From Flavobacterium sp. (lineage in GTDB: Bacteria > Bacteroidota > Bacteroidia > Chitinophagales > Chitinophagaceae): a DNA stretch of 39,452 bases. A program made the position numbers and the translations under genes. Below, piece after piece: positions 1 through 39,452 of the stretch. Position 1 is the first letter of the stretch, and every line of letters starts with the position of its first letter. The DNA is taken from the NCBI GenBank assembly GCA_030053925.1, contig JASGCX010000033.1, positions 1 to 39,452 of the forward strand, written 5' to 3'. The notes beneath the pieces were generated by a model. It ran no database searches and was not told where the DNA came from. It worked only from the letters and a program-made list of their open reading frames with translations.

Positions 1-169
1 AATTCGTGTAATTGCCTTAAAATTCGTGTAATTGCCTTAAAATTCGTGTAATTGCTTTTTAAAATTCGTGTAATTACTTTTTAAAATTCGTGTAATTGCC
101 CTTTAAAATTCGTGTAATTCGTGTAATTGCCTTAAAATTCGTGTAATTACTTTTTAAAATTCGTGTAAT
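1..169. repeat. Phased tandem repeat array AATTCGTGTAATT
   Basis: Nine copies of the core AATTCGTGTAAT begin at about 1, 21, 41, 63, 85, 107, 116, 136 and 158. Most spacings are 20 or 22 bases, close to two helical turns; one pair overlaps with a 9-base spacing. The copies are separated by short linkers such as GCCTTAA and ACTTTTTAA. The array runs into the window edge, so it probably extends further left, and it stops 3 bases before the lptC start codon. A further partial copy (ATTCGTGTAATTCG, 786-799) lies just downstream of lptC. The function is unknown. It could be a protein-binding array in the lptC leader or simply an expanded intergenic repeat. Confidence 0.9.
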
Positions 170-172
170 AAA

Positions 173-742
173 ATGAAAAAATATTTACTTGCTTTTATTT
201 CGTGTTGTGGTTTGTTGCTGTCTTGCGAAAATGATGTGCAAGACGTGAAAGATTTGGGCAAACGCAACCCTGGTATTGAAGAAGGAAAAAACATAGAAAG
301 TTTTTTAAGCAACGATGGCAAAGTAAAGGCCAAGCTGGTTGCGCCAATTTTATTTAGATACACCAACGATAGCGGCAAAATAGAGTTTCCTAAAAGCTTA
401 CATGTAGATTTTTACGACAGTTTGGCCATCGTTGAAAGCCAACTAAATGCCAAATACGGCAAATATTTAGAGAACGATAACAAGGTATTTTTAAAAGATA
501 GTGTGATGGTTTTTAACCGCCATAGAGATACGCTTTGGTGCGACGAACTTTGGTGGAACCAACTAACGGGTACTTTTTACACCGATAAACCTGCTACCAT
601 TTACAAATATGGGCAGCAAAAAATTAAGGGCCAAATGGGGCTTGTGGCCGATCAAAACTTTAAATGGTTTACACTTAATAAAGTAGGTAGGGTAAATACA
701 GGAACAGATAATTTTATTAATGTGCCCGATAGTAGTTACTAG
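173..742 (+). CDS. lptC: LPS export system periplasmic protein LptC (lipoprotein form)
   Basis: The 189-residue product begins with a lipoprotein signal (MKKYLLAF... with a lipobox ending LLLSC, Cys near residue 18). It continues as a single beta-jellyroll-like domain typical of Bacteroidota LptC, recognisable by a segment like 'IESFLSNDGKVKAKL' and by many short beta strands. LptC receives lipopolysaccharide from the LptBFG transporter at the inner membrane and passes it to LptA across the periplasm. The length matches the Bacteroidota family. A partner, the ATPase lptB, lies at 16008 but is not in the same operon. The start chosen is the only ATG that gives a signal peptide, and it sits directly after the repeat array, so the array occupies the leader or promoter. 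The assignment rests on overall resemblance rather than on catalytic residues. Confidence 0.82.
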   Translation: MKKYLLAFISCCGLLLSCENDVQDVKDLGKRNPGIEEGKNIESFLSNDGKVKAKLVAPILFRYTNDSGKIEFPKSLHVDFYDSLAIVESQLNAKYGKYLENDNKVFLKDSVMVFNRHRDTLWCDELWWNQLTGTFYTDKPATIYKYGQQKIKGQMGLVADQNFKWFTLNKVGRVNTGTDNFINVPDSSY

Positions 743-823
743 GTTCGTTAAACGTAAAAACGTATATCGATAGTACAACACAAACATTCGTGTAATTCGA
801 TAAAATTAGTGTTATAAGCATCT

Positions 824-1483
824 CTAAAATGTTAGGCCCAATTTTTTCTGCATCTTTTTATAGTAAGGGCAAATACTTGATAAACCACAGTTTTGGCATT
901 TTGGGTTACGTGCTGTGCAGGTATATCTACCATGCAATATTAACCAATGGTGTGCTTTATGTACTAGTTCTGTTGGTATATACTTTATCAGTTGTTTTTC
1001 TGCGGCTAATGGTGTGGTTGCTTTGGTAGTTAAGCCAAGCCTTGCACTTACTCTAAACACATGTGTATCTACAGCCATATTGGGTTGTGCATCTATTACA
1101 CTTGTAACCACATTGGCGGTTTTTCGGCCTACGCCTGGCAGTTGTACCAATTCGTCTACCGTCATTGGTACTTGGCCATTAAATTTATCAAGCAGCATAT
1201 TGGCCATGCCAATTAAATGCTTGGTTTTGTTGTTAGGGTACGAAATACTTCTTATCAGTTGAAAAAGCTCGTCAAATGTGGCTTTTGATAATTGTACTGG
1301 TGAAGGGTATTGCTTAAAAATAGCTGGTGTGGTAAGGTTTACACGCACATCGGTGCATTGTGCAGATAAGATAACCGCTACTAGTAATTGGTAAGGATTA
1401 TCGTACAGAAGTTCTGTTTCAGGATTGGCTACTGCTGTTTCAAAATATTGTAAAACCTGTTCGTAGCGTTGTTTTTTAGTCAT
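824..1483 (-). CDS. nth: Endonuclease III (DNA glycosylase/AP lyase)
   Basis: This base-excision repair enzyme removes oxidised pyrimidines and cleaves the abasic site. It has the helix-hairpin-helix LPGVGRKTANVV with the catalytic Lys, followed by the catalytic Asp in VDTHVFR. A C-terminal 4Fe-4S cluster loop has the exact spacing C-x6-C-x2-C-x5-C (CTARNPKCQNCGLSSIC). The ORF track begins 8 codons earlier (MPLRQVFI); I place the start at the internal ATG (MTKKQRYEQ, 1481-1483), because family members begin at about this position. That gives 219 residues, normal for the family. It is on the minus strand downstream of frr with about 125 bases between them, so probably has its own promoter. Confidence 0.95.
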   Translation of the reverse strand: MTKKQRYEQVLQYFETAVANPETELLYDNPYQLLVAVILSAQCTDVRVNLTTPAIFKQYPSPVQLSKATFDELFQLIRSISYPNNKTKHLIGMANMLLDKFNGQVPMTVDELVQLPGVGRKTANVVTSVIDAQPNMAVDTHVFRVSARLGLTTKATTPLAAEKQLIKYIPTELVHKAHHWLILHGRYTCTARNPKCQNCGLSSICPYYKKMQKKLGLTF

Positions 1484-1607
1484 AATAAATACTTGCCGCA
1501 AAGGCACAGAAACACAGAATTTATAAAATTTCAGTTTTTTGCAAATACATAATACTTAGAGTATGCTATTTAAACTTCTAAACTATTAAACCCAAAACTA
1601 TAAACTT

Positions 1608-2171
1608 CTAAATGGTCATCATTTCTTTTTCTTTTGCAGCTAAATGCTTTTCTACCAAAGCAATGTGCTTATCTGTAAGGTCTTGCGTGGCTTTTTCTGC
1701 ATCTTTTGCTGCGTCTTCGCTTAGGCCTTCTTTTTGTAGTTTTTTAAATTGTTCAATGGCATCTCTACGAATATTTCTAATAGCAACTTTGGCTTGTTCG
1801 CCTTCGGCGGTTGCTTTTTTAAATAATTCACGTCTTCTTTCTTCGGTAAGTGGTGGCATAAACAAACGAATTTGTACACCATCGTTTTGCGGCGTTACAC
1901 CAATATTTGCACCCATAATTGCCCTATCTATTTTAGGTAACATGGCTTTTTCCCAAGGCTGAATGGTTAATGTTCTTGCATCTTGTACGGTTACATTTGC
2001 CACCTGATTAATAAGTGTTGGCGTACCGTAATATTCAACAGTAATACCGTCTAGCATAGTAGGCGAAGCCTTGCCAGCACGCACTTTTACCAGTTCTACT
2101 TCCAAATGGTTGATGGCTTTTTGCATTGTTTCTGCTGCATCATCTAGTATTAAATCTACCTCTTCTTGCAT
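1608..2171 (-). CDS. frr: Ribosome recycling factor
   Basis: This 187-residue protein splits post-termination ribosomes together with EF-G in the cytoplasm. The family hallmarks are all present: an N-terminal helix with VELVKVRAGKASP, the sheet domain containing VEYYGTPTLINQVA and LTIQPWEK, and the long helical C-terminus with ANIGVTP, PPLTEERRRELFKK and VAIRNIRRDA. The length is the normal 185 or so. In many Bacteroidota frr follows pyrH, but here no pyrH is adjacent; the region upstream holds only the DUF433 pseudogene, so frr is probably transcribed alone. The ATG at 2169-2171 fits the family N-terminus with no alternative needed. Confidence 0.97.
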   Translation of the reverse strand: MQEEVDLILDDAAETMQKAINHLEVELVKVRAGKASPTMLDGITVEYYGTPTLINQVANVTVQDARTLTIQPWEKAMLPKIDRAIMGANIGVTPQNDGVQIRLFMPPLTEERRRELFKKATAEGEQAKVAIRNIRRDAIEQFKKLQKEGLSEDAAKDAEKATQDLTDKHIALVEKHLAAKEKEMMTI

Positions 2172-2316
2172 AATAATGTTGTTGATTAGCTGCGGCGAAT
2201 TTAAGGAATGAAATTAAAAATTGCTACCGTTTAGAATTATCGCTTGTTTATGGCTTGGTATAAATATCATGTTTGTAATTAGATTTGCGCTACATTTTCA
2301 TAGAAAACAAAAAACA

Positions 2317-2956
2317 TTAGGCGGCTCTTTTATAATAATTCAATGCTTTTTGCACTTGATTGTTAGAAATGTAGTATAAACAGCTAACTCTTGCTATTGT
2401 TTCGCCACCTTCTATCAATTTTTTAATTGTAGAAACCGTAATATTTCTTCCTGAAATTGTAGGCTAACCAAACTGATGTTGTGGGCCTACAACTATCAAT
2501 TTTGTAGTAGCCAAGGGGTAAAAACGCTTTGCCAAATTATTGGAACCAAAATCAATTTTGTGAAGAAACTCTTTTATTGCTATCTGCATTTTTCCATCCA
2601 CACAAACTAAATTTCCTAAGCTCTGGTACCAGCGTTTTTGCTCATCGGTTTTAATACCAAACAATGCAAAAGGATGCTTAACCCCTTGTTGTTTTACTAA
2701 AAAACTGTGTGCTTTCTTAATTTCACTTGCTGTTACGCCTAGTTCTCTAAGTTTAAAAAAGGTATAAAATTCAATTAAAGCATAAAAATTTATAGCCTTG
2801 TTTTTTCGTCACAAAAAAATTTTTATGCCAAAAACCTTTCATTAGATGCCTTACCTTAGTATATGGTAAAGACAAAATACTAGCAACCTGTTTTGTTAAA
2901 AAGATGCCATCGCCAATTTTAGGAAGAATTACAGCTTGTTTTTTAGTTATTACCAT
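2317..2956 (-). pseudogene. Decayed DUF433-family protein (antitoxin-like), one frameshift and one nonsense codon
   Basis: Two track ORFs (2771-2986 and 2464-2664) plus untracked sequence down to 2317 join into one protein of about 210 residues. The N-terminal part reads MVITKKQAVIL... with a DNA-binding-like stretch (LTKQVASILSLPYTKVRHLM). The frame is lost in an A-run near 2803-2808; removing one A restores 'TKNKAINFYALIEFYTF', a typical DUF433 mid-section. A TAG at 2464-2466 then interrupts 'QHQFG*PTISGRNITVST', where the family has a glycine-rich turn followed by the C-terminal helix-turn-helix. The remainder ends '...YYKRAA'. DUF433 proteins are usually antitoxins or regulators paired with a PIN-like DUF5615 toxin. 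No partner is seen in the 145 bases downstream. Both lesions could in principle be sequencing errors, but two in one gene favours true decay. Confidence 0.75.
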
Positions 2957-3192
2957 GCTTTGTGCAAAAATATTTAATAGAAACAAAAAATATCAATACA
3001 AAAATTACATTTTTTTGCATTAATCAGTTTTCTATAAAAGCCCTCGTTACTATTACCTTTATTCACAAGTATAATTGTAAACACTTTGAAATTTTAGGTA
3101 TTAACCGAACTTTAGTTGAAGATGTTACACGAAAACTAACCCTTTTACGGACAAAAAATTTATACTAGCATAATTATAAAGAACTAGAAACT

Positions 3193-4209
3193 ATGAACTT
3201 AGAAAATAAAATACTTTTATATACCACACCGCAAGGCAATATCAACATAAGTGTACGATTTGAAAACGATACTTTTTGGCTAAACCAAAAGGCAATGGCA
3301 ACACTTTTTGGAGTAGAAGTACCAGCAATTAGTAAGCATTTAAAAAATATTTATACAGAAGGCGAATTATCAGAAAATGCGACTATTTCCAAAATGGAAA
3401 CAGTCGTAAATAGAGGTTTTAGAGGCGAGGTTTCAGAACCAATTGATTTTTACTCACTAGATGCTGTAATTGCCGTTGGATACCGAGTAAACAGCAAACA
3501 AGCCACTGCGTTTAGAATTTGGGCTACCAATACGCTTAAAGAATTTATTATTAAAGGTTTTGTGTTAGATGATGAACGATTAAAACAAGGCAAAACTTTT
3601 GGTAAAGATTATTTTGATGAATTACTGCACAGAATTAGAGAAATTAGGGCAAGTGAAAAACGCTTTTATCAAAAAATTAAAGACTTATTTGCATTAAGCA
3701 ACGATTACCAAACTACCATAAAAGAAACCAACACCTTTTTTGCTTTTGTACAAAACAAATTATTGTTTGCTGTTACTAAACAAACAGCAGCGGAATTAAT
3801 TATTAGCCGTGCCGATGCAAAAATGCTAAATATGGGTTTAACCACCTTTAAAGGCAGTAGAGTAAGAAAAGAAGATATTTTTATTGCCAAAAATTATTTA
3901 TAAGAAAAAGAAATAGATACTTTAAATAGATTGGTTTCGTTGTTTTTAGACACAGCAGAGTTGCGAATACAAAACGAAGAAATACTGACTTTGGATTATT
4001 GGAAAGCCGAAACCGATAATTTGTTAGCATTTAGTAAAAAGCCAATATTAGAAGGAGCAGGAAACATTAGCCACGACAAAATGGAAAAAACAGTTGGTAA
4101 AATATATGCCGATTTTGATGCAAACAGAAAAAAAATGGAAGCACTAGAAGAAGACGAAATAGAACAACAAGCCATTAAAAAATTAATGCAAAAAGCAACA
4201 AAAAAATAA
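3193..4209 (+). pseudogene. rhuM: RhuM-family protein interrupted by an in-frame TAA
   Basis: The track splits this gene into 3193-3903 (236 aa) and 3931-4209 (92 aa). Both are in the same frame, and translation through the single TAA at 3901-3903 gives one continuous product of about 338 residues, the usual RhuM length. The N-terminal half has the family pattern FWLNQKAMATLFGVEVPAISKHLKNI, an HTH-like segment, followed by 'FYSLDAVIAVGYRVNSKQATAFRIWAT'. The C-terminal half includes 'RLVSLFLDTAELR' and 'MEKTVGKIYADFD'. RhuM was first named in a Salmonella pathogenicity island; its biochemical role is not established, and homologues often sit beside restriction systems. It is convergent with the restriction operon here. 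The gene is either nonsense-mutated, read through, or carries a sequencing error. No frameshift is present and the downstream part keeps coding character, so the lesion is recent. Confidence 0.8.
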
Positions 4210-4496
4210 TAAGGTAATTGAACTTAAAAAAATAACAGTTAAAAAATTATAATCGGTTCAACTTAATTATGCGGGAGATTAGAAGCACAAATGTTAAATA
4301 GAAATACAAATGCTCAATTTAGCACTTCAGCCCCCATTTTGCCAAATCCCTTTTAGGCGATTGTCATTTTTTCGGTCTGTCTGTTTTTCGTTTTTGTTGG
4401 CGTGTTGTGGTGTGTTGGGTTGGTTGCTCTTTTGCATTTATTTGTGTTGGTTTTGTGCGTTAGCAAAAAATGCAAAAGAGCTATCAAAAGCGTTGG
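4210..4496. repeat. Intergenic sequence, member A of a dispersed degenerate family
   Basis: No gene is supported here; the 76-residue track ORF at 4310 is low-complexity and looks spurious. Three words recur elsewhere in the window. AAATGCTCAATTTAGCAC (4308-4325) recurs at 38193-38210 with one change. CCATTTTGCCAAA (4334-4346) recurs exactly at 39303-39315 and is followed in both cases by a TAGGC and GTCTGTC context. AAAGCGTTGG (4487-4496) abuts the stop codon of the ATPase gene and recurs at 10202-10211 and, as GAAGCGTTGG, at 39437-39446. This stretch forms one flank of the restriction operon. Confidence 0.65.
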
Positions 4497-6185
4497 CTAT
4501 TTCCTCTTTATTTCAATTAGTTTGTCCAATAAAGTTTTAAAACCATTAAAATGATTGTCGTTAAATAATGGGTCTTGGCATTTTGTAGGTAAGTCAGCTT
4601 TTAATTTGTCTTTTACTTTGTTAGGGAACATTTTAAAAGTTTCGTCAGCACCTTTAATGATTTTAAGAGCTTCCTTAAAAATTAAATTCTTTTTAAAATA
4701 GTCTTCAACTACAAAGTTTGTGGTTTTCCAATTTTTTATTTTTGGGTACAATAGAAAATATATGTCTTTCTTTTTTTCAAAATCGAATGTCAGGTCTAAT
4801 GATTTACCTAATGCTTTTTCTATTGGGTTTTTCCCTTCACTATCTCTATCCAACAAAGCAATTATTTTTTGACCTGCTTTAGGTGTAAATTTATTCATAA
4901 AATTTTCTAACCCTTCAGCTCCGCCCATTGGAAAATATTCAAACTCCAAATTTTTATATTTATTGAATTTTGGTTTTAGCCTTTTTAATGCTTCAGAAAT
5001 GTAGATTTTGTCATATTTACCTTCAACAAGTAGAATGTCTTTATTTGAATTTAGAAAAATATTTTGGTCTTGATAAGTCCATACTCCTTTTGTCAATTCG
5101 TAAACAATTTCCTGTTTTGCCTTTGCTTCAATTTGTGCATCATTATTTGGCTTTTTGGTTAGCATTGTAATATGCTTTAAGTCAAAATTATGTGTCAATG
5201 TTGGCGAATGTGTGGTAATTATATTTTCTCGGTTGGTGTACTTTGAAAGAAGTTTTTGAATTTCTTCTTTTCTTGAAAGATGAATATGACTGTCAGGTTC
5301 GTCCAATAAAATCAAAGAATTTTCATCACCTACAACTTCTAGAATAAGCATTATTAAAAGCAATTTCTTTTCTCCTTCGCTTAAACATTCTGCATTAAGA
5401 TTTGTGTTGTAATTTATTTCAATTTTTGTAATGAGTTTATCGTTTTTGGGCATAAAGGATGCCGATAAGTAACGGAAAACTTCAATTTCTGAAAGATTAT
5501 TTAAAAGGTCTTTGAAAGTTGCTAAATCAATTTCAATTGTGGCTTCTTTTGCAGGATTTAATGACATTACAAAATTGGTGACTGGATTTGGGGATTTTAA
5601 AAAATCATTCAGTTTTGCAATGTCAAAAGTAAATTTAACTTTATTAAATGTTGTAATATTTAAAGTGTTTTGGCAAAAATCTCTAATGTCGGTAAAAACC
5701 GAAAAATCATAAAAATGAAGTGTAATTAAAGCAATGTCCCAATAGTATTTGTTGATGTAAATTAAATTAGAATTTGGAATAGTTGCTCCACGAATTGCCT
5801 TTATATATTCTTCATAAAAAGGCCAATAATATTTATCCCACAAACGTGTTTCTTCGCCACTATACGAACTTATCACTTGACTTGGCAAGTGTTCGGGTTT
5901 CAAATTATCTACTACATCGTTGATTTTGAAAATATACGTTCCGTTTTCATAATTAACTTCTACTTTGTAAGTGTCTTTGTTGTATTCAAGTTCGTAGTTA
6001 AATGCTGGATTGTATTTTCTGTCATAAAGACCTGCAAATATTCCGCTAATGGCTTCTAAAATGTTGCTTTTGCCACTTCCATTGTTTCCAATGAGTACCG
6101 TGATGCCTTCTTTGGTCGAAAAATCAATTTCAAAAGCTTCAAGGTTTTTAAACCGTGTGTTTATGTTTAATTTTTGTAATCTCAT
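4497..6185 (-). CDS. ABC/AAA-type ATPase with C-terminal TOPRIM-like (DUF4435-type) domain, OLD/PARIS-like
   Basis: The 562-residue protein has an N-terminal ABC-type ATPase: Walker A GNNGSGKS (residues 33-40), signature LSEGEKK (about 268), Walker B LILLDEP (291-297) and a switch His in TTHS (324-327). After this, 'DILLVEGKYDK' (Glu388) and 'ALLDRDSEG' (Asp446, Asp448) have the Glu...Asp-x-Asp layout of TOPRIM-like nuclease domains, as in OLD nucleases and DUF4435 proteins. In the PARIS defence system the ATPase (AriA) and the DUF4435 effector (AriB) are often separate; here both parts are in one chain. The start codon overlaps the hsdS stop by one base (TAATG), so it is translationally coupled to the restriction-modification genes. 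The role in defence is inferred from this context. Nuclease activity is not shown by sequence alone, and an OLD-family assignment is the main alternative. Confidence 0.8.
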   Translation of the reverse strand: MRLQKLNINTRFKNLEAFEIDFSTKEGITVLIGNNGSGKSNILEAISGIFAGLYDRKYNPAFNYELEYNKDTYKVEVNYENGTYIFKINDVVDNLKPEHLPSQVISSYSGEETRLWDKYYWPFYEEYIKAIRGATIPNSNLIYINKYYWDIALITLHFYDFSVFTDIRDFCQNTLNITTFNKVKFTFDIAKLNDFLKSPNPVTNFVMSLNPAKEATIEIDLATFKDLLNNLSEIEVFRYLSASFMPKNDKLITKIEINYNTNLNAECLSEGEKKLLLIMLILEVVGDENSLILLDEPDSHIHLSRKEEIQKLLSKYTNRENIITTHSPTLTHNFDLKHITMLTKKPNNDAQIEAKAKQEIVYELTKGVWTYQDQNIFLNSNKDILLVEGKYDKIYISEALKRLKPKFNKYKNLEFEYFPMGGAEGLENFMNKFTPKAGQKIIALLDRDSEGKNPIEKALGKSLDLTFDFEKKKDIYFLLYPKIKNWKTTNFVVEDYFKKNLIFKEALKIIKGADETFKMFPNKVKDKLKADLPTKCQDPLFNDNHFNGFKTLLDKLIEIKRK

Positions 6186-7540
6186 TAGCTAAAAATTGCT
6201 TTTTCAAATCCTTCTTCTGCTTCCAACAAGATTTTGGTCTTAAGCTCTTTATTTTTGACTATGCTGGATTTTATCAATTTTATTTTTTCAATAACTTCTT
6301 TTTGTAAATTGATTGGTGGTATTATTACAGGATAATCTTTAATCATTTGTGCATTAAGATTTGGTTGATTATTTCCACTTGCCATTTCTCGTAATCTATG
6401 ATATTCTCCAATTAAATAAGCCCAAAGAAAATCGGTTAAAATTATAGAATTATCAATATTGAATAAAACGGCACAAGCTTGATTTGTAGAAGCATCAATT
6501 CCTAATTTAGCCGTTCTTCCTCTTGTTAAACCTTGACCGTACATCGCAATTATTAAGCTATCTTTCGGATAAATTTTTGCACTACTATTTTTTATAGCTT
6601 CTTCTGTTATTTTTTCTTCGGTGTCATATATTATGTCATTAATAACTTCACCAGTTTTTATCCAAGGAATATTTCCATTATAATATTCGCTTCGTGCTCT
6701 ACTTGGCGTGCCACCGCTACTTACAGTGCATAATTCCTTGATTTTTCTGAACTCAAATGAACTGGTTACATTTAAATTGTTAGGTGTTTTATTCTGTTCA
6801 ACACCCCATTTATTCAATGTAGAATAATCTACTAATTGCAAGTATTCGCCAAGCTTATTCTTATTTTGAACCTTGTTTTCCTGATAACCTAAAATATCAA
6901 ACAAGTACTTTTCAATTTCTCCGCCTAAGTCAATTGATTGTTTAGATAAAAATTCAGCATCCTCTATCTTTTGATAGTATGTATTTACTAAAATTTCTTG
7001 CTCAATAAGTGAGGGTAATGGTATTTGTATATCAAGAAATTCGTCCTGTTTAACTCTTGCCTTTGAAATTCCTGTTGTTTTATTATTGAGTAGTTTTTTG
7101 AATGCACTGCTCCTTAGAATTTTATGAAGAAACTTACCACTAATTCTATTTTCATCAAACTTGAATGTAGGATATTCAGAACTGACACCAAATGGAACTA
7201 ACCCTTCTTCGTGAAAGTAAATACAACCGTGTCTTACATTTATCTTAGAATAAATTATTGCATTTTCGGGAACCAAATTAACATTGCCTTTATAGCTATG
7301 TATTTCTTCAAATGGCCTTAAAAAGAGCTCACCTGAAAAATTGATTTTAGAAATGATTTGCCATTTATTTTTAATCAACCCCTCTTTACTAATAGGTTTC
7401 CTATATGGTATTAAAATATCTCTAAGTGTTACAACTTTTTTAAATTTTAACTCGCTGGTTGTATAATAGCGTTTAACATCCCAAAGGTTTATATCAGAGA
7501 AAGGTATTAGCTTCAAATATGTATTTGTCAACTCTTGCAT
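6185..7540 (-). CDS. hsdS: Type I-like restriction-modification specificity subunit HsdS
   Basis: The 451-residue protein has two target-recognition domains joined by helical spacers. The first half ends with 'QIPLPSLIEQEILVNTYYQKI', and the second TRD begins near 'IKELCTVSSGGTPSRARSEYY' with the typical 'IPWIKTGEV' and 'NQACAVLF' motifs. It closes with 'PPINLQKEVIEKIKLIK', the second conserved helix. Each TRD reads one half of a bipartite DNA target and positions the methyltransferase. It overlaps hsdM by one base and the ATPase gene by one base, so the three are co-translated. The first TRD is less like textbook HsdS than the second, consistent with TRD shuffling. The DNA target cannot be predicted from sequence alone. 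Confidence 0.92.
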   Translation of the reverse strand: MQELTNTYLKLIPFSDINLWDVKRYYTTSELKFKKVVTLRDILIPYRKPISKEGLIKNKWQIISKINFSGELFLRPFEEIHSYKGNVNLVPENAIIYSKINVRHGCIYFHEEGLVPFGVSSEYPTFKFDENRISGKFLHKILRSSAFKKLLNNKTTGISKARVKQDEFLDIQIPLPSLIEQEILVNTYYQKIEDAEFLSKQSIDLGGEIEKYLFDILGYQENKVQNKNKLGEYLQLVDYSTLNKWGVEQNKTPNNLNVTSSFEFRKIKELCTVSSGGTPSRARSEYYNGNIPWIKTGEVINDIIYDTEEKITEEAIKNSSAKIYPKDSLIIAMYGQGLTRGRTAKLGIDASTNQACAVLFNIDNSIILTDFLWAYLIGEYHRLREMASGNNQPNLNAQMIKDYPVIIPPINLQKEVIEKIKLIKSSIVKNKELKTKILLEAEEGFEKAIFS

Positions 7541-9813
7541 TAATGGTTTGATTTGCTGTAAAACACTTCTGGCTCTGAAACGATATTATCGATTATTCTT
7601 ACTCTACCGATTTCATCATTTGCAATTTGGTAATTGATTTCCTTGATATAATTTGGCCACAGTTTATTTTCTTCACGATATTTTCTAAACTCTATTGCTA
7701 ATGGTTCTAGTTCATTCTCTATTTGTGCACCAGTTGTACTAATACCTGCTTTTTTCACTTCAGCAATTGGTATTTGATAATTAAACTCCCTTTTTATTTG
7801 TGCTTTAATTTCATAGAGTATATTTTCTTCAATTTGTTTTAATTCTGCTCTTAGTTTCTTTTTTTCTTCTGTGCTTGGGGCTTCCTTTCCTTTCAATTCA
7901 AGTTTTGCAAGAATTGGTTTTGTTTTTGGCTCATACTTTTTGGTAACATCTTTTTCTGCTTTAGTAGAAACTGATTTCCATTTTTTGACTTCTTCCTCTG
8001 TAAATTTTTTGAAAAATAGCAAACTTGGTTTCACAGTCGCACCACTTGCAATAAATACATCTTGCGGAATTGAAGTTATGAGTATAATTTTTGCCCTGCT
8101 TTCCACAAAATCTCTTATTTTTTGCAAATTGGTATTATTCAAAACGCCTTCGGGCAATACAATACCCATTCTACCGCCTGGCTTCAACAAGTTCAAACAG
8201 CGTTCTATAAACAGCACTTCGGTAAGCGAACTCATACTTCCGGTTTCGTATAAGTCCAACAGTGGTTTATCGATATTATCGTTTACTTGTTTTAGTGCTT
8301 CATCGTAATCACTTCCGTATCTTTTACGGTACTTTTTAATTCTTTCAATGTCTGTGTATTTGTCGGCTTCTGTAATTTTCAATGATTTCTCAACCCTGCT
8401 TCCAAACGGTGGATTGGTGAGGATAATATCAAAACGATTTTCAAAAATTCCATTTACATTTAAAAGTCCGTCATTGTGATGTACTCCACCGTGTCCGTCC
8501 CCGTGCATAATCATATTCATTTTTGCAGTTCGGCTCATTCTTGGATTAGCATCTGTTCCGAAAATGCAATCATAACTTAATTCCCTTATTCTGCTCTTTG
8601 AGTTGTTGATGTCTAGTTCTGCATTAAGTTTAGAAAACAAATCATTTACAGTTTCGTCAATTTCGGCTTTCTTTTTATCGCTTAGTTTTTCGTAGGCATC
8701 ATTATAATAGTCTTTTTTGATTTTTTCCTTTGCAAGATGGATTTCGTTTTCAATTTTTGCTCTTACATATTCAAAAGCCTTAATTAAAAATCCACCGCTA
8801 CCGCAACAAGGGTCGCAAATTATTTCGCTTTCTTGTGGGTCTAAGACATCTACAATAAAGTCTACTATTGTTCGAGGTGTAAAGAATTGTCCTAATTCTC
8901 CTCTAAATGTTTTACCAAGGAATTGCTCAAAGGCAATACCTTTTACATCGTCAGATGTTGTGGAAAGGTTGTAAATCTGCAATTCTTCAACGATTGCTTC
9001 AAAACTATTTTCTCTTACTCTGATAATTTCCGTTTGTTCAAAAAGGTCATCATCTTTGAAATCTTCTTTTGTTTGCTCAAACAAAAATTGATAGAAGTCT
9101 TTGCCGTCTTTTGGTTTGTATTTCTCGTAGCTAGCTTTATCATTCTTGAAAGCTTCCTTTGAGAAAATTTGGTTTTCTGAATTGCTTCTTTCGTAACGAA
9201 TTTTTATAAAAAGGATTTTGCTTATTTCGTCAAAAGCCGCTTCTGGTGAAAGTTTATCGTTGTTACGAATAATGTTGTGGCACTTAAAAAGTAGTTTTGA
9301 GAACTCATCTCTTGTGAAAGCTTTTGTTTGCTTTAATAACTCGTTTATTTTCTTTTCGTCAGTAACTGTTTTGGCATCAGGAATATTTACAACTTCTTCA
9401 AGTTTCTTTGGGATTTTACCTTTAACAACCTTGAAAATTCTTGTTTCTTTTAAGTTAGTTGTTACGAAAAAGTCAGCACCCGCCCAAGAAGCGTAATTAT
9501 AACCTTGAAAATAATCTTCTTCACGAACTGTAATGTGTTCGGCTTTACATTCTACAACTATTATTGGGCTATTGTTTTCTCTCTTGTCTTTTACATTTTT
9601 CCAAATTACAATGTCCGCCATTGCTCTGCCTTGTCCACGTTGCGAATTGCTCACTTGGATTTCTTGAGCCATTTGCTCTAAGTCAAAGCCGTAATTATTT
9701 ACAAGTCTGCAAATATATTCTTGACGAACTTGTTCTTCTGGTTTCAGTACTAACCATTCGTCATTTCCTTTTAGCGGTACTTTTATTTTATTGTTTTTGA
9801 TTTCTACTTGCAT
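7540..9813 (-). CDS. hsdM: Fused restriction-methylation subunit: HsdR N-terminal-type PD-(D/E)XK nuclease plus N6-adenine methyltransferase
   Basis: The 757-residue chain joins two activities. Residues 1-150 match the type I HsdR N-terminal nuclease fold: Asp67 in MADIVIW, then Glu88-x-Lys90 in VVECKAE, followed by YFQGYNYA, which resembles the Q-containing motif after the catalytic core. Residues about 160-480 are the HsdM helical domain and N6 methyltransferase, with SAM motif DPCCGSGG (334-341) and catalytic NPPF (467-470). The C-terminal part is a charged helical region. There is no SF2 helicase motor in this protein or nearby, so it cannot be a standard type I enzyme. The layout (nuclease-methylase plus separate specificity subunit) resembles BcgI-like type IIB/IIG systems. 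It starts 2 bases after the xre stop and overlaps hsdS by one base. Confidence 0.92.
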   Translation of the reverse strand: MQVEIKNNKIKVPLKGNDEWLVLKPEEQVRQEYICRLVNNYGFDLEQMAQEIQVSNSQRGQGRAMADIVIWKNVKDKRENNSPIIVVECKAEHITVREEDYFQGYNYASWAGADFFVTTNLKETRIFKVVKGKIPKKLEEVVNIPDAKTVTDEKKINELLKQTKAFTRDEFSKLLFKCHNIIRNNDKLSPEAAFDEISKILFIKIRYERSNSENQIFSKEAFKNDKASYEKYKPKDGKDFYQFLFEQTKEDFKDDDLFEQTEIIRVRENSFEAIVEELQIYNLSTTSDDVKGIAFEQFLGKTFRGELGQFFTPRTIVDFIVDVLDPQESEIICDPCCGSGGFLIKAFEYVRAKIENEIHLAKEKIKKDYYNDAYEKLSDKKKAEIDETVNDLFSKLNAELDINNSKSRIRELSYDCIFGTDANPRMSRTAKMNMIMHGDGHGGVHHNDGLLNVNGIFENRFDIILTNPPFGSRVEKSLKITEADKYTDIERIKKYRKRYGSDYDEALKQVNDNIDKPLLDLYETGSMSSLTEVLFIERCLNLLKPGGRMGIVLPEGVLNNTNLQKIRDFVESRAKIILITSIPQDVFIASGATVKPSLLFFKKFTEEEVKKWKSVSTKAEKDVTKKYEPKTKPILAKLELKGKEAPSTEEKKKLRAELKQIEENILYEIKAQIKREFNYQIPIAEVKKAGISTTGAQIENELEPLAIEFRKYREENKLWPNYIKEINYQIANDEIGRVRIIDNIVSEPEVFYSKSNH

Positions 9814-9815
9814 AA

Positions 9816-10031
9816 TTACTTTGTCGTTTTAGTTGAGTTAATTAAATCTCTTACATCAACTTTAAAGAGTGAAGCAATTGCCACAAGATTGTCCATTGAA
9901 GGCTGAACTTCATTTGTACACCAACGAGAAACAGTCGTTTCGTTTTTGTCTAATTGCTCTGCAAGCCATTTGTTTGTCTTGCCTTGTTCAGCTAGAACTG
10001 CTTTTAATCTGTTAATTGCTTTCTTACTCAT
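9816..10031 (-). CDS. XRE/Cro-family helix-turn-helix regulator of the restriction operon
   Basis: This is a small DNA-binding protein of about 71 residues with a classic HTH: 'TNKWLAEQLDKNETTVSRWCTNEVQPS' followed by 'LVAIASLFKVDVRDLI'. It is the first gene of the operon, 2 bases before hsdM, as with control (C) proteins of restriction systems. The track start at 10061 adds MIYLHQMPIN. I prefer the ATG at 10029-10031 (MSKKAINRL), because a TAnnTTTG-type -7 box lies at 10050-10057 on this strand and would put the transcript start downstream of the track start. The ATG at 10043 is possible if the mRNA is nearly leaderless. It probably binds the repeats at 10071-10086 and tunes its own operon. 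Confidence 0.88.
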   Translation of the reverse strand: MSKKAINRLKAVLAEQGKTNKWLAEQLDKNETTVSRWCTNEVQPSMDNLVAIASLFKVDVRDLINSTKTTK

Positions 10032-10049
10032 ATTAATCGGCATTTGGTG

Positions 10050-10086
10050 CAAATATATCAACTTTTTGTTACTATTTCACTATTTC
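10050..10086 (-). promoter_or_regulatory. Likely promoter and operator of the xre-hsd-ATPase operon
   Basis: Read on the minus strand, TATATTTG (10050-10057) matches the Bacteroidota -7 consensus TAnnTTTG and lies 18 bases before the chosen xre ATG. Just upstream is an exact tandem 8-base repeat, ACTATTTC twice on the plus strand (10071-10086), in the spacer/-33 zone where a control protein would bind. I see no good TTG -33 element, which would fit a promoter that needs or is blocked by the regulator. Binding by the XRE protein is inference. Confidence 0.5.
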
Positions 10087-10349
10087 GGTTTGGTTGTCTG
10101 TAAAAAATGAAATTTTTCCTGTCCGCTTATAGGGTGGTGGGTGGGCTTGGGTGCGTTGGGGTAAAATTAAATCCCGAATAGTCGGGACAAGTTGTGGTGC
10201 AAAAGCGTTGGATTTTCTGTCTATTTTTTGTGGGACAGTTATATGTTCGCAGGGTGTATTTAGGGTGTTGGCTAACTATAACTACCTGCAACCCAACACA
10301 CCTTACATACTAGTTAAACTGCGTGGTTTTTGTGTTACAATTAGTTGGT
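10087..10349. repeat. Intergenic sequence, member D of the dispersed family, with a small hairpin
   Basis: No gene is supported. The stretch holds a hairpin with stem TCCCGA / TCGGGA and loop ATAG (10172-10187), a REP-like element. It also has AAAGCGTTGG (10202-10211), shared with the other flank of the restriction operon at 4487-4496 and nearly so with 39437-39446. G-rich text such as GGGTGGTGGGTGGG is conspicuous against the AT-rich neighbourhood. The track ORFs at 10151 and 10323 look spurious. It forms the right-hand flank of the restriction operon. Confidence 0.6.
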
Positions 10350-10856
10350 TTATCTTTTTTTGTAGATGGGTACTGTGCTGCAAGGCTCGCCGTACATAAT
10401 GCTTTTGGCAAATGGCCGCAGTTTGTTTGTAATATCTACATAGGCTGTTTCGGGTATGGCTATATCGCCGCAACCTTTTACCACTACTCGTTTATCGGTA
10501 TATGCTTCTCCTTTTACGGTAGCTAAATTTTTGGTTATTATATTGGTTATTAATTGCTGTTTGTTACCAAAAACCACATCTTTTGCTACTGGCTGCAAAT
10601 AGCTAGCTGCAAGCATATTGGCCCACATGGGTATTATGGCATCGGCTGTGCAAGTAATGGCTACGTATTTATCTTGGTATTGCGCCCAATTGGTGGCTAA
10701 CAAGGCGGCTCGATACTCTTTTTCTTTTAAAATTAAACCCATAAACAGATATTCTTTTAGGTCGAAAACCACTATTTCTCCTTTGGGATAAAATTCTTCT
10801 AAGTCTAATGTAATTAATCCGCTTTCGGCTACTTTATTTATAATAATGTTAGACAT
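10350..10856 (-). CDS. DUF2480 family protein
   Basis: This Bacteroidota-specific conserved protein has no known function. The sequence follows the family closely: 'INKVAESGLITLDLEEFYPKGE', 'VVFDLKEYLFMGLILKEKEYR', 'YQDKYVAITCTADAIIPMWA' and the C-terminal 'NKLRPFAKSIMYGEPCSTVP'. The track start (10973) adds 39 residues that do not resemble the family and run into the terminator hairpin. The ATG at 10854-10856 (MSNIIINKV) gives 168 residues, the usual size. Conserved cysteines (CTAD, KGCGD, PCSTV) could bind a metal, but that is a guess. The gene is separated from ppiD by a hairpin terminator, so it has its own promoter. Confidence 0.9.
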   Translation of the reverse strand: MSNIIINKVAESGLITLDLEEFYPKGEIVVFDLKEYLFMGLILKEKEYRAALLATNWAQYQDKYVAITCTADAIIPMWANMLAASYLQPVAKDVVFGNKQQLITNIITKNLATVKGEAYTDKRVVVKGCGDIAIPETAYVDITNKLRPFAKSIMYGEPCSTVPIYKKR

Positions 10857-10953
10857 AACTGTGTTTTTACAATTAGCTGGCAATAATACCAACCAATAAA
10901 AGTGGGTAAAACTACAACATAATGTGGTGTTGCAAGTTTCGGTATAAGAAACT

Positions 10954-10987
10954 AAAAGCCCACAGTTGCGCAACTGTGGGCTTTTTT
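10954..10987. terminator. Perfect-stem hairpin terminator
   Basis: AAAAGCCCACAGTTG / CAACTGTGGGCTTTT forms a near-perfect palindrome with only CG at the centre, flanked by an A-run on the left and TTTTTT on the right. It lies downstream of the ppiD-like gene, which ends at 11011 on the minus strand, with the A-run giving the U-tract on that transcript. It would stop ppiD transcription before DUF2480. Confidence 0.88.
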
Positions 10988-11010
10988 AAACACCTTAAAA
11001 ATAGTATCTA

Positions 11011-13146
11011 CTAATAAAATTGGGCTCTATTATCTTTAATAGTTGCTGCTTTCTTTAAAGCCGCCGGACTACTGGTGTAAGCAGCCATTTTTTGCGCTTG
11101 CAATATTGAATGTTTTACCGAATTAGCATTGCTAGCTGCTGGTTTTATAGCAATGTTTTCTACACGTACTGCAAACACACCACCGTTGCCGGCAATTGCC
11201 TCGCTTACTTTACCTTTTAAGCTTGGGTTAAATGCTGCACCTACCACTTTTAACTCCATACCAATACTTGGAATAAATGGATTGCTAAACAATATGCTAT
11301 CTACTCTTTGTACTGCTGTTGCAGCGTTGGTAGCTATGGCTTCTAAAGTTGCACCTTTAAACTTGGTATCAATAATTTGTTTTGCTTTTTTCTCGTTGCG
11401 TACTTGTGCTTCTACAAGTGGGCGTAAAGTGGCTACCGATGGTAAACCTATTTTATTAACATTTGTAACCACAGCTACTACATATTTATCGTTCATTTCA
11501 AATGGTTCAGAAATATCGCCTGTGTTTGCATCGTACACCCATCTTACCATTTTACGAGCATCGTTACCTGCACCTACACTTGATACAGAAAAATCCATTT
11601 TTTTAATTTCGCCCGATGGTAAAGGTTGTTTATTAAGTTTCAATGCGTTTTCGTCAAATGCTTTTTTGTTTTTGCTAGTAGCTGCAAACTGAGACGCCGC
11701 TGTTTGTGCTGCTGCAACCGTTTCGTTGCTTGCAATAATAGGTTTAGATAAGTATGCTACATTTAATGCTTCATCTAAATTTTTTTGTTCTGTTATTTCT
11801 ATATAATGATAACCAAATTTTGTTTTTACAATCTTCCGCTCGCCTTTTTTGCCATCAAACAAAATAAATTTTGCAAAATCTGGGTCAAATTTTTCTTTTT
11901 GTTGTATTTCGGTAGATGTATATTTCATTAGCCCACCATCTGGGGCTGCGGTAGCGGCCTTATCGTCAGAAAATTGTTCCATTGCTTTTCTAAAATCTAA
12001 TCCGTTTTGTATTGCTAAAACAATACTATCAATAGTTTTTTTAGCAACACTATCGGGTTTTGCATTTTCACCATTTGTATTTATCAGTATGTGGCGACAA
12101 AAAACGCTATCTGCCAAAGTTCTTTTCTTAATCATTTTGGCAACAGTATAGTTAGAAGCATCTAAATAAGGACCAAATATTTCTCCTTCTTTTAGTTGCT
12201 TTATTGTATCTGCATTTGGAACTTTAATTTTTGATTTAATTGTAAATTGCTCGTTATCGTAAGGTAACTCACTACCCACTTTTGATAAGTAAGCTTTTGC
12301 ATCTTGTGTAGCTGCAAAGTCGGCTTTTAAATCTGTAATTTGTTTTAATATATCGGCAGTATCTGCACCGCTTGGTGTAGTTGAAAAACCTATATAATTA
12401 ATGGTTCTACTTTCTTCATCTTTATCAAATTGTTTGTGGTGTTTTTTAGCATACGCTAAAATATCTTCTTCGGTAAGTTTAACAGTGCTATCTACAATAG
12501 AAGAATATGGTACAGATACATAAGTAATAGAAGCCACTGCGGCATTATCTGCTTCCATTTTTTCTACAAGCCATTTAGGTGCATAAGCGGCGGCTTGTAA
12601 AAGGGCTGCATATTTTTGACTCAAAGATTGCTGTATTAATGGCTCTAAGTATCCTTTATTAACTTTTTCTATTAATTCTAAATCTTGTACGCTTTTACCT
12701 TTTTTAATTCGTGCAAAAGCAGTTTTGGCTTCTGCCACTTTAAACTCGCCTGTTTTAGAATCTGTAAATTCTCTTTTTAATGGAGACGTGTTTGGGTCAA
12801 ACATAATTTCATTAAATTCTTTATCGCCAATAACAAGACCTAATTTATCGTACTCTTGTTGATTGATGATTTTTTCAACTTCTTGAGACCATACGCCGCT
12901 AATTAGCTGGTCTCTAGAGCTAGCTTGCTGCCCATTCATTTTTTCGATGAATGTGATTTCATCATCAAATTCGGTTTTGTTTATGGTAACACCATTTACT
13001 TTACCTAAAGTAGTGGTATTACTAAAAATACCGCCACCTCTTTTACCATTTTCAAATGCTGATTGAATAACGAAAATAATCATTACCAATCCAATAGAAG
13101 TAATCATAATCCACCCTTTGTTACGAATAGTTTGAATAACAGACAT
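11011..13146 (-). CDS. ppiD: PpiD-like membrane-anchored peptidyl-prolyl isomerase/chaperone (SurA N-domain plus PPIC)
   Basis: The 711-residue protein starts with a cytoplasmic stub and one transmembrane helix (WIMITSIGLVMIIFVIQSAF, about residues 12-31). A SurA-type N-terminal chaperone region follows ('LGKVNGVTINKTEFDDEI', 'DKEFNEIMF'). In the middle is a parvulin-type isomerase domain beginning at VFCRHILI (around residue 350) and ending near 'GYHYIEI'. A second, degenerate parvulin-like or chaperone segment fills the C-terminus. It would assist folding of exported proteins at the outer face of the inner membrane. PpiD of E. coli is about 620 residues; Bacteroidota forms are often near 700. 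It is monocistronic between a terminator and a long AT-rich gap. Confidence 0.9.
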   Translation of the reverse strand: MSVIQTIRNKGWIMITSIGLVMIIFVIQSAFENGKRGGGIFSNTTTLGKVNGVTINKTEFDDEITFIEKMNGQQASSRDQLISGVWSQEVEKIINQQEYDKLGLVIGDKEFNEIMFDPNTSPLKREFTDSKTGEFKVAEAKTAFARIKKGKSVQDLELIEKVNKGYLEPLIQQSLSQKYAALLQAAAYAPKWLVEKMEADNAAVASITYVSVPYSSIVDSTVKLTEEDILAYAKKHHKQFDKDEESRTINYIGFSTTPSGADTADILKQITDLKADFAATQDAKAYLSKVGSELPYDNEQFTIKSKIKVPNADTIKQLKEGEIFGPYLDASNYTVAKMIKKRTLADSVFCRHILINTNGENAKPDSVAKKTIDSIVLAIQNGLDFRKAMEQFSDDKAATAAPDGGLMKYTSTEIQQKEKFDPDFAKFILFDGKKGERKIVKTKFGYHYIEITEQKNLDEALNVAYLSKPIIASNETVAAAQTAASQFAATSKNKKAFDENALKLNKQPLPSGEIKKMDFSVSSVGAGNDARKMVRWVYDANTGDISEPFEMNDKYVVAVVTNVNKIGLPSVATLRPLVEAQVRNEKKAKQIIDTKFKGATLEAIATNAATAVQRVDSILFSNPFIPSIGMELKVVGAAFNPSLKGKVSEAIAGNGGVFAVRVENIAIKPAASNANSVKHSILQAQKMAAYTSSPAALKKAATIKDNRAQFY

Positions 13147-13727
13147 AATAATATTATTAATGAAATTTTTAAGGATGGCAAAAATAAGGAAATAATGCGT
13201 TTACACAAATTGTGGAAAAAATAGTCAAAACAAATAGTGTAACGCATTATATATGTGTACAAAGTTTTGGCTTGTTTTTTAAAATTTACAGGGCATACAA
13301 AACAAAAAAAACTTTAAAAAAATTACCCACAATATGGTTGTTAATAATTGCATAACACCGTGTATAACTCCATTTTTTTAAAAAAATTTTGTGAGTAGAA
13401 ATAGATTAACTGGGTTTGGTAAAACAGAAAAAAAGTTTAAGAGGCATTTTTTTATCCTTATTTATCCCTGTTAGTCTCGTATTGATAACCTGTTAATTAC
13501 CAAATGTGTGTAAACTTAATAACCATCATCCACAAATGTTAAAAAGGCAGTTTTACATAACAGCAGTAAGCATTTGGTAATGTTAATTGTTTGTGGGTTT
13601 AAGTGCATAAGCCCAAGCTAATTAACTTTGCAGCGTGGGGATAAGTAAGTTATCCCGAAATCCACACTCGTAATAGTAATAGTGGGTTTTATAAATAAAG
13701 TATTATTAAAAGAATATTACGGTAGTT
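13147..13727. other. 580-base AT-rich gap with DnaA-box-like words; possible replication origin
   Basis: No gene fits here. The stretch is rich in A/T runs (for example 13371-13390). Scattered in it are words close to the DnaA box TTATCCACA: TTTTCCACA on the minus strand (13211-13219, fits TTWTNCACA), TTACCCACA (13323-13331), TCATCCACA (13526-13534), and weaker ones such as TTATACACG (minus, about 13360-13368) and AAATCCACA (13658-13666). The two flanking genes, ppiD and nadA, diverge from it, so at minimum it holds two promoters; a -7-like TAACTTTG is at 13623-13630. An origin is only a hypothesis, strengthened slightly by parS sites about 23 kb away. Confidence 0.3.
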
Positions 13728-14735
13728 ATGAACATTGAAATAGCAACACAACAAATTTCTGAAAAAGGATTTTTAGATATAGCTTTAGATGCAAGGTTAG
13801 ATTTGTTTGCAGAGATTGAAAAATTGAAAAAAGAAAAGAACGCCATTGTATTGGCGCATTTTTATCAAGAACCCGATATTCAAGATGTGGCAGATTATAT
13901 TGGCGATAGTTTAGGGCTTGCGCAAAAAGCACAAAGCACAAATGCTGATATGATTGTTTTTGCAGGCGTGCATTTTATGGCTGAAACTGCTAAAATACTA
14001 AACCCTACAAAAAAGGTTTTACTGCCCGATTTAAGGGCTGGATGTTCGCTAGCTGACTCTGCCCCCGCTAACTTGTTTAAAGCCTTTAAAGAGAAGCATA
14101 AAGGCCATTTAGTAATATCGTACATTAACTGCACAGCCGAGATAAAAGCCCTTAGCGATATTATTTGCACAAGTAGCAATGCCGAGAAAATAATTGACAG
14201 CTTGCCAAAAGATCAACCCATCATTTTTGCGCCCGATAAAAACCTTGGTGCTTACTTAAATAAAAAGATGGGTATAAACATGCTACTTTGGAACGGTGCT
14301 TGTATGGTTCACGAAATTTTTAGCTTAGAGAAAATTACCAAATTAAAAATTCGCCATCCAAAAGCGCAACTTATTGCACACCCCGAATGTGAAGAAGCAG
14401 TATTGCAAATTGCAGATTATATTGGCAGCACCACACAGTTATTAAAATATGCGGTTGCAAGCAATGTTCAAGAATTTATTGTAGCAACCGAAACAGGCAT
14501 TTTGCACCAAATGCAAAAAGAAGCACCCAAAAAAACATTTATTGCTGCGCCTCCAAATAATAATTGTGCTTGTAACGATTGCCCTTACATGAAACTAAAT
14601 ACACTAGAAAAATTGTATTTGTGTATGAAGTACGAACTGCCAGAAATTTTAATGGAAGAAAATTTGCGCCTAGCTGCTAAAAAGCCAATGGATAGAATGA
14701 TGGAAATTAGTAGAGCTGCTGGTTTGATTGGATAA
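13728..14735 (+). CDS. nadA: Quinolinate synthase NadA
   Basis: This enzyme condenses iminoaspartate with dihydroxyacetone phosphate to make quinolinate for NAD synthesis, using a 4Fe-4S cluster. The 335 residues contain '[27 protein letters not shown]', '[14 protein letters not shown]' and the three conserved cluster cysteines in [17 protein letters not shown] and [10 protein letters not shown]. Length and motifs are complete. The partner genes nadB and nadC are not in the window; nadD of the same pathway is at 34793. The ATG at 13728 is the only sensible start. The gene converges on metF across a long inverted repeat. Confidence 0.97.
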
Positions 14736-14745
14736 TAGCAACCGC

Positions 14746-14853
14746 AACCGCTGATAAAAAATGATTGAATCATTTACTATGATTATAGAAGCGAAGGTTA
14801 AACTATCTGAACAATCATAGTAAATCATAAACTATCAAAAATAATCAGCGGTT
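14746..14853. repeat. Long imperfect inverted repeat between nadA and metF
   Basis: AACCGCTGAT (14746-14755) pairs with ATCAGCGGTT (14844-14853), and inside it TTTACTATGATT pairs with AATCATAGTAAA. Together they can fold into a hairpin of about 108 bases with a central loop around GAAGCGAAGG. It fills the space between two convergent genes and overlaps the metF stop codon, so it could act as a bidirectional terminator. Its extended AATCAT/ATGATT-rich composition also resembles dispersed palindromic elements found between genes in Bacteroidota. Confidence 0.75.
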
Positions 14854-15805
14854 AAAACACTTCTTTCACTGCGTTGTAAATTACTTTAGGCTTACCTAAA
14901 GTATAGTAATGCAATACGGGTACACCAAAAGCTTTTAATTGTTTACTTTGTGCTATTAACCATTCTGTGCCCACTTGTTCACATTCAGCATCGGTTTTGC
15001 ATTTCATTATAGCATTGCTTAAATCTGTAGGAATATCTACATGAAATATTCTTGGTAAAACAGACAATTGCTTTTTATTGGTTAATGGTTTTAAACCTGG
15101 AATAATTGGTACAGTAATGCCCATATCTCGGCATTTTTTTACAAAATCAAAAAACTTTTGATTGTCAAAAAACATTTGAGTCATAATATAATCTGCGCCA
15201 GCATCTACTTTTTCTTTCATGCGCTGCAAATCAATTTCTAGGTTTGGTGCTTCAAAATGTTTTTCGGGGTAGCCCGCAACGCCCGAGCAAAACTTGGTTT
15301 TTCCGCCATTTTTTATTTCTTCATCAATATAAATACCATGATTCATGTTGGTTACTTGTTTCAATAAATCAATACCGTATTTATGGCCATCTGGTTCTGG
15401 CTCAAAGCTAGCTTCGTTTTTAGCGGCATCGCCACGTAATACGAGAACGTTATCAATACCTAAAAAATCAAGGTCAATTAAAGCATCTTCGGTTTCTCTT
15501 TTTGTAAAGCCACCGCAAATAATATGGGGCACAGCATCAATTTGGTAGTGGTTCATTACCGCTGCGCAAATGCCCACCGTACCTGGTCTTTTTCTTACTT
15601 CCACTTTTTCAAACGTACTATCCAATTTCTTTTTAAACATGGTTTCGCTGCGGTGATAAGTTACATTTATCCAACTAGGTTTAAAATCCATTAAAGGATC
15701 TAAATGGTCGTAAATTGTAGTAATGGTTTTACCTTTTAATGGTGGTAATACCTCAAACGATACTAAGGTTTTTTTTGCTTGTGCAATGTGGTCTGTTACT
15801 TTCAT
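14852..15805 (-). CDS. metF: Methylenetetrahydrofolate reductase
   Basis: The enzyme reduces 5,10-methylene-THF to 5-methyl-THF with FAD, supplying methyl groups for methionine synthesis. The 317-residue TIM-barrel protein has the start-proximal catalytic Glu in VSFEVLPP, the conserved 'ADYIMTQMFFDN', 'FLGIDNVLVLRGD' and 'IPGLKPL'. The length is slightly above the 290-300 of E. coli MetF but normal for Bacteroidota. No metH or other methionine gene is adjacent. The stop codon lies inside the inverted repeat shared with nadA. The ATG at 15803-15805 is preferred because MKVTDHI matches the family N-terminus. Confidence 0.96.
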   Translation of the reverse strand: MKVTDHIAQAKKTLVSFEVLPPLKGKTITTIYDHLDPLMDFKPSWINVTYHRSETMFKKKLDSTFEKVEVRKRPGTVGICAAVMNHYQIDAVPHIICGGFTKRETEDALIDLDFLGIDNVLVLRGDAAKNEASFEPEPDGHKYGIDLLKQVTNMNHGIYIDEEIKNGGKTKFCSGVAGYPEKHFEAPNLEIDLQRMKEKVDAGADYIMTQMFFDNQKFFDFVKKCRDMGITVPIIPGLKPLTNKKQLSVLPRIFHVDIPTDLSNAIMKCKTDAECEQVGTEWLIAQSKQLKAFGVPVLHYYTLGKPKVIYNAVKEVF

Positions 15806-15840
15806 CTTGTAAATTATAGGGCTGCAATATAAACCAAAGA

Positions 15841-15960
15841 TTAAAATATTGTGGCTATTGTAACCAAATAAGCTGCTAAAAAGCCCATAAATGCTGCATA
15901 ATTTGGTATTTTACTGGTTTTATACAATTGGTAAACAATCTTTAAAGTGGCTATAATCAT
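15841..15960 (-). CDS. Possible 39-residue small membrane protein
   Basis: Too short for the ORF track. An ATG at 15958-15960 opens a 39-codon frame ending at TAA (15841-15843). The product starts MIIATLKIVYQLYK, has a short basic middle, and ends in a hydrophobic stretch (AAFMGFLAAYLVTIATIF) long enough to cross a membrane. It sits 35 bases upstream of metF on the same strand and fills most of the lptB-metF gap. I do not recognise it. It may be a real small protein, a metF leader peptide, or chance, since AT-rich sequence easily encodes hydrophobic residues. Confidence 0.35.
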   Translation of the reverse strand: MIIATLKIVYQLYKTSKIPNYAAFMGFLAAYLVTIATIF

Positions 15961-16007
15961 TTTACTTAGTAGTGTAGAACGTTTATTTTTGTTAAAATAT
16001 ATTTTTT

Positions 16008-16808
16008 GTGAGCTTAACCATTCATACTACTAATTTACAAAAAAGTTATAAAGGCCGTACCGTTGTTAACAAGGTTTCGGTAGAAGTAAAACAAGGTGAA
16101 ATTGTGGGTTTATTGGGCCCAAACGGTGCTGGTAAAACCACTACTTTTTACATGGTGGTGGGTTTAATAAAGCCCGATGATGGTAAAGTATTTTTAAATG
16201 AAATAGACATTACCAAATTGCCCATGTATAAACGAGCACAAATGGGTATTGGTTATTTACCACAAGAAGCTAGTGTGTTTAGAAAATTAAGTGTTGAAGA
16301 TAATATTATGGCCGTGCTAGAAATGACGAAACTAAACAAGCATGAACGCCATGAAAAATTAGAAACTTTATTAAGCGAATTTAATTTGCACCATGTGCGT
16401 AAAAATAATGGCGATAGTTTAAGCGGTGGCGAAAGGCGTAGAACTGAAATTGCACGTGCTTTAGCCGTAGATCCCAAATTTATTTTATTAGATGAACCCT
16501 TTGCTGGTGTAGATCCTATTGCCGTTGAAGATATACAAGCAGTAGTTGCAAAATTGAAGTATAAAAACATTGGTATTTTAATTACCGATCACAATGTAAA
16601 CGAAACCTTATCTATTTGCGATAGAGCTTATTTGCTTATTGAAGGAAAAATATTTAAACACGGCACCGCAGAACAATTGGCAGATGATGAACAAGTTCGT
16701 AGGTTATATTTAGGTACCAATTTTGAGTTAAAAAGGAAAGATTGGATTATTGATATGGTACGTGAAAATGCCGAGCAGCAAGAATTTGCAAAAGAAGATA
16801 GTTTATAA
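16008..16808 (+). CDS. lptB: LPS export ABC transporter ATP-binding protein LptB
   Basis: This cytoplasmic ATPase powers LptFG-driven extraction of lipopolysaccharide from the inner membrane. The 266-residue protein has Walker [11 protein letters not shown]-loop '[15 protein letters not shown]' (an LptB hallmark), signature LSGGERRR, Walker [14 protein letters not shown] and switch His in ITDHNV. The start is GTG (16008-16010), which gives the expected N-terminus [14 protein letters not shown]; no upstream ATG fits. It is about 25 residues longer than E. coli LptB because of a charged C-terminal tail, common in this phylum. It is followed by a strong terminator and is thus probably monocistronic. 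Confidence 0.96.
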
Positions 16809-16813
16809 ATGTA

Positions 16814-16849
16814 AGTAGGCTAGTTCAACTACAACTAGCCTACTTTTTT
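16814..16849 (+). terminator. Rho-independent terminator of lptB
   Basis: AGTAGGCTAGTT and AACTAGCCTACT form a perfect 12-bp stem with a 7-base loop, followed by TTTTT. It starts 6 bases after the lptB stop codon and separates it from the convergent msrB gene; the A-rich left side is weak, so it acts mainly on the plus strand. Confidence 0.92.
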
Positions 16850-16870
16850 ACAGGGTATTTAGCTATTAGC

Positions 16871-17428
16871 TTAATGTTTTTCGCCCTCTTTATATTTTTG
16901 CTCGGCTGCTTTTGCTTTTTCAAAATCTAGTACTACACCGTTAATACAATAACGCAAGCCTGTTGGTGGTGGGCCATCTTCAAATACATGGCCTAAATGC
17001 GATTTGCATCTGCTGCACGCAACTTCTGTACGTTTCATGCCGTGGCTATTATCTGGCAAATAAATCATTGATGATTTACTAATGGGTTCGTAAAAACTTG
17101 GCCAACCGCAACCACTTTCAAACTTTGCATCGCTTTTAAATAAGGCATTACCACATACTGCACAATAAAAAGTACCTACTTCTTTAGAACTTTCAAATTT
17201 ACTGGTATATGGTCTTTCTGTACCTTTTTGCCTTGCTACTTGGTACACTTCTGGACTTAATATTTTTTTCCATTCTTCATCTTTTAGAGTCACTTTTGTA
17301 CTGTCTGTAGTACTGTACACTGGATTTTTTTTATTGTTTTCCATAATTTCTTTTTTGGTATTACTGTTTTGCGAATAGCAACTTTGAAAACTTAAAGTTA
17401 CTAATAAGGCTAATTGATATAGTTTCAT
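16871..17428 (-). CDS. msrB: Peptide-methionine (R)-S-oxide reductase MsrB, exported form
   Basis: The enzyme repairs oxidised methionine (R-sulfoxide) in proteins. The 185-residue product begins with a signal peptide with a loose lipobox (MKLYQLALLVTLSFQSC), so it is probably a periplasmic or membrane-anchored lipoprotein. The catalytic domain holds two zinc CxxC pairs (CAVC and CSRC), the substrate motif 'ESGCGWPSFYEP', 'RTEVACSRCKSHLGHVF' and the catalytic Cys in GLRYCING. The internal Met at MENNKKNP could serve as a cytoplasmic start, but the signal sequence argues for the first ATG. It is convergent with lptB. Confidence 0.95.
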   Translation of the reverse strand: MKLYQLALLVTLSFQSCYSQNSNTKKEIMENNKKNPVYSTTDSTKVTLKDEEWKKILSPEVYQVARQKGTERPYTSKFESSKEVGTFYCAVCGNALFKSDAKFESGCGWPSFYEPISKSSMIYLPDNSHGMKRTEVACSRCKSHLGHVFEDGPPPTGLRYCINGVVLDFEKAKAAEQKYKEGEKH

Positions 17429-17549
17429 ATTGTTGTTTTATTGATGTACGCTTTTTTGGGTTAAAATACCTGCCAATTAATGTGGTTGTTGCTTTTTATT
17501 TATGACGTAGCAGTTGTAGTTACTTACAAAATACTTAGTTTTTAACATT

Positions 17550-17583
17550 TTGGAAACAATTTTAGTAGCAAGATGTATATTTG
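17550..17583 (+). promoter_or_regulatory. Candidate adk promoter
   Basis: TATATTTG (17576-17583) fits the Bacteroidota -7 consensus TAnnTTTG exactly, with TTG at 17550-17552 as a possible -33 element; the 23-base spacing is a little long. The TTG is the codon the ORF track used as start, so the promoter reading explains why that extension is not translated. Transcription would start about 20 bases before the adk ATG at 17610. Confidence 0.5.
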
Positions 17584-17609
17584 CTTCTCAAGCAACTCCT
17601 TTACTTACA

Positions 17610-18185
17610 ATGTTTAATATTATTTTGTTTGGTCCTCCAGGTAGTGGCAAAGGTACCCAAAGTGAAATGTTAATTGCAAAATATGGCTTAATTCATTTAT
17701 CTACAGGTGATATTTTGCGTAAAGAAATTGCAGCAGGTACGCCACTAGGTTTAGAGGCTAAAAGTATAATGGATAAAGGCGAATTAGTACCAGACGAAGT
17801 AGTAATTGCTATGATAAGTTCGGCTTTAGAAGCAAATCCTGAAGCGAAGGGTTTTTTGTTTGATGGTTTTCCTAGAACAAATGCACAAGCATCTGCTTTA
17901 GATAAATTGTTACAACTTAAAGGTACCGATATTGGTATTGTACTAGCCCTTGAAGTAAGTGAAGAAGAACTTGTAAAACGCCTTTTAAATAGAGGATTAA
18001 CAAGCGGACGCAGCGATGATACCAACGAAATTGTTATAAAAGCTAGAATTGCTGAATATCGCAAAAAAACTTCTGCCGTAGCAGATTATTACCAACAATT
18101 TGATAAAGTAAAAAACATACAAGGCGAAGGCTCTGTAGATGAAATTTTTACTTTATTGAGTAGCAAAATTGATAGTCGCTTATAG
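17610..18185 (+). CDS. adk: Adenylate kinase
   Basis: It interconverts 2 ADP with ATP and AMP. The P-loop GPPGSGKGTQ lies at the N-terminus, followed by the AMP-binding stretch 'LIHLSTGDILRKEIAAGT', the 'FLFDGFPRTNAQASAL' motif, and a short LID region (RGLTSGRSDD) without zinc cysteines. The track start is a TTG 20 codons upstream. I choose the ATG at 17610, which gives MFNIILFGPPG and 191 residues as in other short-LID adenylate kinases; a -7 box at 17576-17583 also lies downstream of the TTG. It is followed by a strong terminator. Confidence 0.96.
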   Translation: MFNIILFGPPGSGKGTQSEMLIAKYGLIHLSTGDILRKEIAAGTPLGLEAKSIMDKGELVPDEVVIAMISSALEANPEAKGFLFDGFPRTNAQASALDKLLQLKGTDIGIVLALEVSEEELVKRLLNRGLTSGRSDDTNEIVIKARIAEYRKKTSAVADYYQQFDKVKNIQGEGSVDEIFTLLSSKIDSRL

Positions 18186-18212
18186 AGATTTGGCAGCCAA
18201 AACCAACCGCTA

Positions 18213-18240
18213 ATCCCGCATATTTTGCGGGATTTTTTTT
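18213..18240 (+). terminator. Rho-independent terminator of adk
   Basis: ATCCCGCA and TGCGGGAT form an 8-bp stem with a 5-base loop (TATTT), followed by a run of T. It begins 27 bases after the adk stop and lies between adk and the convergent argD. Confidence 0.92.
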
Positions 18241-18305
18241 GGTGTATAACCCTTAATTTACAACGCTTAAACGTGTTTTGCAAATTTTGTAAACGCCCTT
18301 TAGTG

Positions 18306-19511
18306 CTAGGGCGTTAAATTTTTAATAGCAGCTTTAAGTGCTGTTAAAAATTCATCGGCTTGTGCTTTAGTTAATGCCAAAGAAGGCAATAACCTAATAA
18401 CATTTGGTTTAGCTTCGCCAGTAAATACTTTAAACTCAGTTAGCAAAGTTTTCTTTAAATGTTTTAATGGTTCAGGCACATCAAAGCCAATTATTAAGCC
18501 CTTGCCACGTACATTTTGTATGGCTGAAATTTTCTTTAATTCTTCTTGTAAATAGTTGCCTACAGTTGCGGCATTGGCTATTAAATTAGTTTGTTCAATA
18601 ACTTCTAACACTGCTAATGCTGCTGCACAAGCCAATTGATTACCCCCAAATGTAGTACCTAGTAAACCGTGTTTTGGTTTTATGGGTGGTGCTATTAAAA
18701 TACCACCAATAGGAAAACCATTGCCCATACCTTTTGCCATTGCGTAAATATCTGCGTTTACACCAGCATAATCATGTGCAAAAAATAAACCGCTTCTACC
18801 ATAACCACATTGTACGCTATCTGCAATAAATACAGCATTATATTGGTTGCACAAAGTGCGTATTAATTGTAGAAAACTATTATTAGCTTCAATAATACCG
18901 CCAACGCCTTGTACACCTTCAATAATAACAGAAGAAATTTGATGACCCTGTTTTTCAAAACAAGTTTTTAAGGCAGCCTCATCATTAAACGGCAAGAAGA
19001 TAACATTTTCTGTTTGGTTAATTGGTGCTACTATAAAAGGATTATCTGTAACAGCTACCGCTAAAGAAGTACGACCATGAAATGATTTACTAAAGGCAAT
19101 CACTTTTTTTTTGCCATTATGAAAGCTTGCTAATTTTAAAGCATTTTCGTTGGCTTCTGCACCGCTATTACACAGAAATAGCTGATAATCTTCTTTGCCA
19201 CTAAGCTTACCTAATTTTTCTGCCAATTGCTTTTGTAAGGGAATAATAACAGAGTTTGAGTAGAAGGCAATTTTTTCTAATTGCGCCTCAATGCTTTTTA
19301 CCCAATGAGGATGTGTGTGACCAATACTTATTACCGCATGACCGCCATACATATCTAAGTATTGTGTACCATTCTCATCCCAAACATAACTGCCCAATGC
19401 CTTGGTAATGGTAATATTATTAAGAGGATAAACATCGAACAAGATAGCCCCCCTGCCTGCCTTTGTGGGCTTGTGTGTAGAAGTTTGTTCAGGTACATTT
19501 TTATTTTCCAT
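18306..19511 (-). CDS. argD: Acetylornithine (or succinylornithine) aminotransferase ArgD
   Basis: This class III PLP aminotransferase of 401 residues has 'YLDMYGGHAVISIGHTHP', 'LFLCNSGAEANENALKLA', 'KVIAFSKSFHGRTSLAVAVT', 'VIIEGVQGVGGI', 'FIADSVQCGYGRSG' (with the PLP-binding Asp) and the Schiff-base Lys in YAMAKGMGNGFPIGG. It transfers the amino group from glutamate to the acylated semialdehyde in arginine synthesis. It is the last gene of the GNAT-argG-argC-argD run, 42 bases after argC. Many Bacteroidota use succinylated intermediates, so the true acyl group is unknown; the sequence alone does not separate the two. Ornithine aminotransferase is a less likely alternative given the neighbours. 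Confidence 0.93.
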   Translation of the reverse strand: MENKNVPEQTSTHKPTKAGRGAILFDVYPLNNITITKALGSYVWDENGTQYLDMYGGHAVISIGHTHPHWVKSIEAQLEKIAFYSNSVIIPLQKQLAEKLGKLSGKEDYQLFLCNSGAEANENALKLASFHNGKKKVIAFSKSFHGRTSLAVAVTDNPFIVAPINQTENVIFLPFNDEAALKTCFEKQGHQISSVIIEGVQGVGGIIEANNSFLQLIRTLCNQYNAVFIADSVQCGYGRSGLFFAHDYAGVNADIYAMAKGMGNGFPIGGILIAPPIKPKHGLLGTTFGGNQLACAAALAVLEVIEQTNLIANAATVGNYLQEELKKISAIQNVRGKGLIIGFDVPEPLKHLKKTLLTEFKVFTGEAKPNVIRLLPSLALTKAQADEFLTALKAAIKNLTP

Positions 19512-19553
19512 TTTCTAATTTTTTTTTATTTCCCCGTTGGGGATTTTGAGGCT

Positions 19554-20612
19554 TTAAAAACAAGCAGCTTTTAATTTTAAACCAGTCATTTCATCAAAGC
19601 CAAACATCAAATTCATGTTTTGAACAGCCTGACCAGAAGCTCCTTTTAATAAATTATCGATAACTGAATGAACAACAATAGTGTCTTCTACAATTTCAAT
19701 ATTGATAACGCATTTATTGGTATTAACTACTTGTTTTAAATGAATAGCTGAAGTAGATTTTTTGGTAAATGGTTCGTTTTTATACGCTGCTTCAAATGCA
19801 TTTATAAGTGCTTGTTTATTGCCTTTAAATTTAAAGGTTGAACTGGTAAAAATACCTCTTGTAAAATTGCCACGCCAAGGCACAAAGTTAATTGTAGCCA
19901 GCGGTGCATTACTACCTGCTTCTTGCTGTAAAGATTGCATAATTTCGCCCAAATGCTGATGGGTTAAGGTTTTGTACGGCGAAATATTATTGGCTCGCCA
20001 GCTAAAATGCGATGTGGCACTTAGGCTTTGGCCAGCTCCTGTGCTTCCTGTAATACCGGTAGTATAAACCTGTACATTGTTTAGCAAACCAGCTTTAGCA
20101 AAAGGCAATAAACCTAATTGTATAGCAGTTGCAAAACAACCAGCATTGGCAACACTATCTGCTTGCTTAATAGCTTCTCTATTTATTTCTGGTAAGCCAT
20201 AAACAAAGTTTCTGCCTTTAATAGAAGCATCTGCCGCTAGGCGAAAATCGTTACCAATATCTATCAATTTTATATGGCTTGGTATATTGTTTTCTTGTAC
20301 AAATTTTTTTGCCTCGCCATGCCCTGCACAAAAGAAAATAACATCTACACCGCTAGCCCCTAAAGAAGGGCATTGTGCCGAAAATTTTAAATCGGTTTCT
20401 CCTATCAAGTCTGTATGAACACTCGATAACAAGTTGCCAGCATTGCTGCCGCTTTGTACAAAAGCTATTGTTACTTTTGGGTGATTGATTAATAAACGAA
20501 TTAATTCGCCACCTGTATAGCCTGCAGCACCTATTATACCTGCTTTAATACCAGCCCCGCCGCCCCCAAAAGATGGAGTTTGAGAAAAGCTTTTTATAAT
20601 TAAGTTGTTCAT
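19554..20612 (-). CDS. argC: N-acetyl(succinyl)-gamma-glutamyl-phosphate reductase ArgC
   Basis: The NADPH-dependent reductase makes the glutamate semialdehyde intermediate of arginine synthesis. The 352-residue chain has the nucleotide-binding 'AGIIGAAGYTGGELIRLL', 'FCAGHGEAKKF', the catalytic Cys in NAGCFATA, and 'TGITGSTGAGQSLS'. It overlaps argG by 4 bases (ATGA), so is translationally coupled. Oddly, about 20 residues (MNNLIIKSFSQTPSFGGGGA...) precede the usual family start, and the underlying DNA (about 20545-20575) is a G/C-rich patch that looks like an intergenic repeat absorbed into the frame. No other in-frame ATG lies near the family start, so the extension appears to be translated. 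Confidence 0.95.
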   Translation of the reverse strand: MNNLIIKSFSQTPSFGGGGAGIKAGIIGAAGYTGGELIRLLINHPKVTIAFVQSGSNAGNLLSSVHTDLIGETDLKFSAQCPSLGASGVDVIFFCAGHGEAKKFVQENNIPSHIKLIDIGNDFRLAADASIKGRNFVYGLPEINREAIKQADSVANAGCFATAIQLGLLPFAKAGLLNNVQVYTTGITGSTGAGQSLSATSHFSWRANNISPYKTLTHQHLGEIMQSLQQEAGSNAPLATINFVPWRGNFTRGIFTSSTFKFKGNKQALINAFEAAYKNEPFTKKSTSAIHLKQVVNTNKCVINIEIVEDTIVVHSVIDNLLKGASGQAVQNMNLMFGFDEMTGLKLKAACF

Positions 20613-21823
20613 TTGCTAGGGTTTAGTGGGCTATTAACCTGGTGCCATATAGAAGTTTGGTTGCCAAAAATTTTACTAAATCCTCTAACATCTTCACCGG
20701 TAAAGCCAGTGTTCATTTCGCCGTATTTACCAAACTTAGCGCTCATTAAATCGAAGTTGCTTTCTATACCAATTATTTGAAAACGGTAAGGCATTATTTG
20801 TACAAAAACATCGCCGGTTACGTTTTGCTGCGAATTGGTTAAGTAGGCTTCAATATCACGCATTACTGGGTCTAAAATTTGACCTTCATGTAACCAGTTA
20901 CCATAAAATTGTGCTAATTGATCTTTCCAGTTTAGCTGCCATTTTGTAAGCACATGTTTTTCTAAAGCATGGTGTGCTTTTAAAATAACCATTGGTGCTG
21001 CGGCTTCAAAACCCACACGGCCTTTTATGCCAATAATGGTATCGCCTACATGAATATCTCTACCCACACCATAAGCACCAGCTATTGTTTGTAAGTATTG
21101 TATTGCTTTTACAGGATGATTGAACAAATGACCATTTATAGCCGTTAATTCGCCTTTTACAAAGCTTAGTGTTAGTTCTGTGCTATCTGTTTTTGTTACT
21201 TGGGTAGGCCATGCAGTTTCTGGCAACATGCCTTTGCTTTGTAGGGTTTCTTTGCCGCCTACACTAGTGCCCCACAAACCTTTATTAATGCTGTACATGC
21301 TTTTTTCAAAGTTCATGTCAACGCCTTTTTTCTTTAAATACGCAATTTCTTCTTCACGGCTTAATTTTAAGTCACGAATAGGGGTAATAATTTCAACACC
21401 AGGAATCATAATGTTAAAAATCATATCAAAACGCACCTGATCGTTACCGGCACCAGTGCTGCCGTGGGCTACAGCTAGGGCATTTAGTTTTTTTGCGTGT
21501 TCTGCAATGTGTAATGCTTGGCTTAAACGCTCTGCACTTACACTTAGTGGGTAAGTATTGTTTTTTAAAACATTACCGTAAATTAAGTATTTAACAATGC
21601 TATTGTAGTAGCTTTCTACAGCGTTTACGGTTGTGTGGGTTTTTACGCCTAGTTTGTAGGCATGTGCTTCTATTTGTGCCAATTCTTGGTTGGTAAAACC
21701 GCCAGTGTTTACAATTACACTGTGTACGTTAAAACCTCTGTCTTCTGTAAGATATTTTACGCAGAAGGTAGTATCTAAACCGCCACTAAATCCTAAAACA
21801 ACGTTTTTGCTTGCTTGTGCCAT
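20609..21823 (-). CDS. argG: Argininosuccinate synthase
   Basis: It joins citrulline and aspartate with ATP to give argininosuccinate. The N-terminal PP-loop motif reads GFSGGLDTTF, followed by 'AVAHGSTGAGNDQVRFD' (the conserved citrulline/ATP loop), 'ITPIRDLKLSREEEIAYLKKKG' and 'SINKGLWGTSVGGKE'. The length of 404 is normal. It lies 17 bases after the acetyltransferase gene and overlaps argC, so is in the middle of the arginine operon. argF, argB and argH are not in this window and must lie elsewhere. Confidence 0.97.
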   Translation of the reverse strand: MAQASKNVVLGFSGGLDTTFCVKYLTEDRGFNVHSVIVNTGGFTNQELAQIEAHAYKLGVKTHTTVNAVESYYNSIVKYLIYGNVLKNNTYPLSVSAERLSQALHIAEHAKKLNALAVAHGSTGAGNDQVRFDMIFNIMIPGVEIITPIRDLKLSREEEIAYLKKKGVDMNFEKSMYSINKGLWGTSVGGKETLQSKGMLPETAWPTQVTKTDSTELTLSFVKGELTAINGHLFNHPVKAIQYLQTIAGAYGVGRDIHVGDTIIGIKGRVGFEAAAPMVILKAHHALEKHVLTKWQLNWKDQLAQFYGNWLHEGQILDPVMRDIEAYLTNSQQNVTGDVFVQIMPYRFQIIGIESNFDLMSAKFGKYGEMNTGFTGEDVRGFSKIFGNQTSIWHQVNSPLNPSK

Positions 21824-21840
21824 GTTTTTGGGTAAATTAT

Positions 21841-22545
21841 TTAAGTAGAAAAAATTTTAAAAATAGATTTTAGCTTGCCATTTTTTTGGGGTTCGTTTTT
21901 TTTATTAAACCACTGCAATAATTTCGATTGCTTAAGCCTATTAAAACGCTCGTATAAACTAGAGTTTTGTTTAAAATCTGCTGCTGTTTGTTTTGGTTCG
22001 GCTTTATCTGCAGGGTCAAATAGCATGGCTGTACACATACAATTTTTGCGAGCCTTGCTCATTAATATATCGTAGTTAACACAGCTTTTACAGCCGGCCC
22101 AAAATTCTTCATCATCTGTTAGTTCGCTGTAGGTAACGGGTTCGTAGCCAAGGTCGCTATTAATTTTCATAACAGCTAGGCCCGTAGTAAGACCAAATAT
22201 TTTGGCACTTGGGTATTTCTCTCTTGATAGTTCAAACACTTTTTTCTTAATCAATTTTGCAACACCACTTTTTCTAAATTCTGGCAAAACAATTAAACCG
22301 CTATTAGCCACAAATTTACCATGGCTCCATTCTTCAATGTAACAAAACCCCACCCATTGGCCACTAGGCATAAGGGCTATAACGGCTTTGCCTTCTAGCA
22401 TTTTTTTAGCGATGTATTCTGGGCTACGTTTAGCTATACCAGTACCACGGGCTTTTGCCGATGCTTCCATCTCATCTGTAATACGAAGCGCATAATGGGT
22501 ATCTATATGGTTAGCTACACGAACAATAATATGCTGTTGTTCCAA
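21841..22545 (-). CDS. GNAT-family N-acyltransferase of the arginine operon
   Basis: The 234-residue protein carries a GNAT fold: 'IALMPSGQWVGFCYIEEW', then 'NSGLIVLPEFRKSGVAKLIKKKVFELS' with the acetyl-CoA pyrophosphate-binding R-x-x-G-x-A pattern, and 'IFGLTTGLAVMKINSDLGYEPV'. A cysteine-rich stretch follows (CKSCVNYDILMSKARKNCMC), resembling a metal site, and a basic tail. As first gene of the arginine cluster it may acylate glutamate, the job of ArgA, which is otherwise missing here. Bacteroidota clusters often begin with this type of protein. The substrate is inferred from position only. Confidence 0.8.
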   Translation of the reverse strand: MEQQHIIVRVANHIDTHYALRITDEMEASAKARGTGIAKRSPEYIAKKMLEGKAVIALMPSGQWVGFCYIEEWSHGKFVANSGLIVLPEFRKSGVAKLIKKKVFELSREKYPSAKIFGLTTGLAVMKINSDLGYEPVTYSELTDDEEFWAGCKSCVNYDILMSKARKNCMCTAMLFDPADKAEPKQTAADFKQNSSLYERFNRLKQSKLLQWFNKKNEPQKNGKLKSIFKIFST

Positions 22546-22992
22546 CTTAAAAAATTAATTAAATGAGCTATACTTGTTAAAACGGTTACACTTTTAATAA
22601 GTGTTTGTAAGTGGGGGAAAGGTTCACTGATAGGGGCAACTGCCAACTGCTCGTCCTACCAGCAACCACGTCGTGGTTGCGGTTTAAAAGCAGGCATTAC
22701 AGGTAAAAACTGTATTACTGTTTGATACGAAGTAGTGTTTTTCAACAGCTTTTAGATTTGTTGTTGTTATTTGAAAGCGTAAAAGTATAAACATTCAACA
22801 GATTATCGCATAAATATTTAAGAAAGTTTGGTTAAGGTTTAATTTCTTACAAAGACAAAAAGAATAGCAAGCACACTAAAAGATATTGCAAATTGCTACA
22901 TCAATTTGTACGAGAAGATTACGGCTTATACATTTATTTCTTTGTGACCCGTTGTATCCTTTGTTTCTTTGTGTGAAATTTTTTAAAATAAC
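22546..22992. other. 447-base gap between the arginine operon and recR
   Basis: No gene is seen. It should hold the divergent promoters for the GNAT-argG-argC-argD operon and recR. A hairpin GCAACCACG-T-CGTGGTTGC (22662-22680) is the clearest structure. A possible recR promoter is TTG at about 22905 with TACATTTA about 20 bases later, one base off the -7 consensus. I see no convincing T-box, riboswitch or ARG-box. Confidence 0.45.
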
Positions 22993-23607
22993 ATGCAATT
23001 ACCGTCTACTTTATTAGAAAATGCTGTGGCTCAATTTGCCAAATTACCTGGTATTGGTAAAAAAACAGCCTTGCGTTTGGTATTGCATCTATTAAAACAG
23101 GATGTAGATGACGTGCAATATTTTGGTGAAACCATTGCCAAAATGCGTAGAGATATTCAGTTTTGCCAACGATGCTTTAATGTAAGCGATGGCCCATTGT
23201 GTAGCATTTGTAGCAATAGTGCCCGAAAACAAAACTTAATTTGTGTAGTTGAGAATATTCGTGATGTAATAGCCATCGAAAGTACGCAACAATTTAATGG
23301 TACTTACCATGTATTAGGTGGTATTATTTCGCCGTTAGATGGTATTGGACCGCATCAACTAAATATTGAAACCTTGGTAAATAGAGTAGAGGCCGAGCAA
23401 ACAGAGGAACTATTATTTGCCTTAAACCCAAATATTCAAGGCGATACAACCGTTTATTATATTCAACGAAAAATAAGCCACTTGCCATGTAAGGTTACTA
23501 CTATTGCACGTGGTATTGCCTTTGGTGGCGAATTAGAATATGCCGATGAAATGACATTGGCAAGAAGTATTGCTAACCGCCTGCCAATTGATCAATATGT
23601 AAAATAG
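22993..23607 (+). CDS. recR: Recombination mediator protein RecR
   Basis: With RecO it loads RecA at gaps for recombinational repair. The 204 residues show the helix-hairpin-helix 'AKLPGIGKKTALRL', the zinc finger CQRCFNVSDGPLCSIC (C-x2-C...C-x2-C), and a TOPRIM domain with ICVVENIRDV and 'YHVLGGIISPLDGIGP'. Length is normal. Its last codons (caatatgtaaaatag) are copied into the tandem repeats that follow, and it converges on ispG. Confidence 0.97.
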   Translation: MQLPSTLLENAVAQFAKLPGIGKKTALRLVLHLLKQDVDDVQYFGETIAKMRRDIQFCQRCFNVSDGPLCSICSNSARKQNLICVVENIRDVIAIESTQQFNGTYHVLGGIISPLDGIGPHQLNIETLVNRVEAEQTEELLFALNPNIQGDTTVYYIQRKISHLPCKVTTIARGIAFGGELEYADEMTLARSIANRLPIDQYVK

Positions 23608-24150
23608 ACCACTGATTAAAATGATTTGAATGATGCTTTTGATTTAGCTAAGGGAAGGCTCTACCCAAGCACCACTTTCTTTTAACAGGTTGATGAGTTC
23701 GGCAACCGCAATCTCGCTATCAATATTTTTCTTTACTACGTCTTTACCGCGGTACAAGGTTATCTTGCCCACACCACTCAATATGTAAAATAGGCGACTG
23801 TTTAAAATGCTTTGAATGATGCTTTTGATTTAGCTAAGGGAAGGCTCTACCCAAGCACCACTTTCTTTTAACAGGTTGATGAGTTCGGCAACCGCAATCT
23901 CGCTATCAATATTTTTCTTTACTACGTCTTTACCGCGGTACAAGGTTATCTTGCCCACACCACTCAATATGTAAAATAGGCGACTGTTTAAAATGCTTTG
24001 AATGATGCTTTTGATTTAGCTAAGGGAAGGCTCTACCCAAGCACCACTTTCTTTTAACAGGTTGATGAGTTCGGCAACCGCAATCTCGCTATCAATATTT
24101 TTCTTTACTACGTCTTTACCGCGGTACAAGGTTATCTTGCCCACACCACT
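23593..24150. repeat. 186-bp tandem repeat, three copies, built from the recR and ispG 3' ends
   Basis: Copies span about 23593-23778, 23779-23964 and 23965-24150; the TTA of the ispG stop recurs at 23644, 23830 and 24016, giving an exact period of 186. Each unit holds the last recR codons plus stop, a short spacer, and the final 40-plus codons of ispG. The ispG-derived parts look identical in all three by eye. The spacer in copy 1 differs from copies 2 and 3 at about four positions (for example AGACCACTGATT versus AGGCGACTGTTT). Only copy 3 is joined to intact ispG and only copy 1 to intact recR, so both genes are complete. Confidence 0.95.
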
Positions 24151-26070
24151 GCCTACATAACCAAAGTCTGCATCTGCCATTTCGCCGGGTCCATTTACAA
24201 TGCAACCCATAATGGCAATTTTTACACCTTTTAAATGGTTGGTTACGGTTCTAATTTTTGCGGTGGTTTCTTGTAGGTCAAACAGGGTTCTACCACAACT
24301 AGGGCAAGAAATATATTCGGTTTTAGAAATTCTAGTACGTGTTGCTTGTAAAATAGAAAAGGCTGTAGAATTTATAAATTGCTCTACAGAAGTATTGATA
24401 CTATAATTTCTTCCTGTTGACTGTTGACTGTTTTCTGTTGACAGCTTGTAGCTTGCTTCTATCATGCCAAAACAAACACCATCGCCAAAGCCATCTAATA
24501 GCAAAGCACCTGCTTCTGTGGCGTAATGAATTAAGTGTTCATCGGTTGTTTGCCAATTGCTATCTGTGGTAATAATTACAGGGGTTTCTATTTTAGCATT
24601 AATCATTTCTACCATCATTCGCCTTATTGACTGCATGGAGTTTTTATTCTTTGAACTTAGACAGTAAACTATTTTAGGAAAGTTTCCAAATTTCTCAAGC
24701 CATGCAATATTTGCTGCATTTGGATTAGAAAAACAATCAAGCATCACGAAGTTTAAAATAGGGCTGAAATAATCGTCATTATTTGCACCAAGTGGCAAAG
24801 TCTTTAAAGTATTTACATACTCAGCCACATCGTAAATAGGAAAGTATTTCTCTTTATCGTTTGCATTTTGCCAATAATTTGGCCATGTAATAACTTTTAG
24901 CGTTCCTGGCAATGCAAAATCTAATTGGGCCATACCTGTAAAAATATAATCTGCGGCGGCATCGCTAATATTCCATTTGTCGCTTGGTTCGTCGTATTTG
25001 TAACCAATGCTTTCTAGCGATGTTGGCGTAATGGTTTCTAACTTGCTCAAGTCTGCAATTACCACAGGCACTTGCGTACCGCCAATATTATTTACTGCAA
25101 ATGTTTTTCTACGGCTATAAGTAAATGGTGAGTAAGGTAGTTTTTCTATATTAGGTACATTACAATGGTCTGTTGACTGTGGACCGTTGACCGCATATCT
25201 CTTCACCAAATCTTTACATACAGGTATTTCAAATTCAGGGTCTTCGGTTAACGATACTCTAATGGTATCGCCAATGCCATCTTCTAATAAAGTACCAATA
25301 CCAGCGGCGCTTTTTACACGCCCATCTTCGCCGTCACCAGCTTCTGTAACGCCAAGGTGTAAAGGGTAACATTCGCCAAACTCGGCATCCATTTGCTGAA
25401 TTAATAGGCGATAAGCTTGCACCATTACCTGTGGGTTACTCGCTTTCATGCTTAGAATAATGTTGTGATAGCTTTCGCTGCGGGCAATACGCAAAAATTC
25501 CATGGCACTTTCTACCATACCATTTGGGGTATCGCCGTAGCGGCTCATAATTCTATCACTCAAGCTACCATGATTGGTGCCAATACGCATAGCGGTACCA
25601 TACTGTTTACAAATTTTTACCAAAGGTGTAAAGCGGTCTCTAATTCTATCTATTTCTTCGGCGTATTCAAGGTTGGTATAGTCTATTTGTTCAAACTTCT
25701 TTTTATCTACGTAGTTACCGGGGTTTACACGAACCTTCTCTATTATTCTAGCTGCAATTTCTGCTGCGTTTGGCGTAAAATGAATATCGGCAATTAAGGG
25801 TGTGTTGTAACCCCGTTTGCGTAATTCGTTTTTTATGTTGCCTAAGTTTTCCGCTTCTTTTTTAGATGGTGCTGTAATGCGTACTAGTTCTGCACCTGCT
25901 TCTATACAACGTATCGATTGTTCTACCGTGGCAATGGTATCCATGGTATCGGTTGTTGTCATAGTTTGCAAGCGAATAGGATGATTATTACCTAATAATA
26001 AATCGCCAATTTTTACTTCTTTGGTTATTAATCGGCTGTATTGTGTTAATGAATTACAGTATAGTTGCAT
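24016..26070 (-). CDS. ispG: 4-hydroxy-3-methylbut-2-enyl diphosphate synthase IspG (long form)
   Basis: This iron-sulfur enzyme of the MEP isoprenoid pathway converts MEcPP to HMBPP. The 684 residues are the long three-domain type of Bacteroidota, Chlamydia and plants: a TIM barrel ('HPIRLQTMTTTDTMDT', 'LIADIHFTPNAA', 'RVNPGNYVD', 'LHLGVTEAGDGEDGRVKSA'), a large insert (about 300-550), and the C-terminal cluster domain with CPSCGRTLFDL and 'IMGCIVNGPGEMADADFGYVG'. The three cluster cysteines are present. An octamer repeat array sits 6 bases before the ATG, so the leader and any ribosome-binding signal are repeat-derived. Its 3' end is triplicated downstream. Confidence 0.96.
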   Translation of the reverse strand: MQLYCNSLTQYSRLITKEVKIGDLLLGNNHPIRLQTMTTTDTMDTIATVEQSIRCIEAGAELVRITAPSKKEAENLGNIKNELRKRGYNTPLIADIHFTPNAAEIAARIIEKVRVNPGNYVDKKKFEQIDYTNLEYAEEIDRIRDRFTPLVKICKQYGTAMRIGTNHGSLSDRIMSRYGDTPNGMVESAMEFLRIARSESYHNIILSMKASNPQVMVQAYRLLIQQMDAEFGECYPLHLGVTEAGDGEDGRVKSAAGIGTLLEDGIGDTIRVSLTEDPEFEIPVCKDLVKRYAVNGPQSTDHCNVPNIEKLPYSPFTYSRRKTFAVNNIGGTQVPVVIADLSKLETITPTSLESIGYKYDEPSDKWNISDAAADYIFTGMAQLDFALPGTLKVITWPNYWQNANDKEKYFPIYDVAEYVNTLKTLPLGANNDDYFSPILNFVMLDCFSNPNAANIAWLEKFGNFPKIVYCLSSKNKNSMQSIRRMMVEMINAKIETPVIITTDSNWQTTDEHLIHYATEAGALLLDGFGDGVCFGMIEASYKLSTENSQQSTGRNYSINTSVEQFINSTAFSILQATRTRISKTEYISCPSCGRTLFDLQETTAKIRTVTNHLKGVKIAIMGCIVNGPGEMADADFGYVGSGVGKITLYRGKDVVKKNIDSEIAVAELINLLKESGAWVEPSLS

Positions 26071-26076
26071 GGGGTT

Positions 26077-26300
26077 AATGTGATGATGTGATAATTTGAT
26101 GATGTGATAATGTGATGATTTGATGATGTGATAATGTGATAATGTGCTGATGTGCTGATGAGCTAATGTGATGATTTGCTGATTTGCTGATGTGCTGATT
26201 TGCTAATGTGCTAATGTGCTGATGTGCTGATGTGATGATGTGATGATGTGATGATGTGATGATGTGATGATTTGCTGATTTGCTGATTTGCTGATGTAAT
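26077..26300. repeat. Octanucleotide tandem array (RATKTGMT)28 upstream of ispG
   Basis: The 224 bases divide exactly into 28 eight-base units fitting RATKTGMT, mainly GATGTGAT, AATGTGAT, GATTTGCT and GATGTGCT. Variants are clustered: a run of five GATGTGAT near 26221-26260 and a run of GATTTGCT at the right end, suggesting recent local expansion. The array ends 6 bases upstream of the ispG ATG (minus strand), so it occupies the 5' leader and possibly the promoter. Confidence 0.95.
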
Positions 26301-26306
26301 TTTCGT

Positions 26307-26372
26307 TGTGAGCCGTTGTAGCGTTGTGCCGTTGTGGTTCAAAGCCGTTGTGGTTCAAAGCCGTTGTGGCTA
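26307..26372. repeat. Short direct repeats CCGTTGTGGTTCAAAG
   Basis: Immediately beyond the octamer array, GCCGTTGTGGTTCAAA occurs twice in tandem, followed by GCCGTTGTGGCTAAA and preceded by partial forms (GCCGTTGTAG, GCCGTTGTGG-like). They fill the rest of the batC-ispG gap. Function unknown; probably another slippage-prone intergenic repeat. Confidence 0.75.
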
Positions 26373-26377
26373 AAACA

Positions 26378-26974
26378 CTACCAATCTTTTTCGGTTTTAC
26401 TAGGTTTATTCTTTTGTTGTTGTATTTCTTTTTGTAAACGCTTTTCTTCGTTTTGTAGCATTTCTAGTTGTTTGGCTGCTTCTTTTTTGCTTAATGGTTT
26501 TTCTTTTGGTGGTTTTTCTTGTTTTTGCTGCTGCTGTTGTTGCTGTTTTTGTTTGTTTATTTCTGTTAAAAGTTTTTGTAAATTTTCTCTTGCCTGTTCA
26601 TCGCTATTATTCAGTTTTAGCGATTGTTTTAGCGATTGTATGGCTTGCACATATTGTTGCTGTTTAATTTCGGCAAGGGCTTTGTTGTAATAGGCGTTGG
26701 CTTGTAATTGAGCATCTGTGCTAGTTTCGGCGGTTGTTTGATATTGCTTTGCTGCATCGTTGTACTTGTTTTGTTTAAACAAAGTATTGCCTTTGTTAAA
26801 TAAGGCTGCTGTGTTTTTGCTATCTATTTTTAAGGCTTGGTTGTAAACATTTTCAGCGTTTTTTACATCGCCTTTTTTGTACAGTTCGTTGGCTTTAATA
26901 ATGGTATTATTTGCTTTTTGGGCAAAGGTTACGCTACTAAGCAAGCACCCTAATATGGTATAAGTTATTCTCAA
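26378..26974 (-). CDS. batC: BatC-like tetratricopeptide repeat protein
   Basis: The 198-residue product has a signal peptide (MRITYTILGCLLSSVTFAQ) and about three TPR units ('IKANELYKKGDVKNAENVYNQALKID', 'AALFNKGNTLFKQNKYNDAAKQYQT', 'AYYNKALAEIKQQQYVQAIQSLKQSL'). It ends in a Gln/Lys/Glu-rich coiled tail that includes eight consecutive Gln. This is the pattern of BatC in the Bacteroides aerotolerance (Bat) operon, a periplasmic scaffold for the VWA proteins. Translation must start at TTG (26972-26974): no ATG lies before the TPR region, and the TTG overlaps the batB stop (TTGA). Function of Bat proteins in stress tolerance is not firmly proven. Confidence 0.85.
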   Translation of the reverse strand: MRITYTILGCLLSSVTFAQKANNTIIKANELYKKGDVKNAENVYNQALKIDSKNTAALFNKGNTLFKQNKYNDAAKQYQTTAETSTDAQLQANAYYNKALAEIKQQQYVQAIQSLKQSLKLNNSDEQARENLQKLLTEINKQKQQQQQQQKQEKPPKEKPLSKKEAAKQLEMLQNEEKRLQKEIQQQKNKPSKTEKDW

Positions 26975-27966
26975 CTGAATTGTAATTTTGTTTCGCTTAC
27001 AAATGTTTCTACTAGTAACAATATTACGCCAATGGCTAAAAATAGCGTATAGTACGATTGATAATCTACAAAACCATTGCTGCTAATAGGCTTTGTTTCC
27101 ATTTGGTTTAAGGTATGTATCAATTGTGTACTTACTTGGGTGGTATTGGTTAGTGTGTGGTAAGTACCACCTGTTGTTTTTGCAAGTTGTTGTAGTAATT
27201 GGGCGTTTAATTTGGTAATAATGGTTTGCCCGTCAATATCTCTTTTATAATTGTTGGTACCGGCTTCTATTATGGGTGTGCCTTGTACACTACCTACACC
27301 TACTGTGTGCAATACCACGCCTGCATCGGCTAGTGTTTTAGCGGTTTCTACAGCTTTTTCGTCGTGGTCTTCGCCATCGGTTATTAATACGGCAGCTTTG
27401 TATTTTTTGTCTTGTGTTTCTAAGCTATTGTTACAAAGTGTAAGTGCTTCGCTAATAACGGTGCCTTGAAGATTTACCACATCTGTATTGGCATTACTTA
27501 CAAACATTTTTGTTGCCGCAGCATCTGCTGTTAATGGCATTTGTAAATAGGCCTCGCCAGCAAATACAATTAAGCCAACTCTATTGCCTTGCAATTGGTT
27601 TGTTAGTTGATAAATTAGTTGTTTAGCCTTATCTAGTCTTGTTGGTTTTTCATCTTCACTCAACATACTTTTACTCACGTCAAGTAGTAGCATTACATCA
27701 ATACCTTTTGTTGCAGAACCCTTTGGTGGTAATGGTTTGCGCAAATTAGCGGCAGCAATTATTAACAACCCTATTGTTATAATTATACCAACAATTTTGA
27801 GTTGATATTTTTGATGCGAATAATTGTTTGTTAATTGATTAATCAATCTACTATTACCAAGTTGTTGTTGTTTCTTTTTTTTGAAGCGCAGCACCAATAG
27901 CAATAAGCCTACAAGGGGCAAAAGAATGCCCAAGCCAAATAAAAGTTCTATGTATTGAAATTGCAT
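26971..27966 (-). CDS. batB: BatB-like von Willebrand factor A membrane protein
   Basis: Two N-terminal transmembrane helices (GLGILLPLVGLLLLVLRF and LKIVGIIITIGLLIIAAANL) precede a VWA domain with an intact MIDAS metal site: DVSKS (DxSxS), the Thr in 'NLQGTVI' and 'ITDGEDHD'. A C-terminal helix (YTLFLAIGVILLLVETFV) follows. This is the BatA/BatB architecture. The track start adds 13 residues (MYLGVIL...) lying in the preceding gene; I choose the ATG at 27964-27966 (MQFQYIELLFG). It is 4 bases after the upstream small membrane gene and overlaps batC, so all are cotranscribed. BatA, BatD and the MoxR ATPase of a full Bat operon are absent here. Confidence 0.9.
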   Translation of the reverse strand: MQFQYIELLFGLGILLPLVGLLLLVLRFKKKKQQQLGNSRLINQLTNNYSHQKYQLKIVGIIITIGLLIIAAANLRKPLPPKGSATKGIDVMLLLDVSKSMLSEDEKPTRLDKAKQLIYQLTNQLQGNRVGLIVFAGEAYLQMPLTADAAATKMFVSNANTDVVNLQGTVISEALTLCNNSLETQDKKYKAAVLITDGEDHDEKAVETAKTLADAGVVLHTVGVGSVQGTPIIEAGTNNYKRDIDGQTIITKLNAQLLQQLAKTTGGTYHTLTNTTQVSTQLIHTLNQMETKPISSNGFVDYQSYYTLFLAIGVILLLVETFVSETKLQFS

Positions 27967-27970
27967 TAAA

Positions 27971-28306
27971 CTATTTAGTAGATTTAAAATGACCCCTAAG
28001 TACAATAAACGATAAACCTAAAACATTTAAAGTTGTTGTTCCCAAGAGTGAAATCAACACAGAATCTGATAAGTGTAAAAATTTGTTGTTAGTAATTAGC
28101 ATTGAAAGAACAGCAAGTAGCCAAATAGACACTGTTATTGCTGTCCAAATGGCTAGCCATTTTCTATCTTTTGTATCAGAACCGTATCTGATAGCTTCTA
28201 ATTTTTTTACTTGAATTGGAAGATTGTCCGAATCAATATCTAAATCATCCTGCGAACTAGATTGAACTTTAATTAAATCAACTAAATCTTTTGACTTGCT
28301 AGACAT
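27971..28306 (-). CDS. Small two-helix membrane protein, candidate toxin of a Panacea-type pair
   Basis: I do not recognise the 111-residue family by name. It has a charged acidic N-terminal half (about 1-47) and two transmembrane helices (WLAIWTAITVSIWLLAVLSMLI and VLISLLGTTTLNVLGLSFIVL) with a short basic tail. The gene overlaps the upstream Panacea-like gene by 8 bases and ends 4 bases before batB. Panacea-domain antitoxins are known to neutralise diverse toxins including small membrane proteins, so a toxin role is a fair inference from context. It could equally be a sensor or accessory of the Bat proteins. Confidence 0.6.
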   Translation of the reverse strand: MSSKSKDLVDLIKVQSSSQDDLDIDSDNLPIQVKKLEAIRYGSDTKDRKWLAIWTAITVSIWLLAVLSMLITNNKFLHLSDSVLISLLGTTTLNVLGLSFIVLRGHFKSTK

Positions 28307-28763
28307 TAACTTCTAAAAAATAATTGGTGATGAAATTATCTGGTATCTGTTGATTCCAGTCAAAACCAGGTTGCTTAATTGTTTTGTCCCAAGGGCTTCC
28401 TTTCATGTGCGACCAATCGGATAATTGTGATGCCGTATAACCTGAATATTTATTAATAATATCTGTAAATACTTCTGTAACAAGTTCATCGTTGGCAATT
28501 TCTAAAAAATCGTTATCAGCAATTGAAATGATTGTGCCATAATTTATTTTATTTCTCGTTCTTGGAAAAACAGGGCCATACGGCCAAGCTTTTGGTGATT
28601 CTTTTAATAAAACATGGTTGTACTTCGATAAAAAATAACCATAGGCAATAAAGAGCATCTTTTGCACCTTAGTTACGTTTAGCACAATACCCTGCTTATT
28701 GGCTAAAGCCATTAAATATTTTGCAGCAATAACGCTATCATATTGTTTTAAAGTAGGCAACAT
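28299..28763 (-). CDS. Panacea/SocA-like (DUF4065) protein, candidate antitoxin
   Basis: The 154-residue protein follows the DUF4065 pattern: 'AAKYLMALANKQGIVLNVTKVQKMLFIAYGYFL' at the N-terminus, then 'ESPKAWPYGPVFPRTRNKI', a hallmark of the domain, and 'YTASQLSDWSHMKGSPWDKT' near the C-terminus. Members include SocA and the promiscuous Panacea antitoxins. It overlaps the following small membrane-protein gene by 8 bases, the expected layout of a toxin-antitoxin pair. Its upstream neighbour, the beta-lactamase gene, ends 55 bases before it on the same strand. Confidence 0.8.
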   Translation of the reverse strand: MLPTLKQYDSVIAAKYLMALANKQGIVLNVTKVQKMLFIAYGYFLSKYNHVLLKESPKAWPYGPVFPRTRNKINYGTIISIADNDFLEIANDELVTEVFTDIINKYSGYTASQLSDWSHMKGSPWDKTIKQPGFDWNQQIPDNFITNYFLEVNV

Positions 28764-28817
28764 GTTTCTAAAAGTAAGTAAAATTATTAAACCTCAAAAA
28801 AAACATAAAGTTAAGTT

Positions 28818-29663
28818 CTATTTTTTTCCTTCAAAAAAGCCATAACCCTTTAAAATGCGTTTTAGCATATCAATACGTAAGTTGGCCATTGGTACATTTT
28901 TAGGGGCTTCTACATTTAATACAAAAAAGTAGGGGTGTCTATTTTCTTCTATCCAACCAACAACCCAACCTAGTTGGGTATTTTTTTCTGTGGTACCAAG
29001 CCCTGTTTTATAAGCCAAAGTATAGTTGGTATTATTTTCACGCACCATCATTTTTCTTACAATCTCTTGACTTCTACGTTGAAAACCTAATTGATAAAAG
29101 TACAGTTTCTTTACAATGCCTAGTTGTTCATCGGCAGTTATTTTTAAAGAATTATCTAACCAAAAAGTATCAATTGCTGTTTTAATTTTTGCAGTGCCAT
29201 AGTGCATGGTATCTAAGTATTCTTGCATGGTGTCTTTGCCTATTCTTTTGGCTAGTTCTTGGTAGTAAGGTACTGCCGAGTATTCAAAAGCCTCGGACAT
29301 GGTAAGGTCTTTGTTCCAGTTTTTGGCGGTATCGCCGTTGGCAAAAGTTCTAATTTTTCCATCCCATTTTATCACCATTTTTTCGTTTGCCACTTTACCG
29401 GTTTCTATACCTATTAGGCTGTTTACAATTTTAAAAGTAGATGCTGGTAAAAATCCCGTGTCTTTGTAACGATTAAGGTTGTAAATAGTAAATTGCCCTG
29501 TACCATTATCAAACATGGCAAAGCTGCCTATTACTTTATTGCTATCGAAAATGGGTTTTAAGTTGTTATCAATTGTAACATTATTAGGGCTACAAGCTGC
29601 TAATACGCTTATTAGTGTTATACTTGTAACTATTTTTAACAGTGTGAATGACGTGTATCTCAT
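28818..29663 (-). CDS. Class D (OXA-type) beta-lactamase family lipoprotein
   Basis: The 281-residue protein has a lipoprotein signal (lipobox LAAC, Cys about 24) and a serine beta-lactamase fold of class D: nucleophile motif STFK in LPASTFKIVNSL, second motif SAV in YSAVPYYQEL, and KTG in LAYKTGLGTTEKN, followed by 'QLGWVVGWIEE'. 'FWLDNSLKITADEQ' is typical of the omega-loop region. The usual YGN motif reads YGT here. It would hydrolyse beta-lactams in the periplasm, but a cell-wall transpeptidase or sensor role such as BlaR-like penicillin binding cannot be excluded. It diverges from the P450 operon across only 51 bases. Confidence 0.88.
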   Translation of the reverse strand: MRYTSFTLLKIVTSITLISVLAACSPNNVTIDNNLKPIFDSNKVIGSFAMFDNGTGQFTIYNLNRYKDTGFLPASTFKIVNSLIGIETGKVANEKMVIKWDGKIRTFANGDTAKNWNKDLTMSEAFEYSAVPYYQELAKRIGKDTMQEYLDTMHYGTAKIKTAIDTFWLDNSLKITADEQLGIVKKLYFYQLGFQRRSQEIVRKMMVRENNTNYTLAYKTGLGTTEKNTQLGWVVGWIEENRHPYFFVLNVEAPKNVPMANLRIDMLKRILKGYGFFEGKK

Positions 29664-29685
29664 TTAAAAATTTTAGTGGTGCAAA

Positions 29686-29698
29686 TGTAACTGTTACA
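29686..29698. promoter_or_regulatory. 13-base palindrome TGTAACTGTTACA in the bla/P450 divergent promoter
   Basis: The word is a perfect inverted repeat about one central T, in the 51-base space between the beta-lactamase and first P450 start codons. On the minus strand it overlaps TACATTTG, an exact match to the TAnnTTTG -7 box for the beta-lactamase gene. It could be an operator controlling both directions. No regulator gene is adjacent. Confidence 0.4.
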
Positions 29699-29714
29699 AC
29701 AAAGATTATTACAC

Positions 29715-31064
29715 ATGTCAACAACAGATAAGCAAATACCAGCAATAACATCAACCAAGCTTTTTAAGTATGGCTTTGGTTTGGTAAACAATCCTTTAAA
29801 AGCCATTTCCGATATTGTAGATGCCTACGGCGATATTGCTTCGTTGAAGATTTCTAAAATTGGTTCTATTGTTTTCTTAAATCATCCAGATTATGTAAAG
29901 CATGTTTTAAAAGATAATCAAGATAATTATTCTCGGCGCAAAGCCGTTAAGCAACCATCTTTTAGTGCCCTGCAAGATTTGCTTGGTAATGGTATTTTTA
30001 TGAGCGATGGTGCGCAATGGGAACAACAACATACCATGTTGCGCAATTTATTTTCGCCCACATCTATTGCAAGCACTTTACCCATAATTGATGAAGAATT
30101 AACCCTACTAACCAAACGTTGGCAAACACAAATTACCAAGAAGCCAATTATTGATGTTGAGCAAGAACTGCATTTGCTGATGTTGCGCATCATGTTACGT
30201 ACACATGTTTGTAGCAATTTTCTTTTTCCGTTTAGCGATATTTTGGCAACGCTTAAAAACTTCATGAATGTGTCTAATTCAAAAAAAATATTTTTGGCAC
30301 AGTTAAAAGCCTTTGTACTAAAGCCTTTGGGCATAAAGTATCATTACAACAAGCCGCAGCAATCGCTTAAATGGTTAATGGCTTTTGTAGATGAATTGAT
30401 AGAAGCCTTGCTGCAACGTGCTTTTATACCAAATGGTTTGTTTGCTACAATGTTGGTTGATTATAATAATGGTAAGGTTTGTAAGCAAGATATTAAAGAC
30501 CAATTGCTCAATTTTTTATTTGCTGGTTTCGATACTACTTCTACAGGCATCACCTTTACGTTGTACAATTTAGCCGCACACCAGCCTATTCAACAATTGG
30601 TAAAAAATGAAATTGTAGATACCGCCACAAAACAATTTCCGGTACTTGAAAAGGCAATTAAAGAAACCTTACGATTGTATCCACCCGTGTGGTCGTATGC
30701 TAGAGAAGCCATTGCCAACGATGTAATAGATGGTTATTGCATACCAGCTAAAACCCTTGTGCTTATTAGTTCTTATGCCTTGCACAGGCATAAAAATTTT
30801 TGGCAAAATGCCAACGAATTTAACATCGATAATTTTGAGAAAGAAAATTTTAAAGGCAAAAATTTTGTGTACATACCTTTTGGGCAAGGCAAGCGAATGT
30901 GTATTGGTAGGGCTTTGGCCGATTATCAAATGATGACCATTGTACCACACTTGCTTAGGGTATTTCATTTTGCAACTGTAGATGATAAAAAGCCAATTAT
31001 TAATCCCAACATCATCATCAAAGCCACCAAATCAATTAAATTACGAGTAAGTTTGGCATCTTAA
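29715..31064 (+). CDS. Cytochrome P450 monooxygenase (first copy)
   Basis: The 449-residue soluble P450 shows the I-helix 'LLNFLFAGFDTTSTG' (AGxDT, oxygen activation), the K-helix KETLR (ExxR), 'FNIDNFEKENFKGKNFVYIPFG' and the heme-binding loop FGQGKRMCIG with the axial Cys. No N-terminal membrane anchor is present, so it is cytosolic. It uses an external redox partner not found in the window. It heads a three-gene operon with an acyltransferase (25 bases on) and a second P450 about half identical by eye, indicating gene duplication. The substrate is unknown; fatty acyl or small lipids are possible. Confidence 0.93.
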   Translation: MSTTDKQIPAITSTKLFKYGFGLVNNPLKAISDIVDAYGDIASLKISKIGSIVFLNHPDYVKHVLKDNQDNYSRRKAVKQPSFSALQDLLGNGIFMSDGAQWEQQHTMLRNLFSPTSIASTLPIIDEELTLLTKRWQTQITKKPIIDVEQELHLLMLRIMLRTHVCSNFLFPFSDILATLKNFMNVSNSKKIFLAQLKAFVLKPLGIKYHYNKPQQSLKWLMAFVDELIEALLQRAFIPNGLFATMLVDYNNGKVCKQDIKDQLLNFLFAGFDTTSTGITFTLYNLAAHQPIQQLVKNEIVDTATKQFPVLEKAIKETLRLYPPVWSYAREAIANDVIDGYCIPAKTLVLISSYALHRHKNFWQNANEFNIDNFEKENFKGKNFVYIPFGQGKRMCIGRALADYQMMTIVPHLLRVFHFATVDDKKPIINPNIIIKATKSIKLRVSLAS

Positions 31065-31089
31065 ATTTCATCTTCCGAATTGTATAACA

Positions 31090-31857
31090 ATGTCTAACAA
31101 AAAGTTTACTGTTAAACGCTTTCCTATTGATAAAAAAATTGTAGCAGATATTGCGGCATTTAATAAGTATGTCAATTTAATGCACGGGCTTTTTCAAATA
31201 GACATTGCCCACATTAGGCAGCAAATAAAAATTGCCAAGAAAGAACAGAACCTAAATGTTTCAATTTTAGCTTGTTTGCTGTACTGTTTTGCGCAAGCAT
31301 TAGATAAATACAAAGATGCTTTTGCTATGGTGGGCAAAGGCAGCAAATACTATCAGTTTGAAGAGGCAGATGTGTTTTTTCCTTTTGAATTACAGCAAAA
31401 TGGCGAGAAAATAATTTGGTACAAAATAATTAGGCGAGTTAATAAAAAAACCATTGTTGAACTAGAAGATGATTTAAAGAAAATGCTACAAATGCAGAAA
31501 ACCTTTACAAAAGCCGAGCGTTTTTTTATGCGTTTTCCTGGTTTTTTAAGACGCTTGTTTTATGGTAGAACCATGCGTAACCCTTTAATACGAAAGAGTT
31601 ATGTAGGCAACGTGTATTTTAGTTCTACTATTCATAGTGGCAATACACGTGTTATTTCGTATGGTTTACCTTCGCATTTTCATTCGGTTGGTATGTTTAT
31701 TGGTACGTTTATAGATGTTAAAAGTATGGAGCCACAAAAGCCCAATGCCAATATTGTAGGCGCTACATTATCGCTAGATCATTTAATAAGCGATGGATCA
31801 ATGCTTGCAAGATTAATTCGTGAGTTCGTTTTTCAAGTTGAAAACTTTAAACTTTAG
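31090..31857 (+). CDS. Freestanding E2/CAT-like acyltransferase
   Basis: The 255-residue protein resembles the catalytic domain of 2-oxoacid dehydrogenase E2 subunits and chloramphenicol acetyltransferase. Near the C-terminus is the active-site motif HxxxDG in 'LSLDHLISDGSMLARLI', preceded by 'VGNVYFSSTIHSGN' and 'PSHFHSVGMFIGTF'. It lacks lipoyl and peripheral-subunit-binding domains and has no dehydrogenase partner genes, so it is not part of a pyruvate dehydrogenase complex. Lying 25 bases after one P450 and 2 bases before another, it probably acylates the P450 product or its precursor. The donor (acyl-CoA or carrier protein) is unknown. Confidence 0.8.
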   Translation: MSNKKFTVKRFPIDKKIVADIAAFNKYVNLMHGLFQIDIAHIRQQIKIAKKEQNLNVSILACLLYCFAQALDKYKDAFAMVGKGSKYYQFEEADVFFPFELQQNGEKIIWYKIIRRVNKKTIVELEDDLKKMLQMQKTFTKAERFFMRFPGFLRRLFYGRTMRNPLIRKSYVGNVYFSSTIHSGNTRVISYGLPSHFHSVGMFIGTFIDVKSMEPQKPNANIVGATLSLDHLISDGSMLARLIREFVFQVENFKL

Positions 31858-31859
31858 TA

Positions 31860-33218
31860 ATGGTACATCCGCCTAAAAATATTCCTTGGTATAAAATTCC
31901 CTACCATTCTTTTAGTATCCTTAAAAATCCGTTGAAAGCCATTTATCAAATGGTAGAAAGCTACGGCGATATTTTTGCTTTTAAGATTGGCAACATGCGC
32001 AGCATCATCTTTTTAAACCATCCCGATTATGTTAAGCATGTGCTTAAAGATAACGTAGATAACTATTCTAGAGGAAGCGCCTTAAAAATGTCTACTACGG
32101 GTTTAGAAGAAATGCTTGGCAATGGTATTTTTATAAGCGAAGGCGACGATTGGGAATTTCAACATAAGCTATTAAAGCGTTTGTTTTCGCCTGCTGCAAT
32201 AGAAAGTACCTTACCTGTTTTGCAAGAAGAAATTGATAAGTTTATACAAAAATGGGCTAATGCAGTGGTTAATAATCCTGTTGTGAATATTGAATACGAT
32301 ATTCATTTACTGATGTTGCAAATTATGCTACGCAGCCATGTTTGTAAAAATTATCCATTCAATTACAAAGAAATTTTTGACACCTATAATGCACGTATTG
32401 AAGCTTCAAGTTGGAACGTTGGTGCGGTTTCGGAAGCCAAATCTTTTTTTTTAAAACCACTTGGTATTAATTATGCTTACAATAAGCACCAGCATCACAT
32501 AAATAAGCTAAACGCATTTTCTAATAAACTTGTACAAGCGTTACTTAATGGCGAGTTTGAACCCGTTGGTTTATTTGCTCTTATGCTTGGCGAGTTTAAA
32601 GAGGGGCGTGTTACACAAAAAGACATCCGTGACCAACTCTTCAATTTTTTGCTTGCAGGCTTTGAAACCACCGCTACTGCTATTTCTTGGCTATTGTACA
32701 ATATTGCTGCGCAGCCAAATTTGCAAGCACTTTTAAAAGATGAATTAAAGGTTACAGCCACAGCAAATGACGATGTTTTAAAGCAAGCATCTTTATTGCA
32801 ATTGGCAATTAAAGAGTCGCTACGGTTATATGCACCTGTTTGGTCTACCGCCCGTGTTGCAGTTAGAGACGATATTGTTGGAGGTAAGTTTATAAAAGCT
32901 AAAAGTATTGTGGTTATTAACTCTTACGCATTACATAGGCACAAAGCGTTTTGGCCATCGGGCAATAAATTTAACATTGCCAACTTTGAGAAAGATAATT
33001 TTAAAGGTAAAACATTTGCCTATATACCTTACAGCCAAGGAAAGCGAATTTGTCTTGGTATGGCTTTAGCCGATTATCAAATTCAAACTATAACAAGTGC
33101 TTTGTTAAAGGCTTTCAATTTTGAAACTACCTCTAACAAAGCACCAGAAATTAAAGCAAACATTATTATTAAGGCTAGCCCATCTTTACAATTAAAAATT
33201 AGTAAGGCGGGTGCTTAA
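31860..33218 (+). CDS. Cytochrome P450 monooxygenase (second copy, altered heme loop)
   Basis: The 452-residue protein is a paralogue of the first P450: same N-terminal 'SFSILKNPLKAIYQMVESYGDIFAFKI' pattern, I-helix 'LLAGFETTATAISW' (AGxET), KESLR and the axial Cys. The heme loop reads YSQGKRICLG, where the consensus has FGxGxRxCxG, so the first two residues differ (YS for FG) while Cys, Arg and the glycines are kept. It begins 2 bases after the acyltransferase stop and ends 2 bases from the convergent kbl stop. Divergence between the copies suggests distinct substrates or successive steps. Confidence 0.93.
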   Translation: MVHPPKNIPWYKIPYHSFSILKNPLKAIYQMVESYGDIFAFKIGNMRSIIFLNHPDYVKHVLKDNVDNYSRGSALKMSTTGLEEMLGNGIFISEGDDWEFQHKLLKRLFSPAAIESTLPVLQEEIDKFIQKWANAVVNNPVVNIEYDIHLLMLQIMLRSHVCKNYPFNYKEIFDTYNARIEASSWNVGAVSEAKSFFLKPLGINYAYNKHQHHINKLNAFSNKLVQALLNGEFEPVGLFALMLGEFKEGRVTQKDIRDQLFNFLLAGFETTATAISWLLYNIAAQPNLQALLKDELKVTATANDDVLKQASLLQLAIKESLRLYAPVWSTARVAVRDDIVGGKFIKAKSIVVINSYALHRHKAFWPSGNKFNIANFEKDNFKGKTFAYIPYSQGKRICLGMALADYQIQTITSALLKAFNFETTSNKAPEIKANIIIKASPSLQLKISKAGA

Positions 33219-33220
33219 AC

Positions 33221-34408
33221 TTATTTTAAAACGTTAAGTTGTTTACCAACTTTTATAAACGCAGCAATAGCTTTATCCAAATGTTGTTGGTTGTGTGCTG
33301 CACTCAATTGTACACGAATACGAGCTAGCCCTTTTGCCACAACCGGATAGAAAAAACCAATCACGTATATACCTTCTTCTAACAAAGCGGCTGCAAACTG
33401 TTGGGCAACTGTTGCTTCGTACAACATAATAGGTACAATGGGGTGGTCGCCAGGTTGTATATTAAAACCCGCTTCGGTCATTTTGGTTCTAAAATATTTG
33501 GTGTTGTTTTCTAGTTTATCTCTAAGTTCTGTGGTTTCTGTAAGCATATCAAGTACAGCTATCGATGCGCCTACAATGCTTGGTGCCAAAGTGTTTGAGA
33601 ATAAATAGGGCCTTGAACGTTGACGTAAAAGTTCTATAATTTCTTTTCTACCCGATGTAAAGCCACCACTAGCGCCGCCTAATGCTTTACCTAAAGTGCC
33701 GGTAATAATATCTATTCTCCCCATCACGTTTCGGTACTCATGTGTACCTCTACCGGTTTTGCCTAAAAAACCTGATGAGTGACATTCATCTATCATCACA
33801 ATTGCATTGTATTTATCTGCAATATCACAAATTTTATCAAGCTGTGCAATGGTGCCATCCATACTAAAGCTGCCATCTGTTACAATTATTCTGCTACGCA
33901 AATGTGCGGTTGCTTGTAGCTTTTGTTCCAAGTCATCCATATTATTATGCTCGTAGCGATAGCGTTGCGCTTTGCACAATCGTACACCATCTATAATGCT
34001 TGCGTGGTTTAGTGCATCGCTTATAATAGCGTCTTCTTCATTAAACAAGGGTTCAAATACACCACCATTCGCATCAAAAGCGGCAGCATATAGTATGGTA
34101 TCTTCTGTACCTAAAAAGCTGGCAATCTTCTGTTCTAGTTCTTTATGAATGTTTTGCGTACCGCAAATAAAACGCACGCTACTCATGCCATAGCCATGTG
34201 TATCTATTGCTTTGTGTGCTGCTTCTATTACTTTAGGATGAGACGATAAACCCAAATAATTATTAGCGCAAAAGTTTAAAACCTTTTTGCCATTTACTAC
34301 TATTTCAGCACCTTGTTCGCTAGTAATGATGCGTTCTTTTTTAAATAATCCAGCGTCATCTATTGTTTGTAATTCTTCAGCAATTCTTGCTACAAATTTT
34401 TCATTCAT
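33221..34408 (-). CDS. kbl: Glycine C-acetyltransferase (2-amino-3-ketobutyrate CoA ligase)
   Basis: This PLP enzyme links glycine and acetyl-CoA in threonine breakdown. The 395 residues begin 'IAEELQTIDDAGLFKKERIITSEQGAEI', then 'VLNFCANNYLGLSSHP', 'SVRFICGTQNIHKELE', the PLP-binding Asp in MIDECHSSG, and the Schiff-base Lys in GTLGKALGGASGG. All match Kbl; serine palmitoyltransferase and AONS are close relatives but the N-terminus is Kbl-like. No tdh is adjacent. It ends 2 bases from the second P450, with no visible terminator between the convergent genes. Confidence 0.94.
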   Translation of the reverse strand: MNEKFVARIAEELQTIDDAGLFKKERIITSEQGAEIVVNGKKVLNFCANNYLGLSSHPKVIEAAHKAIDTHGYGMSSVRFICGTQNIHKELEQKIASFLGTEDTILYAAAFDANGGVFEPLFNEEDAIISDALNHASIIDGVRLCKAQRYRYEHNNMDDLEQKLQATAHLRSRIIVTDGSFSMDGTIAQLDKICDIADKYNAIVMIDECHSSGFLGKTGRGTHEYRNVMGRIDIITGTLGKALGGASGGFTSGRKEIIELLRQRSRPYLFSNTLAPSIVGASIAVLDMLTETTELRDKLENNTKYFRTKMTEAGFNIQPGDHPIVPIMLYEATVAQQFAAALLEEGIYVIGFFYPVVAKGLARIRVQLSAAHNQQHLDKAIAAFIKVGKQLNVLK

Positions 34409-34548
34409 GGTTTGTAATTTTTGTTTGGCAAAATTATTTTAGTTCTTGTATTGCTTCACACCCTTTGGCACAATATATACTTGTATGTTAAAGTTTGTAT
34501 GGCTTTTAGTAAACGATACATTATTTTTGTTGCCCCACAATTGTAACA

Positions 34549-34635
34549 GGTGAGTTGTCCGAGTGGTTGAAGGAGCACGCCTGGAAAGTGTGTATGCGGG
34601 AAACTGTATCAAGAGTTCGAATCTCTTACTCACCG
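34549..34635 (+). tRNA. tRNA-Ser (anticodon GGA)
   Basis: The 87-base sequence folds as a class II tRNA. The acceptor GGTGAGT pairs with ACTCACC (7 bp), the D-arm region contains CCGAGTGGTTGAAGG, the anticodon loop reads CTGGAAA with anticodon GGA, the long variable arm is TGCGGGAAACTGTATC, and the T-arm is AGAGTTCGAATCTCT. The discriminator base is G, as in bacterial tRNA-Ser. CCA is only partly encoded (CA follows). The track ORF on this strand is a shadow. Confidence 0.95.
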
Positions 34636-34636
34636 C

Positions 34637-34664
34637 AAAGCGTCCATACTTGGGCGCTTTTTAT
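34637..34664 (+). terminator. Terminator after tRNA-Ser
   Basis: AAAGCG-CC and GG-CGCTTT form a stem with one opposed mismatch around ATACTT, ending in a T-run. It begins directly after the tRNA 3' end. Confidence 0.8.
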
Positions 34665-34792
34665 TTTGCTTTATAAGCCATTGTTACATTACCAGTTAAA
34701 TAGCCTAGTTCTGCTAAACCATAATTTATTTGTTTAAAATTATAACAGTTACCAGCATTGTTTTACTTTGTACAAAGGTATTACGTGTAGCC

Positions 34793-35365
34793 CTATTTGT
34801 AATACCCGTTTTTTTCAATTTCTTCTCGCACCTTGTCTGTTACCAAGTACGCAATACTTTTCTTTTGTTTGATGTGCTGTCTAATAGTTGTTGCCGAAAT
34901 GTTTAATAGGGGCGCATTTAGAACGGTTATATTTTTATTAGTGGGATGGTTTGTTATTGCAAATTCGGGTCTTTGGTAAATGATAAGATGGTAGTTTTTC
35001 TGTAGAATAGCTGCATTTTTCCATTTGCCAATATTGCTAAAACTATCGCCACCGAGTATAATACTAAACCGATGATGGGGATATTTCTCTTCTAAATAAA
35101 CGAGGGTATCTATGGTATAAGATGGTTTTGGTAACTTAAATTCTACATCCGAAGCCTTTAGTTGCGCATTGTTTTCTATTGCTAATTGTACAAGGTGCAA
35201 TCTTTGATATTCGTTTAGTAAGCTTGCGGCAGGCTTTAATGGATTTTGAGGACTCACTACTAACCAAACTTGCTCTACATCTGTGTACTCAACTACGTGG
35301 TTGGCTATTATTAAATGGCCAATGTGAATGGGGTTAAAAGAACCAAAGTATAAACCAACCTTCAT
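34793..35365 (-). CDS. nadD: Nicotinate-nucleotide adenylyltransferase NadD
   Basis: It adenylylates nicotinate mononucleotide in NAD synthesis. The 190-residue nucleotidyltransferase has 'VGLYFGSFNPIHIGHLIIA' with the HxGH motif, 'VVSPQNPLK', 'PSYTIDTLVYLEEKYP', 'IILGGDSFSNIGKWKN' and the C-terminal ISATTIR. Length is standard. feoA lies 23 bases upstream on the same strand, so they may be cotranscribed, without an evident functional link. Confidence 0.97.
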   Translation of the reverse strand: MKVGLYFGSFNPIHIGHLIIANHVVEYTDVEQVWLVVSPQNPLKPAASLLNEYQRLHLVQLAIENNAQLKASDVEFKLPKPSYTIDTLVYLEEKYPHHRFSIILGGDSFSNIGKWKNAAILQKNYHLIIYQRPEFAITNHPTNKNITVLNAPLLNISATTIRQHIKQKKSIAYLVTDKVREEIEKNGYYK

Positions 35366-35388
35366 TTGTGTATGCGTTTTTTAATGTT

Positions 35389-35616
35389 TTATACAACATC
35401 TTCTATAAAAATACTGTTGGCTTCGCTTAGTCTTAGGCTAAGGTTATAGCCCGAAACGGCAATTGAAATAGGGTCTCCAAGTGGTGCTACTTGAATTACC
35501 TTTACCACTTCTCCAGGTACACAACCCATTTCCATAAGTTTGATGACTATCTCATCTTTCTCAAAAGAATGAATTGTTGCTTTTTGACCAACCGCTAAAT
35601 CACTTAATCTTTTCAT
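35389..35616 (-). CDS. feoA: FeoA family protein (SH3-like)
   Basis: The 75-residue SH3-like domain matches FeoA: 'RLSDLAVGQKATIHSF', 'VIKLMEMGCVPGEVVKVIQVAPLGDP', 'GYNLSLRLSEANSIFIE'. FeoA assists the ferrous-iron transporter FeoB, which is not found here; in many Bacteroidota the FeoA domain is fused to FeoB or a lone copy exists. It sits 23 bases before nadD. Whether this lone copy serves iron uptake or has another role cannot be told. Confidence 0.9.
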   Translation of the reverse strand: MKRLSDLAVGQKATIHSFEKDEIVIKLMEMGCVPGEVVKVIQVAPLGDPISIAVSGYNLSLRLSEANSIFIEDVV

Positions 35617-35696
35617 CTTGTCTATTGTAGTGCAAATGTAAACTTGTACGATAGCTTTTTGTTACGAAATTTGATATAACAAACCACACACTCATT

Positions 35697-36128
35697 ATGC
35701 AACTAGTATCGTTTAACACGGCAGATAAACCGCTAACACTTAAAAACAAGACACGCTTAAAACAATTTATTGCCGGCATTTTTAACCACGAAAATAAGTT
35801 GCTAAAGAAAATTGATTATGTTTTTTGCTCCGATGATTATTTGTTGCAACTGAATAACAAGTTCTTGCAGCACGATTATTATACAGACATTATCACATTT
35901 CCCTTATCTGACAAGCACCAGCCCATTGTTGGCGAGGTTTATATAAGTTTAGATAGAGTTAAAGACAACGCATCGCAACACAACACCACCTTGCTTGACG
36001 AGACATTAAGGGTGCTTTTTCACGGCGCACTACACCTTTGCGGCTATGGCGACAAGTCGGCAAAAGACATTAAAACCATGCGGGCAAAAGAAGATTTTTA
36101 TATCAAGTTGTTTCACGTGGAACATTAA
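35697..36128 (+). CDS. ybeY: Endoribonuclease YbeY (rRNA maturation)
   Basis: This 143-residue metalloprotein processes 16S rRNA and assists ribosome quality control. The zinc motif reads HGALHLCGYGD, i.e. the HGxLHLxGY core with the third His of many homologues replaced by Asp or nearby residues, as is common in Bacteroidota. 'DYYTDIITFPL' and 'GEVYISLDRVKDNA' are also family motifs. The end of the coding sequence contains the first parS site. mnmG follows on the same strand after about 130 bases. Confidence 0.93.
   Translation: MQLVSFNTADKPLTLKNKTRLKQFIAGIFNHENKLLKKIDYVFCSDDYLLQLNNKFLQHDYYTDIITFPLSDKHQPIVGEVYISLDRVKDNASQHNTTLLDETLRVLFHGALHLCGYGDKSAKDIKTMRAKEDFYIKLFHVEH
36109..36124. other. 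parS centromere site 1
   Basis: TGTTTCACGTGGAACA is the exact reverse complement of TGTTCCACGTGAAACA, a classic chromosomal parS sequence bound by ParB/Spo0J. It lies inside the last codons of ybeY, so the coding sequence accommodates it. Confidence 0.92.
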
Positions 36129-36173
36129 TAACCAACAGCCTCCGCTCTCAATCTTGCCCATTCCACTGTTTTA

Positions 36174-36189
36174 TGTTTCACGTGGAACA
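36174..36189. other. parS centromere site 2
   Basis: A second identical TGTTTCACGTGGAACA lies 65 bases after the first, in the ybeY-mnmG gap. A degenerate half-site (GTTTCACATG) follows at about 36205. Closely spaced parS pairs next to mnmG (gidA) are typical of origin-proximal regions. Confidence 0.92.
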
Positions 36190-36258
36190 TTGGTTTTTTT
36201 AGAAGTTTCACATGTCGTCAAAGGCTTGTTTTATCTTTGTTCTTCAATTGAAATAACA

Positions 36259-38127
36259 ATGTTTCCAGATTATGATGTTATAGTGGTGGGTGCAGGTCAC
36301 GCAGGTTGCGAGGCTGCTGCTGCCGCCGCTAACCTTGGCAGCAAGGTGTTGTTGATTACTATGAATATGCAAACCATTGCCCAAATGAGTTGCAACCCAG
36401 CAATGGGTGGTATAGCCAAGGGGCAAATAGTAAGAGAGATAGATGCCATGGGTGGCTACAGCGGTATTGTGTCAGACAAGAGTATGATACAGTTTCGCAT
36501 GTTAAACGTAAGTAAAGGTCCTGCCATGTGGAGCCCTCGGGTACAAAGCGATAGAATGATGTTTGCTGCAACTTGGCGTGAAATGCTTGAGCAAACACCT
36601 AATGTTGATTTTTACCAAGACATGGTAAGCTCGCTAATTATTAATAACAACAAAGCCTGTGGCGTAGTTACAGGTATGGGCAACAAAATAAAAGCCAAAG
36701 CGGTAGTGGTAACTAGCGGCACGTTTTTAAATGGCGTTATCCATATTGGCGAAAAACAGTTTGGTGGCGGTCGTGTAGGCGAGAAGGCGGCAACAGGTAT
36801 TACCGAACAATTGGTGGCTTTTGGCTTTGAAAGCGATCGTTTAAAAACAGGTACCCCACCTCGTATTGATGGTAGAAGTTTGGATTATTCTAAAATGGAA
36901 GAACAAAAAGGCGACGATGTAATTACCGGCTTCTCGTATTTAGACATTGAAAAGATAAAACCAGCGCAGCAAAGAAGCTGTCATGTTACTTACACCAATC
37001 AAATAGTACACGATATTCTTAAAACGGGTTTCGATAGAAGCCCAATGTACCAAGGTAGAATTGAAGGTAGGGGCCCAAGATATTGCCCAAGTATTGAGGA
37101 TAAGATTAACCGTTTTGCTGAAAGAGACAGACATCAACTATTTGTAGAGCCCGAAGGATGGAATACCTGTGAGATATATGTGAACGGATTTTCTACCTCT
37201 TTACCCGAAGACGTACAAATAAAAGCCTTACGCACTGTGCCAGGTTTTGAAAACTGTAGACTATTTAGACCAGGTTATGCTATTGAGTACGACTATTTTC
37301 CACCTACACAATTAAAGTATTCGCTTGAAACCAAATTAATGGACAACCTGTTTTTTGCAGGTCAAATTAATGGCACAACAGGATATGAAGAAGCCGCTTG
37401 CCAAGGTTTGATGGCAGGTATTAATGCGCACCAAAAAGCAAAAGAACTTGAAGCCGTTGTACTTAAAAGGAGCGAGGCTTACATAGGTGTATTGATAGAT
37501 GACCTAATAAGTAAAGGCACAGACGAACCTTACAGAATGTTTACAAGCCGTGCCGAGTACAGAACATTGTTGCGTCAAGATAATGCAGATTTGCGCTTAA
37601 CCGAAATGAGTTACAACCTTGGTTTAGCATCAAAAGAGCGATTAGACAAAGTGCATAAAAAGCTAGATAGTGTAAAGCAAATCACGGCTGTTTTAAAAAA
37701 CTTTAATGTAGAAGCCAACGATATTAACCCATACTTTCAAACCATTCTATCAACGCCAATAACCGAAAAACAAAGGGCTAATAAAATTATCCTACGACCA
37801 AATGTGGGCTTAAAAGAAATGATGACGGCAATACCGGCACTAGCAACACACCTAAATGGCTTTGATGAAAAAGAGTTAGAACAGGCAGAAATTCAAGTTA
37901 AATACGAGCGCTATATAGAGAAAGAACAAGAACTTGTAAATAAAATGGGGCAGCTAGAAAACATGATTATTCCAGATTCTTTCAACTACGATAAGGTGAA
38001 TGCGTTGTCTAACGAAGCATTGCAAAAGTTCAAAAAAATTCGCCCTCACACACTTGGTCAAGCAAGCCGTATAAGCGGTGTAAACCCAAGTGATGTACAA
38101 ATATTAATGGTGTACATGGGCAGATAG
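36259..38127 (+). CDS. mnmG: tRNA uridine-5-carboxymethylaminomethyl synthesis enzyme MnmG (GidA)
   Basis: With MnmE it modifies U34 of certain tRNAs using FAD. The N-terminal dinucleotide fold reads VVGAGHAGCEAA, followed by 'NPAMGGIAKGQIVREIDAMGG', 'GTFLNGVIHIGEKQFGGGRVGE', 'LKTGTPPRIDGRSLDYSKM', and a C-terminal 'GQASRISGVNPSDVQIL' domain. The track start (36046) adds 71 residues that overlap ybeY and the parS sites. I choose the ATG at 36259 (MFPDYDVIVVG), giving 622 residues; a -7-like TATCTTTG at 36232-36239 supports a short leader. It follows the parS pair. Confidence 0.97.
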   Translation: MFPDYDVIVVGAGHAGCEAAAAAANLGSKVLLITMNMQTIAQMSCNPAMGGIAKGQIVREIDAMGGYSGIVSDKSMIQFRMLNVSKGPAMWSPRVQSDRMMFAATWREMLEQTPNVDFYQDMVSSLIINNNKACGVVTGMGNKIKAKAVVVTSGTFLNGVIHIGEKQFGGGRVGEKAATGITEQLVAFGFESDRLKTGTPPRIDGRSLDYSKMEEQKGDDVITGFSYLDIEKIKPAQQRSCHVTYTNQIVHDILKTGFDRSPMYQGRIEGRGPRYCPSIEDKINRFAERDRHQLFVEPEGWNTCEIYVNGFSTSLPEDVQIKALRTVPGFENCRLFRPGYAIEYDYFPPTQLKYSLETKLMDNLFFAGQINGTTGYEEAACQGLMAGINAHQKAKELEAVVLKRSEAYIGVLIDDLISKGTDEPYRMFTSRAEYRTLLRQDNADLRLTEMSYNLGLASKERLDKVHKKLDSVKQITAVLKNFNVEANDINPYFQTILSTPITEKQRANKIILRPNVGLKEMMTAIPALATHLNGFDEKELEQAEIQVKYERYIEKEQELVNKMGQLENMIIPDSFNYDKVNALSNEALQKFKKIRPHTLGQASRISGVNPSDVQILMVYMGR

Positions 38128-38264
38128 CTTTAGCATACTTGCATGTATTGTGTAACTTTTTTGGGGTTGGTGAGGTGGGCTTTAGAAAGTGCAAATGTTC
38201 AATTTAGCACCAAAGTACAGGTTTTGCAAAACCGGTTTGTAGGCTGTTATTTTCAATCTTTAAT
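38128..38264. repeat. Intergenic sequence, member B of the dispersed family
   Basis: This short gap contains AAATGTTCAATTTAGCAC (38193-38210), matching 4308-4325 at 17 of 18 positions, then a TTTTGCAAAACC and TTTGTAGGCTG context comparable to the other members. It precedes the small accessory pair. Confidence 0.6.
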
Positions 38265-38678
38265 TTGAATTTTTGTTGCTTTAAAACTGAAAAATTGGAA
38301 AGAATTACAAAAGAAATGATTGTTGAATTTATAAGTAAAAATGAAATAGAATTAGCCTCAACTCACACAAGGTTGTCAATGCCAATTATTAATAGAATTT
38401 TCAAGAAAATGTCTGCTAATATAAAAATTCCTGCCATAAAAGTAGAAGGGAACTTTATATGTGACGGTCATCATCGATACGTTGCATCGCTTTTAGCCAA
38501 ATATCCGCTTGAAAGAATTTCGTGGGTTATAACTTCTGCAACCTCTGTAATTGATTGGAAAACAGTTAGTTTTGATGATGGCGATTGGGATACCGAAGAA
38601 GAAGTTAATCTTAGAAATAGACAAGATGCCGACTATAACAATATTTCAATAGAGAAAATTGTTGAATTGCTGAAATAA
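38265..38678 (+). CDS. ParB/sulfiredoxin-fold-like small protein
   Basis: The protein has a central 'IPAIKVEGNFICDGHHRYVASLLAKYP', whose DGHHR motif is typical of the ParB N-terminal/sulfiredoxin superfamily, plus 'WVITSATSVIDW' and an acidic tail. There is no HTH or DNA-binding second domain, so it is not the chromosomal ParB. The start is uncertain: the track uses TTG at 38265; TTG at 38295 and ATG at 38316 (MIVEFISKNE) also fit, and the last would give about 120 residues. It is followed after 19 bases by a HAD-fold gene. Function unknown; nucleotide hydrolysis or a modification role is speculative. Confidence 0.65.
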   Translation: MNFCCFKTEKLERITKEMIVEFISKNEIELASTHTRLSMPIINRIFKKMSANIKIPAIKVEGNFICDGHHRYVASLLAKYPLERISWVITSATSVIDWKTVSFDDGDWDTEEEVNLRNRQDADYNNISIEKIVELLK

Positions 38679-38697
38679 AATTGTAATTTTGTCCATT

Positions 38698-39162
38698 ATG
38701 TTATTCTTTTTAGATATAGATGGTGTTATGGTGCCTGCCAAAGGTTGGAAAAGTCCTGAGTTTTTGAATGATGGATTTCCGGCTTTTAGTAGTAAAGCAA
38801 CTATTACACTTCAAAATTCGATTTCGGAAGAAGACACTATTATGCTTACAACGTCTCATAAGGCAAAGTTTAGCATTGAAGCGTGGAAAAATATTTTCAA
38901 GAATAGAGGGATTAACATTGAAAAGATAAAATCACTTCCTGAAAACATCAATAACCTTAGTAGGAAAGATGAAATTGTCAATTGGTTTAATGTCAATAAT
39001 GTCGATGAAAATTTTGTTATTATTGACGATGATAAGTCTTTAAATGAACTTCCTAATTTTTTAAAAGCGAATTTGGTACAAACAAGCCCTTATATTGGTC
39101 TTACAGAAGAAAATTTAGCTGCTATAAAATCTATCACACTTAAAGGTTTACAACCTGCATAA
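38698..39162 (+). CDS. HAD-fold hydrolase-like protein
   Basis: The 154-residue protein begins MLFFLDIDGVMVPAKGW, a HAD motif I (DxDGV) with the nucleophile and acid/base Asp. Later come 'IMLTTSHKAKFS' (motif II-like Thr/Ser) and 'FVIIDDDKSLNELP' (motif IV-like Asp pair). This is a small HAD without a large cap, so it may be a phosphatase or nucleotidase of unknown substrate. The track start (TTG 38689) is three codons earlier; ATG 38698 is preferred. It is 19 bases after the ParB-like gene, probably the same transcript. Confidence 0.82.
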   Translation: MLFFLDIDGVMVPAKGWKSPEFLNDGFPAFSSKATITLQNSISEEDTIMLTTSHKAKFSIEAWKNIFKNRGINIEKIKSLPENINNLSRKDEIVNWFNVNNVDENFVIIDDDKSLNELPNFLKANLVQTSPYIGLTEENLAAIKSITLKGLQPA

Positions 39163-39189
39163 AAATACTTTGCAATTTCAAATTATATG

Positions 39190-39225
39190 ACACCTCACTC
39201 TTTAAACAGTGGGGTGTTTCGTTTT
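39190..39225 (+). terminator. Terminator after the HAD gene
   Basis: ACACCTCACT and AGTGGGGTGT form a 10-bp stem (one G-T pair) with loop CTTTAAAC, followed by TTTCGTTTT. It lies 27 bases after the HAD stop codon. Confidence 0.8.
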
Positions 39226-39452
39226 AATAGCATAGAACTGGTTTTGGGCTTGGCGAAGAAGCGTATTTCGATGCACAAAGCTTCGTTTAACCACAGAACC
39301 CGCCATTTTGCCAAACCTGTGTTATAGGCTGGCGTTTTTGTCTGTCGATGGTTACAAGCATTTTTATGCCATCCGCTTGTGTCATTTGCCGAGTGCTTTT
39401 TTGACTGGCTTATGTGTTGAGTGTTTTATTTTTTTTGAAGCGTTGGAAATTT
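39226..39452. repeat. Intergenic sequence, member C of the dispersed family
   Basis: No gene is seen to the window end. The stretch contains CCATTTTGCCAAA (39303-39315), identical to 4334-4346, then GTTATAGGCTGGCG and TTTTTGTCTGTC, and GAAGCGTTGG (39437-39446) near the edge, the same order of words as member A. It closes the accessory pair on the right. Confidence 0.62.

Follow-up and report, generated by a model that had tools for sequence, protein, structure and literature searches.

The locus analyzed here raises the question of what two cytochromes P450 and a freestanding acyltransferase do in one operon, and which of these genes form the unit retained in relatives. The triplet of P450a, the acyltransferase (AT), and P450b (Table 1) lies in a stretch of 39,452 nucleotides, referred to below as the window. 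The open reading frames, their lengths, and the gaps of 25 nt between P450a and AT and of 2 nt between AT and P450b exactly match those listed in a sequence-only reading of the locus, which took the triplet for one pathway unit.

Table 1. Positions, in window coordinates, of the three genes and of their motifs
Feature	Position	Strand	Description	Basis
P450a	29715..31064	+	449 aa; soluble P450; canonical heme loop; PF00067, E 5.6e-72	
P450a heme-ligand loop	30879..30908	+	FGQGKRMCIG (Cys396)	alignment
AT	31090..31857	+	255 aa; freestanding E2-like acyltransferase; PF00198, 26 bits	
AT helical insertion	31504..31614	+	AT residues about 139-175; contains ERFFMRFPGFLRRLFYGRTMRNPLIRK	alignment and model
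AT catalytic motif	31780..31797	+	HLISDG (His231)	alignment
P450b	31860..33218	+	452 aa; directly 3' of AT, the position common to relatives; PF00067, E 1e-65	
P450b heme-ligand loop	33030..33059	+	YSQGKRICLG (Cys398), altered; identical in L019	alignment

Both flanking genes, a divergent class D beta-lactamase-like gene on the left and a convergent glycine C-acetyltransferase gene on the right, are on the other strand and hence cannot belong to the operon. The latter gene (Kbl, 33221-34408) is rejected as an operon partner, being convergent, a glycine C-acetyltransferase equivalog, and below the cut-off for serine palmitoyltransferase. The same triplet order with the same two flanking genes is seen in L019, a Chitinophagales MAG that is a near relative (its AT is 95% identical). 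The dN/dS values between the window and L019 (0.114 for P450a, 0.039 for AT, and 0.069 for P450b) are in the range of those for the genes on either side (0.092 and 0.036). Given the retention of the triplet and its flanks in L019, and purifying selection on all three genes, the triplet is a real, functional operon.

Both P450s align with almost all of the PF00067 profile and are 51% identical to each other, in agreement with their initial description as paralogs; they are the only P450s found in the 3.9 Mb, 98% complete genome. Both have the ExxR motif, the I-helix motif AGx(D/E)TT with its acid-alcohol pair, and the Cys loop, as is expected of the P450 superfamily. The FxxGxRxCxG signature is followed by P450a, while P450b has Tyr for Phe and Ser for Gly. 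The equivalent Phe-to-Tyr change in P450 BM3, F393Y, leaves turnover very similar to that of the wild type (PMC9820634), hence, by analogy, P450b is likely active despite its altered heme loop. A decaying copy is ruled out by the same BM3 result together with the low dN/dS of P450b and the identical loop in L019. In the phylogenetic analysis, the P450s of Chitinophagaceae group in a single clade (100/99), within which P450a, P450b, and the other P450s of the genus form a sub-clade (100/99). Judged from this tree, one P450 was duplicated or gained in this lineage, and either P450a or P450b may be the original copy. The best plasmid P450 is about 27% identical.

The sole profile matched by AT is PF00198, and this match is weak, just above the curated cut-off (26 bits against 23). 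The sequence-only reading had described a freestanding acyltransferase with an HxxxDG motif, and indeed HLISDG is present, while lipoyl and peripheral-subunit-binding domains are absent. The AF2 model of AT (mean pLDDT 90.3) matches the E2 catalytic cores of 2-oxoacid dehydrogenases along its whole length (PDB 3mae, TM about 0.7), and it retains the HxxxDG His as well as a Ser that lines up with the active-site strand of E2. A phmmer search of the PDB with the single AT sequence yielded nothing useful; a profile search of the PDB did give matches. The AT profile also matches type III chloramphenicol acetyltransferase, weakly (E 2e-4 to 9e-4); AT shares the superfamily and the HxxxDG motif with this enzyme, but is clearly closer to E2 cores both in sequence profile and in fold. 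Unlike E2, however, AT has neither a lipoyl nor a binding domain, lacks the Arg of the DHRxxDG motif, carries a cationic, helical insertion about 30 residues long, and is encoded by a gene paired with a P450; no E1 or E3 partner was recognized in a reading of the list of window ORFs. The three other PF00198 genes of the genome, none of them on the operon contig, encode E2s with lipoyl-type N-termini (L099-L101). With true, lipoyl-bearing E2s encoded elsewhere and no lipoyl domain in AT, a role of AT as a pyruvate dehydrogenase component is ruled out, as had been proposed from the outset.

Among 16 AT relatives, the His of HxxxDG is invariant; the Asp and Gly vary, with Asp replaced by Asn in three ATs (L017, L018, and L025) and Gly by Ala in one. 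This variation, together with the E2-core fold, would suit AT being a scaffold or remnant of an oxoacid dehydrogenase E2 that has no transferase role and is linked to the P450 incidentally. We consider this very unlikely, given the invariant His, the lowest dN/dS of the triplet, the missing lipoyl domain in a genome with real E2s elsewhere, and a distribution among genomes of the family identical to that of the P450 (see below). Moreover, the title of PDB entry 1dpc names an Asn in the active site of a true E2; by this analogy, as far as a title can tell, the Asp-to-Asn replacement need not abolish AT activity.

The helical insertion is present in all 16 aligned freestanding ATs and in none of the three E2s that the window's genome encodes. 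In the AF2 model it comprises helices 141-146, 151-163, and 165-172, and its signature across the freestanding ATs is roughly ERxFxxLPxFxRxxYxxxxxNPLxRK. The insertion of the window AT has nine Lys/Arg, one Asp/Glu, and eight aromatic residues in 37 positions, and it contains the part of AT that is most amphipathic. From this composition and the model, we infer that the insertion may make membrane or lipid contact.

The neighborhood survey finds the arrangement again elsewhere, as a triplet in L019 and as AT followed by a P450 at other loci. The triplet itself is ruled out as the conserved unit: only the window and L019 show a second P450, and most relatives have AT followed by a single P450. 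The scheme of oxidation, acylation, and a second oxidation, earlier read from the gene order, is thus not supported; what stands of the proposed pathway unit is the pair of AT and P450, linked and co-inherited in relatives. The gap between the two genes is 3 nt in L013, 14 nt in L017, 4 nt in L018, 1 nt in L025, and, counted from the first ATG, about 10 nt in L021 and L107. In members of the genus, the pair is located behind gpmI in L021, L107, and probably L013, as is the AT of L014; no neighbors besides the pair itself are common to the AT-P450 loci. The two ATs and the P450 of genome G252 lie on different contigs. Short ORFs of simple peptide repeats (SSMRANG, VRWTTRM) occur near the P450 or AT in L013:6648-6944 and L015:3772-4152, and are perhaps tied to how these genes moved within the genus.

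Among 299 genomes of the family Chitinophagaceae, five have AT at E<=1e-8, and precisely these five have the P450 at E<=1e-60; within the genus, AT is present in 6 of 13 genomes. In a sample of 396 genomes of the phylum, a relative of AT is found in 14, the P450 type in 18, and both in 7 against 0.64 expected (hypergeometric p 3e-7, a statistic that ignores kinship and is inflated by common descent). Counted by genera, 5 of the 11 with AT are shared (p 6e-4, likewise ignoring kinship). We are highly confident that AT and the P450 are functionally linked.

The P450 and AT trees broadly agree. Closest to the Chitinophagaceae ATs are the ATs of G361 and G590 (with long branches and moderate support), and these genomes also hold members of the sister clade of the P450, unlinked to AT, being either some 58 kb distant or on a different contig. 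ATs also adjoin P450s of a different subfamily, which falls in the other half of the tree: in G553 and G685 (L048, L109) the P450 is followed by AT after 1 nt, and in G310, G329, and G423 (L050-L052) the two genes are adjacent and convergent. Hence, as far as the trees go, the association of P450 and AT probably has more than one origin, or else is old and has seen its P450 replaced. Other freestanding ATs (L040-L047, L049) have no P450 neighbors. Freestanding relatives of AT with 21-23% identity are found on haloarchaeal plasmids (L095-L098), with no P450 neighbor in the four examined; conversely, one P450 region of Haladaptatus has no AT. These four relatives are annotated as "2-oxo acid dehydrogenase subunit E2", a name that is probably misleading, since their length leaves no room for a lipoyl domain.

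Several observations bear on the substrate. The closest P450s without linkage to AT are those in operons with genes similar to cyclopropane-fatty-acid synthase (CMAS): in G554, G661, and G475, sister P450 genes overlap or abut a CMAS gene downstream (L072:7663-10294, L074:7725-10291, and L075:7643-10209), and each such pair is possibly an acyl-chain modifying couple. These tightly coupled two-gene operons resemble the pair studied here, with the difference that the partner is a CMAS methyltransferase instead of AT. No CMAS gene is found in the genome of the window, so CMAS is rejected as a partner there, the P450 being all that the sister operons have in common with it. In G361, AT is followed after 3 nt by a methyltransferase gene, and in L048 the P450 and AT are followed by a fused fatty-acid-hydroxylase/GH3 protein. 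The nearest solved folds to the AF2 model of P450b (pLDDT 88.8) are CYP184A1, CYP97A3, and CYP102A1 (TM about 0.76-0.84), which bind or act on long hydrophobic molecules; CYP184A1 has also been solved in complex with oleic acid. At 19-22% identity in structure alignments, these neighbors do not fix the substrate, and P450b falls outside CYP102, CYP184, and CYP97, the families with solved structures, by the identity criterion of about 40%; the window P450s further differ from this type in having no fused reductase and in being linked to an acyltransferase. Taken together, the CMAS pairs, the methyltransferase of G361, the fusion in L048, and the fold neighbors of P450b point to long hydrophobic substrates, and a lipid-type substrate fits this comparative and modeled evidence. 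As a separate observation, L048:6871-12779 and L109:6044-11955 each hold a four-gene operon of P450, AT, the fatty-acid-hydroxylase/GH3 fusion, and an enolase-superfamily enzyme; of 129 genomes of the order concerned, 2 have this operon, which appears to make up a small pathway for a lipid or some other metabolite.

The presence of CYP97A3, along with CYP97C1, among the closest sequences and folds also brings in tailoring of carotenoids or other terpenoids, in which the P450 would hydroxylate a carotenoid end ring and AT would attach a fatty acid to that ring as an ester. A strong match to lycopene cyclase is found in each of the five Chitinophagaceae genomes that have the pair, and in G237 it is about 4.6 kb from the pair. 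However, two members of the genus that lack the pair, G204 and G290, also give a strong match, and only a weak or partial one is found in G361, G590, G554, G661, G475, and G423, all of which have related P450s; at the other loci no carotenoid gene was recognized adjoining the pair. As lycopene cyclase does not track the AT and P450 genes across the phylum, a strict tie to carotenoid synthesis is not supported, and the carotenoid or terpenoid reading in general, though to be taken seriously as a rival, seems to us rather improbable. Somewhat less probable still is a detoxification pair, in which the P450 would oxidize foreign compounds and AT would acylate them as a bacterial phase I/II couple, possibly beside a beta-lactamase for that reason. 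The self-contained pair, its sporadic distribution, and the lack of pathway neighbors would agree with such a role, as would the sequence similarity of the P450 to CYP3A and the class D beta-lactamase-like gene that lies divergently next to the operon both in the window and in L019; yet this gene is absent from the other loci, no linked regulator or efflux gene is common to the loci, and the similarity to CYP3A is a trait of the whole P450 class.

The reading that we prefer, at about an even chance on the comparative and modeling evidence, is a self-contained tailoring module of AT and P450 for hydroxylation and O-acylation of a long-chain lipid or a similar hydrophobic substrate. Here, the P450, reduced by a ferredoxin and a ferredoxin reductase presumably encoded elsewhere, would add a hydroxyl group to what may be a long-chain lipid, a fatty acyl chain, or a similarly long hydrophobic molecule; AT, docking on the membrane or the greasy substrate via its cationic, aromatic helical insertion, would then use His231 to acylate that hydroxyl from a thioester donor, in the simplest case acyl-CoA. 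The two enzymes would thus share a substrate, with hydroxylation as the putative first step, and a second P450, where present, could act on a second position or a second substrate. That no redox partners are encoded nearby, as noted initially, agrees with the genome's ferredoxin and ferredoxin-reductase matches, all of which are off the operon contig; a freestanding [2Fe-2S] ferredoxin (L082:1396-1770) and an FNR-type reductase (L084:1153-1884) are candidates for serving P450a and P450b.

The sequence-only reading had also suggested a small lipid or metabolite pathway that matches no known one. A search of open-access papers found no description of a P450-AT pair, in line with the second part of this suggestion; as to the first, the lipid nature of the substrate goes no further than fitting the comparative evidence. 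A more specific version, which we put forward tentatively and with clearly less confidence than the module itself, is a previously undescribed Bacteroidota pathway in which an E2-core acyltransferase with a membrane-binding insertion, freed from lipoyl chemistry, acylates P450-hydroxylated acyl chains to yield branched ester lipids, the partnership having arisen more than once. If the preferred module reading is right, a hydroxylated and esterified lipid is predicted in these bacteria. The comparison reduces an odd triplet to a minimal two-gene unit, points to a distinct subfamily of freestanding ATs hidden beneath the annotation of E2 dehydrogenase subunits, and connects P450s with probable modification of lipids in a phylum on whose P450s we found little literature.

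Other features of the window are of separate interest. The class D beta-lactamase-like gene (28818-29663) encodes a lipoprotein scoring 239.8 bits against the NCBIfam class D cut-off of 250. A defense-like cluster at 3193-9813 comprises a PDC-S05 candidate, an AAA/TOPRIM-type ATPase, a type I specificity subunit, and a type I methyltransferase, with no HsdR seen among the ORFs. Between a VWA-type gene and the beta-lactamase gene, a SocA/Panacea-domain gene (28299-28763) overlaps a small gene with hydrophobic stretches (27971-28306); since both are absent in L019, the region 27971-28763 looks like an inserted Panacea-type toxin-antitoxin pair.
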